From contig NZ_CP097128.1 in NCBI RefSeq assembly GCF_023330685.1, positions 620,001 to 684,000 of the forward strand: DNA of 64,000 bases, in the 5' to 3' direction. The DNA is from Conexibacter sp. DBS9H8. GTDB lineage: Bacteria > Actinomycetota > Thermoleophilia > Solirubrobacterales > Solirubrobacteraceae. The position numbers and the translations under genes are program-made. Within the stretch, counting starts at the first letter, position 1; every line of letters starts with the position of its first letter. Under the pieces are notes generated by a model. It was not told the origin of the DNA. It ran no database searches and worked only from the letters and a program-made list of their open reading frames with translations. This document shows, piece by piece, positions 1 to 64,000 of the stretch.

Positions 1-1
1 C

Positions 2-166
2 GCCCTCGAGCGCAGCGTGATGCCGCTCCTCGGCGACGGGGTCCTCACGGTCCCCGTCGCCGCCACCTACCCGCTCGACCGGGTCGCAGACGCCTACGAC
101 CGTTTCAGCGCGGGCGGGAAGCTCGGCAAGGTCGTCCTGCTTCCCGCCGGCGATCAGCCCCGCTGA
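2..166 (+). CDS. Zinc-type alcohol dehydrogenase/quinone oxidoreductase, C-terminal fragment
   Basis: Only the last 54 codons are present; the gene starts before the window. The visible tail carries the motif TYPLDRVADAYDRFSAGGK followed by LGKVVL, which is typical of the end of medium-chain dehydrogenase/reductases of the NADPH:quinone reductase group. These enzymes use NAD(P)H to reduce quinones or enoyl/aldehyde substrates in the cytoplasm. The cofactor and catalytic regions lie outside the window, so the substrate cannot be judged. It ends about 40 bp before the convergent toxin gene. Confidence 0.65.
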   Translation, partial: ALERSVMPLLGDGVLTVPVAATYPLDRVADAYDRFSAGGKLGKVVLLPAGDQPR

Positions 167-207
167 CGGCGTCGGCCGACGGCCCGGGTGGCCGGCGCGG
201 GGATCGC

Positions 208-603
208 CTACGGGATCAGGTCGACCCGGTTGGGGAAGGTTCCGGCGAGGGCGCGATCGAAGGTCGCCAGTCGCGCGTCATGGGCGGCGGCCAGTGATGT
301 GAGGTAGGCGTCGGTGACCTGGCGGTGGCCCAGGACATGGCCGAGATCGGCGGAGGTGTGGGAGATCGAGTCAGGCCAGAACGCGCAGCGGGGCGAGGCG
401 TACAGCTCCCTGAGGACGGCCGTCGCGGTGGCGTGGCTCTCGCCGACGCGGATGAGGAACCGGATCAGGGCGCCCTCGACGATCGGACACAGAGCGACGC
501 GATCGACGGTCGCCATCCAGGCCCCCGCCCGCTCGTGGTGCTCGTGGTCGGCGAGCACCAGTGCGATCAGCGCGTTGGCGTCGAGCAGGTGGCTCGCGCT
601 CAC
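208..603 (-). CDS. VapC-like PIN-domain toxin
   Basis: A 131-residue PIN-domain protein, the usual length for VapC ribonuclease toxins. The first acidic residue is in LLDANALIAL (Asp8) and the C-terminal acidic patch is in QVTDAYLTSLAAAHDARLATFDR. Together these would bind the Mg/Mn ions used to cut RNA. It starts at a GTG overlapping the stop of the upstream antitoxin gene (GTGA), so the two are translationally coupled. It is one of three PIN-type toxins in this window. Its RNA target cannot be inferred from sequence. Confidence 0.85.
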   Translation of the reverse strand: MSASHLLDANALIALVLADHEHHERAGAWMATVDRVALCPIVEGALIRFLIRVGESHATATAVLRELYASPRCAFWPDSISHTSADLGHVLGHRQVTDAYLTSLAAAHDARLATFDRALAGTFPNRVDLIP

Positions 604-830
604 GGCTCATCGAGCGCGTCAGCGACGTCGGCCGCGCTCACGCGGTGGCCGAGCCGAAGGAGGGGCAAGCCGCTGTCGGGGTCCGTCGTGATCCGGGGCG
701 GCTCGCCAAGGGCGGCGAGGCCCCGCACGGTGAGATCGGCGAGGACGGTCGAGAGTGACTGGTGTCGCTGCTGTGCGAGCTCGAGTGCCCGCCGGTGAAC
801 GGCGGGCGGAAGGTCGACGGTCGTGCGCAC
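600..830 (-). CDS. VapB-like ribbon-helix-helix antitoxin
   Basis: A 76-residue protein immediately upstream of the PIN toxin with a 4-bp overlap. The N-terminus MRTTVDLPPAVHRRALELA is the beta-strand and first helix of a ribbon-helix-helix DNA-binding fold. The C-terminal part, rich in Asp and Leu, would be the toxin-neutralising segment. Antitoxins of this kind bind their own promoter; inverted CATCA/TGATG repeats lie directly before the GTG start (835-861). The family assignment rests on fold-like pattern and gene order. Confidence 0.8.
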   Translation of the reverse strand: MRTTVDLPPAVHRRALELAQQRHQSLSTVLADLTVRGLAALGEPPRITTDPDSGLPLLRLGHRVSAADVADALDEP

Positions 831-834
831 ATCC

Positions 835-861
835 GCATCATACCTACATCAGGACTGATGC
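835..861. promoter_or_regulatory. Candidate autoregulatory operator of the first VapBC pair
   Basis: GCATCA (835-840) and TGATGC (856-861) form an inverted repeat with 15 bp between arms. A third half-site, ACATCA, at 846-851 creates an inner CATCA-N4-TGATG repeat. The element sits 4 bp before the antitoxin start codon, where TA repressors normally bind. Function is inferred from position and symmetry only. Confidence 0.45.
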
Positions 862-867
862 AGAACG

Positions 868-1518
868 TCAGTACGGGGGCAGTTCCTCCCACCACTGCCC
901 GAGCACCCGGAACGCGTTCCAGAAGCGCCGCTTGGCTCCCTCCTCGTCGAGTGAGTCGTCGATGTTGGGGACATACAGCGCGTCGATCGCGGGCGTGAGC
1001 CGCTGGATCGTCCCGACGGTGTCGGTGAGGTCGTGCCGGGCAGGAAGGTCGAGGTCGTTGAGCACGGCGAGAGCCTCAGGCCCCATCACGACGACGATCC
1101 GCGGGGCGACGATCGTCAACTCCTCGACGAGCCGGTGCACGCAGGCGGGGTCGGCCATCACCGGGTCGAGCACGGGGCACTTGACGCACACGGTCCCGTA
1201 CACGGCGAGCGGGTCGATGTCGAGCCGCTTGAGCGATTTCATCAACGCGGTGCCGCTGCGACCGTAGAAGGCGACGCCCTCCTCGATCTCACTCGGCCGC
1301 GGGGCATGCTTGACCATGAGGATGTCCGCCTGGGGGTGACCGGAGCCGAGCACCGGAAGGAGCTGGCCGCGGGGGCACTCCCGGCACTCCTGTAACTCCT
1401 GAGTGAGGCGGTTGAGCTCACGGATCGCCCGCTCCAGGTACTTCTCACGGATCTCATCGTCGGTCGCCGGCACTGGGGCGGGATTAGACGCCGGCGGGGT
1501 GACTCCCTTGCCCTGCAT
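868..1518 (-). CDS. Uracil-DNA glycosylase-superfamily Fe-S protein with altered active-site motifs
   Basis: A 216-residue protein resembling family 4/5 uracil-DNA glycosylases, which hold a [4Fe-4S] cluster and remove uracil from DNA. Candidate cluster ligands are visible: Cys45 and Cys48 in CRECPRG, then Cys111 or Cys114 (VCVKCP) and Cys126 (ACVHRL). The motif normally read GEAPG is KHAPR here, and the usual HPS loop near the C-terminus appears as PNIDD, so ordinary uracil excision is doubtful. The ATG overlaps the TGA of the upstream GT4-PHP gene by one base, implying coupled expression. It could be a specialised glycosylase or a non-catalytic Fe-S protein. Confidence 0.7.
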   Translation of the reverse strand: MQGKGVTPPASNPAPVPATDDEIREKYLERAIRELNRLTQELQECRECPRGQLLPVLGSGHPQADILMVKHAPRPSEIEEGVAFYGRSGTALMKSLKRLDIDPLAVYGTVCVKCPVLDPVMADPACVHRLVEELTIVAPRIVVVMGPEALAVLNDLDLPARHDLTDTVGTIQRLTPAIDALYVPNIDDSLDEEGAKRRFWNAFRVLGQWWEELPPY

Positions 1519-3476
1519 CAGGACTTGCGGGCCACCCGGCGCAGCTGGCGCTCGCGGGAGACACGCCGGGCGGGCTCGGGCAATGCCTTCGTTTGCAGGA
1601 ACTTCAACGTCTGAACGTAGATCAGGGAGGCGGGTGTCCGGATCACCTCCGCCCCGCGGAGCGACTCGAGAAATTCCTCCGGCCCGTTGAAGTCGTGCAT
1701 CCGGATCCGCACCGAACCGAGGCCCTGGGGCACGTGCGCGTCCGATCCGGCCCCGGCCGGGATCCGGTACTTGGCGGCAAACCGGACCGCTTCGGCGTTG
1801 AACTCGGGGATCGCCACCCGCGGGTTGAACACCTCGATCAGGTCGACGTCGTCGAGCACCTCGAGCAGGTGGCGGTAGTCGGGAACGGCGTGCATGCGGT
1901 CGAACGGGTGGGGGACGTAAACGAGTCCGCCCTGGCGCTTGATCTCCGCCACCGTCTCCGCGAGGGTCATCCCACGCTCGATCTTCTCGGAGATGAACAG
2001 ACCGATCACCTCGCCCTCGGTGGCGGTCTTGACCTCCTCACCGACGATCACCTTGATTCCGTCCGCCGCCGCGGCGGCCGCCAGCGCGCCCGAGATCTCG
2101 TTGTGCTCGGTGACCGCGATCGCACCGAGCCCCCGCTCGCGGGCGGTGGCCAGCAGCACCTCCACCGGGGTCGCGCAGTCGTAGGAGTGGTCGGTGTGCA
2201 TGTGCAGGTCGACGTCGATCAGTTCGCGCGCGGCGATCGCGGCACGGACGCCGGCCGAAGGGCGCGGGCGCCGGTCAAAGCGCCGCGCGACGAGGCCGGC
2301 GTAGACATCCTCCACCTCTGTGGCGAGGCGGTCGAAGGTGAGGGTGGCCCCGGCGCTCGCGGCCGCCTCCGCGAGCCCCCGGCGCCGGTCGGCATCGGTG
2401 ATGAGCCCGGCGAGGCGCAGCGTGAGGGTTTCGACGTCCCCCGGCTCATACGGGATCCCGCAGCGGCTCTCTCCGATCAGCTCCTCATAGACAGCCAGGC
2501 GCGGAACGATCGCCGGCACGCCGGCGGCGAGCGCGTGGACGAGGACGAACGGCGCGCTGCGGTGCCCGACGGAGCCGAGCACGACGAGGTCGGCGTCAGC
2601 GACCGTCTCGGTCCAGCTCGCCTCCCGGGGGCCGATGAAGGCGATCCTCTCCCGGAGCGCGCGGCTCAGTGTCGCCGGTGCGCCGACCGCGCGCGCGGAC
2701 CACACCGTCGCCTCCCAGCCCTGCTCGGGCAGGCCCCGCAGTGCGCGCAGGATCAGCCGCAGCGCCGCTCGCTCCTCCTCCGCGACGACGACAATCTGCA
2801 GCGGACGGCCGGGGCCGCGGGTCGGCGTCCGCGGACCGGCCAGATCCGGGCGCGGCGGGGCAGCCACCCCCGGAGCGAGGATCCGGTACTCCCCCGGGAA
2901 CGTGCGGGCGAGCAGGTCGCGAGTGGCGACGAAGCTCGCCAGGCGGGCGTCGAGCCGGCTCAGCAGGAGCTCTGACAGCGGCCGGGCGAGCTGGGTGGAG
3001 AGCACGCGCTCTGTCGGTTCATGGAAGGTGGCGACGTTGAGGGCGTGGGAGTGGCGCAGCGCGGTCGAGGCGGTACTCGGGGCGAACGGCTCGTGGACGT
3101 GGACGACATCGAGCGCGATCGTCGTCATCACCTCCTCGACTGTGCGGGAGACGTCGAGGGGCAGCGAGTCGGCCCGTCGCCGGGTCGGGGAGAAGGCGAG
3201 CACCTCACCGACCGCGAGCGTGACGACTGCGCCGTCCGCCTCGGCGAGCAGGCCCTCGGGGTCGCTGCTGAGCCGCCGGCGCGTCTCCCGGACGAGTGCC
3301 GCGTTCGTCGACGGGGCGACGAGCAGGCTGCGGTGGCCGCGCGCGGACAGGGCGCGGGCGAGACCGGCGGCCTGATCCCCGACGTCACTCCCGGCCTCGA
3401 GGGTGAAGGGGCTGACCTGGGCGATCGTCAGTGGCCGCGCGTCCGGCACACCGCCGAGTGTAGGGTCGCCCCGCAT
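1518..3476 (-). CDS. Fusion of GT4-type glycosyltransferase and PHP phosphoesterase domain
   Basis: A 652-residue two-domain protein. Residues about 15-400 look like a GT-B glycosyltransferase of family 4: IAQVSPFTLEAGSDVGDQ at the start, VVHVHEPF near 125, and a Rossmann-like second half with a VLVHALAAGVPAIVP acceptor loop near 312. Residues about 418-610 form a PHP metallo-phosphoesterase domain with DLHMHTDHSYDC (423-434), TEHNE (456-460), GEE (479-481), VPHPFDRMH (521-529) and GSDAH (577-581), so the metal ligands appear intact. GT4 enzymes move sugars from nucleotide donors and PHP domains hydrolyse phosphate esters. The joint substrate is unknown. A later start at GTG (VPDARPL, residue 10) is possible. 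Confidence 0.8.
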   Translation of the reverse strand: MRGDPTLGGVPDARPLTIAQVSPFTLEAGSDVGDQAAGLARALSARGHRSLLVAPSTNAALVRETRRRLSSDPEGLLAEADGAVVTLAVGEVLAFSPTRRRADSLPLDVSRTVEEVMTTIALDVVHVHEPFAPSTASTALRHSHALNVATFHEPTERVLSTQLARPLSELLLSRLDARLASFVATRDLLARTFPGEYRILAPGVAAPPRPDLAGPRTPTRGPGRPLQIVVVAEEERAALRLILRALRGLPEQGWEATVWSARAVGAPATLSRALRERIAFIGPREASWTETVADADLVVLGSVGHRSAPFVLVHALAAGVPAIVPRLAVYEELIGESRCGIPYEPGDVETLTLRLAGLITDADRRRGLAEAAASAGATLTFDRLATEVEDVYAGLVARRFDRRPRPSAGVRAAIAARELIDVDLHMHTDHSYDCATPVEVLLATARERGLGAIAVTEHNEISGALAAAAAADGIKVIVGEEVKTATEGEVIGLFISEKIERGMTLAETVAEIKRQGGLVYVPHPFDRMHAVPDYRHLLEVLDDVDLIEVFNPRVAIPEFNAEAVRFAAKYRIPAGAGSDAHVPQGLGSVRIRMHDFNGPEEFLESLRGAEVIRTPASLIYVQTLKFLQTKALPEPARRVSRERQLRRVARKS

Positions 3477-3505
3477 CCGCCGGGGCGACCCGGCCTGAGA
3501 TCGGC

Positions 3506-4909
3506 TCAGCGGCTGGGGGTGTTCGGCACGCCCGCGGGCGTGCCCGCCGGGGCGGCGGTCGCCTTCGTCTTGGCGGCGGCGGCCTTCGTCTTGGCGGCGG
3601 TCGCCTTTGCCTTGGCGGGGGTCGCCTTCGCCTTCGTGGCGGCGGCCTTCGCCTGCGTGGCACCTGTCGCGGTGACCGTCTTGGCGGCGGTCGTCTTGGC
3701 GGCGGTCGCCTTGGCGGCGGTCGTCTTGGCGGCGGCGCCCCGGGTGGCCGCGACGACCGTGGTGCGGGCGTGCCTGGCGATGAACGTCTCGGTGAGCTTG
3801 CGCGCCTCATCATCGGGCCGCTGGTTGTGCGGCGACTTCATGAAGTACGAGCTCGGGCCATCGAGCTGCCCGGCGATCCCGTGGTTGAGGGCGAGCTTGC
3901 AGCAACGGACCGCGTCAATGACGATTCCCGCGCTGTTGGGGGAGTCCCAGACCTCGAGCTTGGCCTCGATCGTCAGCGGAACGTCACCGAAGGACTGGCC
4001 CTCGAGACGGATGTGGGCCCACTTGCGGTCCGTCAACCACGGCACGTAGTCGGACGGGCCGATGTAGACATCGTCCTTGGGCAGGGTGTGGCCCATGATT
4101 GACGTCACTGCGTTCGTCTTCGAGATCTTCTTGGACTCGAGGCGCTCGCGCTCGAGCATGTTGTAGAAGTCCATGTTGCCCCCGACGTTGAGCTGGCTGG
4201 TGCGCAGCAGCTTGACGCCGCGGTCGTGAAAGAGCCGGGCGAGGGAGCGGTGAACGATCGTCGCCCCGACCTGGGACTTGATGTCATCTCCGATGATCGG
4301 CAGCCCGGCCTTCTTGAACCGCTTGTTCCAGTAGTCCTCGCTGGCGATGAACACGGGGATGCAGTTGACAAAGCCACAGCCCGCCTCGAGCACCTGCTCG
4401 ACGTACCACTTGGTCGCCTGCTCGGAACCGACCGGGAGGTAGGAGACGACGACGTCGGTGCGCGTCTCCTTGAGGATCGAGACGATGTCTGCGGTCTCCC
4501 CGGGGGCCTTGGTGATCTTCTCCTTCAGATACTTGCCGAGACCGTCATGGGTCATCCCGCGGTGAACGGGCACGTTGAGAGCGGGAACCTCGTCCATGAA
4601 CCGGATCGTGTTGTTCTGGCCGGAGAAGATCGCCTCAGACAGGTCCTTGCCGACCTTGTCCGCGTCGATGTCGAAGGCGGCCGAGAACTCGATGTCGCGC
4701 ACGTGGTAGCCGCCGAGGTCGACGTGCATCAGGCCGGGAACCGCCTGGTTGGCCCGCGCGCCGCGGTAGTACTGCACCCCCTGGACGAACGAACTCGCGC
4801 AGTTCCCCACCCCGATGATGGCGACCCGCACCTTGCCCTGCTGGTAACGGGCGCCGCCGTTGGTGGCGGCCTTGTCGGTGGCGGCGAGACGGCCGTTGCT
4901 CGGTGTCAC
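3506..4909 (-). CDS. ino1: Inositol-3-phosphate synthase with Lys/Ala-rich C-terminal tail
   Basis: Converts glucose-6-phosphate to 1L-myo-inositol-1-phosphate with NAD. The NAD-binding motif [15 protein letters not shown] is near residue 30, and [28 protein letters not shown] and [10 protein letters not shown] are characteristic of the actinobacterial short form. Those enzymes are about 360-370 residues, but this one has 467. From about residue 380 there is a low-complexity tail of AAKTTAAK and AKATPAKAK units, like a histone H1 tail. Translation starts at GTG 4909 with AAGGAG ten bases upstream. The next gene upstream on the same strand is a CDP-alcohol phosphatidyltransferase, so the pair probably makes phosphatidylinositol-type lipids. 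Confidence 0.95.
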
Positions 4910-5030
4910 TGTCGAGTTGCTCCTTGGAAGAGGGGGTGCCCACGGGGGATGGGGCCGCGGCTCTCACAGGCAGGGGTGCGCGGCCGACCCCGAGGGAGAT
5001 CAGTGTAGGTAGGCCACGCGGGCGGGTTCG

Positions 5031-5606
5031 TTACAGCGCGCGCAGCTGACGGCGGACGTGGAGCACCCGTTGCAGGGTGGTGATGATCGTCAAGCCCGCG
5101 AGCGTGTAGATCGCCGCCGCCAGCAGGCTGAAGTTCCCGAGGGAGGCGCCGCGGGCGAAGACGAGCCCGATCGAGATGATCACCACCCGGACCGGCCGGT
5201 CGGCGATGCCGACCTTGCACTGCACGCCGAGGGCCTCGGCGCGGGCGCGGGTGTAGGAGACCATCAGGCTGAAGAGGACGGCGGCGACGACCGCCGCGAC
5301 GGCGGTCGGGTCGTGCCGGCTGGCGAATGAGGCGGCGATCGTTGCGAGGACGATCCCCTCCTCGACACGATCGAGCGTCGAATCGAGGAACGCGCCGAAG
5401 GGCGTCCCCTTTCCGGACATCCGGCTGTAGCTGCCGTCGAGCGTGTCGCAGATCGAGCCGATGATGAACGCGAGCCCGGCGAGGAACCAGAGGCGATCGA
5501 CCACGAGCCCGGCCGCCAACAGGTTGAGCGCCAGGCCGGTGAGGCTGATCGCGTTCGGCGTGATCGGCGCCGCGATCAGGCGCTCCTTGAGGGTGGGGGA
5601 AGACAT
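5031..5606 (-). CDS. CDP-alcohol phosphatidyltransferase, probable phosphatidylinositol-phosphate synthase
   Basis: A 191-residue polytopic membrane enzyme that swaps CMP of CDP-diacylglycerol for an alcohol. The family signature is present as CDTLDGSYSRMSGKG followed by FGAFLDSTLDR, with all the key Asp residues; DGxxSR replaces the common DGxxAR. I chose the ATG at 5606 (MSSPTLKERL) because the longer reading frame would run into the divergent kinase gene. Placement next to ino1 suggests inositol-1-phosphate as acceptor, as in actinobacterial PI synthesis. Phosphatidylglycerophosphate synthase is the alternative. About 31 bp separate it from the divergent kinase start, so the two may share a control region. 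Confidence 0.82.
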   Translation of the reverse strand: MSSPTLKERLIAAPITPNAISLTGLALNLLAAGLVVDRLWFLAGLAFIIGSICDTLDGSYSRMSGKGTPFGAFLDSTLDRVEEGIVLATIAASFASRHDPTAVAAVVAAVLFSLMVSYTRARAEALGVQCKVGIADRPVRVVIISIGLVFARGASLGNFSLLAAAIYTLAGLTIITTLQRVLHVRRQLRAL

Positions 5607-5637
5607 GGCGTCGCGGGCGAGGATAACTTCCACGCCA

Positions 5638-6567
5638 ATGAGCACCGAGACTCCCACCCCGGCACCACGCAGCGTGCTGTGCCTCGGGGAGGCGCTCGTC
5701 GACCTCATCTGCGAGCGGCCGGTGAACGCGCTCACAGACGCTGACAGCTTCGTCCCCCACTTCGGCGGGGCCGTCGCGAACGTCGCCCGCCTCGCCGCCC
5801 GTGAGGGCGCCCAGACGGCGCTGGCGGGCGGGGCGGGCGCCGATGACTGGGGGCGCTGGCTGGCGGAGACCCTCCACCGCGACGGCGTCGACACGTTCCG
5901 CTTCCGGCTCATCCATGGTCTACAGACCCCGATGGCCCTCGTCAGCGTCGGGCCCGACGGCGAGGCCGCCTACAGCATCTACGCAGAGTCGGTCGGGACG
6001 GTGGTGGAAGCCCTCGGCGCGGATGTCGAGGCAGCCGTCAGCGAGCACGGCGCGCTGTTCATCTCCTCCAACACCCTCGTCAGTGCCGCCGAGCGGGAGG
6101 TGACGATGCGCGCGCGGGCTGCGGCGCTCGCGCACGAGCGTCCGGTCATCTTCGATCCCAACCTGCGCCTGCACCGTTGGTCGAGCCGGGCCGACGCGGC
6201 CGCGAGCGCGAACGCCTGCGTGCCCGGCGCGCTGCTCGTCCGCGCCAACGCGCAGGAGGCGGAACTGATGACCGGCGAGCGGGATGTGGAACGAGCGGCG
6301 CTTGCCCTCCGCAAGGCAGGCGCGGCGAACGTCGTCGTCTCCCTCGGGGCGGCCGGAGCGATCCTGCGCGGCCGGATCCGCGCCGATGTGCCCGGGATGC
6401 CGGTGGCGGAGATGCGCTCGAGCATCGGGGCCGGGGACGCGATGACCGCCGTCCTGATCGCTCGCCTTGCCGCGAGCGGGTTCTATGAGCCGGTGATCGC
6501 CGCCGGGCTGCGGGACGCCGTTCGCGCCGGCACGGAGGCGTGCGAACGCTGGGGCGCGGTTGACTGA
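5638..6567 (+). CDS. PfkB-family carbohydrate kinase
   Basis: A 309-residue ribokinase-fold sugar kinase, probably a fructokinase or a kinase for a related sugar. The N-terminus LCLGEALVDLICERP and FVPHFGGAVANVARLAAREG form the substrate side. SIGAGDAMTAVLIARL near the C-terminus is the PfkB signature with the catalytic Asp and anion hole, and FDPNLRLHRW is typical of fructokinase-like members. It begins at ATG 5638, is divergent from the CDP-alcohol phosphatidyltransferase, and overlaps the following DNA-repair gene by eight bases. Substrate specificity cannot be fixed from sequence. Confidence 0.87.
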   Translation: MSTETPTPAPRSVLCLGEALVDLICERPVNALTDADSFVPHFGGAVANVARLAAREGAQTALAGGAGADDWGRWLAETLHRDGVDTFRFRLIHGLQTPMALVSVGPDGEAAYSIYAESVGTVVEALGADVEAAVSEHGALFISSNTLVSAAEREVTMRARAAALAHERPVIFDPNLRLHRWSSRADAAASANACVPGALLVRANAQEAELMTGERDVERAALALRKAGAANVVVSLGAAGAILRGRIRADVPGMPVAEMRSSIGAGDAMTAVLIARLAASGFYEPVIAAGLRDAVRAGTEACERWGAVD

Positions 6568-7228
6568 GCGCCGCCGGGTAGCCGCCGTCCGCGACCGCCT
6601 GCGCGAGGTCTACGGCATCCCGTGCGCTCCGGCGCACGGGGACGGACTCGCCGAGCTGATCCTCACCGTCCTCTCCCAGTCGACCAACGACCGCAACCGG
6701 GACGTCGCCTACCTCGGCCTGCGCGACCGCTTCGGGACCTGGGAGGCGGTCCGGGATGCGCCGGTCGAGGAGGTCGAGCGGGCGATCCGCCGCGGGGGGA
6801 TCTCGCGGGTCAAGTCTGTCCGTATCCAGGCGATCCTCGCCGCCGTCGGCGCGAGCGGTCCGGAGCCGGGGCGACTCGAGCTCGGCTGGCTCGCCCGGGA
6901 GCCGCTCGCCGACGCTCAGGCCTACCTGTGCGGCCTGCCCGGGGTCGGGCCCAAGACCGCCGCCTGTGTCCTGCTGTTCGCCTACGGGATGGCCGACATT
7001 CCCGTCGACACCCACGTCTCCCGGGTCGGGACCCGCCTCGGCCTGCTCCGGCCCCGCTCGTCCTTCAGTGAGCAGCACGATCGCATGCGCGCGCTGACCC
7101 CGGCCGGGCAGGAGCTCGAGTTGCACCTCAACCTGCTCCGCCACGGCCGCCGGACCTGTGCCGCGCGCGCCCCGCGCTGTCGGGAGTGCGCTCTCGCGCG
7201 GATGTGTCCGCGGGTTGGGGTTGGCTGA
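6560..7228 (+). CDS. Endonuclease III-like HhH-GPD DNA glycosylase/AP lyase
   Basis: A 222-residue base-excision repair enzyme. The helix-hairpin-helix LCGLPGVGPKTAACVLL contains the lyase Lys132, and IPVDTHVSRVGTRLGL has the catalytic Asp150. A [4Fe-4S] loop closes the protein: Cys200-x6-Cys207-x2-Cys210-x5-Cys216. Both catalytic residues and all four cluster ligands are intact, so it should cut oxidised pyrimidines and AP sites. Translation starts at TTG 6560 inside the end of the kinase gene. It is shorter at the C-terminus than some Nth homologues and may be a paralogue rather than the main Nth. Confidence 0.87.
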   Translation: MTERRRVAAVRDRLREVYGIPCAPAHGDGLAELILTVLSQSTNDRNRDVAYLGLRDRFGTWEAVRDAPVEEVERAIRRGGISRVKSVRIQAILAAVGASGPEPGRLELGWLAREPLADAQAYLCGLPGVGPKTAACVLLFAYGMADIPVDTHVSRVGTRLGLLRPRSSFSEQHDRMRALTPAGQELELHLNLLRHGRRTCAARAPRCRECALARMCPRVGVG

Positions 7229-8321
7229 GCGGACCGATCCGCTGGGGAGCGCGCGGCCGGTGTTGGTCGTGGTCGCTGCCTGAGCCGCCGGCCTGATCGG
7301 GGGACGACCCGCTCGTCATCCGGTACCGATCGTCCCACAACAATGGGTGATGAGCGGTGCCCGCAGTGCTGTGGAATCGACGGAGGGCAGTGGCGAGAGG
7401 GGGGCGTCGGCGTCGCAGGCCGCGCAGGCGTGCGGAATCGACGAGTGCCCTGGTGGGCGGTGCCCTGAAGACGTCGGGCGGCGCGCGTACGCGCTGGAGG
7501 GGGTGGCTGTCGCCGGCTCGGGGTGCCGCAGCCCGAGGGCTCCAGGGACGATCCGGAGACCGGTGTCGTCGAAGACGAGCCGGAGCCCACAGCCCGACTG
7601 TGACGTGGACATGTCAGCTGGGCCGGGATCTGGCAGGCGGGTTTTGCCGCAGTGAACCAACGGCCAGCGATCGTCCTCGGCACGGTAGGCAATGAGGTCG
7701 CCGTGGCTGAGCCCGCCGGTGAGGTCGATGCGTGCGGTCGGGCGGTCGCGACGGTCCGGGCCGCGCTTGAGGCGGCTCCCCGGCCAGCGTGCCAGGCGGG
7801 CTCGTCAAGACAGACGTGCCGATCGCAGTCGCCATCAGGCCGCGAGGGTGGTCGATCGCGACCGTCGGCGTCCTGCTGTCGCGCTGCTCACAGACCAGGT
7901 ACACCGGCCGTCCGTCCCCACCGAGCCGTCCGTCCCCACCGGGCCGTCCGTCCCCACCGGGCCGTCCGTCCCCACCGAGGTCGATTTTTCGTCATATCGA
8001 CGAATCTGCGCCCTCGCTGGCCCGATCCCGTGACGGCCGGGGCGTCACAGGTCGTACCGGCGGGCCGAATGGCCATCCTGAATCGGTGTTCAGGGAAGCT
8101 CGATGATGGCCAGGCACACACCGCCCCACCGTTGGCGGCGGGTTTCTGTTCACCGGGAGCTCGAGGAGTCCGCGGGAACGAGCTCGGGTCCACGACGGCG
8201 GTCGACGGCGACCGCGATCGCTGCGAGCCCGAGGAACAGCCGCCACGGGCGGACGTGCGCCCCCGCGCCCCCGCGCCGCCGGCGCAGCCCAGCGGCCAGC
8301 CCCGGGGACGACCCCGCCGAT
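7229..8321. other. Gene-poor region with no convincing coding sequence
   Basis: About 1.1 kb between the glycosylase gene and the heat-shock operator. The open frames here have biased, arginine- or proline-rich translations and no recognised domain. The most protein-like stretch is on the minus strand around 7316-7800: a frame reading RIDLTGGLSHGDLIAYRAED (near 7720-7665) continues to LVFDDTGLRIVPGALGL but is closed by a TGA near 7800, with unrelated frames upstream. This may be a decayed gene of unknown family. The region also holds a tandem repeat at 7908-7979. I see no tRNA and no clear insertion-sequence ends. Confidence 0.5.
7908..7979. repeat. Tandem repeat, four copies of an 18-bp unit
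   Basis: Four head-to-tail copies of CCGTCCGTCCCCACCGRG, differing only at the penultimate base. The unit length is a multiple of three, but no convincing gene covers it. It looks like a minisatellite formed by slippage in a decaying region, not a CRISPR array, because there are no spacers. Confidence 0.9.
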
Positions 8322-8348
8322 AAATCTGCTAGTCTGCGACTGAGATTT
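8322..8348. promoter_or_regulatory. HspR-type (HAIR-like) operator upstream of dnaK
   Basis: AAATCT (8322-8327) and AGATTT (8343-8348) are separated by 15 bp, with the inner right arm reading GACTGAGATTT. The same outer arms and spacing occur before clpB (19774-19798). HspR of other actinobacteria binds HAIR, CTTGAGT-N7-ACTCAAG, at dnaK and clpB. The right half here (ACTGAGA) partly matches that half-site. HspR is encoded in the operon itself, so negative feedback is expected. Binding is inferred. Confidence 0.65.
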
Positions 8349-8350
8349 CA

Positions 8351-8377
8351 GGTATCCCTGGCGCTCAGCCGGATACC
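8351..8377. promoter_or_regulatory. Second inverted repeat in the dnaK leader
   Basis: GGTATCC (8351-8357) and GGATACC (8371-8377) form a perfect 7-bp inverted repeat with a 13-bp spacer, two bases downstream of the HAIR-like element. It could be a second protein-binding site or an RNA stem in the dnaK 5' leader. It does not match the CIRCE element bound by HrcA, and no counterpart is seen before clpB. Confidence 0.4.
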
Positions 8378-8424
8378 ATGGACAGCGAGATATCTGCGAC
8401 CTACGCACGAGGAGCTACGACACG

Positions 8425-10335
<1,911 letters not shown>

Positions 10336-10336
10336 C

Positions 10337-11146
10337 GTGAGCGCGCATCGCCACGAGCCCAGGCCAGCGGCGGCGGACCCCGGGTCCGCCGCCGACCCGG
10401 CGGCCTCCGCCCCCGAGGAGCCGTCACCCGGCGCCGAGGCCGGCACGGCCCCTGATCCGGCGGCTGGGGTAGACACGCCCCCCGGTCCGGCGGGGCAGGC
10501 CCCCAATCCGGCGGGGCAGGCCCCCGGTCCGGCGGGGCAGGCCCCCGGTCCGGCGGGGGTGGGTGACGACGCAGCGGGTGGGGCCTCCGGCCCGACGGGT
10601 GTCGGTGCCGACGCGTCCGGAACCGACGCCGGCGGCCCCCCGGCGGCCGCCGCCGACCTCCATGGGGCGACCGCTCCGGAGCCCGGCGGCGACGGACGGA
10701 CGGAGGTCGATGAGCTCGCCGCCGCGACCGCCCGGGCCGAGGAGTACCTCGGTCTCGCCCAGCGGACCAAGGCCGACTTTGACAACTACCGCAAACGGGC
10801 GGCCCGGGATGCGGCGCTCGCGGCCGAACGTGGGGTGCTCAAGCTCGTCAAGGAGCTGCTGCCGGCGCTGGACAACCTCGAGCGGGCAATCACCCACGCC
10901 CCGGCTGAAGATCCGCTGTTGGAGGGGATCAAGCTCGTGCACAGCGATCTCCTCGGCGCGCTCGCCCGAGCGGGCATCGAGGCGTACTCCCCGGCGGGTG
11001 AGAGCTTCGACCCCCAGCTCCATGAGGCGGTCGCCCAGCACTCACGAGAGGGGATCGAGGCGGGGACCGTGATCGAGGTTTACCAGCAGGGTTACCGGCT
11101 CGCGGACACCGTCCTGCGACCCGCCCGCGTGCTCGTGGCCGCCTAG
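10337..11146 (+). CDS. grpE: Nucleotide exchange factor GrpE with long low-complexity N-terminus
   Basis: GrpE releases ADP from DnaK. The conserved domain occupies about residues 125-265: [20 protein letters not shown] in the coiled coil, [12 protein letters not shown], then [21 protein letters not shown] at the end. Before it lie about 120 residues of Ala/Pro/Gly-rich sequence including collagen-like [14 protein letters not shown] repeats, longer than in most GrpE proteins (about 180-220 residues in total). I placed the start at GTG 10337, one base after the dnaK stop, because earlier frames overlap dnaK. Confidence 0.95.
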
Positions 11147-11164
11147 GAGAAGGCGAGAACGCTG

Positions 11165-12337
11165 ATGGCCGGCCCACCCGACTACTACAAGGTTCTCGGC
11201 GTCTCCAAGAACGCCACCGAGGACGAGATCAAGAAGGCCTACCGAAAGCTCGCCCGCCAGTACCACCCGGACCGCAACCCGGGGGACAAGGCGGCGGAGG
11301 AGAAGTTCAAGCAGATCTCCCAGGCCCATGACGTGCTGTCGGACGCGGACAAGCGCAAGGCCTATGACCGGACCAACGGGCCCCTCGGCGGGTTCACCCA
11401 GAACTTCGGGCAGGGGTTCGATGCCTCCAACATCGGTGGTTTCTCCGACATCCTCTCCAACCTGTTCAGCGGCGCCGGGGGGGTCGGCGGCCCCGGGGCG
11501 GGAGCTCGCAGCGGCGCGGCCCAGCGCGCCCCGGAGGCCCGCGGGCGCGACCTGGAGACCGAGGTGCACCTCAGTTTCGACCAAGCGATCCACGGCACCC
11601 AAGTCCCGCTGGCGGTCCCGACCTCCCACGCGTGCCCGACCTGCCATGGCACCGGCGCCAAGCCGGGGACGAGCCCGCGGGTCTGCCCGGTCTGTGGCGG
11701 TCGCGGCGTCGAGGCACAGAGCCAGGGGATCTTCTCGATCTCCCAGCCGTGCTCGAACTGTGGCGGCTCGGGGACGGTCATCGACGATCCGTGTCCGACG
11801 TGCGCGGGGACCGGTGCGCAACGGTCGATCAAGCGGCTGCGGGTCAACATTCCCCCCGGCGTCAAGGACGGAACGCGGATCAAGCTCGCCGGCAAGGGCG
11901 ATCCGGGACTGCGCGGAGCGCCGCCCGGGGATCTGTACGTCATCTGCCGCGTCACGTCCTCCCCGGTGTTCAAGCGCGTCGGCGAGAACCTCGAGGTCGA
12001 GGTTCCCCTCGCTCCCCACGAGGCGATGCTCGGCGCCGTCATCGAGGTGCCGACGCTCAAGGGCAGCAAGCGGCTGCGGGTGCCGCGCGGAACCGCTCAC
12101 GGCACCGTCCAGCGGCTCCGTGGCGAGGGTCCACCGCGCGGGGCCGGGAAGGGCAACGGCGACCTCCACTACCGGTTCATCATCGACATCCCGACGACGC
12201 TCACGCCCGAGCAGGCGGCCGCCGTCGACCGGCTCGCCGCCGTCAGCCCCGGGGATCCGCGCGCCCAGCTGTTCAAGGATGCCGGGGTCAGCCGAGAGGG
12301 CCCCGAGTCGCGACCGCACACCGAGGAGGTCGCCTGA
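11165..12337 (+). CDS. dnaJ: Hsp40 co-chaperone DnaJ
   Basis: A type I DnaJ of 390 residues that delivers substrates to DnaK and stimulates its ATPase. The J domain (about 6-70) has the HPD motif in [13 protein letters not shown] Gly/Phe-rich linker follows ([19 protein letters not shown]). The zinc region has four CxxCxGxG repeats: [24 protein letters not shown] and CPTCAGTG. The C-terminal substrate-binding fold includes [21 protein letters not shown]. It lies 18 bp after grpE, with AGGAGA upstream of the ATG, and its stop overlaps the hspR start (TGATG). Confidence 0.98.
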
Positions 12338-12780
12338 TGGCGACCCGCCGCGTCCGCACGACCCGCGTGGAGGTCGATTCCGACCGCGGGGTGTTCATGA
12401 TCTCCGTCGCGGCCGAGCTCGCCGACATGCACCCCCAGACCCTGCGTATGTACGAGGCCCGGGGTCTGATCGAGCCCAAGCGCTCACCCAAGGGGACGCG
12501 GCTCTACTCTCACGCCGACGTCGAGCAGCTCAAGCGGATCCAGGCGATGACCGCCGAGCTCGGGCTCAACCTCGCCGGGGTCGAGAGGGTCCTCGAGCTC
12601 GAGGCGCAGCTCGACTCGATGACCCGCAAGGTCCAGGCGCTCGAGCGTCGCGCCGAGAATCTCAAGTCTGAGGTGCAACGGCTCGAGGCGCTGCGGCGTG
12701 AGCTCCGGGCTGAGATCGTGCCCTACGTGCGAGCCGGAGCGCTCGTGCGTCGCGCCGACCGCGGGCGCGGGCAATCCTGA
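12337..12780 (+). CDS. hspR: MerR-family heat-shock repressor HspR
   Basis: A 147-residue MerR-type regulator. Its winged-helix region reads [20 protein letters not shown], then [20 protein letters not shown], which matches actinobacterial HspR. It is followed by a coiled coil (about 75-125: [20 protein letters not shown]). HspR represses dnaK and clpB at HAIR repeats with help from DnaK, in Streptomyces and Mycobacterium. Being last in the dnaK operon and overlapping dnaJ by one base supports the identification. The likely targets in this window are the repeats at 8322-8348 and 19774-19798. Confidence 0.93.
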
Positions 12781-12877
12781 CCTGCCGCGCCCAGGCGCGA
12801 CAATGTCGCTTCAGCGTCGGTCGAGCCCTGCGGGGTCCCGTCCGCGACTGTCACCCTGTTTCCCCGTTAAGTCGGTG

Positions 12878-15091
12878 ATGACCTTGAGCCCCCGCCCCCT
12901 CGCCCTGATCGCGCTGATCGCCGCCGCGCTCGCCCTCACGCCCGCGGATGCCGCCGCCGCCCCCCGCGCGCGGCTGGCGATCGTGCTCCCGCTGCGTGTC
13001 AACACGGCGGGTCTCGCCGCGTTCGCCGCCGCCGTGTCCACGCCCGGCTCACCCGACTACCGTCACTACCGCTCGATCGCCTGGCTCGCGCGCCACTTCG
13101 GCGCGTCCCCGGCCGCCGAGGCGCGGGTCGTTCGCTACCTGCGCAGCCACGGCGCCAGTCGCGTCCGCGTTGACGCCACCGGGCTGTTCATCGACGCGCG
13201 CCTGCCCGCTGCCACCGCCGCGACGCTGTTTCGCACGCGCCTGATCCGGCGCGGAGCCCGGACGGGCGCGTTCACCGCCCCCACCACCGTGCCGCGTCTG
13301 CCCGCTGCCCTCGCCGGCGCGGTGAGCGGCGTGATCGGCCTCGACAGCCAGCCCCTTCAGCTCGCCCCCGCCTTCACCCACGCCGCCCCGCCCTGGACAC
13401 GGGTGAGCGGCTTGACCTCGTCGTGGACCGCTCCCGCCGGCGCGTTCCACGACGCGTTCACCTCCCTGCGCGCCCCCGTCGCCCATCCCGCGCAGGCGAC
13501 CGGCTCGGGGTACTCGCCCGCCTCCGGTACCGCCTCAGGTTGTCCCGCTGCCACGATCGTCGGCGGATTCACCCCGAACGAGTACCTCACTGCCTACGGG
13601 TTCTCCGGAGTGCAGGCAACCGGCACGCTCGGGCAAGGGGAGCGCGTCGCGCTGATCGAGATCGACGGCTTCCGTTCCTCCGATATCACCAACTTCGCTC
13701 ACTGCTTCGGTCTCCACGTCCCCCCCATCGTCGCCTTCCGGGTCAGCCGGCAGGTAGCGGCGACCGGCCTGCCCCCGGGGGGCGAGGCAACTCTCGACCT
13801 CGAGGTGCTCGACGCGGCCGCCCCGGACCTCTCCCAGATCGACGTCTATGAGAGCTCGCCCTCGATCGCGAGCGTCCTCGAGTCCTTCACTGCTCCACTG
13901 CAGAACAGCGGCTACAAGCCGGAGGTCATCTCCGCCTCCCTTGGTCTGTGTGAAGCGCAGGTCCGCTCGGCGATCGGTCTCGCCGGGCTGCGCAACGCGG
14001 AGGCGGCGTTTGAGGAGGCGGCCGCGAGCGGCATCAGCGTGCTCGCCGCCACCGGCGACACCGGTTCGGCCGACTGCACGAACTCGAACTCCCCCGGAGG
14101 CACCCCGATCCCTGAACTGGCGGTCAACTATCCAGCCTCCTCACCGTTCGTCACCGCCGTCGGTGGTACGAACATCCATCTCAACCCGGCCAACCAGATC
14201 GTCAGCCAGCCGGTCTGGAACGACGACGCCTCCCAGCCCGGGTCGGCCGGAGGCGGAGGCTTCTCGAGCGTCTTCACCCGCCCGCGCTATCAGTCCGGGG
14301 TGGTCCGCGAGAACCGTCGTGCGGTCCCGGATGTGGCGCTGCTCGCCGACATCGCGCCCGGCTACGACGTCTACTGCAGCGCTCAGTCCGACTGCATCTC
14401 CCCGCTCAACGGGCAGCTCGACCCGTGGCAGGCCGTCGGGGGCACGAGCGCGTCGACTCCGCTGATGGCCGGGGGGGTCGCTCTCATCGATCAGCTCCTG
14501 CGCGAGCACAGGCAGCAGAGCCTCGGCCTGCTCAACCCGCTGCTCTACCGGCTCGGCGAGACCCCGTCCACGGCCGCGCAGGTGTTTTCCGACGTCACCG
14601 TCGGCTCCAATGACGTCGGCCCGTTCATCCAGGCCGACCATCAACCGCTCGGCTGCTGCAACGCCGGCCCTGGGTACGACGAGGCGTCCGGTTGGGGGAG
14701 CGTCAACCTCGCCGGGCTCGCCGCCGCTGCGCTCGCGAGCGAGCCGGCGATCGTCGACGTCTCCCAGACCGTCCCGACCCCCCAACGCCCGCTTCGCCAG
14801 CGCGCACTGGTCGATGAGGTCCGCTGCAGTGGCCGCTGCGTGATCGGCGCCATCGCCCACATTCAGATCGGCCGGTCCCGTCCGGTGACCTTCTACTCCG
14901 GCCTCGCTCACCTTGCCGCCGCCGCCGGTCGCCGTCTCCGGATCCCCCTGTCGCCGCCCGAGCTGAGACGGCTGCGGGTCGCCCTCAAACAGCGCCGGCG
15001 CATCCGTGCGACGGTGGTGGGAGCGATCGTCGACGCGGCGGGCAACATCGAGCGGCGTACCTCCGCCGTGCCGGTGACCCTGCTCGGGTGA
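12878..15091 (+). CDS. Secreted S53 (sedolisin/kumamolisin) serine-carboxyl peptidase
   Basis: A 737-residue preproprotein. The N-terminus has a signal peptide (LALIALIAAALALTPADAAAA). Residues about 30-150 resemble the pro-kumamolisin activation domain (STPGSPDYRHYRSIAWLARH). The catalytic residues of the family are visible: Glu303 and Asp307 in GEATLDLEV, Asp394 in ATGDTGSADC and Ser524 in GGTSASTPLMAGG. The calcium site follows as DVTVGSNDVGP with GPGYDEASGWGSVN. About 140 residues after the catalytic domain have no clear family. Such enzymes are usually acid-active and extracellular. The start at ATG 12878 gives a proper signal peptide. Confidence 0.93.
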   Translation: MTLSPRPLALIALIAAALALTPADAAAAPRARLAIVLPLRVNTAGLAAFAAAVSTPGSPDYRHYRSIAWLARHFGASPAAEARVVRYLRSHGASRVRVDATGLFIDARLPAATAATLFRTRLIRRGARTGAFTAPTTVPRLPAALAGAVSGVIGLDSQPLQLAPAFTHAAPPWTRVSGLTSSWTAPAGAFHDAFTSLRAPVAHPAQATGSGYSPASGTASGCPAATIVGGFTPNEYLTAYGFSGVQATGTLGQGERVALIEIDGFRSSDITNFAHCFGLHVPPIVAFRVSRQVAATGLPPGGEATLDLEVLDAAAPDLSQIDVYESSPSIASVLESFTAPLQNSGYKPEVISASLGLCEAQVRSAIGLAGLRNAEAAFEEAAASGISVLAATGDTGSADCTNSNSPGGTPIPELAVNYPASSPFVTAVGGTNIHLNPANQIVSQPVWNDDASQPGSAGGGGFSSVFTRPRYQSGVVRENRRAVPDVALLADIAPGYDVYCSAQSDCISPLNGQLDPWQAVGGTSASTPLMAGGVALIDQLLREHRQQSLGLLNPLLYRLGETPSTAAQVFSDVTVGSNDVGPFIQADHQPLGCCNAGPGYDEASGWGSVNLAGLAAAALASEPAIVDVSQTVPTPQRPLRQRALVDEVRCSGRCVIGAIAHIQIGRSRPVTFYSGLAHLAAAAGRRLRIPLSPPELRRLRVALKQRRRIRATVVGAIVDAAGNIERRTSAVPVTLLG

Positions 15092-16077
15092 GCGACGGGG
15101 CCGCCTCGGCGCGGGTGAGCGGCGAGGTCGCGTCGGCACCCGCCAACGATGCGGCGCAGCTGCGCTGCGGCTTCTGCGGCGGACCCGCCCGCCCCGCCGG
15201 TCCCCGCCTGATCGCGTGTGCCGCCTGTGGCAGCGCGACCACCTTTCCGGTCCCCGACGACCGTGAGCTCGCCGCCGCCTACGCCGGCAGCTACCGGCCG
15301 GCGGAGGGCCGCTTCGGTGCCGGTGGGGATCGCCTCCTCGCCGCTACCCGCGGACGCCTTGCCCGCCGGATCGACGCCGTCGCCCCGCCCGGCCCGGTGC
15401 TCGACGTCGGCGCCGGCGACGGCACCCTCGTGGCGGCGCTCCTGCGTCGCGGCCGGGAGGCTGTCGGGCTCGAGCGGGGCGGACCGTCCGCGCCCATGGG
15501 CACCCGCCCGATCGTCGCCGCGGAGCTGGCCGATTTCGATTCGCGGGCGGGCGAATGGGCGGCGATCGTCATGTGGCACTCGCTCGAGCATCTCCGCGAC
15601 CCGGCTGGCGCGCTCGCCCACGCCGCCGGACTGCTTGCCCCCGGCGGGGTCCTCCTGATCGCCGTTCCCAACCGGGACAGCTGGCAGGCGCGGATCCTCG
15701 CGGACCGCTGGCTCGCGCTCGACCTGCCCCGCCACCTCACCCACCTCAGCGCAGCCGCCCTCACCGACGCCCTCAGCGGGCTCGGGCTCGAGGTGGAACG
15801 GGTCAGCCACTGGCGCGGCGGCCAGGTGCTGTTCGGCTGGCTGCACGGGATCCTCGCCGCCCTTCCCGGCCGGCCCGACCTCTACGACGCGATCCGCCAG
15901 CCGACGGCGCGGACGGCGGCCTTGACCTCGCGGCAGCGGGGGCGCACGCTCGCCGCCGCCGTGCTGCTCAGCCCGGCCGCCGCCCTCGCCAGCGCCGGAG
16001 AGGTCCTCACCGGTCACGGCGGCAGCGTGTTCATCCAGGCGCGACGACGCGCCGCCGGCCGACAACCGGCACACTGA
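15088..16077 (+). CDS. Class I SAM-dependent methyltransferase with N-terminal zinc ribbon
   Basis: A 329-residue methyltransferase. It begins with a Cys4 ribbon (RCGFCGGPARP ... IACAACGS), common in methyltransferases acting on sugars or lipid-linked glycans. The SAM-binding loop is VLDVGAGDGTLVAALL, and MWHSLEHLRDPAGAL and LAPGGVLLIAVPN are the later Rossmann motifs. The GTG start overlaps the S53 peptidase stop by 4 bp. It is followed by another methyltransferase, a GT2 and a large membrane protein, which suggests envelope glycoconjugate synthesis. The substrate is unknown. Confidence 0.83.
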   Translation: MSDGAASARVSGEVASAPANDAAQLRCGFCGGPARPAGPRLIACAACGSATTFPVPDDRELAAAYAGSYRPAEGRFGAGGDRLLAATRGRLARRIDAVAPPGPVLDVGAGDGTLVAALLRRGREAVGLERGGPSAPMGTRPIVAAELADFDSRAGEWAAIVMWHSLEHLRDPAGALAHAAGLLAPGGVLLIAVPNRDSWQARILADRWLALDLPRHLTHLSAAALTDALSGLGLEVERVSHWRGGQVLFGWLHGILAALPGRPDLYDAIRQPTARTAALTSRQRGRTLAAAVLLSPAAALASAGEVLTGHGGSVFIQARRRAAGRQPAH

Positions 16078-16106
16078 CGCGGTGATGGTGATCGGGGTGG
16101 CCGAGG

Positions 16107-16886
16107 ATGCCTGAGACGGTGACCGGCGAGCGGGTCGTCACCTCCGCGGGCGGGTTCAACCCGACCTACCAGCGTCACGTCGCCGCCTACCGGCTCGCCG
16201 GGGCGCTGCTCGGCCCCGGCCGGGTGCTCGACCTCGGTTGCGGGACCGGCCACTCCTACCGTGAGCTCGCCCCACGGGAGACGGTCGGCACCGACATCGC
16301 CGCCGAAGTGCTCGCCGGACAGGAGCGCGACACCGTCGTCGCGGACATGCGCGCCCTCCCGTTCCCCGACGGAAGCTTCAGCTCGGTCTTCTCGGTCCAC
16401 TCGATCGAGCACGTCCCCGACCCCGAACGGGTGATCGCCGAGGTTCGTCGCGTGCTCGTGCCCGGCGGCCGGGCGATCTTCGTCACCCCCAACCGGCTCA
16501 CCTTCGGCCGGCCCGACGAGATCATCGACCCCTACCACTACATCGAGTTCGACGCTGCGGCCCTGCGCGCCCTCTGTGCCCCGTTTGACCGGGTGTCGCT
16601 GTCGGGCCTGTTCGGGTCCCAGCGCTACCTGTGCCTCGTCGACACCGAGCACGCCGAGCTCGACCGGCTCCTCGCCCTCGACCCGCTCGGCCTGCGCCGG
16701 CGGATCCCGCGCGGCCTGCGCCAGCGCCTCTATGACTGGCGGCTCTCGCGTAGCCGGGCGCTCGCGCTCCCTGGGGCCGAGGCGATCACCCCCGAGGACT
16801 TCACCCTCCGCGCCGGGGATGACCGGACCCTCGCGAGCGCGCTCGATCTCGTCGCCGTCTGTGATCGCTCGCCCGAAGTCCTCTAG
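16107..16886 (+). CDS. Class I SAM-dependent methyltransferase
   Basis: A 259-residue methyltransferase with the SAM loop RVLDLGCGTGHSYRELA, motif II GTDIAAEVLAGQ and the core VFSVHSIEHVPDPERVIAEV and LVPGGRAIFVTPN. It belongs to the Methyltransf_11/UbiE-like group. It sits 29 bp after the first methyltransferase and 25 bp before a GT2 gene, so the cluster is probably co-transcribed. No membrane segments are visible. The acceptor cannot be named; position suggests an envelope sugar or lipid intermediate. Confidence 0.85.
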   Translation: MPETVTGERVVTSAGGFNPTYQRHVAAYRLAGALLGPGRVLDLGCGTGHSYRELAPRETVGTDIAAEVLAGQERDTVVADMRALPFPDGSFSSVFSVHSIEHVPDPERVIAEVRRVLVPGGRAIFVTPNRLTFGRPDEIIDPYHYIEFDAAALRALCAPFDRVSLSGLFGSQRYLCLVDTEHAELDRLLALDPLGLRRRIPRGLRQRLYDWRLSRSRALALPGAEAITPEDFTLRAGDDRTLASALDLVAVCDRSPEVL

Positions 16887-16911
16887 CCTCCCGCCCCGGA
16901 GTGAGGCGCCG

Positions 16912-17673
16912 ATGACTGACACCCCCCCAGCGACTGCCTCGGCGAACGTGATCGTCGTGATGCCGGCGATGAACGCCGCGCGGACGCTCGAGCGGACCTT
17001 TCACGCGATCCCGCGGGAGGTGGTGAGCGAGGTGATCCTCGTCGACGACAACTCGACCGACGCGACCGCGGACGTTGCGCGGTCGCTGCCGCTCCACTTC
17101 ATCTGGCATCCCCACAACGTCGGTTACGGCGGCAACCAGAAGACCTGCTACCTCGAGGCGCTGCGCCGTGGCGCGGATGTCGTCGTGATGCTGCACCCGG
17201 ACGGGCAGTACGAGCCCGCGCTCATCCCCGACCTGATCGCGCCGATCCTCGCCGGGGAGGCGGACATGGTCCTCGGCTCCCGGCTCGCCGAACCGGGCGC
17301 GGCGCGGGCGGGCGGGATGCCGCTGTACAAATACCTCGCCAACCGGACGCTGACGGCGATCGAGAACCGGTTGATGGGCATTCACGCGACCGAGTTGCAC
17401 ACCGGCTACCGCGCCTACTCCCGTGACTTTCTGCTGACGATCCCGTTCTTGCGCAACTCGATCGACTTCGTCTTCGACTCCGAGGTGCTGATGCAGGCCT
17501 CGGCCTTCGGCCTGCGGATCACCGAGGTTCCGGCCAACTCCCGCTACTTCGCCGACGCCTCTTCGATCTCGCTCCGGCCCTCGATCGTCTACGGCCTCAA
17601 GACGCTGTGGATCGGGGTGCGACTCGTGCTCCACCGCCACCGCATCTGGCCCTCGCGCAAATTCCAGCCCTGA
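16912..17673 (+). CDS. Glycosyltransferase family 2 (polyprenyl-phosphate sugar transferase type)
   Basis: A 253-residue soluble GT-A enzyme. It opens with VIVVMPAMNAARTLERTF, has EVILVDDNSTDATADVARSL, and a metal/nucleotide site at VVMLHPDGQYEP. The GSRLAEPG and HTGYRAYSR motifs resemble DPM1-like enzymes that charge polyprenyl phosphate. The start at ATG 16912 was chosen because earlier codons overlap the methyltransferase gene in another frame. Its stop overlaps the start of the next gene, a polytopic membrane protein that could use the lipid-linked sugar. The exact donor and acceptor are not determined. Confidence 0.88.
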   Translation: MTDTPPATASANVIVVMPAMNAARTLERTFHAIPREVVSEVILVDDNSTDATADVARSLPLHFIWHPHNVGYGGNQKTCYLEALRRGADVVVMLHPDGQYEPALIPDLIAPILAGEADMVLGSRLAEPGAARAGGMPLYKYLANRTLTAIENRLMGIHATELHTGYRAYSRDFLLTIPFLRNSIDFVFDSEVLMQASAFGLRITEVPANSRYFADASSISLRPSIVYGLKTLWIGVRLVLHRHRIWPSRKFQP

Positions 17674-19775
17674 TGGTCGCCACCACGCTGGCCGACAGCG
17701 CGCTGCTCGTGCTCGCGAGTCTCGGCCTCGGCGTGGCCGCGCTGCGGATCGCCTCCGGCCTCGCACCGGCCGGCCTGCCCCGCGTCATCGCGGCCGTCGC
17801 CCTCGCCGCGGCCGGCGCCGTCGCCGAGGCGCTCGGCCTCGGCCTTGCCGGCCTCGGTGGCAGCCCGGTCGCGCTCACCCTCGCTGCGGTCCTCACCGCG
17901 GCGGTGACGGTGGTACTCACGCCCCGTCCCGGGGTCGGCCTCCTCAGTGAGGCGGCCACATCGTGGGCGGCAGCGAGCTGGCCGGCCCGCCTTGGGCTCG
18001 GCGCCGCGGGCGGCGGCCTCGCCGCCGTCCTGCTCATCCAACTGCACCGGCCGGTCCTCGGCCAGGACGCGGTCACCTACCACCTGCCGGAGGTGATCGG
18101 TTTCGTCCAGTCCGGGCACACCGGGGCGGTGCAGTCCCTCTTCTACGGGCTGCCGGTCGGCAACTATCCGATCACCGAGGAGGTCCTGCTCGCCTGGGCG
18201 ACCGGCATCGCCCACGGGTTCGCGCCCGCGCTCGTGCTGACGGTCGCCAACGTCGGCCTGCTGCTCGGCGCCGGCTGGCTCACGCTCGCCGAGCTGGAGG
18301 TCCCCGCCGGGCTGCGCGTCCTCGCGCTTGCCGCGCTCGCGCTCGTTCCGCTGATCACTCAGGCGTGGGTGCAGCCGGGCACCGACCTGGAGGCGACCGC
18401 GTGGATGGTCTGCACCGTCGCCCTCGCGCTGGCGGCGCGCCGGCACCCCGGCCTCCTCGCGGCGGCCGTCGTCTGTGCCGGTCTCGCGCTCGGCACCAAG
18501 ACGACGGTGCTCACCTACAGCGTCGGCATCCTCCTCGTCGCCGCGGTTCGCCAACGCCGCGAGCTCGCCCGGTCCTGGCGCCCGCTCGTCGCGGCCGTCC
18601 TGCTCGCCCTGGCCACGGGCGCGATCTGGTACCTGCGCAACTGGGTCCAGCACGGCTCGCCGCTGTGGCCGTTCTCCTCCTTTCCGGGCGGAGCCCCCGA
18701 GCCGGCGATCATCGCCTACCTGCACACGCCGCTGCTCGCCAGCCTTGGCCCGACGCTGTTCGACCATCTCGGCGCCTACGTCGCGGCCCTGTCGGGGTCG
18801 GTGCCGCTGATCCTCGCCGGGTTTCTCGCCGCCCTCGGACTGCTCGCGGGCCTCCGACGCCTGCACCTGCCACGCCGCTACGTGCGGATCGGCGCCGCCG
18901 GCCTGATCGTGATCCTCGGGGCACTCGAGTACGCCCTCGGCCCGGTCACGGGCCTGCCCCGCCATGGGGGCGTGCTCGTCGCCGTCGTCGGCTCGACGCT
19001 GCGGTACCTGTTCCCCGTCATCGCCGCCGGCACCCTCGCCCTCGCCCTCGCCGCCGCCGACCCCCGGCCGCCGATCGCCTGGCTCGCGCGGCTCGTGCTC
19101 GCCGGCGCACTCGTCTGGGATCTCAGCTCGGACCTTCCCGCCCACTTCAGCCTGGCCTTCGACGGCTGGCTGTGGCCGGGGCTCGGGACCGGATTGCTGC
19201 TCAGCGTCGTCCTCGGCGCCCGCGCCCGCGCCCGCGTGAGGGGCCGCTCGTCGTCTGCCCGCCTCGCCCGCCCGGACGCCGACTCCCAACCGGCGCCCGG
19301 GCCCGCGCCCCGCCCCGTCCCGGTCGTGTTCTCCCTGCTCACCGGAGTGGCGCTCGCTGCGCTGTTCACGGTCGGACTCACGGTCGGCTCCCGCCACTTC
19401 AGCCTCCGCCACGCGGCCGTCAGCACCGACTTCGCGACGGCGGTGAGCGCCTTCCTCGACACCCAGCCGGCTTACACGGCCACCGACGCCCCGGTCGCGA
19501 CGACCAAGACCGGCCTCGCTCCCCTCGCCGGGGACCGGCTCCAGCACCGGCTCTCGCTGATCCCGGTCGATGCGAGCTGTGCGCGTGTCGCGGCGATTGG
19601 ACGCCGGCACTGGATCGTGCTCGCGATCACCCCGCCGGCGGCCCGCAGCGGCATCCTCGCGCGGATCGCCCCCTACGGGAGCGCCGAGGCGTGCCTCGCC
19701 CGCCGCCCGCCCGCCTTCGATGACGGCCAGTACGCCGTCTACGCGCCTTGGCAGACCCTCGCCAACCTGTCATAA
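17673..19775 (+). CDS. Polytopic membrane protein, probable GT-C glycosyltransferase
   Basis: A 700-residue protein with about a dozen hydrophobic segments and a region GQDAVTYHLPEVIGFVQSG early in the chain, reminiscent of the acidic loop of GT-C (GT39/GT83-like) transferases. No definitive signature is seen, so the call is by architecture and context. It starts at ATG 17673, overlapping the GT2 stop (TGATG). That GT2 could supply polyprenyl-phosphate sugar, the usual GT-C donor. The C-terminal 150 residues (SRHFSLRHAAVSTDF onward) look extracytoplasmic. It ends 78 bp before clpB. Confidence 0.65.
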   Translation: MVATTLADSALLVLASLGLGVAALRIASGLAPAGLPRVIAAVALAAAGAVAEALGLGLAGLGGSPVALTLAAVLTAAVTVVLTPRPGVGLLSEAATSWAAASWPARLGLGAAGGGLAAVLLIQLHRPVLGQDAVTYHLPEVIGFVQSGHTGAVQSLFYGLPVGNYPITEEVLLAWATGIAHGFAPALVLTVANVGLLLGAGWLTLAELEVPAGLRVLALAALALVPLITQAWVQPGTDLEATAWMVCTVALALAARRHPGLLAAAVVCAGLALGTKTTVLTYSVGILLVAAVRQRRELARSWRPLVAAVLLALATGAIWYLRNWVQHGSPLWPFSSFPGGAPEPAIIAYLHTPLLASLGPTLFDHLGAYVAALSGSVPLILAGFLAALGLLAGLRRLHLPRRYVRIGAAGLIVILGALEYALGPVTGLPRHGGVLVAVVGSTLRYLFPVIAAGTLALALAAADPRPPIAWLARLVLAGALVWDLSSDLPAHFSLAFDGWLWPGLGTGLLLSVVLGARARARVRGRSSSARLARPDADSQPAPGPAPRPVPVVFSLLTGVALAALFTVGLTVGSRHFSLRHAAVSTDFATAVSAFLDTQPAYTATDAPVATTKTGLAPLAGDRLQHRLSLIPVDASCARVAAIGRRHWIVLAITPPAARSGILARIAPYGSAEACLARRPPAFDDGQYAVYAPWQTLANLS

Positions 19776-19798
19776 TCTCAGTCAGAACGACTAAGATT
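19774..19798. promoter_or_regulatory. HspR-type (HAIR-like) operator upstream of clpB
   Basis: AATCTCAGT-N7-ACTAAGATT, a nearly perfect inverted repeat 55 bp before the clpB start. Half-site spacing is identical to the actinobacterial HAIR (CTTGAGT-N7-ACTCAAG), and four of seven bases in each half match. The outer arms AATCT-N15-AGATT are shared with the dnaK leader at 8322-8348. This would bring clpB under HspR control together with the dnaK operon. Confidence 0.7.
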
Positions 19799-19853
19799 TT
19801 GTCCAGCTGAGGTTAACCGACCCTGCCGGACCCGCCCGACCCGAGGATCCCCC

Positions 19854-22418
<2,565 letters not shown>

Positions 22419-22427
22419 GCGGCCCCT

Positions 22428-22460
22428 GCTGTGAGTGGTCCACCGTGGACCACTCACAGC
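22428..22460. terminator. Perfect 15-bp hairpin between clpB and a convergent gene
   Basis: GCTGTGAGTGGTCCA (22428-22442), a 3-nt loop CCG, then TGGACCACTCACAGC (22446-22460). The stem is perfect and lies 10 bp after the clpB stop and 48 bp from the stop of the convergent gene, so it can serve both. There is no T-tract, as is common for terminators in GC-rich actinobacteria. Confidence 0.75.
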
Positions 22461-22507
22461 CCACGGCGCACCGGCCCTGCGAATCCTCGCGCCGGCTGCG
22501 GTGCTCC

Positions 22508-23113
22508 CTAGCCGACGCTGACGCGCAGCCGGGCGACCCGTCCGGGCGGTCGGTCCGTCGGCCCGGCGACGGTGTCGATCAGCAGCGTCCAGGTGCCGGA
22601 CGTGGGCCGGAAGGGAAACAGCGGCCGGCCCGGCGCGATCAGGGCACCGCACTGGCCCCGGCTCTCCCCGAGCGCGACGGTGGCGGCCGCCCGACCGGAC
22701 GGGGCGAGGTAGTGCAGGTAGAGGCGGACCTCCGGGCCGGACGGAGCGAAATCCCAGGCCTCGAACGTGACGCGGCGGCGCGGGGAGGACCCGGCACCGG
22801 CGGTGAACAGCGCTCCCGTGGGGCGGGTGACCGTGAACTGCGCACTCGCGGTCACCGATCCGTCCGTTGCCGTTGCCGTGTCGGCGCTCTGGGCGACCCC
22901 GGCGGGCAGGCCTCCGGGGAGGACGGCGGTGAAGAAGTCGCCGGTCCTGGCGGTCAGGCTCTGGCCGAAGTCGACGCCGTCGATGGCGAGGTCGAAGGGT
23001 GCGTCCGGGGCAAAGCCGCTGCCGCTCAGGTTGACCCGGTCTCCGACGAGCTCGCAGGCGTGCAGAACGGCGAGCCGTGGGCCGGGGGCGGGGGAGACCG
23101 TCACGTGCAGCAC
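22508..23113 (-). CDS. Hypothetical protein with IPT/Ig-like beta-sandwich pattern
   Basis: About 201 residues if started at GTG 23113; a GTG at 23104 would also fit. I do not recognise the family. NLSGSGFAPDAPFDLAIDGV resembles the core of IPT/TIG-like Ig folds. A second beta-rich region contains RRRVTFEAWDFAPSGPEVRL and ends RLRVSVG. No clear signal peptide or membrane anchor is visible. Longer frames run into the divergent GYD gene and are unlikely. It is convergent with clpB. Confidence 0.55.
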   Translation of the reverse strand: MLHVTVSPAPGPRLAVLHACELVGDRVNLSGSGFAPDAPFDLAIDGVDFGQSLTARTGDFFTAVLPGGLPAGVAQSADTATATDGSVTASAQFTVTRPTGALFTAGAGSSPRRRVTFEAWDFAPSGPEVRLYLHYLAPSGRAAATVALGESRGQCGALIAPGRPLFPFRPTSGTWTLLIDTVAGPTDRPPGRVARLRVSVG

Positions 23114-23161
23114 GGCCGGAAATGGTACAAGTGAGCCACCCGTCGACGGAGAGGAGGCACC

Positions 23162-23443
23162 GTGCCCACCTACATCATGCTCACCACCCTCACCCCCGAG
23201 GGCGTGCAGACGCTGCGCAACAACCCGGACCGGATCAAAGAGGTCAACCGTGAGGTCGAACAGCTCGGGGCGAAGGTCATCGCCCAATGGGCGACCATGG
23301 GTCGCTGTGACTTCGTCAACGTGATCGAGGCCCCGGATGAGGCGACGATCATGCGTGTCTCGGTTGAGCTGAGCGCCCGCGGCACCGGTCGCTATGAGAC
23401 GCTGCCGGCTGTCCCCATCGATGCCTTCATCTCCCTCCTCTGA
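23162..23443 (+). CDS. GYD-domain protein
   Basis: A 93-residue protein matching the GYD family: PTYIMLTTLTPEGVQTLRNN at the start, LGAKVIAQWATMGRCDFVNV in the middle and APDEATIMRVSVELSARGTG near the end. GYD proteins have a ferredoxin-like fold related to stress-responsive dimeric alpha-beta barrels; their biochemical role is not established. The GTG start at 23162 is preceded by GAGAGGAGG. It lies 50 bp before purD, so it may share a transcript with it, though no functional link is known. Confidence 0.88.
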   Translation: MPTYIMLTTLTPEGVQTLRNNPDRIKEVNREVEQLGAKVIAQWATMGRCDFVNVIEAPDEATIMRVSVELSARGTGRYETLPAVPIDAFISLL

Positions 23444-23493
23444 CCGCCGGTGAGAGCCGCCTCGACCCGCCGCGTGCGGCGAACCCGCTGCCC

Positions 23494-24816
23494 GTGAGCG
23501 GCCCGGTCGTGCTCGTGGTCGGCTCCGGCGGCCGTGAGCACGCGATCCTTGACGCCCTCGCTCGCTCCCCGCGGCGGCCCCAGCTGCACGCCGCGCCCGG
23601 CAACCCGGGGATCGCGGGGATCGCCACCGTCCATCCGGTGCCCGCCGCCGACGTGCCGGGGATCGTCACCCTCGCCGGCGAACTCGAGGCCGAGCTCGTC
23701 GTGATCGGGCCGGAGGCGCCGCTCGCCAACGGGGTCGTCGACGCGCTGGCGGCGGCCGGGATCGCCTGCTTCGGACCGACCGCCGCGGCTGCTCGCCTCG
23801 AGGGCTCCAAGGCGTTCTGCAAGGACGTGCTCGCCGCCGCCGGGGTCCCGACGGGCGCTCACACCGTCGTCGAGACCGTCGCCGCCGGGCTCGCGGCGAT
23901 CGGTGACCGGTTCCCGGCGGTGATCAAGGCCGATGGGCTCGCCGCCGGCAAGGGGGTCGTCATCGCCGGCGATGCCGCCGAGGCGCGGGCGGCGCTGGAG
24001 AGCTTCCTGATCGAGCACCGCTTCGGCACGACGCGGGTCGTCGTCGAGGAGTACCTCGAGGGGGAGGAGTGTTCGCTGTTCGCCCTCTGTGACGGGGTCT
24101 CGGCGCTGCCGCTCGCCTCCGCTCAGGACTACAAGCGGATCGGGGACGGGGACGCGGGTCCCAACACCGGCGGGATGGGCGCCTACTCGCCGCTGGGACG
24201 GATCGACGCGGCCGCGGCCGCGTCGATCTGCGCGCGCGTGCACCAGCCCGTCCTCGACGAACTCGCCCGCCGTGGCAGCCCATTCCACGGACTCCTCTAC
24301 GCCGGGCTGATGCTGACCGCCGACGGCCCGCAGGTGATCGAGTTCAACGTCCGCTTCGGCGACCCGGAGACCCAGGCGATCCTGCCGCGGCTGCGCAGCG
24401 ACCTGCTCGAGCTGATGCTCGCCGCGTCGGTCCCCGGCGGGCTGGCGGGGGTGAGCCTCGAGTGGGATCCCCGTCCCGCCGTCACCGTCGTCCTCGCCTC
24501 CGCCGGCTACCCGGAGTCGGGCGGTCCGCCGGTGGTGATCGACGGGCTCGACGCGCTCCCTGACGGGGTGCATCTCACCCACGCGGGCACCCGCCGCGAG
24601 GCGGACGGGAGCGTGCTCACCGACGGCGGCCGAGTGCTCAATCTCACCGCCCTCGGGGACGATCTCGCCGCCGCGCGCACGCTCGCCTACGCCGGCGCGG
24701 CGGCCGTCAGCTTTCCCGGGGCGCAGATGCGAACCGACATCGCCGCCGCGGCCGCGTCGAGCGGCCACGGTCCAGCCGGGCCGCCAACCGGGTCGACCGG
24801 CTCGGTCGCCCGCTAG
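23494..24816 (+). CDS. purD: Phosphoribosylamine-glycine ligase
   Basis: Second step of de novo purine synthesis: joins glycine to 5-phosphoribosylamine with ATP. The 440-residue ATP-grasp protein starts VVLVVGSGGREHAILDAL and has VIKADGLAAGKGVVIAG for ATP, GPNTGGMGAYSP and EFNVRFGDPETQAILPRL for metal and substrate. The C-terminal B domain includes VVLASAGYPESGG. Start is GTG 23494. It leads the purine region, separated from purB by a secreted-protein gene 11 bp downstream. Length matches the family. Confidence 0.97.
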   Translation: MSGPVVLVVGSGGREHAILDALARSPRRPQLHAAPGNPGIAGIATVHPVPAADVPGIVTLAGELEAELVVIGPEAPLANGVVDALAAAGIACFGPTAAAARLEGSKAFCKDVLAAAGVPTGAHTVVETVAAGLAAIGDRFPAVIKADGLAAGKGVVIAGDAAEARAALESFLIEHRFGTTRVVVEEYLEGEECSLFALCDGVSALPLASAQDYKRIGDGDAGPNTGGMGAYSPLGRIDAAAAASICARVHQPVLDELARRGSPFHGLLYAGLMLTADGPQVIEFNVRFGDPETQAILPRLRSDLLELMLAASVPGGLAGVSLEWDPRPAVTVVLASAGYPESGGPPVVIDGLDALPDGVHLTHAGTRREADGSVLTDGGRVLNLTALGDDLAAARTLAYAGAAAVSFPGAQMRTDIAAAAASSGHGPAGPPTGSTGSVAR

Positions 24817-24827
24817 CCTGCCGCGAG

Positions 24828-26207
24828 ATGCGCCGCCGGTCCGCCTCTCTCTGGCTCGTCTCGCTCGCGCTGCTCGGCCTTCTCGCCGGCTCCGGCCTCG
24901 CGCGGCCACCGGCCGCCGCCGCCGGGTCGCGGGCCGCCGGGTCGGGGTCGGCGAGCGCGTCGGATCCGGTGACGCTCACCACCCCCGCAAACGGCGGCCT
25001 GATCATCGACGCCCAGCCGACCTTCGCCGGGGCTGCGCAGAACGCTCCGGCCGCCTCCGGTCAGGTCACCGTTGACGTCTACGCAGGCACCAGCGCCGGC
25101 GCGCTGCCCGTCGAGGTGCTCAGCGCCGACGTGCATTCGGGCGCCTACACGGTGACCGCCGTCGGCCTCCCCGACGGCACCTACACCGCGACGGCGTCCG
25201 AGACCGCCACGAGCAGCGGTCTCGCGACGAGCGCGCCGGTCACCTTCCAGATCTTCAGCGCCCCGCCACAGGTGACCCTCACCGCCCCGCCGGCGCCGAT
25301 CACGACGCCTGCGCCGACCCTCACCGGCACCGCGTCGACCCAACCCGGAGCCGGGCAGAGCGTCGACATCATCCTCTGGTCCGGTTCGGGCACCGACTCG
25401 ACGCCACTGGCGATGCTGCCGGGCACCGTCGCGGCCGACGGCAGCTTCAGCGTGCAGGTGCGCCCCGGTCTCGCGGTCGGCACCTACACGGCGGTCGCCG
25501 GCCAGCAGCTCGCCTCCGGGCCGAACTTCAGCCGGCCGGTCACCTTCGCCATCACCACCGCACATGCGGTGCTGAGGCTCACCACTCCCAGGCCGGGAGC
25601 GAGCGAACCCCAGAGCGCGGTCCGTTTCTCCGGCAGCGCCGGTGCTGCCTACGGTGACAGCCCGCACGTCACCGTCACCCTCTACAGGGGCCGCCGCGCT
25701 GCCGGCCGCCCGATCGGCCGGGCCGTCGTCGCCCGGACCGCGACGAGCTGGTCGCTGCGCTGGCGGCGGACTCTCGCGCTTGGGATCTACACCGTCGCGA
25801 TCGGCCAGGCCAACGTCGTCAACCGGGTCACCCGGGTGACCCGCACCTTCCGGGTCGCCGCCCCCGCCTCCCTGATCGGCCCGCCGGGGATCACCGCGGC
25901 CGGCCGGGTGAGTGCGACGGTCAGCTGCCTCCCTGAGGCGGGGAGCTGCCACGGAGACGTCCTCATTCTCACTCAGGCGCCGTTCACTCCCCAGTACGGC
26001 GGGCCTCACGGTCGGCTGTCGCTGCTGTTTGCCCACTTCAGTCTCCCGGCCGGCGCCCGGGAGACCCTCACCGCCCAGCTGAGCGCCCCGGTCCGGCGGG
26101 TGCTCGTCCGGGCCCGGCAGTTCAGTCTCGTCGACACCGTCATCTACCCGCTCGGTTCGCGCCTCGCCGAGCTGACCCGCACAACCGCGCGAGTGAGCGT
26201 CGGCTGA
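24828..26207 (+). CDS. Secreted protein with repeated Ig-like domains
   Basis: A 459-residue protein with a signal peptide (LWLVSLALLGLLAGSGLA). It then has at least three bacterial Ig-like repeats: VTLTTPANGGLIIDAQPTFAG, VTLTAPPAPITTPAPTLTG and LRLTTPRPGASEPQSAVRFSG. Each is followed by a GTYTATA or GIYTVAIGQ strand. The last 130 residues include SCLPEAGSCHGD, a possible disulfide, and no membrane anchor. Function is unknown; such repeats usually serve adhesion or surface display. It starts 11 bp after purD and ends just before a hairpin ahead of purB, and interrupts the pur genes without an obvious link to purines. Confidence 0.72.
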   Translation: MRRRSASLWLVSLALLGLLAGSGLARPPAAAAGSRAAGSGSASASDPVTLTTPANGGLIIDAQPTFAGAAQNAPAASGQVTVDVYAGTSAGALPVEVLSADVHSGAYTVTAVGLPDGTYTATASETATSSGLATSAPVTFQIFSAPPQVTLTAPPAPITTPAPTLTGTASTQPGAGQSVDIILWSGSGTDSTPLAMLPGTVAADGSFSVQVRPGLAVGTYTAVAGQQLASGPNFSRPVTFAITTAHAVLRLTTPRPGASEPQSAVRFSGSAGAAYGDSPHVTVTLYRGRRAAGRPIGRAVVARTATSWSLRWRRTLALGIYTVAIGQANVVNRVTRVTRTFRVAAPASLIGPPGITAAGRVSATVSCLPEAGSCHGDVLILTQAPFTPQYGGPHGRLSLLFAHFSLPAGARETLTAQLSAPVRRVLVRARQFSLVDTVIYPLGSRLAELTRTTARVSVG

Positions 26208-26208
26208 G

Positions 26209-26237
26209 GGCCCCGAGCGCCTTCTAAGCTCGGGGCC
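26209..26237. terminator. Perfect 10-bp hairpin abutting the purB start
   Basis: GGCCCCGAGC (26209-26218), a 9-nt loop and GCTCGGGGCC (26228-26237). The stem begins 2 bp after the stop of the secreted Ig-like protein and ends one base before the purB ATG. It can terminate the upstream gene but also occupies the place of the purB ribosome binding site, so it may attenuate purB translation. Confidence 0.6.
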
Positions 26238-26238
26238 G

Positions 26239-27528
26239 ATGATCGCTCGCTACACCCGCCCGGAATTCGGCGACCTGTGGTCCGATCACGCCCGCTTTGA
26301 GGCGATCCGCCAGGTTGAGGTCGCCGCCTGTGAGGAGATGGACGGCCCGACGGATGCGGAGATGGTCGCGATCCGGGCGGCCAGCTTCACCGTGGAGGCG
26401 GTGCTCGAGCGCGAGCGCGTCACCGACCACGACACGGCCGCGCTCGTCGACGTGCTCGCCGCCTCCGCCGGCCCGGCCGGCCGCTGGATCCACTACGGGC
26501 TCACCTCCTCTGACGTGCTCGACACGGGCCTCGCCCTGCAGCTGCGGGCCGCCGGGGAGCTGATCCTGCCCGACGCCCGGGCCCTCGTCACCGCCCTCGC
26601 CGAACAGGCCCGCGCCCACGTCGACACCCTCTGTGTCGGGCGTACCCACGGCATCCACGCCGAGCCGACGAGCTTCGGGATCAAGCTCGCCGGGTTCGCC
26701 TTCGAGGCCCACCGCAACCTCGAGCGGCTCGAGCGGGCCTTCGCGGAGGTGGCGGTCGGCGCCCTGTCGGGCGCCGTCGGCACCTACGCCGCGACCTCCC
26801 CGGCCTTTGAGGCCCGGGTACTCGCCCGGCTCGGTCTCACCGCCGAGCCGGTCTCCACCCAGGTCGTCCCGCGGGATCGGCACGCCGCGCTGCTCGAGGC
26901 GATCGCCCTCGCCGGCACCGGCCTCGAGCGCCTCGCCACCGAGATCCGCCACCTCGCCCGCACCGAGCTGTCGGAGGCGCGTGAGCCGTTCCGGCCCGGC
27001 CAGAAGGGCTCCTCGGCGATGCCGCACAAGCGCAACCCGATCGCCGCCGAGCAGATCACAGGGCTCGCCCGCGTCCTCCGGGCCGACGCGACCGCGGCCC
27101 TGGAGAACGTCGCGCTGTGGCACGAGCGCGACATCTCCCACTCGAGCGTCGAGCGGATCATCCTCCCGGACGCGACGACCCTGTTCGACCACATGCAGCG
27201 GCGGATGCTCAGGCTCATCCGCGGCCTCGAGATCAACCCGGCGGCGATGGCGGAGAACCTCGAGCTCACCCACGGCGCGATCTTCTCCCAGCGGCTGCTG
27301 CTCACCCTCGTGGAAACCCGCGGGCTCAGCCGCGATGAGGCCTACCGGATCACCCAGGCCCTCACCCAGCGCGCCTTCGACACCCGCGTCCATCTGCGCA
27401 CGCTGCTGGCCGACGGAGAGGGCGGGCCGGCCTGTGAGGGCCTCGACCTCGACGCGATCTTCTCCTACGCCCCGTATGTCCGTTACGCCCAGGAGATCGT
27501 CGGGCGCCTCGATAGGATCGTGCCGTGA
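26239..27528 (+). CDS. purB: Adenylosuccinate lyase
   Basis: Cleaves SAICAR to AICAR and adenylosuccinate to AMP, releasing fumarate. The 429-residue protein starts MIARYTRPEFGDLW as in the bacterial short form. It has GLTSSDVLDTGLALQL, the His-containing CVGRTHGIHAEPTSFG, and the fumarase/aspartase signature GSSAMPHKRNP that carries the flexible catalytic loop Ser. No Shine-Dalgarno sequence is visible because a hairpin fills the upstream bases. Its last 4 bp overlap purC (GTGA), starting the coupled series purB-C-S-Q-L. Confidence 0.98.
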   Translation: MIARYTRPEFGDLWSDHARFEAIRQVEVAACEEMDGPTDAEMVAIRAASFTVEAVLERERVTDHDTAALVDVLAASAGPAGRWIHYGLTSSDVLDTGLALQLRAAGELILPDARALVTALAEQARAHVDTLCVGRTHGIHAEPTSFGIKLAGFAFEAHRNLERLERAFAEVAVGALSGAVGTYAATSPAFEARVLARLGLTAEPVSTQVVPRDRHAALLEAIALAGTGLERLATEIRHLARTELSEAREPFRPGQKGSSAMPHKRNPIAAEQITGLARVLRADATAALENVALWHERDISHSSVERIILPDATTLFDHMQRRMLRLIRGLEINPAAMAENLELTHGAIFSQRLLLTLVETRGLSRDEAYRITQALTQRAFDTRVHLRTLLADGEGGPACEGLDLDAIFSYAPYVRYAQEIVGRLDRIVP

Positions 27529-28493
27529 GCGCGCTCAGCGACCTGCCCCTCCTCAGCGCGGGCAAGGTACGCGACGTCTATGACCTGTCCGACCGGCTGC
27601 TGCTCGTCGCCACCGACCGCATCTCCACCTATGACGTCGTCCACCCGACCCCGATCCCGGGCAAGGGCGCGGTGCTGACCGGCCTCACCGCCTTCTGGCT
27701 CGAGCGGGCCGGCGCGATCGTGCCCCACCATCTCCTGTCGGTTCTCGACGGGGTGCCCGACGCGGTTCGCGGCCGGGCGATGGTCGTCAAGAAGCTGGCG
27801 ATGCTGCCCGTCGAAGCGGTCGTGCGCGGCTACCTCAGCGGCAGCGGCTGGCGTGACTATCAGGCCACCGGCCAGGTGTCGGGAATCGCGCTGCCGGCCG
27901 GGATGGAGGAGTCCGACCGCCTGCCCGAACCGATCTTCACCCCGTCGACGAAGGCGGCCGCCGGTCACGATGAGGCGATCGACTTCGGCGCTGCGGCCGC
28001 GCTGATCGGCTCTGCGGACCTCGCCGCGCAGCTGCGCGAGCGGGCACTGGAGCTCTACCGCCTCGCGGCCGGACACGCCGCGCAGCGCGGGATCATCCTC
28101 GCCGACACGAAGTTCGAGTTCGGCCTCGACGCCGACGGAGTGCTCACCCTCGCCGATGAGGTCTGCACCCCCGACTCGAGCCGGTTCTGGCCCGCCGCCG
28201 AGTACGCGCCAGGCCGCCCCCAGGCAAGCTTCGACAAGCAGTACGTGCGCGACTGGGCGACCGCCACCGGCTGGGACAAGCGCCCGCCCGCCCCGGCGAT
28301 CCCCGCTGACATCGTCGCGGCGACCGCAGCCCGTTATCAGGAGGCGTGGGTGCGGCTCACCGACACGCCGTTCTCGGACTGGCTCACCGCCACGCGCGCC
28401 GATCCGGCGCGCGTCGGTCTCGGCGCCCCGGGTGCCGAGACCGCAAGCGTCGTCCCTGACCGTTTCAATCACCCCGACTCCCCGGAGGCCTGA
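27525..28493 (+). CDS. purC: SAICAR synthase
   Basis: Condenses CAIR with aspartate using ATP. The 322-residue protein is of the longer (about 300-residue) SAICAR synthetase type. It has LLSAGKVRDVYDLSDRLLLV at the N-terminus, MLPVEAVVRGYLSGSGWRDY in the core, ILADTKFEFGLDADG for metal binding and PDSSRFWPAAEY. It starts at GTG overlapping purB by 4 bp and is followed one base later by purS. All expected motifs are present and there is no sign of truncation. Confidence 0.97.
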   Translation: MSALSDLPLLSAGKVRDVYDLSDRLLLVATDRISTYDVVHPTPIPGKGAVLTGLTAFWLERAGAIVPHHLLSVLDGVPDAVRGRAMVVKKLAMLPVEAVVRGYLSGSGWRDYQATGQVSGIALPAGMEESDRLPEPIFTPSTKAAAGHDEAIDFGAAAALIGSADLAAQLRERALELYRLAAGHAAQRGIILADTKFEFGLDADGVLTLADEVCTPDSSRFWPAAEYAPGRPQASFDKQYVRDWATATGWDKRPPAPAIPADIVAATAARYQEAWVRLTDTPFSDWLTATRADPARVGLGAPGAETASVVPDRFNHPDSPEA

Positions 28494-28494
28494 C

Positions 28495-28749
28495 GTGCCG
28501 CGCGCCCGTGTTCTCATCCGCCCCAAGGCGGGCATCCTCGACCCGCAGGGCCAGGCGGTCGAGCGGGCGCTGCCCCAACTCGGGTTCACGGGCGCCGCCA
28601 ACGTCCACGTCGGCCGACTGATCGAGCTCGACGTCGAGGACATCGCCGAGGTGGCGGGGATGTGTGAGCGGCTGCTCGCCAACCCGCTGATCGAGGAGTA
28701 CGAGGTCATCGAGCTTGCGTCCGCTTCCGCCGGAGAGCCGTCGGCGTGA
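28495..28749 (+). CDS. purS: FGAM synthase subunit PurS
   Basis: An 84-residue subunit that bridges PurL and PurQ in the three-part formylglycinamidine ribonucleotide synthase of Gram-positive bacteria. It reads ARVLIRPKAGILDPQGQAVE, then LPQLGFTGAANVHVGRLIEL, both typical of the family. I placed the start at GTG 28495, one base after the purC stop; longer frames only extend into purC. It overlaps purQ by 4 bp. Together with the glutaminase and the small-type PurL that follow, it completes the complex. Confidence 0.95.
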   Translation: MPRARVLIRPKAGILDPQGQAVERALPQLGFTGAANVHVGRLIELDVEDIAEVAGMCERLLANPLIEEYEVIELASASAGEPSA

Positions 28750-29420
28750 AGTTCGGGATCCTGCGCTTCCCCGGCACCTGTGACGAGCGCGATGCCGCCG
28801 GCGCCGTCGGCCGCCTCGACGGGGTGGAGGCGGAGATCCTCCCCCACCACGACCGCGACCTGCGCGGTGTCGACGCGGTGATCGTCCCCGGAGGGTTCTC
28901 CTACGGGGACTATCTCCGCACCGGGGCGATCGCTCGCTTCGCCCCGGTGATGGAGTCGGTGACCGAGTTCGCCGCGGCGGGCGGGATCGTGCTCGGCATC
29001 TGCAACGGCTTCCAGATCCTCTGTGAGGCGGGGCTGCTGCCCGGCGCGCTTCTGCCCAACCCGTCACTGCGCTTCCTCTTTCGCCAGGTGCGCCTCTCGG
29101 TCGTCGATCCCGAGTGCGCCTTCACCAACGCCTGCCCGCTCACCCTGTCGGTCCCGGTCAAGCACACGACCGGGCGCTACTACAGCCCCGACCCGGTCGA
29201 CGTCGTGTTCAAGTACGCCCCCGGGGAGAATCCGAACGGGTCCCAGGACGACATCGCCGGGGTCCGCAACGCGGCCGGGAACGTGCTCGGCCTGATGCCC
29301 CACCCCGAGCATGCCGTCGACCCGCTCTGTGGCGGTTCCGCGGACGGTCTGACGATCTTCGCCTCCATCGCCGCCCACCTTCGGGCGTCCGCGTCGACCC
29401 CTGCCACCCCGGCCGGCTGA
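28746..29420 (+). CDS. purQ: FGAM synthase glutaminase subunit
   Basis: A 224-residue class I glutamine amidotransferase that supplies ammonia to PurL. The nucleophile is in VLGICNGFQILCEAGLLPGA, and the His/Glu pair is in LMPHPEHAVDPL. GGFSYGDYLRTGAIARF is also conserved in PurQ. The GTG start overlaps purS by 4 bp and purL follows 13 bp later. Length and motifs fit a functional subunit. Confidence 0.97.
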   Translation: MKFGILRFPGTCDERDAAGAVGRLDGVEAEILPHHDRDLRGVDAVIVPGGFSYGDYLRTGAIARFAPVMESVTEFAAAGGIVLGICNGFQILCEAGLLPGALLPNPSLRFLFRQVRLSVVDPECAFTNACPLTLSVPVKHTTGRYYSPDPVDVVFKYAPGENPNGSQDDIAGVRNAAGNVLGLMPHPEHAVDPLCGGSADGLTIFASIAAHLRASASTPATPAG

Positions 29421-29433
29421 GGCGATCACGACC

Positions 29434-31611
29434 ATGGCCACCCACACCGAACTCGGTCTCAGCGACCACGAGTACGCGCTCATCCTCGCCGGGCTCGGCC
29501 GCGAGCCGGGCCCCGTCGAGCTGGCGATGCTGAGCCTGATGTGGTCCGAGCACTGCGCCTACAAGCACTCGCGCCGACTTCTGGGCAGGCTTCCGACGGA
29601 CGGGCCTCACGTGCTCGTCGGCCCGGGGGAGAACGCCGGCGCCGTCGACGTCGGCGGCGGCCTCGCCGTCGCCTTCAAGGTCGAGTCCCACAACCACCCG
29701 TCCGCGGTCGAGCCCTTCCAGGGCGCGGCCACCGGGGTCGGCGGGATCCTCCGTGACGTGTTCGCGCTCGGGGCGCGGCCGATCGCGCTGCTCGACTCGC
29801 TGCGCTTCGGTGAGATCGCCGACTCGGCCCGGTCGCGCTACCTGCTCGAGCGCGCGGTCGCCGGGATCGGCCACTACGGCAACTCGATCGGCGTGCCGAC
29901 GGTCGGGGGGGAGATCTACTTCGAGGCCGAGTATGAGCAGAACTGCCTGATCAACGTGATGGCCGTCGGGCTCGCACCCCACGAGCGCCTCACCTCGAGC
30001 GCCGCCGTCGGGGTGTCCAACTCGCTCGTCCTGCTCGGGGCGCTCACCGGCCGGGACGGGATCGGCGGTGCCTCCGTGCTCGCGAGCGCCGAGCTGTCCG
30101 GCGGCGAGGACGCCAAGCGCCCGACCGTCCAGATCGGGGACCCGTTCGCGGAGAAGAAGCTGCTCGAGTGCTGCCTGGAGCTGCTCGACCTGGGGCTGCT
30201 CGCATCCCTCCAGGACCTCGGCGCGGCCGGGCTGACGAGCGCCGCCTCTGAGATGGCGGCCAAGGGCGGCGTCGGCATCGACATCGACGTCGCCTCGGTC
30301 CCCCTCCGCGAAACGGACATGGAGCCGTTCGAGATCATGGTCTCCGAATCCCAGGAGCGGATGCTGTGTGTCGTCGAGCCCGCCCGGGTCGCCGCCGTCC
30401 TCGAGGTGTGTGAGCGCTGGGAGGTGCTCGCCACCCCGATCGGACAGGTGACCGAGCCGGCCGGCGGGGTCGGCGCCTTCCGCGTCCTTCGCCACGGCCG
30501 GGTCGTCGGCGAGCTGCCCGTCTCCCTGCTCGTCGACGACTGTCCACGCTATGACCTCGCCCCCGAGGCGCCACCGCGCGGGCTCTATCCGGCCCCGGCG
30601 CGACGACTCGACCCGTCAGCGAGCGCCGGGGAGACCCTGCTGGCCCTGCTCGCCTGCGCGAACCTCGCCTCGCGTGCCCCCGTCTTCACCCAGTACGACC
30701 CGGTCGTCGGCTCGCGCACGGTGCGCCGGCCCGCGGAGGGCGACAGCGCCGTCCTCGTCCTCGACAACGGCGCCGCGATCGCCGTCGCGATCGACGGCAA
30801 CGGCCGCCGGGTCGCGGTCAATCCGCGGGCCGGGGCCGCCGAGGCGGTCTATGAGTGTGCGGCCAACCTCGCCTGTGCCGGTGCCGAGCCCCTCGGGCTG
30901 ACCAACTGCCTCAACTTCGGCAACCCGGAGAAGCCGCACGTCGCCTGGCAGCTCGCAGAAGCCGTCGACGGGCTCGCCGGCGCCTGTGAGACCCTCGGCG
31001 TTCCCGTCGTCGGAGGCAACGTCAGCCTCTACAACGAGTCACCGGACGGCCCGATCCTGCCGACCCCGGTCGTCGGCATGGTCGGCCTGCTGCCGGACCC
31101 CGAGCGGGCGGGTCGGACCGGGTTCCTTCAGGCCGGTGACGTCATCGCTCTCGCCGGCCGCTTCCACCCCTCCCGGGACGGCTCGGAGATCGCCAAGCTC
31201 CACGGGCTCGCCCCGGAGGGCGAACTGCCGACCAAGGACCTCGGCGGGCTCGCGGCGACCCACGCCCTCATCCGCGACGGGGTCCGCTCGGGGGTCTTCC
31301 ACAGTGCCCACGACATCGCGGAGGGCGGCATCGCCACCGCGCTCGCCGAGTGCGTTCTCGCAGGCGGCGTCGGCGCGGAGGTCACCCTGCCCGACGGCCT
31401 CGACCCCTTCGGTGAGGACCTCGGGACCGCGTTCATCGTCTCCGGGCCGGCGGCGCAGCTCAGCGGCCGGGATGGGCTGGCGGTGCTCGGCACCGTCGGC
31501 AGGGAGCGGTTGGTGATCGCAGGGCTGCTCGAGCTCGACCTCAGTGAGCTCACGGCCGCCCACGTCGGCTCGCTCGCCGTCGCCCTCGGCGAGGGGGTCG
31601 GGCCGGGCTAG
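29434..31611 (+). CDS. purL: FGAM synthase subunit PurL (small type)
   Basis: The synthetase subunit that converts FGAR to FGAM with ATP and ammonia from PurQ. The 725-residue length is the small form that works with PurS and PurQ. Motifs include ELAMLSLMWSEHCAYKHS, FKVESHNHPSAVEPFQGAAT, GVGGILRDVFALGARP and the second-half GGNVSLYNESPDGPILPTPV. The start is ATG 29434 with no overlap. It is the last gene of the purB-C-S-Q-L run; a strong hairpin (31692-31719) lies after it. Confidence 0.98.
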   Translation: MATHTELGLSDHEYALILAGLGREPGPVELAMLSLMWSEHCAYKHSRRLLGRLPTDGPHVLVGPGENAGAVDVGGGLAVAFKVESHNHPSAVEPFQGAATGVGGILRDVFALGARPIALLDSLRFGEIADSARSRYLLERAVAGIGHYGNSIGVPTVGGEIYFEAEYEQNCLINVMAVGLAPHERLTSSAAVGVSNSLVLLGALTGRDGIGGASVLASAELSGGEDAKRPTVQIGDPFAEKKLLECCLELLDLGLLASLQDLGAAGLTSAASEMAAKGGVGIDIDVASVPLRETDMEPFEIMVSESQERMLCVVEPARVAAVLEVCERWEVLATPIGQVTEPAGGVGAFRVLRHGRVVGELPVSLLVDDCPRYDLAPEAPPRGLYPAPARRLDPSASAGETLLALLACANLASRAPVFTQYDPVVGSRTVRRPAEGDSAVLVLDNGAAIAVAIDGNGRRVAVNPRAGAAEAVYECAANLACAGAEPLGLTNCLNFGNPEKPHVAWQLAEAVDGLAGACETLGVPVVGGNVSLYNESPDGPILPTPVVGMVGLLPDPERAGRTGFLQAGDVIALAGRFHPSRDGSEIAKLHGLAPEGELPTKDLGGLAATHALIRDGVRSGVFHSAHDIAEGGIATALAECVLAGGVGAEVTLPDGLDPFGEDLGTAFIVSGPAAQLSGRDGLAVLGTVGRERLVIAGLLELDLSELTAAHVGSLAVALGEGVGPG

Positions 31612-31691
31612 TGCGTGTGGCCGGCGACCGTATCGGTCGCCCCCGGGGGTGAGGGAACGGCGGTCGCGCGGGCGTGCACCCCGGAAATGTC

Positions 31692-31719
31692 GGTGGCGGG
31701 CCCGTGCGGGCCCGCCACC
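31692..31719. terminator. Perfect 12-bp hairpin between purL and a convergent GT2 gene
   Basis: GGTGGCGGGCCC (31692-31703), loop GTGC and GGGCCCGCCACC (31708-31719). It lies 80 bp after purL and 57 bp after the end of the convergent GT2 gene, so it probably terminates transcription in both directions. No T-tract follows. Confidence 0.72.
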
Positions 31720-31776
31720 AGCATCTTCATGGGGGACGTTGAAGTCTGACGGCCCGCCGGCGGCCGGTGCGCCTGA

Positions 31777-32715
31777 TCAGGCGCTGAGGGCGCCGACCGT
31801 CTGGGTGACGCGGGCCGGCAGGAGCTCGGGGGTCACGTTCGCGTTGTGGGCGACGAGCACGGTCATCAGTTCGGTCGTCTCGTCGATCTCGAGTGCGGCG
31901 GCGGGCGAACCGGCCGGCCGCCATGCCGTACTGCCGTGGGCGGGCTTCGCGGTCGCGACGATCATGAGCGCCCCACGGCTGTGATCACGACGCTCCAGTG
32001 GCGTGGTCCGCTCCGTGAGCAGCGTCTTGAGGACCCGCTTGCCGTCCTTCCAGGCGTTGAGGTTCGACTCGCCGGCTCGGCGCTCGAGCTCCATCGAGGG
32101 CACTTCGGCGATCACCAGTCCCGCCTTGATCGCCGAGCAGATCAGCTCCATCTCAATCTCAAAGCCGTCCGCGGTGAGCGCGAGGCGGTCCAGGTCGGAC
32201 CGCCAGAAGGCACAGTAGCCGTAGCAGAGGTCCGAGAAGCGGGTCCCGAAGAGGAGATTGGCTGCCCACACGAACCCGAGGTTGCCAAGGTGGCGCAGGA
32301 GGGTGAAGTCGATCGACCCGCCGCCGCTGAGATTGCGCGAGCCCTTGACGAAGTCGGCGCCGTCAACGAGCGCGTCGACGAACCGGCCCATCTCTCGCGG
32401 ATCCGTTGATCCGTCCGCGTCGATCATGACAATGATGTCGCCGGATGCGGCCGCGAACCCGGCCCGGAGGGCGGCGCCCTTGCCGCGCGCGTGTTGGTGG
32501 ACGACGACGACGTCAGGCCGGTGATCGCTGACGACGAGTTCGGTGCCGTCGATGGAGAGCCCGTCGACGAGTACGACCTCCGACACCCAGCCGGGGATGT
32601 TGTCGATCACCCAGCCGATCGACTCCTCCTCGTTGAGGGCGGGTACCACGACGCTCACGGTCGGGTTCGTGGTCCGTCCTCGGTGCGGGTGGGTGCGGGC
32701 GAAGGTGGTGGTCAT
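31777..32715 (-). CDS. Glycosyltransferase family 2
   Basis: A 312-residue GT-A enzyme of the polyprenyl-phosphate/DPM1-like group. VSVVVPALNEEESIGWVIDN opens the domain, VVLVDGLSIDGTE follows, and IIVMIDADGSTDPREM is the metal/nucleotide site. KGSRNLSGG, DLCYGYCAFWRSDLDRL and ELERRAGESNLN are typical later motifs. The last 70 residues are unconserved. I placed the start at ATG 32715, which has AGGGGA upstream; an earlier in-frame TTG is less likely. It is convergent with purL and divergent from purF, splitting the purine genes. The sugar is unknown. Confidence 0.85.
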   Translation of the reverse strand: MTTTFARTHPHRGRTTNPTVSVVVPALNEEESIGWVIDNIPGWVSEVVLVDGLSIDGTELVVSDHRPDVVVVHQHARGKGAALRAGFAAASGDIIVMIDADGSTDPREMGRFVDALVDGADFVKGSRNLSGGGSIDFTLLRHLGNLGFVWAANLLFGTRFSDLCYGYCAFWRSDLDRLALTADGFEIEMELICSAIKAGLVIAEVPSMELERRAGESNLNAWKDGKRVLKTLLTERTTPLERRDHSRGALMIVATAKPAHGSTAWRPAGSPAAALEIDETTELMTVLVAHNANVTPELLPARVTQTVGALSA

Positions 32716-32952
32716 GGTCGATCCCCTGTCTGCCAAGGCGGTTGCCTGATGACCAAATGATCAGAAAACGGAGTGTTCGCTCCCACGGGGAACCACGTCA
32801 TTTCTTTCGCGGGTCCGCCACAGGCCTCGGTGGACCGGCCCGCAACCTCAATCCGTAGTTTTCCGCACCCGCCCCGCTGTCCGGGCGCTGCCGTGGGCCG
32901 CTGATAGCCTCATAGGGTAGCCGCCGTCGTCCGCCGGCGTGCGAGCCCCCCC
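32716..32952. promoter_or_regulatory. Divergent control region between GT2 gene and purF
   Basis: A 237-bp non-coding stretch with unusually low GC around 32750-32815 and 32850-32870 compared with its neighbours, as expected for promoters of the two divergent genes. A candidate -10-like CATAGGGT lies near 32909 on the plus strand. I do not see a recognisable purine riboswitch or PurR box. The assignment rests on position and composition. Confidence 0.4.
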
Positions 32953-34416
32953 ATGCGCCCCCCTGATGATCACCGCGATGGACCGCGCGACGAGTGCGGT
33001 GTCTTCGGCATCTACGCCCCCGAGGGCCAGGACGTCGACGTCGCCCGGCTCACCTACTTCGGTCTCTATGCCCTTCAGCATCGCGGCCAGGAGTCCGCCG
33101 GGATCGCCACGGCGCCCGAGCACGGCCAGATCGTCGCCTTCCGTGAGCAGGGGCTCGTCTCCCAGGTCTTCAAGGCTGAGCACGTGCTCCGTTCCCTCGT
33201 CGGCAACCTCGCGATCGGCCATGTCCGTTATTCGACGACGGGCTCCTCCCACTGGGAGAACACCCAGCCGATCATCCGCGACGACCGGCGCGCGCTCGCG
33301 CTCGCCCACAACGGCAATCTGATCAATGCGGTCGAGCTCCACTCCGAGCTGCGGGGCGACCGGGTCGCCTTCCGCTCGACTTCGGACTCGGAGATCATCG
33401 CCGCGCTGCTCTCCCGCAGCCGCGCCGAGGACATCGAGGACGCCGTGACGGAGGTGATGCCCCGCCTGCAGGGCGCCTTCTCGACCGTCCTGATGACCGA
33501 TGACCGTGTCGTCGCCTTCCGTGACCCGCACGGTCTGCGCCCGCTGTCGATCGGGGTGATCGACGTCGACGGTGGGCAGCCGATCTACTGCGTGGCGTCG
33601 GAGACCTGCGCCTTTGACCTGCTCGGTGCCCGCTTCGTGCGGGATGTCGAGCCGGGGGAGATGGTCGTTCTCGACCGGCGCGGACTTCGCTCCCGAATCG
33701 TCAACGGGGCCGGACGGCGTGCGTTCTGCCTGTTCGAGTACATCTACTTCGCCCGCCCGGACTCGCGGATGTCCGGCCAGCGGCTGCAGACGACCCGTGG
33801 CCGGATGGGGGAGATCCTCTGGCGCGAGGCGCCGGTCGACGCGGATCTCGTGATCGCCATCCCCGACTCGGGAAACGCCGCCGCCCGTGGCCTCGCGCGT
33901 GCCGCCAACCTTCCCCAGGACGACGGCTTCATCAAGAACCGCTACGTTGCGCGCACGTTCATCCAGCCGGGACAGCAGCTGCGTCGCAACGGCCTGCGCC
34001 TCAAGTTCAACCCGCTCCCCGAGGTCGTCGCCGGTCGGCGCCTGGTCGTCGTCGACGACTCGATCGTGCGCGGCAACACGATGCCGCAGATCGTCGCGAT
34101 GCTGCGGGATGCCGGCGCGGCGGAGATCCACCTGCGCATCTCCAGCCCACCGATCAAACATCCCTGCCACTACGGGATCGACATGTCGACCCGCGAGGAG
34201 ATGGTCGCCCACAACCGCAGCGTCGCCGACGTGGCCGAGCTCCTCGGCGCCGACTCGTTGCACTACCTCTCCCTCGCCGGGGTGTATGAGGCTGTCGGCG
34301 GGGACGCCGCCCACCACTGTGATGCCTGCTTCACCGGCAGCTATCCGCTGCCGGGGACGGAGGAGGCGACCGGAAAGTTCGCGCTCGAGGCCGTCGAGCT
34401 GCCGGTGCTCCGGTAG
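32953..34416 (+). CDS. purF: Amidophosphoribosyltransferase
   Basis: First committed step of purine synthesis: PRPP plus glutamine gives phosphoribosylamine. In this 487-residue protein the N-terminal nucleophile is Cys15 in DECGVFGIYAPEG, so a short propeptide must be removed, as in the Bacillus-type enzyme. ALQHRGQESAGIAT and HNGNLINAVEL complete the glutaminase domain. The PRPP loop is RLVVVDDSIVRGNTMPQIV. C-terminal Cys residues (HHCDACFTGSYP) fit Fe-S-type PurF. It heads the second purine block and is followed 6 bp later by purN. Confidence 0.97.
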   Translation: MRPPDDHRDGPRDECGVFGIYAPEGQDVDVARLTYFGLYALQHRGQESAGIATAPEHGQIVAFREQGLVSQVFKAEHVLRSLVGNLAIGHVRYSTTGSSHWENTQPIIRDDRRALALAHNGNLINAVELHSELRGDRVAFRSTSDSEIIAALLSRSRAEDIEDAVTEVMPRLQGAFSTVLMTDDRVVAFRDPHGLRPLSIGVIDVDGGQPIYCVASETCAFDLLGARFVRDVEPGEMVVLDRRGLRSRIVNGAGRRAFCLFEYIYFARPDSRMSGQRLQTTRGRMGEILWREAPVDADLVIAIPDSGNAAARGLARAANLPQDDGFIKNRYVARTFIQPGQQLRRNGLRLKFNPLPEVVAGRRLVVVDDSIVRGNTMPQIVAMLRDAGAAEIHLRISSPPIKHPCHYGIDMSTREEMVAHNRSVADVAELLGADSLHYLSLAGVYEAVGGDAAHHCDACFTGSYPLPGTEEATGKFALEAVELPVLR

Positions 34417-34422
34417 CGTTCC

Positions 34423-35034
34423 GTGAACGTCGCGGTCCTCGCCTCCGGCGCCGGCACGAACCTCCAGGCGCTCATCGACCAGCTGCACGGCCGTGACGGA
34501 CTGGCGATCGTTGCGGTCGCGTCTGACCGGCCGGAGGCGCCCGCGCTCGCCCGGGCTGCCGCCGCCGGCATTCCCAGTCGCGTGTTCCCCCGGGCCGAGC
34601 ATGGCGGTGACCGTGCGGCCCGCGACCGCGCGATGGCCGGATGGCTGACTGAGGCTGGTGCCGAGCTCGTCGTCCTCGCCGGCTACATGCAGCTCGTCTC
34701 GCCGGCGTTCCTCGGCGCCTTCCCGGACCGGGTGATCAACGTCCACCCCGCTCTGCTGCCCGCGTTCCCAGGGCTCGACGCGGTCGGGCAGGCCCTCGAC
34801 TACGGGGTCAAGGTGTTCGGGGTGACCGTCCACCTCGTTGACGCCGGAGTCGATTCGGGCGCGATCCTGCTCCAACAGACGGTCGCCCTGCCCGAGGCCC
34901 GTACCCGGGCTGAGGTCCAGGCCGCGCTCGCGCCGATCGAGCACGCGCTGCTGCCCGCGGCGGTGCGCGCCTTCGCGGACGGGCGGGTGCGCCGGGACCC
35001 GGCGCACCCGCGCCGGGTCGTGCTCGAGCAGTGA
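34423..35034 (+). CDS. purN: Phosphoribosylglycinamide formyltransferase
   Basis: Transfers a formyl group from 10-formyl-tetrahydrofolate to GAR. The 203-residue protein starts NVAVLASGAGTNLQALIDQL. Catalytic Asn and His are in VINVHPALLPAFPGLDAVGQ and the Asp in LVDAGVDSGAILLQ. Homologues often read KGLHA in the phosphate loop where this one has PGLDAVGQ, a minor variation. It begins at GTG 34423 and lies 129 bp before purH. Confidence 0.95.
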   Translation: MNVAVLASGAGTNLQALIDQLHGRDGLAIVAVASDRPEAPALARAAAAGIPSRVFPRAEHGGDRAARDRAMAGWLTEAGAELVVLAGYMQLVSPAFLGAFPDRVINVHPALLPAFPGLDAVGQALDYGVKVFGVTVHLVDAGVDSGAILLQQTVALPEARTRAEVQAALAPIEHALLPAAVRAFADGRVRRDPAHPRRVVLEQ

Positions 35035-35163
35035 CCGTGCGGAGTGGCCGGCGGCGCTCACCGGGCTGATCGGGCTCGGAGGCCGCGGGCGCGAGCGGAG
35101 CTCGCGCCGGGGGCCCGTCCAGTCGGCCCGGCGCCGGCGGTGGGCCGGTAGAGTCGCCGCTGT

Positions 35164-36774
35164 ATGAGTACGTCTTCCACCCGTGACCGGCTCGCCTCCG
35201 CCGAACCCGGTGAGGTTCAGATCACGCGGGCTCTCCTGTCGGTCTCCAACAAGACCGGGATCGTCGAGTTCGCCCGCGGCCTCGCCGACCTCGGCATCGA
35301 GGTCGTCTCCACCGGCGGAACGGCGACCGCGATCGCGGCCGCCGGCATCCCCGTCCGCTCGATCACCGATCTCACCGGGTTCCCCGAGATCATGGACGGG
35401 CGCGTGAAGACACTCAACCCCCGCCTGTACGCGAGCCTGCTCGCGGTCCGCTCCAACCCCGAGCACGTCTCCGCCGCGGTCGAGCATGACGTCGAGCCGG
35501 TCGATCTCGTCGCGGTCAACCTCTACCCGTTTGAACGGACCGCTGCGATTCGCGGAGTGGCGGACGCTGAGGTGATCGAGAACATCGACATCGGCGGTCC
35601 GACGATGATCCGTGCCGCCGCTAAGAACTTCGCCTTCAGCGCCCCGGTGACGAGTCCGGAGGCCTATGACGCGATCCTGGAGGAGCTCCGTGCGGGTGAG
35701 CGCCGCCTCTCCCTCGACACGCGCCGGACCCTTGCCGCCGAGGCGTTCGCCTACACCGCCCGGTATGACGTGGCGATCACCCGCTGGTTCCAGGAGCGTG
35801 AGAACGCGACGTTCCCCACCCAGATCATCCGCGCCTTTGAGAAGTCGCTCGAGCTTCCGCACGGGGAGAACCCCCACCAGCGAGCCGCCTACTACAGCCA
35901 GGTCGGCTCGCGAACCCATCTGCTGTCGATGGTCGCTCAGCGTGGCGGGAGCGCACTCAGCCACGCAAACCTCCGCGACCTCGACACCGCCCGGACCCTG
36001 CTGGAGGAGTTCAGCGGCCCGGTCTGCGTCGCCGTCAGTGAGGATCTGCCCTGCGCGGTCGCCACGGCGCCGACCCTCGTCGACGCCTACGCGATGGTCC
36101 GATCTGTGGCGCCGCCCGGCGGCATGCTCGGCTTCAACGGTCACGTCGACGCCGAGCTCGCCTCCGCGCTCGACCTCGCCGGCGTCGAGCTCGTCTTCGC
36201 CCACGGCTATGACGACTCGGCGCTGGAGCGGCTGCTCGCCGCCCCCGGGCTACGGGTTCTCGAGAACCAGGAGCGCCGGGTCCCGGCGCTGCATCTGGAG
36301 ATCGCCACCCGGCAGGTTCGCGGCGGCCTGCTCGTTCAGGACCGCGACGTTGAGATGGAGACTCCCGACGTGATGCACGTCGTCTCCCAGCGCCGCCCGA
36401 CAGACGCCGAGTGGGCGGCGCTCAGCTTCGCCTGGACGGTTGCCAAGCACGTGCGCTCCCACGCGATCGTGATCGCAACCGCTGGAGCGACGCTCGCAAT
36501 CGGTGCCGGCCAGGCGAGTCAGGGCAACGCGGTCGCGCTCGCCCTCGCCGCGCTCGCGACCGGGGAGGACGGATCTCCGCGGGTCCCCTCCGGTGCCGCC
36601 GTCGCCGCGGATGCGCCGATCGGCGGCCTCGACGCGCTCGCTCCGCTGCTCGCGGCGGGCTGTGAGGCGATCATTCAACCCGGTGGCATCGACGCCGACC
36701 TCGGCATGGTCGAGGAGGTCGACCGGGCGGGCGCCGTGATGGTCTTCACCGGCCGAAGGCACCTCCGGCATTGA
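35164..36774 (+). CDS. purH: Bifunctional AICAR formyltransferase/IMP cyclohydrolase
   Basis: Catalyses the last two steps to IMP. The 536-residue protein has the cyclohydrolase (MGS-like) domain at the N-terminus: ALLSVSNKTGIVEFARGLAD, EVVSTGGTATAIAAAGIPVR and MDGRVKTLNPRLYASLL. The formyltransferase follows, with DIGGPTMIRAAAKNF and FAWTVAKHVRSHAIVIA; ENPHQRAAYY is also conserved. Start is ATG 35164. Its TGA overlaps the TTG start of the next gene, ridA. Confidence 0.97.
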   Translation: MSTSSTRDRLASAEPGEVQITRALLSVSNKTGIVEFARGLADLGIEVVSTGGTATAIAAAGIPVRSITDLTGFPEIMDGRVKTLNPRLYASLLAVRSNPEHVSAAVEHDVEPVDLVAVNLYPFERTAAIRGVADAEVIENIDIGGPTMIRAAAKNFAFSAPVTSPEAYDAILEELRAGERRLSLDTRRTLAAEAFAYTARYDVAITRWFQERENATFPTQIIRAFEKSLELPHGENPHQRAAYYSQVGSRTHLLSMVAQRGGSALSHANLRDLDTARTLLEEFSGPVCVAVSEDLPCAVATAPTLVDAYAMVRSVAPPGGMLGFNGHVDAELASALDLAGVELVFAHGYDDSALERLLAAPGLRVLENQERRVPALHLEIATRQVRGGLLVQDRDVEMETPDVMHVVSQRRPTDAEWAALSFAWTVAKHVRSHAIVIATAGATLAIGAGQASQGNAVALALAALATGEDGSPRVPSGAAVAADAPIGGLDALAPLLAAGCEAIIQPGGIDADLGMVEEVDRAGAVMVFTGRRHLRH

Positions 36775-37178
36775 CCGTCGACCGCCTCGGTGGGGAACCC
36801 CCCTCACCCTATGAGGAGCGCTACGGATTCAGCCGGGTCGTGCGGGCCGGCGACCTCATCATGGTTGGCGGCACGACGTCCGTTGACCCGCTCGGTTTCG
36901 TCATCGGGGTCACCCCCTATGAGCAGGCGGTCGAGATCCTCGCCAAGCTCACCCGCGAGCTCGCGCGACTCGGTGCCCGGCCCGAAGACGTCATCTCCAC
37001 CCGTGCCTACGTCACCGACGTCACTCGCGCAGATGAGGTCGGCCGCGCCTTCTCCGAGTGTTTTGGCGAGATTCGACCGCTCCTCACCCTCGTCGGTGTC
37101 GCCGCCCTGATCGACCCGCGGATGCTCGTCGAGATCGAGGCGACCGCCTACGCCCCGGTGGGCCCTCCCGCCGCCTGA
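36771..37178 (+). CDS. RidA-family enamine/imine deaminase
   Basis: A 135-residue YjgF/RidA-type protein. RidA proteins hydrolyse reactive enamines and imines made by PLP enzymes. Visible features are RVVRAGDLIMVGGTTSVDPL, YEQAVEILAKLTRELARLGA, DVISTRAYVTDV and the C-terminal MLVEIEATAYAP. Asp or Arg at the active site appears as IDPRMLVEIEA. Translation probably starts at TTG overlapping the purH stop, so it is coupled to the purine operon. It may be a RidA subfamily with a different role; no specific symbol is given. Confidence 0.85.
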   Translation: MTVDRLGGEPPSPYEERYGFSRVVRAGDLIMVGGTTSVDPLGFVIGVTPYEQAVEILAKLTRELARLGARPEDVISTRAYVTDVTRADEVGRAFSECFGEIRPLLTLVGVAALIDPRMLVEIEATAYAPVGPPAA

Positions 37179-37202
37179 GCCCGCCGGCTGCTCCCGCGGG
37201 AT

Positions 37203-37271
37203 GCGGGTGCGGGTGCGGGTGCGGGTGCGGGTGCGGGTGCGGGTGCGGGTGCGGGTGCGGGTGCGGGTGCG
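37203..37271. repeat. Hexanucleotide microsatellite, 11.5 copies of GCGGGT
   Basis: Eleven perfect GCGGGT units plus GCG, starting 24 bp after ridA and ending 17 bp before tRNA-Lys. Such perfect short repeats slip readily and would vary in copy number between isolates. The strand is G-rich with evenly spaced GGG runs, so G-quadruplex formation is possible. Confidence 0.97.
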
Positions 37272-37288
37272 TCATCATGTGAGGCCAC

Positions 37289-37361
37289 GCCGCCGTAGCT
37301 CAGTCGGTAGAGCAGCGGACTTTTAATCCGAAGCGCGTCGGTTCGAGCCCGACCGGCGGCA
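37289..37361 (+). tRNA. tRNA-Lys (anticodon TTT)
   Basis: A 73-nt cloverleaf: acceptor GCCGCCG pairs with CGGCGGC, D-arm GCTC/GAGC, anticodon loop CTTTTAA giving TTT, and T-arm GTCGG-TTCGAGC-CCGAC, with discriminator A. The first anticodon-stem pair is a G-A mismatch. CCA is not encoded. It is followed by an IS3-type remnant and a toxin-antitoxin pair. Confidence 0.96.
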
Positions 37362-37606
37362 CTGAGGGGCTCTGGAGGCGCTCGGGGGAGTGGGTGGTTG
37401 GGGTCTGTCTGGGGGGCTTTGGGCGTTAGTGTTTGATCGTTTCTGTTCTGTTCAGGAGTGTGCTGTGGTGGCCGTGGGAGAGCAGTCTGACCGTCAGTGT
37501 GGTTGGGAGCGTTTTGAAGCGGGCTAGCAGCGTGCGGAGTACCGCCCGGGGGTTGAGCTGCGTCCTGATCGTGTGGCCGCCCTTGATCTTCGCGGCGAGA
37601 TCAGGA
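37362..37606. other. Non-coding scar downstream of tRNA-Lys
   Basis: About 245 bp with lower GC than the surroundings (for example GTGTTTGATCGTTTCTGTTCTG near 37430) and no recognisable gene. Open frames here do not resemble known proteins. The stretch lies between tRNA-Lys and the transposase remnant and is probably part of the same decayed insertion. Confidence 0.45.
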
Positions 37607-37727
37607 ATGAACAGCCTGGAGACGGAGCACCTGCGGCGGCGGGCCTACGCCACCCATGAGCCGCCGCGCAGCTCGGTCTTTCAGTACGTCGAGGAGGTCT
37701 CGGACCGCCGCAGCCTGTTGGGCTTGC
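37607..37727 (+). pseudogene. IS3-family transposase (orfB) C-terminal remnant
   Basis: The frame from ATG 37607 reads MNSLETEHLRRRAYATHEPP then RSSVFQYVEEVSDRRSLLGL. This matches the C-terminal end of IS3/IS150 orfB transposases (NSLETELL-RR-ATR-EAR-AVF-YIE-FYNR-R-HS-LGY). Only about 40 residues remain; the catalytic DDE core is absent and the FYNRRRRHS part is degraded. It is therefore a dead insertion-sequence fragment. Alignment to the family is from memory of its pattern. Confidence 0.6.
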
Positions 37728-37760
37728 CGAGGCGGTCCGAGAGCTCAGCCTTCGGGGTGC

Positions 37761-38159
37761 TCACGGGGTGGTGACGGCGCATCGCAGTCCGGGGGCGCCG
37801 GCGATGCGCTTGTCCAGCGTCACGAGGGCGGTGTTGGTGGCTTCCGCGAGGGCGACGTAGCTGGCGTCGTAGATCGAGAGGTTGTGCCGCAGCTCCCATG
37901 CCCGCTTCGCGAGCAGCTCATGAGGCCACAGCTCGATCGTGAGGTCGAGCAGATCGACGTGGGCTTGCGCCGTCTGGTCTGGGCTGACCAGGCCGGCTAA
38001 CTCATGGCGGCGCAAGACATTGGCAGCCTCGAAGCTGATCAGGCTCGGCGCCAGCAGGTCTGCATCACTCAATGCGCTTGTCGCCCAGCGACCATCCGGC
38101 CCACTGTCCAGCAGCACGGCGACAATCGCCGAGGCATCGCAGACGACTCGTCGGGTCAC
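37761..38159 (-). CDS. VapC-like PIN-domain toxin
   Basis: A 132-residue PIN protein with first acidic site VVCDASAIVAVLLD, middle Glu in ISFEAANVLRRHEL and C-terminal IYDASYVALAEATNTALVTL. It resembles FitB/VapC ribonuclease toxins. It starts at GTG overlapping the upstream antitoxin by 4 bp and is highly similar in layout to the pair at 50036-50661; both toxins share the segment AWELRHNLS-YDA-YVALA. It lies next to the IS3 remnant and tRNA-Lys, in an accessory spot. Confidence 0.85.
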   Translation of the reverse strand: MTRRVVCDASAIVAVLLDSGPDGRWATSALSDADLLAPSLISFEAANVLRRHELAGLVSPDQTAQAHVDLLDLTIELWPHELLAKRAWELRHNLSIYDASYVALAEATNTALVTLDKRIAGAPGLRCAVTTP

Positions 38160-38392
38160 CGTCGGTCGGCGTCAAGGGCTGCGAGGATCGCACCCGCTTC
38201 CACGCACGCCCCGGTCGCGTCGACCCTCGCCCGGGCCCGGGCGATGACATCGCCGACCGGTGGGCGTTCGGCTGCGTCGACCAGCATCGCTCGCAGGTAC
38301 TCCTGCAGCGACTTGCCGGCCCGTGCGGCCCGTGCGGCGAGCTCGTCACGGACGTCGTCGGGCACGTTGCGAACGGTGATCGCCACAGACAT
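38156..38392 (-). CDS. FitA/VapB-like ribbon-helix-helix antitoxin
   Basis: A 78-residue protein directly upstream of the PIN toxin. The start at ATG 38392 gives SVAITVRNVPDDVRDELAAR, a ribbon-helix-helix of the FitA type, followed by AGKSLQEYLRAML. The C-terminal region (VIARARARVDATG) would wrap the toxin. It likely represses its own promoter. An earlier in-frame start exists but adds sequence unlike the family. Confidence 0.82.
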   Translation of the reverse strand: MSVAITVRNVPDDVRDELAARAARAGKSLQEYLRAMLVDAAERPPVGDVIARARARVDATGACVEAGAILAALDADRR

Positions 38393-38493
38393 TGCCTGTA
38401 CTCTAGCTGCATCGCTGCCGATATGCCAGCAGTGGCGGCTCTGCGACCTCGTCCGGAGTGTGACCACGGACCACCTCAGCTGGGCAGGGCGGC

Positions 38494-39672
38494 TCAGGCG
38501 AGCGCGACGGTGAGCTCGAGGACCTGTCGGGGATCGCTGAGGGCCTCCCCGAACAGGTCGCGCAGCTGCCCCATCCGGTAGCGGACCGTCTGGGGGTGGA
38601 CGAACAGTGCGCGGGCGACGTCGTCGCGGCGGCCCTGGTGCAGGAGCCAGGCCCGCAGGGTGGCGATGAGCTTCTCCGCCGCGGTCGCGCTCACCGTCTC
38701 CAACGGGGCGAGGACGCGCCGGCGCAGGTCCGCCAACGCGGCGGGGTCCGCGCCGAGGACGAGCTCGAGTAGGTGCGCCTCAGAGTCGACCGGCCCCGGG
38801 CTGTCGGCAACCTCCAGCCGGGCGCAGGCGAGCACGCGCAGGTGGGAGGCGCGGACCGCCGACCAGGCGGTCGCGGGTCCGACGACGGCCCGACGACCGT
38901 GGAGGGCGCCGATCAGGGCGCCGCTCAGGGCGCCGCGGTCAGCCTCCCGCGACGCGGGAACGAGCAGTACGGTGCGGCCGGTCTCGACGCCGGGAAGGTC
39001 CTCGCCGGGACGCAACGTTTCCGGGTCGAGCTCGGTGATGAGCGCATCAGCGTCCTCCTGGTCGAGCAGGAGCGCGCAGAGACGTCGCGGGGGCGGCCAC
39101 TCGGCGAGCTCTGCGGCGGCGCGGAGCTCCTCCTCGGCCGCGCCCTCGATCAGCTTGAGGCAGAGCCGTTCCCGCCGGCGCTGGCGGATCTGGCCGCGGG
39201 AGGCGAGTGCGTCGGCGTGACCGTTGATGCTGCGCACCGAGATGTCATTGATGAAGCTGAAGACGAGCTCAGCGAGCCGTGCGACCTCCGTGGAGGAGAG
39301 GCCGGCATCGATCGCCGCGCCGCCGAGGTCTCGCCAGGCGGCACGGGCGCCGACCCCGTAGGCGGCGGTGAGCGCGTCGATCGGCCGGCCCGCGCGGGCC
39401 TCACCCTGTCCCAACGCGTAGGCGGCGTCGTGGACCCGCTCCCGGTCGGGATGGCGCCGTGTCGCCTCCGAGCTCTCGGCGAGGGCGAGAAAGCCCTCCA
39501 GCGCCGCGCGGATGGCACCTTCGATGTTCACCCCCAAGCCGCCCCGGAACGGGTCCGCATACAGCGGCACCTCGCTGACGATCGCGGCGAGCACCCGCTC
39601 GGCCATCCGCGGCACCTGCGCCTGCAGTTGCCTCGCCACCGTGGGGGACAGCCGAAATTCTGCGTCGATCAT
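38494..39672 (-). CDS. PucR/CdaR-type helix-turn-helix regulator
   Basis: About 392 residues. The C-terminal helix-turn-helix (ALFVHPQTVRYRMGQLRDLF) with the preceding LRAWLLHQGRRDDVA is the PucR C-terminal signature. The middle resembles the GGDEF-like CdaR domain, and the N-terminal half (SEVPLYADPFRGGLGVNIEG) is the RsbRD-like domain often found with it. I placed the start at ATG 39672, which has GGAG five bases upstream; an earlier ATG at 39762 is possible but would overlap the divergent gene. It is divergent from the reductase and desaturase genes and probably controls them. Confidence 0.82.
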   Translation of the reverse strand: MIDAEFRLSPTVARQLQAQVPRMAERVLAAIVSEVPLYADPFRGGLGVNIEGAIRAALEGFLALAESSEATRRHPDRERVHDAAYALGQGEARAGRPIDALTAAYGVGARAAWRDLGGAAIDAGLSSTEVARLAELVFSFINDISVRSINGHADALASRGQIRQRRRERLCLKLIEGAAEEELRAAAELAEWPPPRRLCALLLDQEDADALITELDPETLRPGEDLPGVETGRTVLLVPASREADRGALSGALIGALHGRRAVVGPATAWSAVRASHLRVLACARLEVADSPGPVDSEAHLLELVLGADPAALADLRRRVLAPLETVSATAAEKLIATLRAWLLHQGRRDDVARALFVHPQTVRYRMGQLRDLFGEALSDPRQVLELTVALA

Positions 39673-39730
39673 GTGCTCCAAGCCCGGATTTGTTCGCAGT
39701 GGATGAAACACGGGAGGAGGTTCACCGTGA

Positions 39731-40858
39731 TTGGCCGAGATTTTAGGCTCAAATGTAGCCATGCTTACCACCATGACGGTCACGACACCGGGACGGGGAC
39801 CGCTGAGGCGGCTGGGAGGCCACGTCCGTCGTGTCGCCGACGCCGTCGCCACGCCGCTCCTGCCCCAGGACTACCTCGACCTGATCGCGCCGCTGCACGG
39901 CAGCGTCCTGCGTGGCCGGATCGAGTCCGTCCACCCGGAGACCCGGGACGCCGTCACGCTCGTGATCCGGCCCGGTCGGGGCTGGGTCGAGCACCGTCCG
40001 GGCCAGTACATCCGCATTGGCGTCGACGTCGACGGCGTCCGCCTGTGGCGGGCCTACTCGCTCACCTCGCCGCCCGCCACCGGCGCGACCGTGTCGATCA
40101 CCGTCAAGGCGATCGCCGACGGGGTGGTGAGCAGCCATCTCGTCCGCCGGGCCCGCCCGGGGATGATCGTCGGGCTCGATCCGCCCACCGGCGACTTCAC
40201 CCTGCCGCTGCGGCGGCCGGCAAAACTCCTCTTCATCACCGCGGGCAGTGGCATCACGCCGGTGATGGGGATGCTGCGCAGCCACCTCGACGAACTGGAC
40301 GACGTCATCCACGTGCACGCGGCACCCCGCCGCGAGGACGTGATCTTCGGGGGTGAGCTGCGCGCGCTCGCCCGGGCGGGCCGCCTCGAGCTGATCGAGC
40401 ATCACGACGACACCGACGGGCTGCTCAGCACCGAGCGGCTCAGTGCTCTGGTCCCGGATCTGCGCGAACGGGAGGCGTGGGCCTGCGGTCCCGCCGGCCT
40501 GCTCGCCACCCTCGAATCCTTCTACGACACCGCCGGCATCGCCGACCGGCTGCACACCGAACGGTTCCGGCCCACGATCCTCGCCACCGGCGCGGGAGGA
40601 AGCGTCACCTTCACCCGGCAGGGCACGACCGTGCAGGGGCCGGGGGATGTCCCGCTGCTGAGCGTCGGTGAGGGCGCCGGTGTCCTAATGCCGAGCGGAT
40701 GCCGGATGGGGATCTGCTTTGGTTGTGTCGTGCCGCTGGCCGAGGGCACCGTCCGGGACCTCCGCAGCGGTGCGCTCACCCACGCCGCACCGGGCGACAA
40801 CGTCCAGATCCAGACCTGCATCAGTGCCGCCGCCGGCCCCTGTCGCATCGACCTCTGA
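39731..40858 (+). CDS. Ferredoxin reductase-type electron transfer protein for the desaturase
   Basis: A 375-residue flavoprotein with a FAD domain (RPGQYIRIGVDVDGVRLWRAYSLTSPP), an NAD(P)H domain (KLLFITAGSGITPVMGMLRS and REAWACGPAGLL) and a C-terminal [2Fe-2S] domain with Cys ligands in SGCRMGICFGCVVPLAEG and QTCISAAAG. It passes electrons from NAD(P)H to the desaturase encoded 18 bp downstream, like mycobacterial Rv3230c with DesA3. A TTG start at 39731 is favoured by AGGAGG ten bases upstream; ATGs at 39761 and 39773 lack a ribosome site. Confidence 0.88.
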   Translation: MAEILGSNVAMLTTMTVTTPGRGPLRRLGGHVRRVADAVATPLLPQDYLDLIAPLHGSVLRGRIESVHPETRDAVTLVIRPGRGWVEHRPGQYIRIGVDVDGVRLWRAYSLTSPPATGATVSITVKAIADGVVSSHLVRRARPGMIVGLDPPTGDFTLPLRRPAKLLFITAGSGITPVMGMLRSHLDELDDVIHVHAAPRREDVIFGGELRALARAGRLELIEHHDDTDGLLSTERLSALVPDLREREAWACGPAGLLATLESFYDTAGIADRLHTERFRPTILATGAGGSVTFTRQGTTVQGPGDVPLLSVGEGAGVLMPSGCRMGICFGCVVPLAEGTVRDLRSGALTHAAPGDNVQIQTCISAAAGPCRIDL

Positions 40859-40876
40859 CCCCCTTGAGGAGACCCC

Positions 40877-42061
40877 GTGACCGTTCTGCAGAAGAAGGCG
40901 ATCAACCCCGTCGCCCACCTCAGCGCCGAGGACATCGAGAACCTCGGGGTCGAGCTCGACGCGATCCGCGAGCAGATCATCGCCTCCCGCGGCGAGCGTG
41001 ACGCCGCCTACATCCGCGGCCTCATCAAGACCCAGCGCACGCTCGAGCTCGGCTCCCGCGCGGTTCTGCTCGCCTCGCTGCTGCCGCCCGCCTGGCTGGC
41101 TGGCACCGCCGGTCTCACGATCGCGAAGATCCTCGAGAACATGGAGATCGGCCACAACGTCATGCACGGACAGTGGGACTGGATGCGCGACCCGGCGATC
41201 CACTCGACGAGCTGGGAGTGGGACAACGCGAGCCCGGCTGCGCAGTGGAAGCACTCCCACAACGAGCTCCATCACACCTACACGAACGTGATCGGACGCG
41301 ACAACGACCTCGGCTACGGGATCATGCGCGTCGACGAGGACCAGCGCTGGCGGCCCTTCTATCTCGCCCAGCCGCTGTGGAACCTGATCAACGCCTGCTT
41401 CTTCGAGTACGGCATCGCCGCCTACGACCTCGAGCTCGGCCTCAACCTCACCAAGCGCCGGCGCCGCGATCCCGAGTTCCGGGCACGCGCCGCCCAGGTG
41501 CTCACCAAGATCAAGGCGCAGGTGAAGAAGGATTACGTCGTCCACCCGCTGCTGTCGGGGCCCTCGGCGCCGACCACCCTGGTGGCGAACCTCACCGCCA
41601 ACCTCCTGCGGAACCTGTGGACGCACTCGGTGATCATGTGCGGTCACTTCCCCGAGGGGGTCGAGACCTTCAGCCGCCGCTCGATCGAGGGGGAGACCCG
41701 CGGTGAGTGGTACCTGCGCCAGATGCTCGGCTCGGCGAACATCAGCGGCTCAGATCTCCTGCACCTGATGGCCGGGAACCTCTCCTTCCAGATCGAGCAC
41801 CACCTCTTCCCCGACCTGCCGAGCAACCGCTACAAGGAGATCGCCCCGAAGATCGAGGACATCTTCGCCCGCTACGGCCTCACCTACACGACGGGGTCAC
41901 TGCCCCGCCAGGTCGCCTCCGCCTGGTCCAAGGTGATCCGCCTCTCCCTCCCCAACGGATTCCTCGACGAGGTCACCGAACAGCCGCTGGCCACGGTCAC
42001 GCGGCTGGCCCGGACCGTCGCCCCCGCTCCGCGACGAGAGCCGGTTGCCGCCGCGGCCTGA
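40877..42061 (+). CDS. Membrane fatty-acid desaturase (DesA3-like)
   Basis: A 394-residue diiron desaturase. The three histidine boxes are HNVMH (93-97), HSHNELHH (126-133) and, near the C-terminus, QIEHHLFPDLPSNRYKEIAP. Hydrophobic segments lie at about 62-90 and in the centre. It should introduce a double bond into acyl-CoA or lipid-bound chains, probably at C9 as for DesA3, using the reductase encoded just before it. The GTG start has GAGGAG upstream. Regiospecificity is inferred. Confidence 0.9.
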   Translation: MTVLQKKAINPVAHLSAEDIENLGVELDAIREQIIASRGERDAAYIRGLIKTQRTLELGSRAVLLASLLPPAWLAGTAGLTIAKILENMEIGHNVMHGQWDWMRDPAIHSTSWEWDNASPAAQWKHSHNELHHTYTNVIGRDNDLGYGIMRVDEDQRWRPFYLAQPLWNLINACFFEYGIAAYDLELGLNLTKRRRRDPEFRARAAQVLTKIKAQVKKDYVVHPLLSGPSAPTTLVANLTANLLRNLWTHSVIMCGHFPEGVETFSRRSIEGETRGEWYLRQMLGSANISGSDLLHLMAGNLSFQIEHHLFPDLPSNRYKEIAPKIEDIFARYGLTYTTGSLPRQVASAWSKVIRLSLPNGFLDEVTEQPLATVTRLARTVAPAPRREPVAAAA

Positions 42062-42146
42062 GCGCCGGACGCGCCCAGAGGCGGTCCGGGGGCGTGATCG
42101 TGCGGGGCGTTTCCGGGTGGCTGTCCGCCCCCGCGCTCACGGGGGA

Positions 42147-43304
42147 TCAGAGACCGGGCTCGCGGCGCTTCGGGTCGATGAGGATCTTCGCGTGCGACTC
42201 CGGGTCCCCGAGCGCGCTGAAGGCGTCGGCCACCTCATCCAGACCGACCGTCGCGGTGATGAGCGGCGTCGGGTCGACCTTTCCCTCGGCAAGCATCGCC
42301 AGCGTGTCCCGAAACTCCAGCGGCGTGTAACCGAGCACGAAGCGCAGGTCGAGCTCCTTGTTGATCGCCATCATCGGGCGGATCCGGTCGTCCTCCATGC
42401 AGACGCCGACGACGACGACGCGCGAGTAGATCGGCGCGCCCGTGATGACCTGGTCGATCATGCCCGGCACGCCGACGCACTCGAAGATGACCGGCCGTTT
42501 GGGGGTCGTCGCGCCGAGCCGCTCGGCGGTCCGGTAGACCTCTGACCAGGGCAGCAGCGGGATCCGCCGCAGCCTGTCCATGCCGTCGACGGCGAGCCGG
42601 AGCATCGACGGGGCGTCGGTGAGGTGGCCGTGCCCACCCGTGAACGGGGACTGCTCCCGCGGGTCGACGACCATATCCGCGCCGCAGCGCACCGCGAGCG
42701 CCCGCCGGCCGGGTGACAGGTCAGAGGCGATCACGTGGCGCACCCCGTGGGCCTTGAGCATGCAGATGACCGCGAGCCCGACGGGACCGCAGCCGATCAC
42801 GACCGCGACGTCACGCCTGCCCACCTCACCGCGCCGAACGGCGTGCCAGGCGACGGCCATCGGCTCGGTGAGCGCGGCGGTATCAGAGCTGAGCCCGTTG
42901 GGGACCGGGAAGGCGAGCGACTCCTCGGCGAGCACGTACTCGGCGTACCCACCGGGCGCGTGGGCGGACAGTCCGGTGAGGTGCACCGCAGAGCCCTCAC
43001 GCAGGAGCGGGAAGACCGTCACCGGCGTCCCGGCCGGCGAGAACCGCCGGCTGCGCGGGCCGTGCTCGACGATCGTCCCGGAGAACTCATGCCCGAGGGT
43101 GACCGCCTGATCGGAGCGTATCGCGCCGTCATAGCCCATCTCCGCGGTCACGTCGGCGAGTCGGTCGGCGTGGTGGCGGGCGTGGAGATCGGAGCCACAG
43201 ATCCCACAGCGGCTCACCTCGATCAGCACCTGGCCCGGTCCCGGCTCGGGGACGGGCCGCTCCTGGACGCTCAGCTCGGCCTGCTCACAGATGACGGTCC
43301 TCAT
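42147..43304 (-). CDS. Zinc-dependent medium-chain alcohol dehydrogenase
   Basis: A 385-residue MDR-family dehydrogenase. Catalytic zinc ligands are in SRCGICGSDLHARHH and VTLGHEFSGTIVE, and the nucleotide-binding motif is VAVVIGCGPVGLAVICML. The structural-zinc four-Cys loop seen in many relatives is not evident. It starts at ATG 43304 overlapping the stop of the upstream IclR gene (ATGA), so the two are co-transcribed, divergently from the hut genes. The substrate is unknown; it could act on a side product of histidine breakdown or be independent of it. Confidence 0.85.
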   Translation of the reverse strand: MRTVICEQAELSVQERPVPEPGPGQVLIEVSRCGICGSDLHARHHADRLADVTAEMGYDGAIRSDQAVTLGHEFSGTIVEHGPRSRRFSPAGTPVTVFPLLREGSAVHLTGLSAHAPGGYAEYVLAEESLAFPVPNGLSSDTAALTEPMAVAWHAVRRGEVGRRDVAVVIGCGPVGLAVICMLKAHGVRHVIASDLSPGRRALAVRCGADMVVDPREQSPFTGGHGHLTDAPSMLRLAVDGMDRLRRIPLLPWSEVYRTAERLGATTPKRPVIFECVGVPGMIDQVITGAPIYSRVVVVGVCMEDDRIRPMMAINKELDLRFVLGYTPLEFRDTLAMLAEGKVDPTPLITATVGLDEVADAFSALGDPESHAKILIDPKRREPGL

Positions 43305-44152
43305 CGGACCAACCCTATCCGCGTGTCCACGCCGGTGCGAGCGCCCGCGGCGCGCTCGGCCGATCCACCGAGGTTCCGGGACACGGCTGCCGCCGCCGCG
43401 GCGACCTGGACGGCCAACGCCTCCCGACACGGACCGTCCACGGCATGGCTGGGGAAGGTGAGGGCGACGGCGGCGACCGGGTGGCCGCCGTGGTCGCACA
43501 CCGCGCAGGCGACCGAGGCGAGGCCGGGGGTGACGCTGGCCTCCTCCACCGCGAACCCGGACTCCCGGACCTCACCCAACAGGGTCCGCAGCGCGGACAC
43601 GGAGCGAGGTCCCCGCCCGTGGCGGGTCTCGAAGACGTGCCGGGCGGGGTAGAGCGCGGCCAGCTGCGCAGCGGGCAGCGCGGCGAGCATCGCCAGCCCG
43701 CTTGCGGTGAGGTGGGCGGGCAGGCGCACGCCGACCTCGGTGACGAGGCTCGGCCGTCCCGGGGCGCGCTCCTCGATCACGTAGAGGACGTCCCGGCCGT
43801 GGAGGATCGCGAAATGGCCGTGGTGGCCGGTCGCGTCGACGAGCCGGGACAGCGCGCCCCGCCCGAGCCAGCCGAGGGGCTCCTGGCGGGAGTAGGCGAA
43901 GCCGAGCTCGAAGGCGGCCACCCCGAGGGCGTAGCGGTGCTCGGCCTCGAGGTGGGTCACGAACCCGAGCTCCTCGAGGACCCCGAGGATCCGGTAGGCA
44001 CTCGAGCGCGGCACCCCGAGCGCGCGTGCGATCGCCGCGGCCGGCATCGGCGCCGCATGCCGGGACAGCAGCATCAGAACCCCGAGGGCGTGACGGACCG
44101 CCGGGACGTCGGAGGGTGATCGGGGGGCGGCGGAGGGCACGTCCACCGACAC
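43301..44152 (-). CDS. IclR-family transcriptional regulator
   Basis: About 283 residues. The winged helix reads VRHALGVLMLLSRHAAPMPA followed by AIARALGVPRSSAYRILGVL, and the effector domain includes ILHGRDVLYVIEERAPGRPS and HLTASGLAMLAALP as in IclR proteins. Three in-frame GTGs (44152, 44146, 44140) are possible starts; an 18-bp palindrome sits immediately upstream of the first. It is divergent from hutH. IclR-type regulators of hut genes (HutR) are known in corynebacteria, so control of histidine use is a reasonable inference. Confidence 0.88.
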   Translation of the reverse strand: MSVDVPSAAPRSPSDVPAVRHALGVLMLLSRHAAPMPAAAIARALGVPRSSAYRILGVLEELGFVTHLEAEHRYALGVAAFELGFAYSRQEPLGWLGRGALSRLVDATGHHGHFAILHGRDVLYVIEERAPGRPSLVTEVGVRLPAHLTASGLAMLAALPAAQLAALYPARHVFETRHGRGPRSVSALRTLLGEVRESGFAVEEASVTPGLASVACAVCDHGGHPVAAVALTFPSHAVDGPCREALAVQVAAAAAAVSRNLGGSAERAAGARTGVDTRIGLVR

Positions 44153-44170
44153 TGTCCCAGATCTGGGACA
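44153..44170. promoter_or_regulatory. Perfect 18-bp palindrome between iclR-type gene and hutH
   Basis: TGTCCCAGATCTGGGACA is its own reverse complement. It lies directly before the regulator start and 60 bp before the hutH ATG, an ideal place for an autoregulated divergent operator. IclR proteins bind palindromes of this size. I assign it as the probable binding site of the adjacent regulator. Confidence 0.75.
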
Positions 44171-44230
44171 CAACCCGACGCACCCGCCTTGATGACACGG
44201 TGCCCGGAGGGCTTGAATCGGATCCACCCC

Positions 44231-45784
44231 ATGAGCCACACCCTCCCCAGCATCGTCGCGGTCGGCACCGGCCCGCTCACCTACGCCCAGGTGGTCGCCG
44301 TCGCCCGCGATCACGCGACCGTCCGCCTCAGCGAGGACGCCGAGGCGGCGATCGCCGCGAGCCGCGCGATCGTCGACGCCCTCGCCGGGGACACACAGCC
44401 CCACTACGGGATCTCGACCGGCTTCGGCGCGCTCGCCAACCGGCCGATCCCGGCAGCGGATCGCACCCAACTGCAGCGCAACCTCATCCGCAGCCACGCC
44501 GCCGGCTCGGGCTCAGAGGTCGAGACCGAGGTCGTGCGGGCGCTGATGCTCCTGCGCCTCTCCACCCTCGCGACCGGACGCACCGGCGTACGTCTGGTCA
44601 CCGCCCGCGCCTACGCCGAACTGCTCAACCACGCCATCACGCCGGTCGTGCACGAGTACGGCTCGCTCGGCTGCTCGGGGGATCTCGCGCCGCTGGCCCA
44701 CTGTGCCCTCGCCCTGATGGGCGAGGGCGAGGTCCGCGACCGTGACGCACAGCGCCGCCCCGCCGCCGAGGCGCTCGCCGCCGCGGGCCTGTCCCCGGTC
44801 GAGCTGCAGGAGAAGGAGGGGCTCGCGCTCATCAACGGGACCGACGGGATGCTCGGGATGCTCCTCCTCGCGATCGCCGACCTCGACGAGCTGCTGTGCG
44901 TCGCCGATCTCTGCGCGGCCCTCAGCGTCGAGGGGCTGCTCGGCACCGACCGCGTCTTCGCCGCCGACCTGCACGCGCTGCGGCCCCACCCCGGCCAGGC
45001 CCGGTCCGCGGAGAATCTCCGTCGGCTGCTCGCCGACTCCCCGATCGTCGCGAGCCACCGCGGACCCGATGACACCCGCGTCCAGGACGCCTACTCCCTG
45101 CGCTGTGCCCCCGCGGTGATCGGCGGCGCCCGCGACACCGTCGACCATGCCCGCCGCACCGCCGAGTACGAGCTCGCCGCCGCCGTCGACAACCCGGTCG
45201 TCACCCGCGACGGGCGGGTCGAATCCAACGGCAACTTCCACGGTGCCCCGGTCGCCTACGTCCTCGACTTCCTCGCCATCGTCGTCGCCGACGTCGCCTC
45301 CATCGCCGAACGGCGCACCGACCGTTTCCTCGACCCCGCCCGCAGCCACGGTCTGCCCCCCTTCCTCGCCGACAACCCGGGGCTCGACTCCGGGCACATG
45401 ATCGCCCAGTACACCCAGGCGGCGATCGTCTCCGAGCTCAAGCGCCTCGCCGCCCCCGCGAGCGTCGACTCGATCCCGTCCTCGGCGATGCAGGAGGACC
45501 ACGTCTCGATGGGGTGGGCGGCCGGGCGCAAGCTGCGCCGGGCGCTCGACGGTCTCGCCCGCGTGCTCGCGGTCGAGCTGCTCACCGCCGCCCGCGGGAT
45601 TGACCTGCGGGCCCCGTTGGTGCCCGGGCCGGCCGCCGCCGCGGTCATCGCCGTCCTCCGTGAGCACGCCGCGGGGCCCGGCCCGGACCGCTTCCTCGCC
45701 CCCGAGATCGAGGCTGCCCGTGAGCTCATTCTCAGCGGTGCGGTCCGCCGCGCCGCCGAAGCCGTCACCGGCCCTCTCCACTAG
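44231..45784 (+). CDS. hutH: Histidine ammonia-lyase
   Basis: First step of histidine breakdown, giving urocanate and ammonia. The 517-residue protein forms its MIO cofactor from Cys148-Ser149-Gly150 in YGSLGCSGDLAPLAH. This Cys-Ser-Gly version, instead of the more common Ala-Ser-Gly, is known from Streptomyces HutH. TGFGALANRPI, HDTRVQDAYSLR-like DDTRVQDAYSLRCAPAVIGG and SIPSSAMQEDHVSMG are also typical. The start at ATG 44231 gives normal length. It leads hutH-U-F-I. Confidence 0.97.
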   Translation: MSHTLPSIVAVGTGPLTYAQVVAVARDHATVRLSEDAEAAIAASRAIVDALAGDTQPHYGISTGFGALANRPIPAADRTQLQRNLIRSHAAGSGSEVETEVVRALMLLRLSTLATGRTGVRLVTARAYAELLNHAITPVVHEYGSLGCSGDLAPLAHCALALMGEGEVRDRDAQRRPAAEALAAAGLSPVELQEKEGLALINGTDGMLGMLLLAIADLDELLCVADLCAALSVEGLLGTDRVFAADLHALRPHPGQARSAENLRRLLADSPIVASHRGPDDTRVQDAYSLRCAPAVIGGARDTVDHARRTAEYELAAAVDNPVVTRDGRVESNGNFHGAPVAYVLDFLAIVVADVASIAERRTDRFLDPARSHGLPPFLADNPGLDSGHMIAQYTQAAIVSELKRLAAPASVDSIPSSAMQEDHVSMGWAAGRKLRRALDGLARVLAVELLTAARGIDLRAPLVPGPAAAAVIAVLREHAAGPGPDRFLAPEIEAARELILSGAVRRAAEAVTGPLH

Positions 45785-45838
45785 CGACCGACCTGCCGAC
45801 TTGCGCCCCGCCGACCCGCCCGCCTGAGGAGACCCGCC

Positions 45839-47503
45839 ATGGCATCCACCGCCCACCGCACCGTCCGCGCCGCGCGCGGCACCACGCTGGAGACCCTCGG
45901 CTGGCCCCAGGAGGCCGCCCTGCGCATGCTCCACAACAACCTCGACCCGGAGGTCGCCGAACGACCCCAGGACCTCGTCGTCTACGGCGGCACCGGCAAG
46001 GCGGCCCGGGACTGGGACTCCCTCGCGGCGATCGAGCGGACCCTGCGCACCCTCAAGTCCGATGAGACCCTGCTCGTCCAGTCCGGCCGCCCCGTCGGGG
46101 TGATGGCGACCCACGAGTGGGCCCCGCGCGTGCTGATCGCCAACGCCAACCTCGTCGGGGAGTGGGCGACCTGGGAGGAGTTCCGTCGCCTCGAGGCGCT
46201 CGGCCTGACCATGTACGGGCAGATGACCGCGGGGTCGTGGATCTACATCGGCACCCAGGGGATCCTCCAGGGGACCTATGAGACCTTCGCCGCGGTTGCG
46301 GCCAAGCGGTTCGGCGGCTCGCTGCGCGGGACGATCACCCTCACCGGCGGGCTGGGCGGCATGGGCGGGGCCCAGCCGCTGGCCGTGACGATGAACGACG
46401 GCATCGCCATCTGCGTCGACGTCGACCCGACCCGTATTCAGCGCCGCCTCGCGCACCGCTACCTCGACGTGCTCGCCTCGAGCGTCGATGACGCCCTCAC
46501 CCGCGCCGAGCACGCCCGTGACCACGGTCAGGCGATCTCGATCGGCCTGCAGGGCAACTGTGCGGAGGTGTTCCCCGAACTGCTCGCCCGCGACGCGCCG
46601 ATCGACATCGTCACCGACCAGACCTCCGCCCATGATCCGCTCGCCTACCTGCCCGCCGGGGTGCCCGTCGAGCTGTGGGCGCAGCAGGCCCGCCGCGACC
46701 CCGAGGACTTCATCGCCCGCGCCCGGGCGTCGATGGCCGCCCACGTCGAGGCGATGGTCGGCTTCCAGAAGAGGGGCGCCGAGGTATTCGACTACGGCAA
46801 CTCGATCCGGCCTGAGGCACAGCTCGGCGGCTACTCGGACGCCTTTGCCTTCCCAGGCTTCGTGCCCGCCTACATCCGTCCGCTCTTCTGTGAGGGCAAG
46901 GGTCCGTTCCGCTGGGCCGCCCTGTCGGGGGACCCGGCCGATATCGCCGCGACCGACCGGGCGATCCTCGAACTGTTCCCGGACAACGAGATCCTCGCCC
47001 GCTGGATCCGCATGGCCGGCGAGCGCGTCCACTTCCAGGGCCTGCCCGCACGGATCTGCTGGCTCGGTATGGGCGAGCGTGACCGCGCCGGTCTGCGCTT
47101 CAACGAGATGGTCGCCTCCGGGGAGCTGGCCGCCCCGATCGTGATCGGCCGCGACCACCTCGACTGCGGGTCGGTCGCCTCCCCCTACCGGGAGACCGAG
47201 GCGATGGCCGACGGCTCGGACGCGATCGCCGACTGGCCGCTGCTCAACGCGATGGTCAACGTCGCCTCAGGCGCCTCCTGGGTGTCGATCCACCACGGCG
47301 GCGGGGTGGGGATCGGCCGGTCGATCCACGCCGGCCAGGTGAGCGTCGCCGACGGCACCCCCCTCGCCGCTGAGAAGCTCGCCCGTGTCCTCTCCAACGA
47401 CCCGGGGATGGGGGTGATCCGCCACGTCGACGCCGGTTACGGGCGGGCCGCCGAGGTCGCCACCGAGCGCGGGGTACGGGTGCCGATGCGGGAGGGCGCG
47501 TGA
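45839..47503 (+). CDS. hutU: Urocanate hydratase
   Basis: Converts urocanate to imidazolonepropionate using tightly bound NAD. The 554-residue protein has [14 protein letters not shown], the conserved [38 protein letters not shown] for NAD binding and [14 protein letters not shown]. The Cys-containing signature is [20 protein letters not shown]. It starts at ATG 45839 after GAGGAG, 54 bp from hutH, and overlaps hutF by 4 bp. Confidence 0.98.
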
Positions 47504-48843
47504 GCGCGGGCGCCCGGCGCTTCTTTGCCGAGTATGCCTGGCTCGGCGGCCACCGAGCCGCCGAGCTCGTGCTCATCGCCACCGACGCCGGTGTCATCTC
47601 CGAGGTGAGCACCGGCGTCGACTGCCCGCCCGACGCGGTTCGGCTGCCCGGCCTCGTCCTGCCGGGCCTGGCCAACGCTCACTCCCACGCCTTCCACCGC
47701 GCCCTGCGCGGCCACAGCCACCGCGGCGGGGGGAGCTTCTGGACCTGGCGGGAGGACATGTACGCCGTCGCCGGCGCGCTGGACCCCGAGCGCTACTACG
47801 CCCTCGCCCGGGCGACGTACGCGGAGATGGCCCTCGCCGGGATCACCTGCGTCGGGGAGTTCCACTACCTCCACCACGACCGCGACGGCGCACGGTACGG
47901 CGAGGCGAACGTGATGGGGGAGGTGCTCATCGCCGCCGCCCACGACGCGGGAATCCGGATCACGCTGCTCGACACCTGCTATCTCGCGGGTGGCTTCGGC
48001 CGCCCGCTTGAGGGGGCACAGCGGCGCTTCGGTGACGGGGATGTGGAGGGCTGGGCCGCCCGGGCGGCTGGGCTGACCGGCGCCGCCCACGCGCGGGTCG
48101 GGGCGGCGATCCACTCCGTCCGCGCAGTCCCCGCCGACCAGCTCGCCGCGGTCGCGACCTGGGCGCGTGAGCGCGGGGTCCCGCTCCACTTCCACCTCTC
48201 CGAGCAGACGGCCGAGAACGACGCCTGCCTCGCCGCGCACGGGCGCACCCCCACCGCGTTGCTGGAGGACCACGGCGCCCTGGGACCGCGCTCATGCGCG
48301 GTCCACGCCACCCACCTCAGTCCCGAGGACATCGGGACCCTCGGCGGCACCCGGACAACCGTCTGCCTGTGCCCGAGCACCGAACGCGACCTCGCCGACG
48401 GGATCGGACCGGCCCGGGCACTCGCCTCCGCGGGGGCGCCACTCGCCCTCGGCAGCGACTCCCACGCGATCATCGACGGCTTCGAGGAGACCCGCGCACT
48501 CGAGCTCGGCGAGCGGCTCGCCCGCCACAGCCGCGGTCACTTCAGCGCGGCGGAGCTCCTCTCCGCGGCGACGGTCGCCGGGCATACCTGCCTCGGCTGG
48601 CCGGAGGCGGGTCAGATCGCGCCGGGCGCCCCGGCGGACCTGATCGCCGTCGGGCTCGACTCGGTCCGCCTCGCCGGCGCGCGGCCGGACACGCTGCTGG
48701 AGTCGGTGATCTTCGCGGCCGGGGCCCCTGACGTGGCGGAGGTGATCGTCGGCGGGCGGACCGTCGTCGCCGACGGCCGCCACCAGCTCCTCCCCGACGT
48801 CGCCGGCGCCCTCGCCGAGGCGATCGCCGCGCTGGAGGCCTGA
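47500..48843 (+). CDS. hutF: Formimidoylglutamate deiminase
   Basis: Hydrolyses N-formimino-glutamate to N-formyl-glutamate and ammonia. The 447-residue amidohydrolase has the metal site [17 protein letters not shown]. Further motifs are [49 protein letters not shown] and [20 protein letters not shown]. These match HutF and separate it from HutI. Its presence means the five-step route that ends with formate release by HutG. The GTG start overlaps hutU. Confidence 0.95.
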
Positions 48844-48844
48844 G

Positions 48845-50032
48845 GTGGCCAGCCTGCTCATCGACCACGTCGGCGTTCTCGTCACCAACGACCCCGAGCT
48901 CGGGCCCGGCCCGCTCGGGCTGATCGAGGACGCGGCGATCGTCTTCGCCGACGGGGTCGTCGCCTGGGCGGGCCCGCGGGCGGCCCTCCCCGAGGCCGCC
49001 GCGGACGAGCGCGTCGACGCGGGTGGCCGCGCGCTCATCCCCGGCTTTGTCGACTCCCACGCCCACCTCGTCTTCGCCGGGGACCGGGCGGGCGAGTTCG
49101 CCGCTCGGATGGCCGGTGTGCCCTACCACGCCGGGGGGATCGAGACGACCGTCGCCGCGACCCGCGCGGCCGGCGACGCCGAGCTCGATGCGAACGTCGC
49201 CCGGCTGATCGCGGAGGCCGGCCGCTCCGGCACGACGACGATCGAGTGCAAGTCCGGCTACGGGTTGACGGTCGAGGACGAGCGCCGCAGCCTGCAGATC
49301 GCCGGCGCCCACACCGAGGAGGTCACCTTCCTCGGCGGCCACGTCGTCGCCCCCGAATACCGCGACCGGCCTGAGGAGTACGTCGCCCTCGTCTGCGGGG
49401 AGATGCTCTCCGCCTGCGCCCCCCACGCCCGCTGGATCGACGTGTTCTGTGAGCGGGGGGCCTTCGACGCCGACCAGTCCCGGGTGATCCTTCAGGCGGG
49501 CCGGGACCGCGGGCTCGGTGTCCGCGTCCATGCCAACCAGCTCGGCCCCGGCCCCGGCGTCCAGCTCGCCGTCGAGCTGGGGGCCGCCTCCGCCGACCAC
49601 TGCAGCCACCTCGACGCCGCCGACATCGCCGCCCTCGCCGACTCGGACACCGTCGCCACGCTGCTGCCCGTCGCCGAGTTCTCCACCCGCGCACCCTACC
49701 CGGACGCCCGCCCGCTGCTTGAGGCCGGGGTGAGGATCGCCCTCGCCGCCGACTGCAACCCGGGGACGGCCTACTCGACGAACATCCCCTTCAGCATCGC
49801 CGTCGCCGTGCGGGAGATGGGCATGACCGTCGATCAGGCGCTGTGGTCGGCCACCGCCGGCGGCGCCGCCGCCCTGCAACGCCGCGATATCGGCCACCTC
49901 GGGATCGGCGCCCGGGCCGACGCCGCGCTGCTGGAGGCGCCGAGCCATCTCCACCTCGCCTACCGGCCCGGGGTGCCGCTGATTGCCGCGGTGTTCAAGG
50001 ACGGCACCCGGTGGCCCTCGGCGATCGACTGA
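48845..50032 (+). CDS. hutI: Imidazolonepropionase
   Basis: Opens the ring of imidazolonepropionate to give formiminoglutamate. The 395-residue amidohydrolase has [20 protein letters not shown] for metal binding, [46 protein letters not shown] and [17 protein letters not shown]. It starts at GTG 48845, one base after hutF, and is the last gene of the operon. A deformylase (hutG) does not follow; the next gene is a convergent toxin only 3 bp away. Confidence 0.96.
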
Positions 50033-50035
50033 CCC

Positions 50036-50431
50036 TCAGAGCGCCAGGACCGCGACGCGAGCGCGGCGGGCCGCGTCCGCCATCCCCGTGTCGGTGGTGA
50101 GCAGCGTGGCCGAGAGCGCCCGGGCGAGGGCGACGTAGTGGGCGTCGTAGGCGCTGAGGTTGTGGCGGAGCTCCCAGGCCCCATCGGTGATGGTCCGGGC
50201 GGGGTAGCGCATGACCGGCAGGACGGCGAGATCGTCCAGGGTCTCCCGCGCCCGGCCGGGGGAGATCTCCGCACCGCGCTCCCACCGGCGCAGCACGCTC
50301 ATCACCTCGACATCGATCAGGTCGGGGGCGGCCAGGGGCTCGGCCGAACCTGCCAGCAGCGTGGCGATTCGCGGATGTCCGGCGGGGTTGAGCAGCCCGT
50401 CCAGCGCGGCGGACGCGTCGAGGACGATCAC
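50036..50431 (-). CDS. VapC-like PIN-domain toxin
   Basis: A 131-residue PIN protein: MIVLDASAALDGLLNPAGHP holds the first Asp, PDLIDVEVMSVLRRWE the Glu and LSAYDAHYVALARAL the second acidic patch. It overlaps its antitoxin gene by 4 bp. It shares the AWELRHNLS-YDA-YVALA segment with the toxin at 37761-38159, so the two pairs are paralogous. It lies 3 bp from the end of hutI on the opposite strand, with no terminator visible between them. Confidence 0.85.
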   Translation of the reverse strand: MIVLDASAALDGLLNPAGHPRIATLLAGSAEPLAAPDLIDVEVMSVLRRWERGAEISPGRARETLDDLAVLPVMRYPARTITDGAWELRHNLSAYDAHYVALARALSATLLTTDTGMADAARRARVAVLAL

Positions 50432-50661
50432 GGCCGGTCGTCGCGGATCGCCGCGAGCGCGTCAGCGGCGCTCTCGGCCGGTATCACCGGGTCACGGGAC
50501 TGGAGGCGGGCGAGCAACTCCGCGGGGGTCGGTGTGGCGGCGACCCGCTCGAGCTCGCAGCGCAGGTACTCCGACAGTGAGACGCCCTCACGCGCGGCGC
50601 GCGCCTTCAGCGTGCGGTGCACCTCCTCCCGGACGTCACGGATCTGAATGAGCGTTCCCAT
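50428..50661 (-). CDS. FitA/VapB-like ribbon-helix-helix antitoxin
   Basis: A 77-residue protein starting MGTLIQIRDVREEVHRTLKA, then REGVSLSEYLRCELERVA, a ribbon-helix-helix close to the FitA type and related to the antitoxin at 38156-38392. The C-terminal part (DPVIPAESAADALAAIR) likely binds the toxin. An inverted repeat CGTAG-N11-CTACG begins seven bases upstream of its start. Confidence 0.84.
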   Translation of the reverse strand: MGTLIQIRDVREEVHRTLKARAAREGVSLSEYLRCELERVAATPTPAELLARLQSRDPVIPAESAADALAAIRDDRP

Positions 50662-50667
50662 GCGCGT

Positions 50668-50688
50668 CGTAGGCTACCATACGCTACG
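50668..50688. promoter_or_regulatory. Candidate operator between the third VapBC pair and a DsbA-family gene
   Basis: CGTAG (50668-50672) and CTACG (50684-50688) are inverted with an 11-bp spacer, and GGCTA and CGCTA repeat inside. The whole element fits in the 28-bp space between divergent start codons at 50661 and 50690. Antitoxin binding here could also affect the neighbouring gene. Confidence 0.5.
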
Positions 50689-50689
50689 T

Positions 50690-51343
50690 ATGAACGTTGA
50701 GATCTGGTCTGACATCGCCTGTCCCTGGTGCTACATCGGCAAGCGCTACTTCGAGGCCGCGCTCGCCGGGTTCGAGCACGCCGAGGAGGTCAACGTCCGC
50801 TGGCGCTCCTATGAGCTCGACCCGAGCACGCCGCCGGAGGTGCCGGGTCCGAGCGTCGAGATCATCGGGCGCAAGTACGGCCTCACGCCCGAGCAGGCCC
50901 GGGCCGCGGAGGCGCGCGTCAGAGAGACGGCGGCCGCGGCCGGGCTTGAGTACCACCTCGACCGGGCCCGCCTGGGCTCGACCTTTGACGGCCACCGCCT
51001 CGTCCACCTCGCCCGCGCGTACGGTCTCGAGGCGGCGATGAAGGAGCGGCTGTTCCGGGGGCGCTTCTGTGACGGTGAGCTGATCGCCGACCCCAACACG
51101 CTCGTCGCCGCGGGTGTCGAGGTGGGTATCCCTGAGGCGGAGGTTCGCGCCACCCTCGACTCCGATCGCTTCAGCGCCGAGGTCCGCGCCGACGAGGCGA
51201 CCGCGCGCGAGCTCGGGATCACCGGGGTGCCGATGTTCGTCGTCGACCGCCGGTTCGCGATCTCCGGGGCCCAGCCGCCCGAGCACCTGCGCGAACTGCT
51301 GCGCCACGGCTGGAGCGAGCGCGCCGCCACGCCGGCGCCCTGA
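50690..51343 (+). CDS. DsbA-family (FrnE-like) oxidoreductase
   Basis: A 217-residue thioredoxin-fold protein. The active site is CPWC at residues 11-14 in IWSDIACPWCYIGKRYFEAAL, and GITGVPMFVVDRRFAISGAQ is the cis-Pro loop. It has no signal peptide, so it is cytoplasmic like FrnE. The family includes oxidoreductases and isomerases of uncertain substrate. Start is ATG 50690. It sits 4 bp before the deformylase gene and is probably co-transcribed with it. Confidence 0.9.
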   Translation: MNVEIWSDIACPWCYIGKRYFEAALAGFEHAEEVNVRWRSYELDPSTPPEVPGPSVEIIGRKYGLTPEQARAAEARVRETAAAAGLEYHLDRARLGSTFDGHRLVHLARAYGLEAAMKERLFRGRFCDGELIADPNTLVAAGVEVGIPEAEVRATLDSDRFSAEVRADEATARELGITGVPMFVVDRRFAISGAQPPEHLRELLRHGWSERAATPAP

Positions 51344-51347
51344 CCCG

Positions 51348-51914
51348 ATGGCCGTCCGCCCGATCGTCACCGTCGGGCACCCGGTCCTGCGCGAGCGCGC
51401 ACGTGAGGTGACCGCCGCGGAGCTCGCCTCCGCTGACCTCCAACGCCTGATCGACGACCTCATCGACACGATGCGCGCCGCCGGCGGGGCCGGCCTGGCG
51501 GCCAACCAGATCGCCGAGACGGTCAGGATCGCCGTCGCCGAGGTCCGCCCCAACCACCCGCGTTACCCCTACAAGCCGGAGATCCCCCTCACCGTCATGG
51601 TCAACCCGGTGATCGAGCCGGTCGGGCCGGAGACGACCTGGATCAATGAGGGGTGCCTGTCCGTCCCCGACCTGCGTGGAACCCTTGACCGCTTCCTTAC
51701 CGTCCGGGTGCGCTACCTCGACCGGGACGGCGCCGTCCACGAGGAGATCCAGCGCGGCCTCAGCGCCGGCACCTTCCAGCACGAGGTCGACCACCTCAAC
51801 GGGATCCTCTTCCTCGACCGCGCCGACCCCCGCACCCTCACCACCTGGGAGCACTGGAATCGCTATCAACGCGACGCCTTCCTCCGCCACGTCGCCGAGA
51901 TCGAGTCGCCCTGA
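51348..51914 (+). CDS. def: Peptide deformylase
   Basis: Removes the formyl group from the N-terminal Met of new proteins. The 188-residue enzyme carries the three family motifs: GAGLAANQI, EGCLSVP with the metal Cys, and QHEVDHLNG with the metal His pair and catalytic Glu. It starts at ATG 51348, 4 bp after the DsbA-like gene. An insert around NHPRYPYKPEIPLTV is typical of the type found in some actinobacteria and deep-branching lineages. It need not be the only deformylase of the cell. Confidence 0.95.
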   Translation: MAVRPIVTVGHPVLRERAREVTAAELASADLQRLIDDLIDTMRAAGGAGLAANQIAETVRIAVAEVRPNHPRYPYKPEIPLTVMVNPVIEPVGPETTWINEGCLSVPDLRGTLDRFLTVRVRYLDRDGAVHEEIQRGLSAGTFQHEVDHLNGILFLDRADPRTLTTWEHWNRYQRDAFLRHVAEIESP

Positions 51915-51941
51915 GGTGGGCCCCACCCCGTGCGAGTGGCC

Positions 51942-52295
51942 TCAGGATGGCCGCCGCGGCCGCCGGGTCAGCCGCGGCGGGGTGTGCGGCGGCCGGGCGG
52001 GGGACTGAGGTCGCGGTGCGGCAGCCCGGCGTGGGCGCTCCGTCCGCGGCAGGCCCGGAGGGACCGATGCGACGTCCTCGGGCGGGTCGGCGGCGGCCGG
52101 CGGGTGCGGCCTCGGCGCGAGCGTCTCCAGGAACGACATGCGGATGAACCAGTTCCACAGCCACAGCATCAGCGCGATCACGATCAGGGTCACCCCGAAG
52201 GCGGTCGAGATCGTCCCCGCCGTCCCGAAGATCATCAACACGACGCCGGCCACCGCGGGGGCGATGATGAGGAACCAGCGGATCGCCGTCGTCAT
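51942..52295 (-). CDS. Small membrane protein, unknown
   Basis: A 117-residue protein starting at ATG 52295 (MTTAIRWFLIIAPAVAGVVL). It has two transmembrane helices: about 7-25 and 28-50 (ISTAFGVTLIVIALMLWLWN). A cytoplasmic or periplasmic tail rich in Pro and Arg follows. I do not recognise the family. The tail may be longer than in relatives because of proline-rich expansion. It is convergent with def and downstream of the small zinc protein. Confidence 0.6.
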   Translation of the reverse strand: MTTAIRWFLIIAPAVAGVVLMIFGTAGTISTAFGVTLIVIALMLWLWNWFIRMSFLETLAPRPHPPAAADPPEDVASVPPGLPRTERPRRAAAPRPQSPARPPHTPPRLTRRPRRPS

Positions 52296-52373
52296 CACTC
52301 CCCCCGTTCTCGCCTTGGGTGTCGGCAGCGGAGGCACTCCACCTTGAGCATAGGCCCCGCCGTCAGGCTCGCG

Positions 52374-52667
52374 TCAGCTTCCGCCGCGGTCCCGCCAGCG
52401 CAGATACCAGGGCCGGGCGGGCCGGTTCGCGTCGCCCCGAGCAGCGGCGGTCGCCTCCTGCCGGGTGGGCAGGCGGCCCTCCCGGCGGGCGGCGAGGACA
52501 CAGGCACTGTGGGCGTGCCGGCGGCGGGAGTGATCACCCTCGGGGAACAGGAGCATGTGCTCTGACAGTGCCGGAAGCCGCCCGCCACACAGCGGGCAGC
52601 TGTAGGTCGCCGGCTTGGTCGACTGGGCCCGGCGGATCTCCCACCACAGCGGATGGCCGGCGGCCAT
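52374..52667 (-). CDS. Small zinc-ribbon-like protein, unknown
   Basis: A 97-residue protein with a likely metal site: CPLCGG near residue 24, then His37 in SEHMLLFPEGDH and HAHSAC near 51. The spacing suggests one zinc bound by Cys and His. The opening PLWWEIRRAQSTKPATYSCP has the tidy look of a conserved protein. I do not know a function. It sits between two other small genes on the same strand, 26 bp from the next one upstream. Confidence 0.65.
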   Translation of the reverse strand: MAAGHPLWWEIRRAQSTKPATYSCPLCGGRLPALSEHMLLFPEGDHSRRRHAHSACVLAARREGRLPTRQEATAAARGDANRPARPWYLRWRDRGGS

Positions 52668-52692
52668 CAGCGGTCCGCCCCGACCGGGGCGG

Positions 52693-53115
52693 TCAGTCGC
52701 GGGAGGGGCCGGTCGCCCATCCCATCAGTCCGTAGCAGCAGACATCCTCGACGGCGGCGACGACGACGTCAGGCCGGCCGCTCAGTCGGCCGGCCTGGCC
52801 CCGCACCCACCAGGTGAGGTAGGTGGCCGCCCCGGCGGCGGCGCCCCCGCTCAGCGCCCCCCGCCAGCCGGCGACGTTCCCGGCCGTCAAGCCGCCGACG
52901 ATCACCCGCCCCACCCACGCGGGCGGCCTGATTCGGTCCGGCGCGCCCGACCACTTGTCGAGGGCGAGCTCACCCACCCCGGCGGCGATCAGCCACGGCC
53001 GGACCGGGGCGGGGACGCGGCCGCGGAGGGCGAGCACCGCCGGGCCGGCCATCGACCGCATCGACGCGGCCACCCCGACCGCCACGCTCGACTGCCACCG
53101 CCACGAACCACTCAT
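52693..53115 (-). CDS. DUF4126-like membrane protein
   Basis: About 140 residues from ATG 53115. The start (MSGSWRWQSSVAVGVAASMR then SMAGPAVLALRGR) and the central WLIAAGVGELALDKWSGAPDR resemble DUF4126-type proteins, which have several hydrophobic segments and no known function. Residues about 62-95 (VGRVIVGGLTAGNVAG and GGAAAGAATYLTWWV) look membrane-embedded. Start choice is limited by the divergent acetyltransferase gene 40 bp away. Confidence 0.55.
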   Translation of the reverse strand: MSGSWRWQSSVAVGVAASMRSMAGPAVLALRGRVPAPVRPWLIAAGVGELALDKWSGAPDRIRPPAWVGRVIVGGLTAGNVAGWRGALSGGAAAGAATYLTWWVRGQAGRLSGRPDVVVAAVEDVCCYGLMGWATGPSRD

Positions 53116-53155
53116 GCCCCGGCACGCTACCGCCTCGGGCGCTAGCGTGCCCGGC

Positions 53156-53986
53156 GTGGTCATCGACGAGCTCGATCTCAGCGAACTCGACCTCCTCCGC
53201 GAGCTCGACCGTCGCATCCGGGCGACCGACGGGGTCACCCTCAAGCTCGAGTGGGCCGACCTCGAGCAGGCCCGCACCGCCGCGAGCCTCGTCGCCCGTG
53301 AGGACGGGGCGATCGCCGGCTTCCTCGGCCTCTATGCCTTCGGCGCCGAGGCGGACGTCGAGCTGTGCGGCATGGTCGCCCCCGAGCACCGTCGCAGCGG
53401 GATCGCCACCGCCCTGCTCACCCACGGCCGCGCGCTCGCCACCGAGCGCGGACTCACCCGCCACCTGCTGATCGTTCCCCGCGCGTCGGCCTCCGGCGTC
53501 GCCTTCCGCACCGGCCTGCCCTCCCGGCTCGAGCACAGCGAACACACGATGCGCCTCGACGGCCTCCCGGACCTGCGGCCGCCCGACCCACGGATCACCG
53601 TCCGGGCGGCGACCGCGGCGGACCGGGACGCGCTCGCGACGATCCTCACCGCCGGCTTCGGTCCGCCGCCGGAGGGGATGCTCACCCCCCTGCACCGAGA
53701 GGACGTGGAGACGGTAATCGTCTGTCGTGCGGGGGAGCCCGTCGGCACCGCCCGGCTCGCCCGCCACGGTCCTGAGGGGTCGATCTTCGGGTTCGCGATC
53801 GACCCGGCCCACCGCGGCCGCGGGATCGGGCGGGACGTCCTTGGCCGGTTCTGCGCGACACTCCTGGGCGGTGGCTGTGACCGCGTCGGTCTGCAGGTCG
53901 CCGTCGACAATGAGCGCGCCCTGTCTCTCTATACGGCGACCGGATTCCGCCGCGTCAGCACCGAGGACTACTACGAGCTGCACTGA
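53156..53986 (+). CDS. Tandem GNAT acetyltransferase (two domains)
   Basis: A 276-residue protein with two GCN5-type domains. The first has the acetyl-CoA loop PEHRRSGIATALLTHG, and the second has DPAHRGRGIGRDVLGRFCAT plus VDNERALSLYTATGFRRVS. Tandem GNAT architecture of this size occurs in mycothiol synthase MshD and several other actinobacterial families. I cannot decide between them, and no mycothiol genes are nearby. A GTG at 53156 is the likely start; one at 53147 is also in frame. Confidence 0.85.
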   Translation: MVIDELDLSELDLLRELDRRIRATDGVTLKLEWADLEQARTAASLVAREDGAIAGFLGLYAFGAEADVELCGMVAPEHRRSGIATALLTHGRALATERGLTRHLLIVPRASASGVAFRTGLPSRLEHSEHTMRLDGLPDLRPPDPRITVRAATAADRDALATILTAGFGPPPEGMLTPLHREDVETVIVCRAGEPVGTARLARHGPEGSIFGFAIDPAHRGRGIGRDVLGRFCATLLGGGCDRVGLQVAVDNERALSLYTATGFRRVSTEDYYELH

Positions 53987-54011
53987 CGCGGCGCCGGGGT
54001 GAGCGCGGTGG

Positions 54012-54043
54012 CCGGGGTCCCGTCCAGCGGGACGGGACCCCGG
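54012..54043. terminator. Perfect 14-bp hairpin between convergent genes
   Basis: CCGGGGTCCCGTCC (54012-54025), loop AGCG and GGACGGGACCCCGG (54030-54043). It lies 25 bp after the GNAT gene stop and 25 bp before the end of the convergent G1 peptidase gene. It can terminate both transcripts. Confidence 0.75.
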
Positions 54044-54068
54044 GTGAGGCGTGGCGGGCCCGGCGCGA

Positions 54069-54908
54069 TCAGGGTGCCGGGCAGCTGAGCGCGTAGGCGC
54101 AGGCGTTGAAGGACGCGCCGTCGGCGGCAAGCGGGGAGACGGTCGCCTCATCACCGATCCCGCCGGGAAGGGCGAACGGTGAGGGTGAGATGTCGAGGGC
54201 GGTCGGGTTACCCGCGGCGATCGGGACCGGGCTGGCGCCGTTGACGCCAAAGGACGAGCCGGAGCCGAAGTGCACCGTCCCGACGTCGGCGAGCGGGGTC
54301 TGGGTGACCACCCTCGGGGCTTCGAGGATCCACTCGGCCGACGATTCGGTGGACGCGTAGCTGACCGTTTTGGACCAGCTCCAGTGGCCCGCGTCGGTCA
54401 GGCTGATCTGCCACTGGCCGGCGCTCGCGCCCTGGGTGATGTGGACGCTGACGTTGTCGCCGGGCTGAACGGTGCAGCTCGGGTCACCGGTGCAGCCGCT
54501 GATCGGCGTCTCAGAGGCGGGCAGCAGCTCGTACCACGCCTGGTAGGTCGCCCCGGTGAGCAGGCCGCCGACGAGCGAGTTCTCGGTCACCCCGGCCTGG
54601 ATGAGGTCCTGGCTGGAGTACCCGCCGATGCCCGCCCACGTGGCGGCAAAGCCGGGGATGAGGGGGTTCGCGGTCGGGACGGTGAAATCCGTGTTGACCT
54701 GGGTGACGCCGCCGCCGGTCGGGGTCACCGCGTACCCCGACCAGTTCAGTGACGTCGCCGTTCCGCCGTGGGCGGGAATCGTCTCCCCGGCGTGGGCGGG
54801 CAGGAAACCGCCGTTCACCGGCGGGGTGGTGGCGGCGGCCGCCGCGGTGAGGGTGAGGCTGGCGCCGGCGACCGCGAGGGCACCGCCGAACCGTGTCCGG
54901 AATGTCAT
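54069..54908 (-). CDS. Secreted G1-family glutamic endopeptidase
   Basis: A 279-residue preproprotein with a signal peptide (LAVAGASLTLTAAAAA). The mature part opens with SLNWSGYAVTP and ATWAGIGGYSS as in eqolisins. The catalytic dyad is Gln104 in DLIQAGV and Glu192 in SSAEWILEAP. YQAWYELLP and SVSYASTESS-type strands build the beta-sandwich. G1 peptidases were first found in fungi and are acid-active; bacterial members are known. A disulfide may form in CTGDPSC. Its presence with the S53 peptidase suggests an acidic niche. Confidence 0.9.
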   Translation of the reverse strand: MTFRTRFGGALAVAGASLTLTAAAAATTPPVNGGFLPAHAGETIPAHGGTATSLNWSGYAVTPTGGGVTQVNTDFTVPTANPLIPGFAATWAGIGGYSSQDLIQAGVTENSLVGGLLTGATYQAWYELLPASETPISGCTGDPSCTVQPGDNVSVHITQGASAGQWQISLTDAGHWSWSKTVSYASTESSAEWILEAPRVVTQTPLADVGTVHFGSGSSFGVNGASPVPIAAGNPTALDISPSPFALPGGIGDEATVSPLAADGASFNACAYALSCPAP

Positions 54909-55045
54909 GTCGTCTCCCGTGTTTGGACCCTGCCGGTGTCGTCCTCGCCCCGGGGCGACCCTCCCGGCCGGTGCCCGCGGTGACCGAGGGCCTCCCGACC
55001 CTGTCCGCCTGTACCCTACACCCCGGCGTGCGCCGGCGGTCCCGT

Positions 55046-56506
55046 TCAGCCTGGGGGTGAGGGGGGCTCGTCCATCCGTGACCGTTCGGCCTCGGCCGGC
55101 ACGGACCGGCGGGTCAGCAGCCAGTAGAGGCCTCCGCCGAACAGCGCGCCCATGAACGTCGAGAAGTCCGACCCGCCGGTCGCCTTCGACAGCGGCGCCG
55201 ACGTCCAGGCCGGGTAGGCGTTGAGCCAGGAGGCGGCCGCGAGAGCACCGACGACGAGCGCGACGATCCCCGGCCAGTGCACCCCGCCGCGGCGGTAGTA
55301 GATCCCCCGGGCGGTCGCCATCAGCCCGTCACGGTCATAGCGGCCGCGGCGGAGGAAGAAGTCGACGAGGTAGATCGCGACCCACGGGGCGATCCAGATG
55401 AGGATGAACAGGGTGAAGTCGGTGACGTCGGTGTAGAAGCCGGCCGAGAACACGGTGACGGCGGTCAGGCCGCCGGCGAGGACGGTGTCGAGCAGCACGC
55501 ACTGCCAGCGCCGGATCCGCGGGAGGATCGACTGCAGGGTGAGCCCGGACGTGTAGAGGTCGAGGCTGTTGATCGCAAACAGCTGCACGACGACGACGAT
55601 CAGGTACGGGAGCAGGAACCAGCCGGGGAACGCCTTGGGGAGCCCGGCGATCGGGTCGGTCGCGGAGGCGACGGCGGTGGCGACCGCCGCCCCGAGCAGC
55701 AGACACAGGCTCGCCGGAAGAAAGCTGCCGAGGAACACCGAGCCGACGATCTGGCGCCGGCTCGAGTCGGCGGGCAGGTAGCGGGAATAGTCGGAGGCGT
55801 TCATCGGCCAGCCATAACCGCCCGTGGAGAACATGAAGGCAAGGCCGCCCATCATCGCCGCCCAGCTCGCGTCGTGCCCGGCGCCGAGGTGGGCCTTGCC
55901 GACGGTGAGGATCGCCAGGAGGACGAATAGCAGCGCGAACGGGATCGCCAGCCAGCGCAGCACCCGCATCATCGTGCCGTGGCCGAGCAGCGGCAGCAGC
56001 AGCTGGATCGCCGCGGCGCCGACAATCAGGGCGATCTTCAGTTCGGTGGAGGAGCGCACCCCGAGCTGGCCGAGGATTGCCTGGCCGGCGGAGACGACGA
56101 GGTACAGGCCGAGCACCTCAAAGCCGACCTGGGTGAGCCAGTTGAAGGAGGCGACCACGCGCGCGCCGTTGGGTCCGAACGGCGCGCGGTTGATCGTGAA
56201 CCCCGCCGTGCCGGCCCGCGGGCCGGGCAGGGAGCCGATCCCGGTGATCAGGTAGGAGAGGTTGCCGACGAGGATCACCACCGCCGCCTGCCAGAACCGC
56301 AGGCCGAACCCGACGATCAGCGTCGCCCCGTAGACGACGTACTCGACGTTGAAGAGGGCGCCCGCCCACATCCAGGCAAGATCGATCGGCCGGCCGCGCC
56401 GGTCCGCGGCGGGGATGTAGTCGATCCCGCGCGACTCGAAGGTCGGCTCCTCCCCGATCGGGCCGCCGGGGCCGGCTCCGGCCTCAGATGCGATGACTGC
56501 GTTCAC
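55046..56506 (-). CDS. NCS1-family nucleobase/vitamin permease
   Basis: A 486-residue transporter with about twelve membrane helices. ESRGIDYIPAADRRGRPIDL then AWMWAGALFNVEYVVYGATL is the family start, and the loop GYGWPMNASDYSRYLPADSS is typical of cytosine/purine/allantoin/uracil/thiamine permeases. The start is GTG 56506 with GGGGGA upstream. It follows a MocA-like gene by 60 bp on the same strand. Substrate is not determinable; a purine or related base is plausible given a neighbour that serves molybdenum enzymes. Confidence 0.9.
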   Translation of the reverse strand: MNAVIASEAGAGPGGPIGEEPTFESRGIDYIPAADRRGRPIDLAWMWAGALFNVEYVVYGATLIVGFGLRFWQAAVVILVGNLSYLITGIGSLPGPRAGTAGFTINRAPFGPNGARVVASFNWLTQVGFEVLGLYLVVSAGQAILGQLGVRSSTELKIALIVGAAAIQLLLPLLGHGTMMRVLRWLAIPFALLFVLLAILTVGKAHLGAGHDASWAAMMGGLAFMFSTGGYGWPMNASDYSRYLPADSSRRQIVGSVFLGSFLPASLCLLLGAAVATAVASATDPIAGLPKAFPGWFLLPYLIVVVVQLFAINSLDLYTSGLTLQSILPRIRRWQCVLLDTVLAGGLTAVTVFSAGFYTDVTDFTLFILIWIAPWVAIYLVDFFLRRGRYDRDGLMATARGIYYRRGGVHWPGIVALVVGALAAASWLNAYPAWTSAPLSKATGGSDFSTFMGALFGGGLYWLLTRRSVPAEAERSRMDEPPSPPG

Positions 56507-56566
56507 GTGGCGAATCCCCCAGGGTCAGAAGCGAAAAGGGTGCTGGCCGTGCCCGCCGGCCAGGGC

Positions 56567-57259
56567 TCATTGTCCCGGAGGGGCGGACGGACGGGCGCCC
56601 GGAGGGCCGGACGGCGGGAGCGTCGTCGCGTCGGACCGAGCGCGCGGCGGGGACGTGGTCCCGGGTGCGGTCGCGGCCAGGTCCTCGGGCGTGTCGATGT
56701 CGGTCGTCGCCCCCAGTCCGGTGCAGTCGACGTCCCGGGGCGTCCACTGCGTGAGACCCCGGGCGCCCATGTCCCCCCGCAGTTCGGCGACGGCGGCGAA
56801 GGTGGCCTGGCTGAGGGCGACCGGGTGGCCGGCGATAGTACCGTAACGGGCGCGGCAGACCGGGTGCCCCTCCCGGGAGGCGGCGAGGACCCGTGCGACC
56901 GCGGCGCCGCTGAGATGGGGCTGGTCGGCGAGGGCGACGATGGCCCGTTCGGCCCCGCGGCCCGCGGCGGCGCTCACCCCGGCCCGTAGGGACGCGCTCA
57001 TCCCCTCAGACCAGTCGGTCACCTCGACGACCTCCACTCCGCTGAGGACGGCCCGGACACGGTCGGCGTGGGCGCCGAGGACGACGATGATGTCGGACAG
57101 GCCGCCGGCCCGCAGTGCCGCGATCGGCCAGCTGATCAGCGGCCGTCCGCCGAGCTCGGCCACCTGCTTGGCCCCGCCGAAGCGCCGCCCGGCGCCGGCG
57201 GCGAGCACGATCCCGACGGCATCCCGGGCCGGGGCGGCGGGTGGCAGGGGGCTCGACAT
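56567..57259 (-). CDS. MocA/MobA-like nucleotidyltransferase
   Basis: A 230-residue NTP-transferase-fold protein. VGIVLAAGAGRRFGGAKQVA is the nucleotide loop, followed by ELGGRPLISWPIAALRAGGL, IVALADQPHLSG for metal and ARYGTIAGHPVALSQATFAA. This matches MocA, which attaches CMP to molybdopterin for xanthine-dehydrogenase-type enzymes. DVDCTGLGATTDIDTPEDLA closes the domain, and the tail is proline-rich. Start at ATG 57259. A purine-type permease downstream makes a link to xanthine or related metabolism attractive but unproven. Confidence 0.82.
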   Translation of the reverse strand: MSSPLPPAAPARDAVGIVLAAGAGRRFGGAKQVAELGGRPLISWPIAALRAGGLSDIIVVLGAHADRVRAVLSGVEVVEVTDWSEGMSASLRAGVSAAAGRGAERAIVALADQPHLSGAAVARVLAASREGHPVCRARYGTIAGHPVALSQATFAAVAELRGDMGARGLTQWTPRDVDCTGLGATTDIDTPEDLAATAPGTTSPPRARSDATTLPPSGPPGARPSAPPGQ

Positions 57260-57343
57260 CCCCGTCGATTCTCCCCTCCTCGCCGGGGGTGGTGTCGCGC
57301 GCCTGCCAAGGCCCGTGAGCGGGCACCTAGAATCGGACCCCAC

Positions 57344-57416
57344 GCCCCCATGGTCTAGTGGTTAGGACGCCTGCCTTTCACGCAGGAGATCGCCGGTTCG
57401 AGCCCGGCTGGGGGTA
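57344..57416 (+). tRNA. tRNA-Glu (anticodon TTC)
   Basis: A 73-nt cloverleaf: GCCCCCA pairs with TGGGGGT (the outermost pair is G-U), D-arm GTCT/GGAC, anticodon stem CCTGC/GCAGG with loop CTTTCAC giving TTC, T-arm GCCGG-TTCGAGC-CCGGC, discriminator A. CCA is not encoded. It is followed by an accessory segment with a MazEF-like pair. Confidence 0.95.
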
Positions 57417-57657
57417 CTCCCTGCAAATCGGTTAAGCGGTTCCCGGGCGCTGGTCATCGACTCGATGAGGCTGCCGAAGCGCTTGAGCGCCGCGTGTTCT
57501 TCGCTCAGTTCGCCACGCGCTACGAGGAACTTCGCGTCGATTCCGCCGCCTGAGGCGAGATCGAGCCCGGCGCATCCGGGCTCGCCGAGCTCTCGGCCGC
57601 TCGTACGGGCCGGCCGGCCAGCCGATCTCGCGGTGTCGTTGAGCCGGTCGGTCTGCG
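57417..57657. other. Unassigned segment between tRNA-Glu and the MazEF-like pair
   Basis: About 240 bp. The best open frame on the minus strand reads GGIDAKFLVARGELSEEHAA and LKRFGSLIESMTS and ends inside the tRNA; it could be a remnant of a gene but I do not recognise it and it has no good start. No promoter or terminator is clear. Its position next to a tRNA suits the remains of an integrated element. Confidence 0.4.
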
Positions 57658-57987
57658 TCAGGGTTGACAGTCGATCGCGACGGCGAGGGCGGCGCAGATC
57701 TCGCGCATCCGGATGTCGGCGAGTCGACCAAGTCGTTCGACGAGCACACCGAGGGAGACGCTCTCCACCGAGTCCAGGTTGACCGCTGACCGTCGCGGGA
57801 CGGGGTCTTCGCCCCGCTCCAGGATCACCTCGCTCGGTAACGAGCGGATCGTCGTCGTGCACGGTGCGATGAGCGCGCGGCCGAGCCGGGGAATCGCGGC
57901 ATCGCGTGAGAGGACGACGACGGGGCGTCGACCGGTCTCAGGCAGTTCACACCACCACAGCTCACCGCGAGCCGGAATCGCGCTCAT
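57658..57987 (-). CDS. MazF-like endoribonuclease toxin
   Basis: A 109-residue protein of the MazF/PemK family. It opens [20 protein letters not shown] and has [20 protein letters not shown] followed by [13 protein letters not shown], matching the beta-barrel core that cuts m[21 protein letters not shown] is the family's later conserved stretch. It overlaps the upstream antitoxin gene by 4 bp. The pair lies just after tRNA-Glu. The cleavage site cannot be predicted. Confidence 0.88.
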
Positions 57988-58220
57988 GATGCGGCGGCCG
58001 CGCGACGGAACGAAGCGAGATCCCCCCAGGCGTCGGGCTCCTCGAGCGGGTGGCGTTCATACGCGGCGTAGCTCGCATCCAGCTCCGCGGCGCGATGCTG
58101 CGCCAGCAGTGCCGCGAGCGCTTCATCGACCAGCGCCGCATCGGTGGCACCGGATCGCAGCGCCCGGACGCTCGCCAGCAGCGCGGAATCGACCGTCGTA
58201 CTCAGACGTATGCGCGCCAT
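57984..58220 (-). CDS. Antitoxin of the MazF-like toxin
   Basis: A 78-residue protein starting [20 protein letters not shown], a ribbon-helix-helix pattern, with a central [20 protein letters not shown] helix and an acidic C-terminus [20 protein letters not shown] that would cover the toxin. It precedes the toxin with a 4-bp overlap. It differs from the classic AbrB-type MazE, as is common for actinobacterial MazEF pairs. Confidence 0.8.
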
Positions 58221-58387
58221 GCCATGAGTATGCCACCAGACGAACAGGCCGGAGGTGCAGCGGGTTCGCCGGTTCCGACAGGGCGTGACGGGGGGTGTCC
58301 TGGGGTCCTCGGGGCGGTCACGCGGTAAGAAAGCGGGTGGTCGTGGGCGCTAAGGGGGAAACGAGCACTGCCAGAGGAGATCTCATG
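58221..58387. other. Short intergenic segment upstream of the peroxiredoxin fragment
   Basis: Non-coding between the divergent antitoxin and a truncated peroxiredoxin reading frame. It presumably holds the MazEF promoter on the minus strand. GAGGAGATCTC before 58388 resembles a ribosome binding site for the truncated frame. No repeat or insertion-sequence end is recognised. Confidence 0.35.
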
Positions 58388-58486
58388 ATGAACCCACTGG
58401 GCGCGGGCGAGCGCTTCCCGACCCTTGTCATCCGGCCGGTGGACGCCGATCCCCTGCAGCTCCCCGACGCGTTCGCGGGCCGCTGA
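58388..58486 (+). pseudogene. Truncated peroxiredoxin-like N-terminal fragment
   Basis: The frame from ATG 58388 gives 32 residues: MNPLGAGERFPTLVIRPVDA then DPLQLPDAFAGR and a stop. This is the usual start of AhpC/TSA-type peroxiredoxins (GDRFP-L-L-TVDG-TL-LPD-LAGR), which then continue with the Cys-containing WCPYC region, absent here. A good GAGGAG precedes it. Directly after the stop the sequence turns into a clipped MOSC-domain frame, so the two genes appear to have been joined by a deletion. Confidence 0.6.
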
Positions 58487-58545
58487 GCGCGCTGAAAGGC
58501 GCGCAGCAGGCCGACAAGGCCGGGCACGGCGGCGAGCATCGCGCC

Positions 58546-60096
58546 GTGTTCGTCTACCAGCTCGACTCCTACCGGTACTGGGCTGAGCATCTCGGCCGCG
58601 ACGACTTCGAGCCCGGTCAGTTCGGCGAGAACTTCACCGTCGAGGGACTGAGCGACGAGGAGGTCTGCATCGGTGATCGCTACCGCATCGGCGAGGCGAT
58701 CTTCGAGGTCACCCAACCGCGCGTGACGTGCTTTCGCATCGGGATCCGAATGAACGTGGCGGACATGCCGTCCCTCCTGGTCGCCCACCGCCGCCCCGGC
58801 TTCTACCTGCGGGTGCTCGTCGAGGGCCGGGTGCAGAACGGTCAGCTGATCGAACGGGTCGCCCTCGGACCCGAGCGGGTGAGCGTCGCCGACTGCGACG
58901 CGCTGCTGTATCTCCCAGACAAGTCAGAGCAGACGCTCCGCCGGGTTCTACGGGTACCCGCGCTCAGCGCCGGCTGGCGAGATTCGTTCGCGACGCTGTC
59001 CTCTGCGCCGACCAGCGCGCCCGCCCCCGCGTGGGAGGGCTTCCAGCCTCTGGAGGTCGTCGCTGTCCAACCCGAGAGCGACACCATCACCTCGTTCCTT
59101 CTGTGCCCCCTCGCGGCCGACGCACCGACCCCGCGCAGTGAGGCCGGGCAGTATCTCGCGCTGTCGCTGCTCCCCGGGGGCGATACCGAAGCGCCCGTGA
59201 TCCGCAGCTACTCGCTGTCGCGCCTGGCGGGCCCGCAGGGGTACCGGATCAGCGTCCGGCGCCTCCCCGGTGGCCGGGCCAGCGGCTTTCTCCACGATCA
59301 GCTGTGCGAGGGTGACCGCGTCATGGCGGCCGCCCCTCGGGGTGACTTTCGGCTGCACATCGGGGAGCGGCCCGTTGTCCTGCTGAGCGTCGGCGTCGGC
59401 ATCACCCCGGTGCTCGCGATGCTCGAGGCGCTCGCCGGGGGGGCGGATCCGCGCGAGGTCTGGTGGGTGCACGGGGCGCGGGATCGCTCCGAGCAGGCCT
59501 TCGCCGCCGAGGTCGATGAGCTGCTGGCGCGGCTGCCGCGCTCACACCGGCTCGTGAGCTACAGCCGCCCCGAGCCCGGGCACCCCGTCGCGGCAAACAG
59601 GGGTGACCTGGTCGGGCGGATCTCCGGTGCATCTCTGGGGCGGGCCGGCGTCCCCGTCGATGCCGACTTCTACCTGTGCGGACCCGAGCCGTTCATGGAC
59701 GCGCTCGCCGCCGGGATCACGGCCGAGGGAACGCCGCCGGGACAGATCTTCACCGAGCGCTTCAGCGCGCGTCCCACCCCGCTGCCACCGGGCCTGGCCC
59801 ACCGCTCCGTCCCCCATCTCCCCGATCCGGACCGCGGGACCGGACCCCGCGTCAGCTTCACCTACAGCAACCTCACCGTGCGCTGGGATCCCGCCTACGG
59901 CAGCCTGCTCGAGCTCGCCGAGGCATGTGACGTGCCGGCTCGCTTCGGCTGTCGCAACGGCGTCTGTCACGCCTGTGCGAGCGAGGTGCTCAGCGGCACC
60001 GTCACCTACCTCACCGCCCCCCTGCAACCCCCGGGCGAGCGCCAGGTCCTGCTGTGCTGTGCGGCGCCGACCTCCGACCTCGCGCTCGAGCTGTGA
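58546..60096 (+). CDS. MOSC-FAD/NAD reductase-[2Fe-2S] ferredoxin fusion, N-terminally clipped
   Basis: A 516-residue electron-transfer protein. Residues about 1-115 are a MOSC domain (FVYQLDSYRYWAEHLGRDDF, QFGENFTVEGLSDEEVCIGD, QPRVTCFRIGIRMN), about 150-390 a FAD/NAD(P) reductase (IRSYSLSRLAGPQGYRISVR, VLLSVGVGITPVLAMLEALA), and the end a plant-type ferredoxin with Cys in FGCRNGVCHACASEVLSG and LLCCAAP. MOSC domains usually have 40-50 more N-terminal residues; homology begins in the upstream frame at GHGGEHRA without an ATG or GTG before GTG 58546. The missing strands make it uncertain whether the MOSC part folds. Related proteins act on nitrate, sulfur or N-hydroxylated compounds. Confidence 0.8.
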   Translation: MFVYQLDSYRYWAEHLGRDDFEPGQFGENFTVEGLSDEEVCIGDRYRIGEAIFEVTQPRVTCFRIGIRMNVADMPSLLVAHRRPGFYLRVLVEGRVQNGQLIERVALGPERVSVADCDALLYLPDKSEQTLRRVLRVPALSAGWRDSFATLSSAPTSAPAPAWEGFQPLEVVAVQPESDTITSFLLCPLAADAPTPRSEAGQYLALSLLPGGDTEAPVIRSYSLSRLAGPQGYRISVRRLPGGRASGFLHDQLCEGDRVMAAAPRGDFRLHIGERPVVLLSVGVGITPVLAMLEALAGGADPREVWWVHGARDRSEQAFAAEVDELLARLPRSHRLVSYSRPEPGHPVAANRGDLVGRISGASLGRAGVPVDADFYLCGPEPFMDALAAGITAEGTPPGQIFTERFSARPTPLPPGLAHRSVPHLPDPDRGTGPRVSFTYSNLTVRWDPAYGSLLELAEACDVPARFGCRNGVCHACASEVLSGTVTYLTAPLQPPGERQVLLCCAAPTSDLALEL

Positions 60097-60152
60097 GGCG
60101 ATCCCCAAGCGCCCGGGCGATCGACGCGCAGTCTCATCCGCCCGGGCTGCGC

Positions 60153-60821
60153 ATGAGCACGGACGCGACCCTCGCAGCCACGTCGGATGAGAACCGGGAC
60201 GGGGCCGGCGGGGCCGCGCCGGCGCGAACCGAGGATCGCGCCTGGGCCTACTCCGACGCCGTCTTCGCGGTGATCGTCACGATCATGGTCCTGCAGCTGC
60301 GTCCGCCCCGTTCGCCTGACCTCTCCGCCCTCCTCGCGCTCTGGCCGATGGTCATCAGCTACCTCGTCAGCTACGTGTTCATCGCGATCATCTAGATCAA
60401 CCATCACCACGTGACGCGGTTTGTCGATCACCCGTCACTCGGGCTCATCTGGACGAACTTTCTCCATCTCCTGCTCGTGTCCCTGCTGCCCTTCGCGACA
60501 GCGTGGCTCGCCCGGACGCGCATGGCCTCCGTGCCGACGATCGTCTACGCCGGCCTCTTCCTCTGCGCGGCCAGCGTCTTCAACGTCCTCGAACACCGGA
60601 TCCTCACAAGCGCCGCCCAGGTCCCCCGACCGGTCCGCCGCACCGCACGCCGGCGATCACTGGTGGCCCTCAGCCTGTTCGGGCTTGCCATCGTCGCCGC
60701 GACACTCCGGCCGTGGGTCGGCTTCGTCTTCATCTGTGCCGCGCTCGTGCTGCACGTCAAGCCGGACGTCGGGTGCAACCCAACAACCAAAAGGTGCATG
60801 ACAGATGAGCGGGCAATGTGA
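60153..60821 (+). pseudogene. TMEM175/DUF1211-family membrane protein interrupted by one stop codon
   Basis: The frame from ATG 60153 reads a TMEM175-like protein: RAWAYSDAVFAVIVTIMVLQ with the family's SDAVFAVI-T motif, then SYLVSYVFIAII followed by TAG at 60393-60395. The same frame resumes at once with INHHHVTRF and runs to 60821 (WTNFLHLLLVSLLPFATAWL and later helices). Homologues have Trp just before the NHHH motif, so TGG to TAG is the simplest explanation. Members form potassium channels in bacteria. Unless the stop is suppressed, only an 80-residue fragment is made. A GTG at 60411 could restart the second part. Confidence 0.8.
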
Positions 60822-62151
60822 TGCGATCGTGATCGGCGCGGGCCCGGTGGGTGAGGTTGCGGCGTCGCGGCTCAACCGTGACGGGTTGAACACGGCACTC
60901 GTGGAGCGTGAACTGATCGGCGGGGAGTGCGGGTACTGGGCCTGCATTCCGTCCAAGACCCTGCTGCGGCCCGCTGAGGTCCGGGGTGAGGCCGAGCGGA
61001 CCGCGGGCACCTCCGCCCCGGACCAGCGCTGGCCCGAGGTCGCCGCGTACCGCGACTTCATGATCCGCCACCTCGACGACAGCGCGCAGGTGACCGGCTA
61101 TGAGCGGGACGGGGTGCGTGTCTACAAGGGTGATGGCCGGCACGCCGGTCCCGGCCGGGTCGAGGTCGCGGGGGAGCTGCTTGAGACGAGACGGGTCGTG
61201 ATCGCCACCGGAAGTGACGCGCGGATCCCCGACATCCCCGGCCTCGCCGAGGCCGGGTACTGGACCAACCGTGAGGCGACGACCATCCAGGAGATCCCCG
61301 ACAGCATCCTCATCCTCGGCGGCGGGCCGGTCGGGATCGAACTCGGTCAGTTCCTGCGTCGCATCGGGACCGACGTCACCCTGATCCAGGCCGCCGAGCG
61401 GCTGCTGCCCCGTGAGGACCCCCGTGTCGGCGAGCTGATCGCCGAGCAGCTCCGCTCCGAGGGGATCGCCCTGCACCTCGGGGCCAGTGTCGTGTCGGCG
61501 AGCGCCGGTGCGGGCCGGCGCACCCTCACGCTCGCCGACGGCCAGACCCTCAGCGCCACCGAGGTGCTGATCGCCACCGGCCGTGCCCCGCGCGTCAACG
61601 ACATCGGGCTGGAGACGATCGGGATCACGCCCGACCCGAGGGGAATCCCGATTGATGAGCGCTGTCGTGTCACCGACGGCGTCTGGGCGATCGGCGACGT
61701 CACCGGGGTGATGCCCTTCACCCATGTCGGCATGTACCAGGGGCGCATCACCTGCGCAGACATCGCCGGCCGGGCCGCCCGGGCCGACTACAGCGCCATC
61801 CCGCGCGTCGTCTTCTGCGACCCGGAGGTCGCCGCCGTCGGCCTGAGCGCCGATCAGGCCACCGAACGCGGGATCGCCGTCAGGACCGCAACCGTCGCGC
61901 TCGCCGACGCGATCGCCCGACCCTGGACCTACCAGAAGGACCCCGGCGGCGAACTCGGCATCATCGCCGACCGCGACAGCCGCACCCTGATCGGCGCCTG
62001 GGCCGTCGGCCCGCTCGCCGGGGAATGGATCCACTACGCCACCCTCGCGATCAAGACCCGCGCCGGCATCGACGTGCTCAGTGACACCGTCGCCCAGTTC
62101 CCCACCTACACCGAGGCGTACCTCAAGGCCATCGAGCAGCTCGATTTGTGA
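60805..62151 (+). CDS. Pyridine nucleotide-disulfide oxidoreductase
   Basis: A 448-residue flavoprotein of the dihydrolipoamide dehydrogenase/mercuric reductase group. FAD loop AIVIGAGPVGEVAASRL is at the N-terminus. The redox pair is Cys42 and Cys47 in GGECGYWACIPSKTLL, which differs from the usual CLNVGC but keeps the four-residue spacing. ILILGGGPVGIELGQFL binds NAD(P)H, and GVWAIGDVTGVMPFTHVGMY is the second FAD site. The His-Pro of lipoamide dehydrogenases is VAQFPTYTEAY here, so the acid-base His is missing. The substrate is therefore unlikely to be dihydrolipoamide. It starts inside the end of the TMEM175-like gene. Confidence 0.87.
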   Translation: MSGQCDAIVIGAGPVGEVAASRLNRDGLNTALVERELIGGECGYWACIPSKTLLRPAEVRGEAERTAGTSAPDQRWPEVAAYRDFMIRHLDDSAQVTGYERDGVRVYKGDGRHAGPGRVEVAGELLETRRVVIATGSDARIPDIPGLAEAGYWTNREATTIQEIPDSILILGGGPVGIELGQFLRRIGTDVTLIQAAERLLPREDPRVGELIAEQLRSEGIALHLGASVVSASAGAGRRTLTLADGQTLSATEVLIATGRAPRVNDIGLETIGITPDPRGIPIDERCRVTDGVWAIGDVTGVMPFTHVGMYQGRITCADIAGRAARADYSAIPRVVFCDPEVAAVGLSADQATERGIAVRTATVALADAIARPWTYQKDPGGELGIIADRDSRTLIGAWAVGPLAGEWIHYATLAIKTRAGIDVLSDTVAQFPTYTEAYLKAIEQLDL

Positions 62152-62246
62152 CGGGTCGGAGGTAGTGTGAGAGTTGCTTCATGTCCGCTCGCGGATCGAC
62201 TCGGCTGACCGACTACCCGGTGTGACGTCCCAACGAAGGAGCCAGT

Positions 62247-62402
62247 ATGAGCGTTTCACCGATCGGCGGTCAGAACATGATCCTCGCGGCCCAGGCGGCG
62301 GCAGCCGCCGCCAAGCCGGAGGCGGCCGAGCCCGCCGGCGTCCCGGACCACGACGGCGACAACGACAGCGCCGTCAAGGTCACGCTGTCGAAGTCCTCCT
62401 GA
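62247..62402 (+). CDS. 51-residue Asp-rich small protein
   Basis: ATG 62247 is preceded by AAGGAG seven bases upstream. The product begins MSVSPIGGQNMILAAQAAAA, continues with an Ala/Pro-rich linker, and has VPDHDGDNDSAVKVTLSKSS at the end. The DHDGDNDS string resembles the calcium-binding loops of EF-hand or thrombospondin type 3 repeats. Short proteins of this style are scattered in bacteria with no assigned function. No signal peptide is visible. A strong hairpin follows 7 bp after the stop, supporting a real transcription unit. Confidence 0.6.
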   Translation: MSVSPIGGQNMILAAQAAAAAAKPEAAEPAGVPDHDGDNDSAVKVTLSKSS

Positions 62403-62408
62403 GGCCAG

Positions 62409-62438
62409 AGCGGGTGCCGGCCGTGTGCGGCACCCGCT
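62409..62438. terminator. Perfect 11-bp hairpin after the small Asp-rich gene
   Basis: AGCGGGTGCCG (62409-62419), an 8-nt loop and CGGCACCCGCT (62428-62438). It lies 7 bp after the 51-codon gene and 17 bp before the end of the convergent beta-helix gene, so it can terminate both. Confidence 0.72.
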
Positions 62439-62454
62439 GCCTCCGGGCTCACCC

Positions 62455-64000
62455 TCAGCAGCGGCGGTAGATCCGCGTGAAGCTGACCGACTCCCGGTGG
62501 TGGCCGACGATCATCCGCTCGGTCACCTGCACGCGGACGGGGCGCCGGCCGGCCCCCAGCGGGACCCCGGTGAGGCGGTTGCCACGCCGGCGCAGTCGGA
62601 GCCGACGGCCGTTGCGCGTCACGGTCACCGAGGTGATCCGCTCCCCGACCGCGTGGGACAGCGCGATCTGGACCCGCGGGCCGACACAGCGCGCCACTCG
62701 GGTCACCGTGTGGCTGCACCACGGGTTTGCGGGCACCCCGCCACAGGGGTCGGGCATCGTCACGAGCTCCGAGGCGGCGGGGAGTTCGTGCAGGACCGGC
62801 GTGGTGATCTTCGGGTAGTGGGACCCGGGCGGGCAGGGCAGCGACTGGCCTGCGGCCAGGCCGATTCCCGAATCGCAGGCCACCTGAGCGGTGAACTCCG
62901 CTCCCTGGGGGGTGCTGTCCTCGGGGGTGGCGACGGGCTTGCCGTTACAGGTGGGGAACTGCTGCTGCAGGCCCGATGGTGAGCTCGTCCACTTCCCGCT
63001 GGCGTCCGTGTTGTGAGCGAAGCAGTCGGTCGGCTCGTTCGGCTCGAAGTTGGTGAACCCGAAGTCCCCGTTGGTCGGGTTGCCATAGGAGCCGTTGTGC
63101 TTGTAGTAGTTGCCGATCAGCGCGTCCCCGTACTCGTCGAAGATGCACAGCGCGCCCGGCGTCTGGCCGCCGGTGCCGCCGGTGCAGGGCGGGCCGCTGT
63201 CCGGGTAGGGGACGAACGCGTTACCCCACGCGTTGTTGTTCTCGAAGTAGTTGTTCATCACGGTGTCGTTGCGCCCGCCCGATAGCGTCATCCCCGTGCC
63301 GACCGGCCCGGCCGCGGCCGACCCGGCCGCTGGGGCGCTCGCGTTGTTGTTGTCGTGGCTCCAGTTGTCCATGAACACCCAGCAGGAGTGCGTGTGGGTG
63401 ATCGGGCTGATCCCGTTGTTGGGGCAGGCCCCGTTCTGGGGCGACGGCTCGTCAGCGTTCTGGCTGTTGGTGTCGAAGCCATCCTCGTTGTTGTCCCACT
63501 GGGAGTTCTCGATCACCAGGTTCCCTCCGGAGTTCGTTCCCGAGTATCCGAGCGCGCTGAACTCCGACCACGCGTCATTGACGACCTGGTTGCACTGTTG
63601 CTGACAGGCCCCGATGTAGAGACCCGAGTCGTTCATGTTGGAGGCGTACACGTGATCCCACATGCCGCCGTCCCAGTTGCTGGAGAAGATGCCGTACTGG
63701 GCGGCGGAGGTCTCGTTCGCGTAGTAGAGCGTCGTGCCGGTGATGTAGGCCCCGTAGTAGCCCCAGCCGCCGATCTTCTGGCTGTTGGCGCCGCCGTTCC
63801 ACCAGATCCCGTTGCCGGTGTTCCCGTCCGCGCCCGAACCCCCGGGGAAGTTGCAGGCGGTGAGGTTCTCGATGCTGACGTTGTCGGCCTTGTAGACCAT
63901 CAGGCCGTTGAGGCCGGCCGGCCCCGTCGGGGTGGACGGTCCGAAGTTCTGGTCGGCGGTGATGTTGTTGCACGGCGGGCCGGCGGTCGTGTCGTCGATG
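62455..64000 (-). CDS. Secreted right-handed beta-helix protein, 5' end outside the window
   Basis: The last 515 or so codons of a gene that starts beyond the window. The repeats rich in Asn and Gly (VSIENLTACNFPGGSGADGN, ANETSAAQYGIFSSNWDG, NNYFENNNAWGNAF, ENSQWDNNEDGFDTNSQNAD) are typical of pectate-lyase-like parallel beta-helices. Several Cys pairs (CQQQC, CPNNG ... CWVF) suggest disulfides and export. The last 80 residues form a separate Arg-rich beta domain (SVTVTRNGRRLRLRRRGNRL) ending YRRC. Substrate or binding partner is unknown; polysaccharide binding or cleavage is the usual role of such folds. Confidence 0.78.
   Translation of the reverse strand, partial: IDDTTAGPPCNNITADQNFGPSTPTGPAGLNGLMVYKADNVSIENLTACNFPGGSGADGNTGNGIWWNGGANSQKIGGWGYYGAYITGTTLYYANETSAAQYGIFSSNWDGGMWDHVYASNMNDSGLYIGACQQQCNQVVNDAWSEFSALGYSGTNSGGNLVIENSQWDNNEDGFDTNSQNADEPSPQNGACPNNGISPITHTHSCWVFMDNWSHDNNNASAPAAGSAAAGPVGTGMTLSGGRNDTVMNNYFENNNAWGNAFVPYPDSGPPCTGGTGGQTPGALCIFDEYGDALIGNYYKHNGSYGNPTNGDFGFTNFEPNEPTDCFAHNTDASGKWTSSPSGLQQQFPTCNGKPVATPEDSTPQGAEFTAQVACDSGIGLAAGQSLPCPPGSHYPKITTPVLHELPAASELVTMPDPCGGVPANPWCSHTVTRVARCVGPRVQIALSHAVGERITSVTVTRNGRRLRLRRRGNRLTGVPLGAGRRPVRVQVTERMIVGHHRESVSFTRIYRRC

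What the first reader, a model, noticed from the sequence alone, without database searches (positions are those of the whole stretch)
8322..8348. Same operator-like repeat in front of dnaK and clpB
Both leaders contain AATCT-N15-AGATT with the inner right arm GACTNAGATT; the clpB copy fits the HAIR half-site spacing exactly (AGT-N7-ACT). With hspR in the dnaK operon this points to a lineage-specific HAIR variant and a two-operon HspR regulon, a concrete motif that could be used to find more members.
Basis: partly seen in the sequence, partly recalled or inferred. Interest (0 to 1): 0.6.

Follow-up and report, generated by a model that had tools for sequence, protein, structure and literature searches.

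The report
Recoded heat-shock (HspR) operator in Solirubrobacterales
The repeat in front of dnaK and clpB is real: it is the switch sequence on which the heat-shock repressor HspR very probably acts in this group of soil bacteria, a respelled and widely conserved version of the known Streptomyces switch that also controls the protease gene lon and, in relatives, further protein-repair genes.

Summary
Observation confirmed. AATCT-N15-AGATT occurs twice in the window, 102 bp before dnaK and 80 bp before clpB; shuffles give none. The genome is a Solirubrobacterales (Thermoleophilia) chromosome. The motif ATCTNAGT-N7-ACTNAGAT is a lineage-wide heat-shock operator: of 73 places with at most one mismatch that I classified in relatives, 71 lie at clpB, lon, groESL, hsp20, htpX or Clp-type ATPase genes, and the reversed pattern never matched. 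clpB loses its own site when it abuts hspR (11 of 13) and keeps it otherwise (40 of 40). HspR is the only plausible binder: encoded in the dnaK operon, an NCBIfam HspR equivalog, and the core AGT-N7-ACT is that of HAIR. Corrections: (i) in this genome the regulon is dnaK operon, clpB, lon and probably an MFS transporter, not two operons; (ii) the ACTNAGAT half-site also occurs in Coriobacteriia and other Thermoleophilia; (iii) the dnaK copy is a conserved asymmetric site whose left arm is overwritten by the -10 box (by the -35 box TTGACA in Coriobacteriia). Relative to HAIR two adjacent bases per arm are swapped; this tracks a wing residue of HspR, but too few independent changes exist to prove it. 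Binding is untested.

The parts
8323..8347 (+). dnaK-operon operator AATCTGCTAGTCTGCGACTGAGATT (asymmetric form)
   Evidence: conserved in 54 of 57 distinct Solirubrobacterales dnaK leaders
8327..8335 (+). extended -10 element TGC-TAGTCT overlying the left operator arm (no good -35 in this genome)
   Evidence: read from sequence; TG at this position in 42 of 57 leaders, -10 hexamers mainly CATACT/TACACT
8339..8347 (+). strict right half-site ACTGAGATT
   Evidence: ACTNAGATTT nearly invariant in relatives
8425..10335 (+). dnaK
   Evidence: Pfam HSP70 3e-262
10332..11146 (+). grpE (start codon inferred)
   Evidence: ORF; matched by relatives
11165..12337 (+). dnaJ
   Evidence: Pfam DnaJ, DnaJ_C
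12337..12780 (+). hspR, the presumed binder
   Evidence: NCBIfam NF047375 HspR equivalog 115.9 bits, cut-off 105
19748..19753 (+). clpB -35 TTGGCA, 17 bp before the -10
19771..19776 (+). clpB -10 CATAAT, its 3' AAT being the first AAT of the operator
19774..19798 (+). clpB operator AATCTCAGTCAGAACGACTAAGATT (full palindrome)
19854..22418 (+). clpB
   Evidence: ORF; syntenic clpB in relatives

Best explanation
The repeats are operators of the heat-shock repressor HspR (MerR-type, encoded as fourth gene of the dnaK-grpE-dnaJ-hspR operon). An HspR dimer, as in Streptomyces and mycobacteria probably stabilised by DnaK, binds ATCTNAGT-N7-ACTNAGAT lying over the -10 box and transcription start and blocks RNA polymerase; when heat draws DnaK away, repression of the dnaK operon, clpB and lon (and here probably an MFS transporter) is lifted, and newly made HspR and DnaK restore it. 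At dnaK one half-site is given up to the -10 box, leaving one strict half-site. Shown: sequence, conservation, position on predicted promoters, gene set, dependence on operon layout. Inferred: binding by HspR, DnaK as co-repressor, heat as signal.
For: Two sites in window, none in shuffles. Own genome: clpB, lon, MFS and dnaK leaders. Order: 59 of 121 genomes, genus: 26 of 28 genomes have a match at <=1 mismatch, reversed-pattern control none. 71 of 73 classified places sit at protein-quality-control genes. dnaK leaders 54/57 with <=1 mismatch against 2/2280 shuffled; clpB leaders 32/53 with <=2 mismatches against 0/2120. clpB carries a site in 40/40 cases when >=47 bp from hspR and in 2/13 when <=31 bp, Fisher p about 1e-9. 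An hspR-like gene was found in 121/121 order genomes, in nearly all as a close orthologue. HspR equivalog. Graded intermediates to canonical HAIR: CTTGAGT-N7-ACTCAAG, TTGACA-N7-ACTCAAG, TTGACA-N7-ACTNAGAT.
Against: No binding or expression data. The dnaK copy in this genome has a weak left arm. Since every genome of the order keeps hspR, co-loss of motif and hspR could not be tested. The correlation of HspR residue 56 with the half-site rests on about 5 changes in the tree and gives no significance once ancestry is controlled.
Confidence: 0.91

Rival explanations
1. The motif is the operator of another heat-shock regulator (for example HrcA, CtsR/ClgR or an unknown one), and hspR in the operon is coincidental.
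For: No direct binding data; the outer arms differ from HAIR.
Against: HrcA has its own operator CIRCE in the same genomes, at groESL. The AGT-N7-ACT core, the dnaK/clpB/lon gene set, and the gradation to canonical HAIR at the same place in the dnaK promoter point to HspR.
Confidence: 0.05
2. The conserved block at dnaK is a promoter or 5'-UTR element (for example a special sigma-factor promoter) rather than an operator.
For: The left arm coincides with an extended -10 element and the site lies at the expected transcription start.
Against: The strict part, ACTNAGATTT, lies downstream of the -10; the clpB and lon sites are full palindromes in another register to the -10; in family f3 they lie upstream of the -35; in Coriobacteriia the block fills the -35/-10 spacer. 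One promoter element cannot take all these positions.
Confidence: 0.03
3. Chance palindromes in two leaders.
For: The dnaK copy alone matches the full motif with 3 mismatches, which shuffles reach now and then.
Against: (conservation and shuffle controls).
Confidence: 0.01

Closest known systems
HspR/HAIR of Streptomyces (CTTGAGT-N7-ACTCAAG; PMC6102357, PMC7464140, citing Grandvalet 1999); lon as HAIR/HspR member (Sobczyk 2002, cited in PMC9775585)
   Same: Orthologous repressor, dnaK-grpE-dnaJ-hspR operon, AGT-N7-ACT core, targets dnaK, clpB, lon.
   Different: Half-site TCTNAGT instead of CTTGAGT: the two bases at -7,-6 are swapped and -4 is free; outer A (-8) fixed. dnaK operator asymmetric, with one arm inside a promoter box.
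HspR + HrcA co-regulation of groESL in Campylobacter jejuni (PMC7464140)
   Same: In Solirubrobacterales family f3 groESL has an HspR-type site upstream of the -35 and CIRCE downstream of the -10, the layout described for C. jejuni.
   Different: Other phylum, other half-site; in the window's own genome only two CIRCE-like copies were found and no HspR-type site beside them.
GlnR/TnrA (MerR-like, TGTNA-N7-TNACA; PMC9249791)
   Same: Best PDB sequence matches of this HspR; same N7 spacing.
   Different: Other bases read, other signal, no chaperone control.

Membership tests
HspR repressor | Passes the curated HspR equivalog model | tested here: met
   NF047375 115.9 bits, cut-off 105
HspR repressor | Encoded in the dnaK-grpE-dnaJ-hspR operon | tested here: met
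HspR repressor | Binds the operator, helped by DnaK; released on heat shock | not testable with these tools
   needs EMSA/footprint and expression data
HAIR operator | Inverted repeat with AGT-N7-ACT core upstream of dnaK/clpB/lon in hspR-bearing actinobacteria | tested here: met
   Full at clpB; the own lon copy has one mismatch, in the core; at dnaK only the right arm ACT is kept
HAIR operator | Exact consensus CTTGAGT-N7-ACTCAAG | tested here: not met
   6 mismatches at best in both leaders of the window; hence called a variant, not a canonical HAIR
CIRCE/HrcA | TTAGCACTC-N9-GAGTGCTAA | tested here: not met
   In the own genome at <=3 mismatches CIRCE occurs only as two copies at C1:165761-165846, not at dnaK or clpB

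The most novel reading that the evidence does not exclude
HspR specificity was recoded in the evolution of several actinobacterial classes: a change in wing 1 (Arg56 against Leu/Met, with Thr54) switched the outer bases of the half-site between CAAG and NAGAT while the core stayed fixed, and at dnaK one half-site was overwritten by a promoter box (-35 in Coriobacteriia, -10 in Solirubrobacterales), giving a half-operator that sets the strength of autoregulation. This would be a traceable case of co-evolution of a repressor and its operator.
Probability: 0.4. Interest if true: 0.62.

Novelty: new variant of a known kind. Interest (0 to 1): 0.48.

Why it matters
It gives a usable motif (ATCTNAGT-N7-ACTNAGAT, with the dnaK form ATCTGCNANANTNNNACTNAGATTT) for the heat-shock regulon of classes in which I found no HspR work in the held library, shows that canonical HAIR searches would miss it, extends the likely HspR control to groESL, hsp20 and htpX there, and offers a natural series for testing how a MerR-type repressor and its operator changed together.

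Tried and rejected
Canonical HAIR in the two window leaders: rejected (6 mismatches). The AGT-N5-ACT reading of the dnaK copy: rejected, not conserved. A phylogenetically controlled test of HspR residue 56 (and 21, 38, 41, 44, 54 and others) against half-site type: raw association strong (98+43 of 157; Fisher p 3e-22) but only 5 changes of residue 56, 12 independent pairs, no significance; kept as a hypothesis only. The one-mismatch match at C1:505718 is inside a coding region and is taken as chance. The MFS gene as regulon member: exact site 32 bp before its start, orthologues at 65-69% identity keep 3-mismatch versions at the same place in two genomes and not clearly in a third; probable, not certain. 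A1 was used for the collection scan; the slip lies outside the stretches used as patterns. Two sites (L056, L059) could not be tied to a protein-quality-control gene.

Full report
Observation. The window holds AATCT-N15-AGATT exactly twice, at 8323-8347 before dnaK (start 8425) and at 19774-19798 before clpB (start 19854); 100 dinucleotide shuffles gave none. The clpB copy is the full palindrome AATCTNAGT-N7-ACTNAGATT. The dnaK copy keeps the right arm ACTGAGATT and only the outer part of the left arm; it has three mismatches to the full motif.

Setting. The chromosome (3.64 Mb, 72% G+C in the window) belongs with Solirubrobacterales (Thermoleophilia): the nearest named HspR relatives are Solirubrobacterales MAGs, Conexibacter and Solirubrobacter. 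The operon dnaK-grpE-dnaJ-hspR is present and its layout, usually with clpB near by, recurs throughout the order. The HspR protein passes NCBI's HspR equivalog model; AlphaFold gives a confident winged helix with recognition helix 33-41 and wing strand 55-58 (shallow alignment).

Genome-wide. Exact matches to ATCTNAGT-N7-ACTNAGAT: clpB and an MFS transporter gene; one mismatch: lon and one place inside a coding region. Base composition predicts about 0.0003 exact and 0.02 one-mismatch places. So the regulon here is dnaK operon, clpB, lon and probably the MFS gene, whose orthologues in two relatives keep degenerate versions at the same place.

Relatives. With at most one mismatch the motif is found in 59 of 121 genomes of the order and 26 of 28 of the genus, while the same pattern read backwards is found in none. 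I classified 73 distinct places: 71 lie at clpB, lon, groES-groEL, hsp20, htpX or Clp-type AAA+ ATPase genes (in one, L065, the start codon is inferred). Distinct dnaK leaders carry ATCT-N11-ACTNAGAT with at most one mismatch in 54 of 57 cases, shuffled leaders (base composition kept) in 2 of 2280; clpB leaders carry the full motif with at most two mismatches in 32 of 53, shuffled ones in 0 of 2120.

A natural experiment. Where clpB starts within 31 bp of the hspR stop, so that it can be read from the dnaK promoter, 11 of 13 leaders lack a site; where it starts 47 bp or more away, 40 of 40 have one (at most 3 mismatches to the full motif, or at most 1 to the dnaK form) (Fisher p about 1e-9). 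This is expected of an operator and not of a random or structural element. The loci are related to each other, so the p-value overstates independence.

Promoter anatomy. At clpB and lon of the window's family a -10 box (CATAAT, GATAAT, TATGAT) ends in the first bases of the left arm; the window's clpB promoter is TTGGCA-N17-CATAAT. At dnaK the -10 box sits inside the left arm: ATCTGC[CATACT]NNNACTNAGATTT, often with TG before it, and the best -35 matches are better than at random places. In Coriobacteriia and other Thermoleophilia the dnaK site is aACTTGACA-N7-ACTNAGATTTTATaaT: the left arm is the -35 box and the right arm fills the spacer. An hsp20 leader of a relative in the window's own family carries both forms side by side (L287). 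In family f3 the clpB and groESL sites lie directly upstream of the -35. Such varied positions, all over or next to the core promoter, fit repression by occlusion (inference).

Relation to HAIR. The Streptomyces consensus is CTTGAGT-N7-ACTCAAG (PMC6102357, PMC7464140). Large actinomycete-like genomes sampled here have exactly that at dnaK (L200-L202, L231). Others have TTGA(C/T)A-N7-ACTCAAG, others TTGACA-N7-ACTNAGAT. Against HAIR the present half-site TCTNAGT swaps the two bases at -7,-6 and frees -4. A scan with the outer bases left open found a site in 161 of 171 dnaK leaders. The outer pair is GA with Leu/Met at HspR residue 56 in 98 of 106 and not GA with Arg56 in 43 of 51 loci. Residue 56 lies in the wing. 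But it changes only about five times on the DnaK tree, and a test on independent pairs is uninformative, so co-evolution is a hypothesis. Correlations between recognition helix or wing positions and sites are known in metal-sensing MerR proteins (PMC5045206, which does not mention HspR).

Known and new. HspR control of dnaK, clpB and lon is known (PMC8223512, PMC9775585). Dual HspR/HrcA control of groESL is known in Campylobacter (PMC7464140). New, as far as the held library shows, are the respelled half-site, its spread, the asymmetric dnaK operator overlaid by a promoter box, and the added targets. Absence from this open-access library is weak evidence of novelty; curated regulon databases were not searchable here.

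Verdict.

Noticed in passing
L053, L057, L058, L060 (groES leaders of family f3): groESL carries an HspR-type site upstream of the -35 and a CIRCE-like repeat downstream of the -10: likely dual HspR/HrcA control, while the window's own genome shows two CIRCE-like copies (C1:165761, 165820) and no HspR-type site there.
   Followed up: partly
G000:C1:2006622-2006644 (L015 4623-4645): Exact HspR-type site 32 bp before an MFS (MFS_1/MFS_3) transporter gene, an unusual candidate member of a chaperone regulon.
   Followed up: partly
L287 about 1930-2030 (hsp20 leader, minus strand): Two adjacent sites: a palindrome ATCTCAGTCCACCAGACTGAGA and then ACTTGACA-N7-ACTGAGATTTCATACT.
   Followed up: no
L071, L294, L330, L331: HspR-type site shortly before a Clp-type AAA+ ATPase gene with an N-terminal Cys-rich segment (L071: 26 bp before the start).
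   Followed up: no
L147 (CAMCVN010000034.1): Record titled Bifidobacterium breve MAG, but the dnaK-hspR-clpB region is Solirubrobacterales-like: probably a mislabelled or contaminated bin.
   Followed up: no
window 7902-7979: 18-bp tandem repeat (4.4 copies, CACCGAGCCGTCCGTCCC) some 340 bp upstream of the dnaK operator.
   Followed up: no
window 10479-10614: 21/42-bp tandem repeats in the 5' part of grpE, coding a Pro/Gly/Ala-rich N-terminal extension.
   Followed up: no
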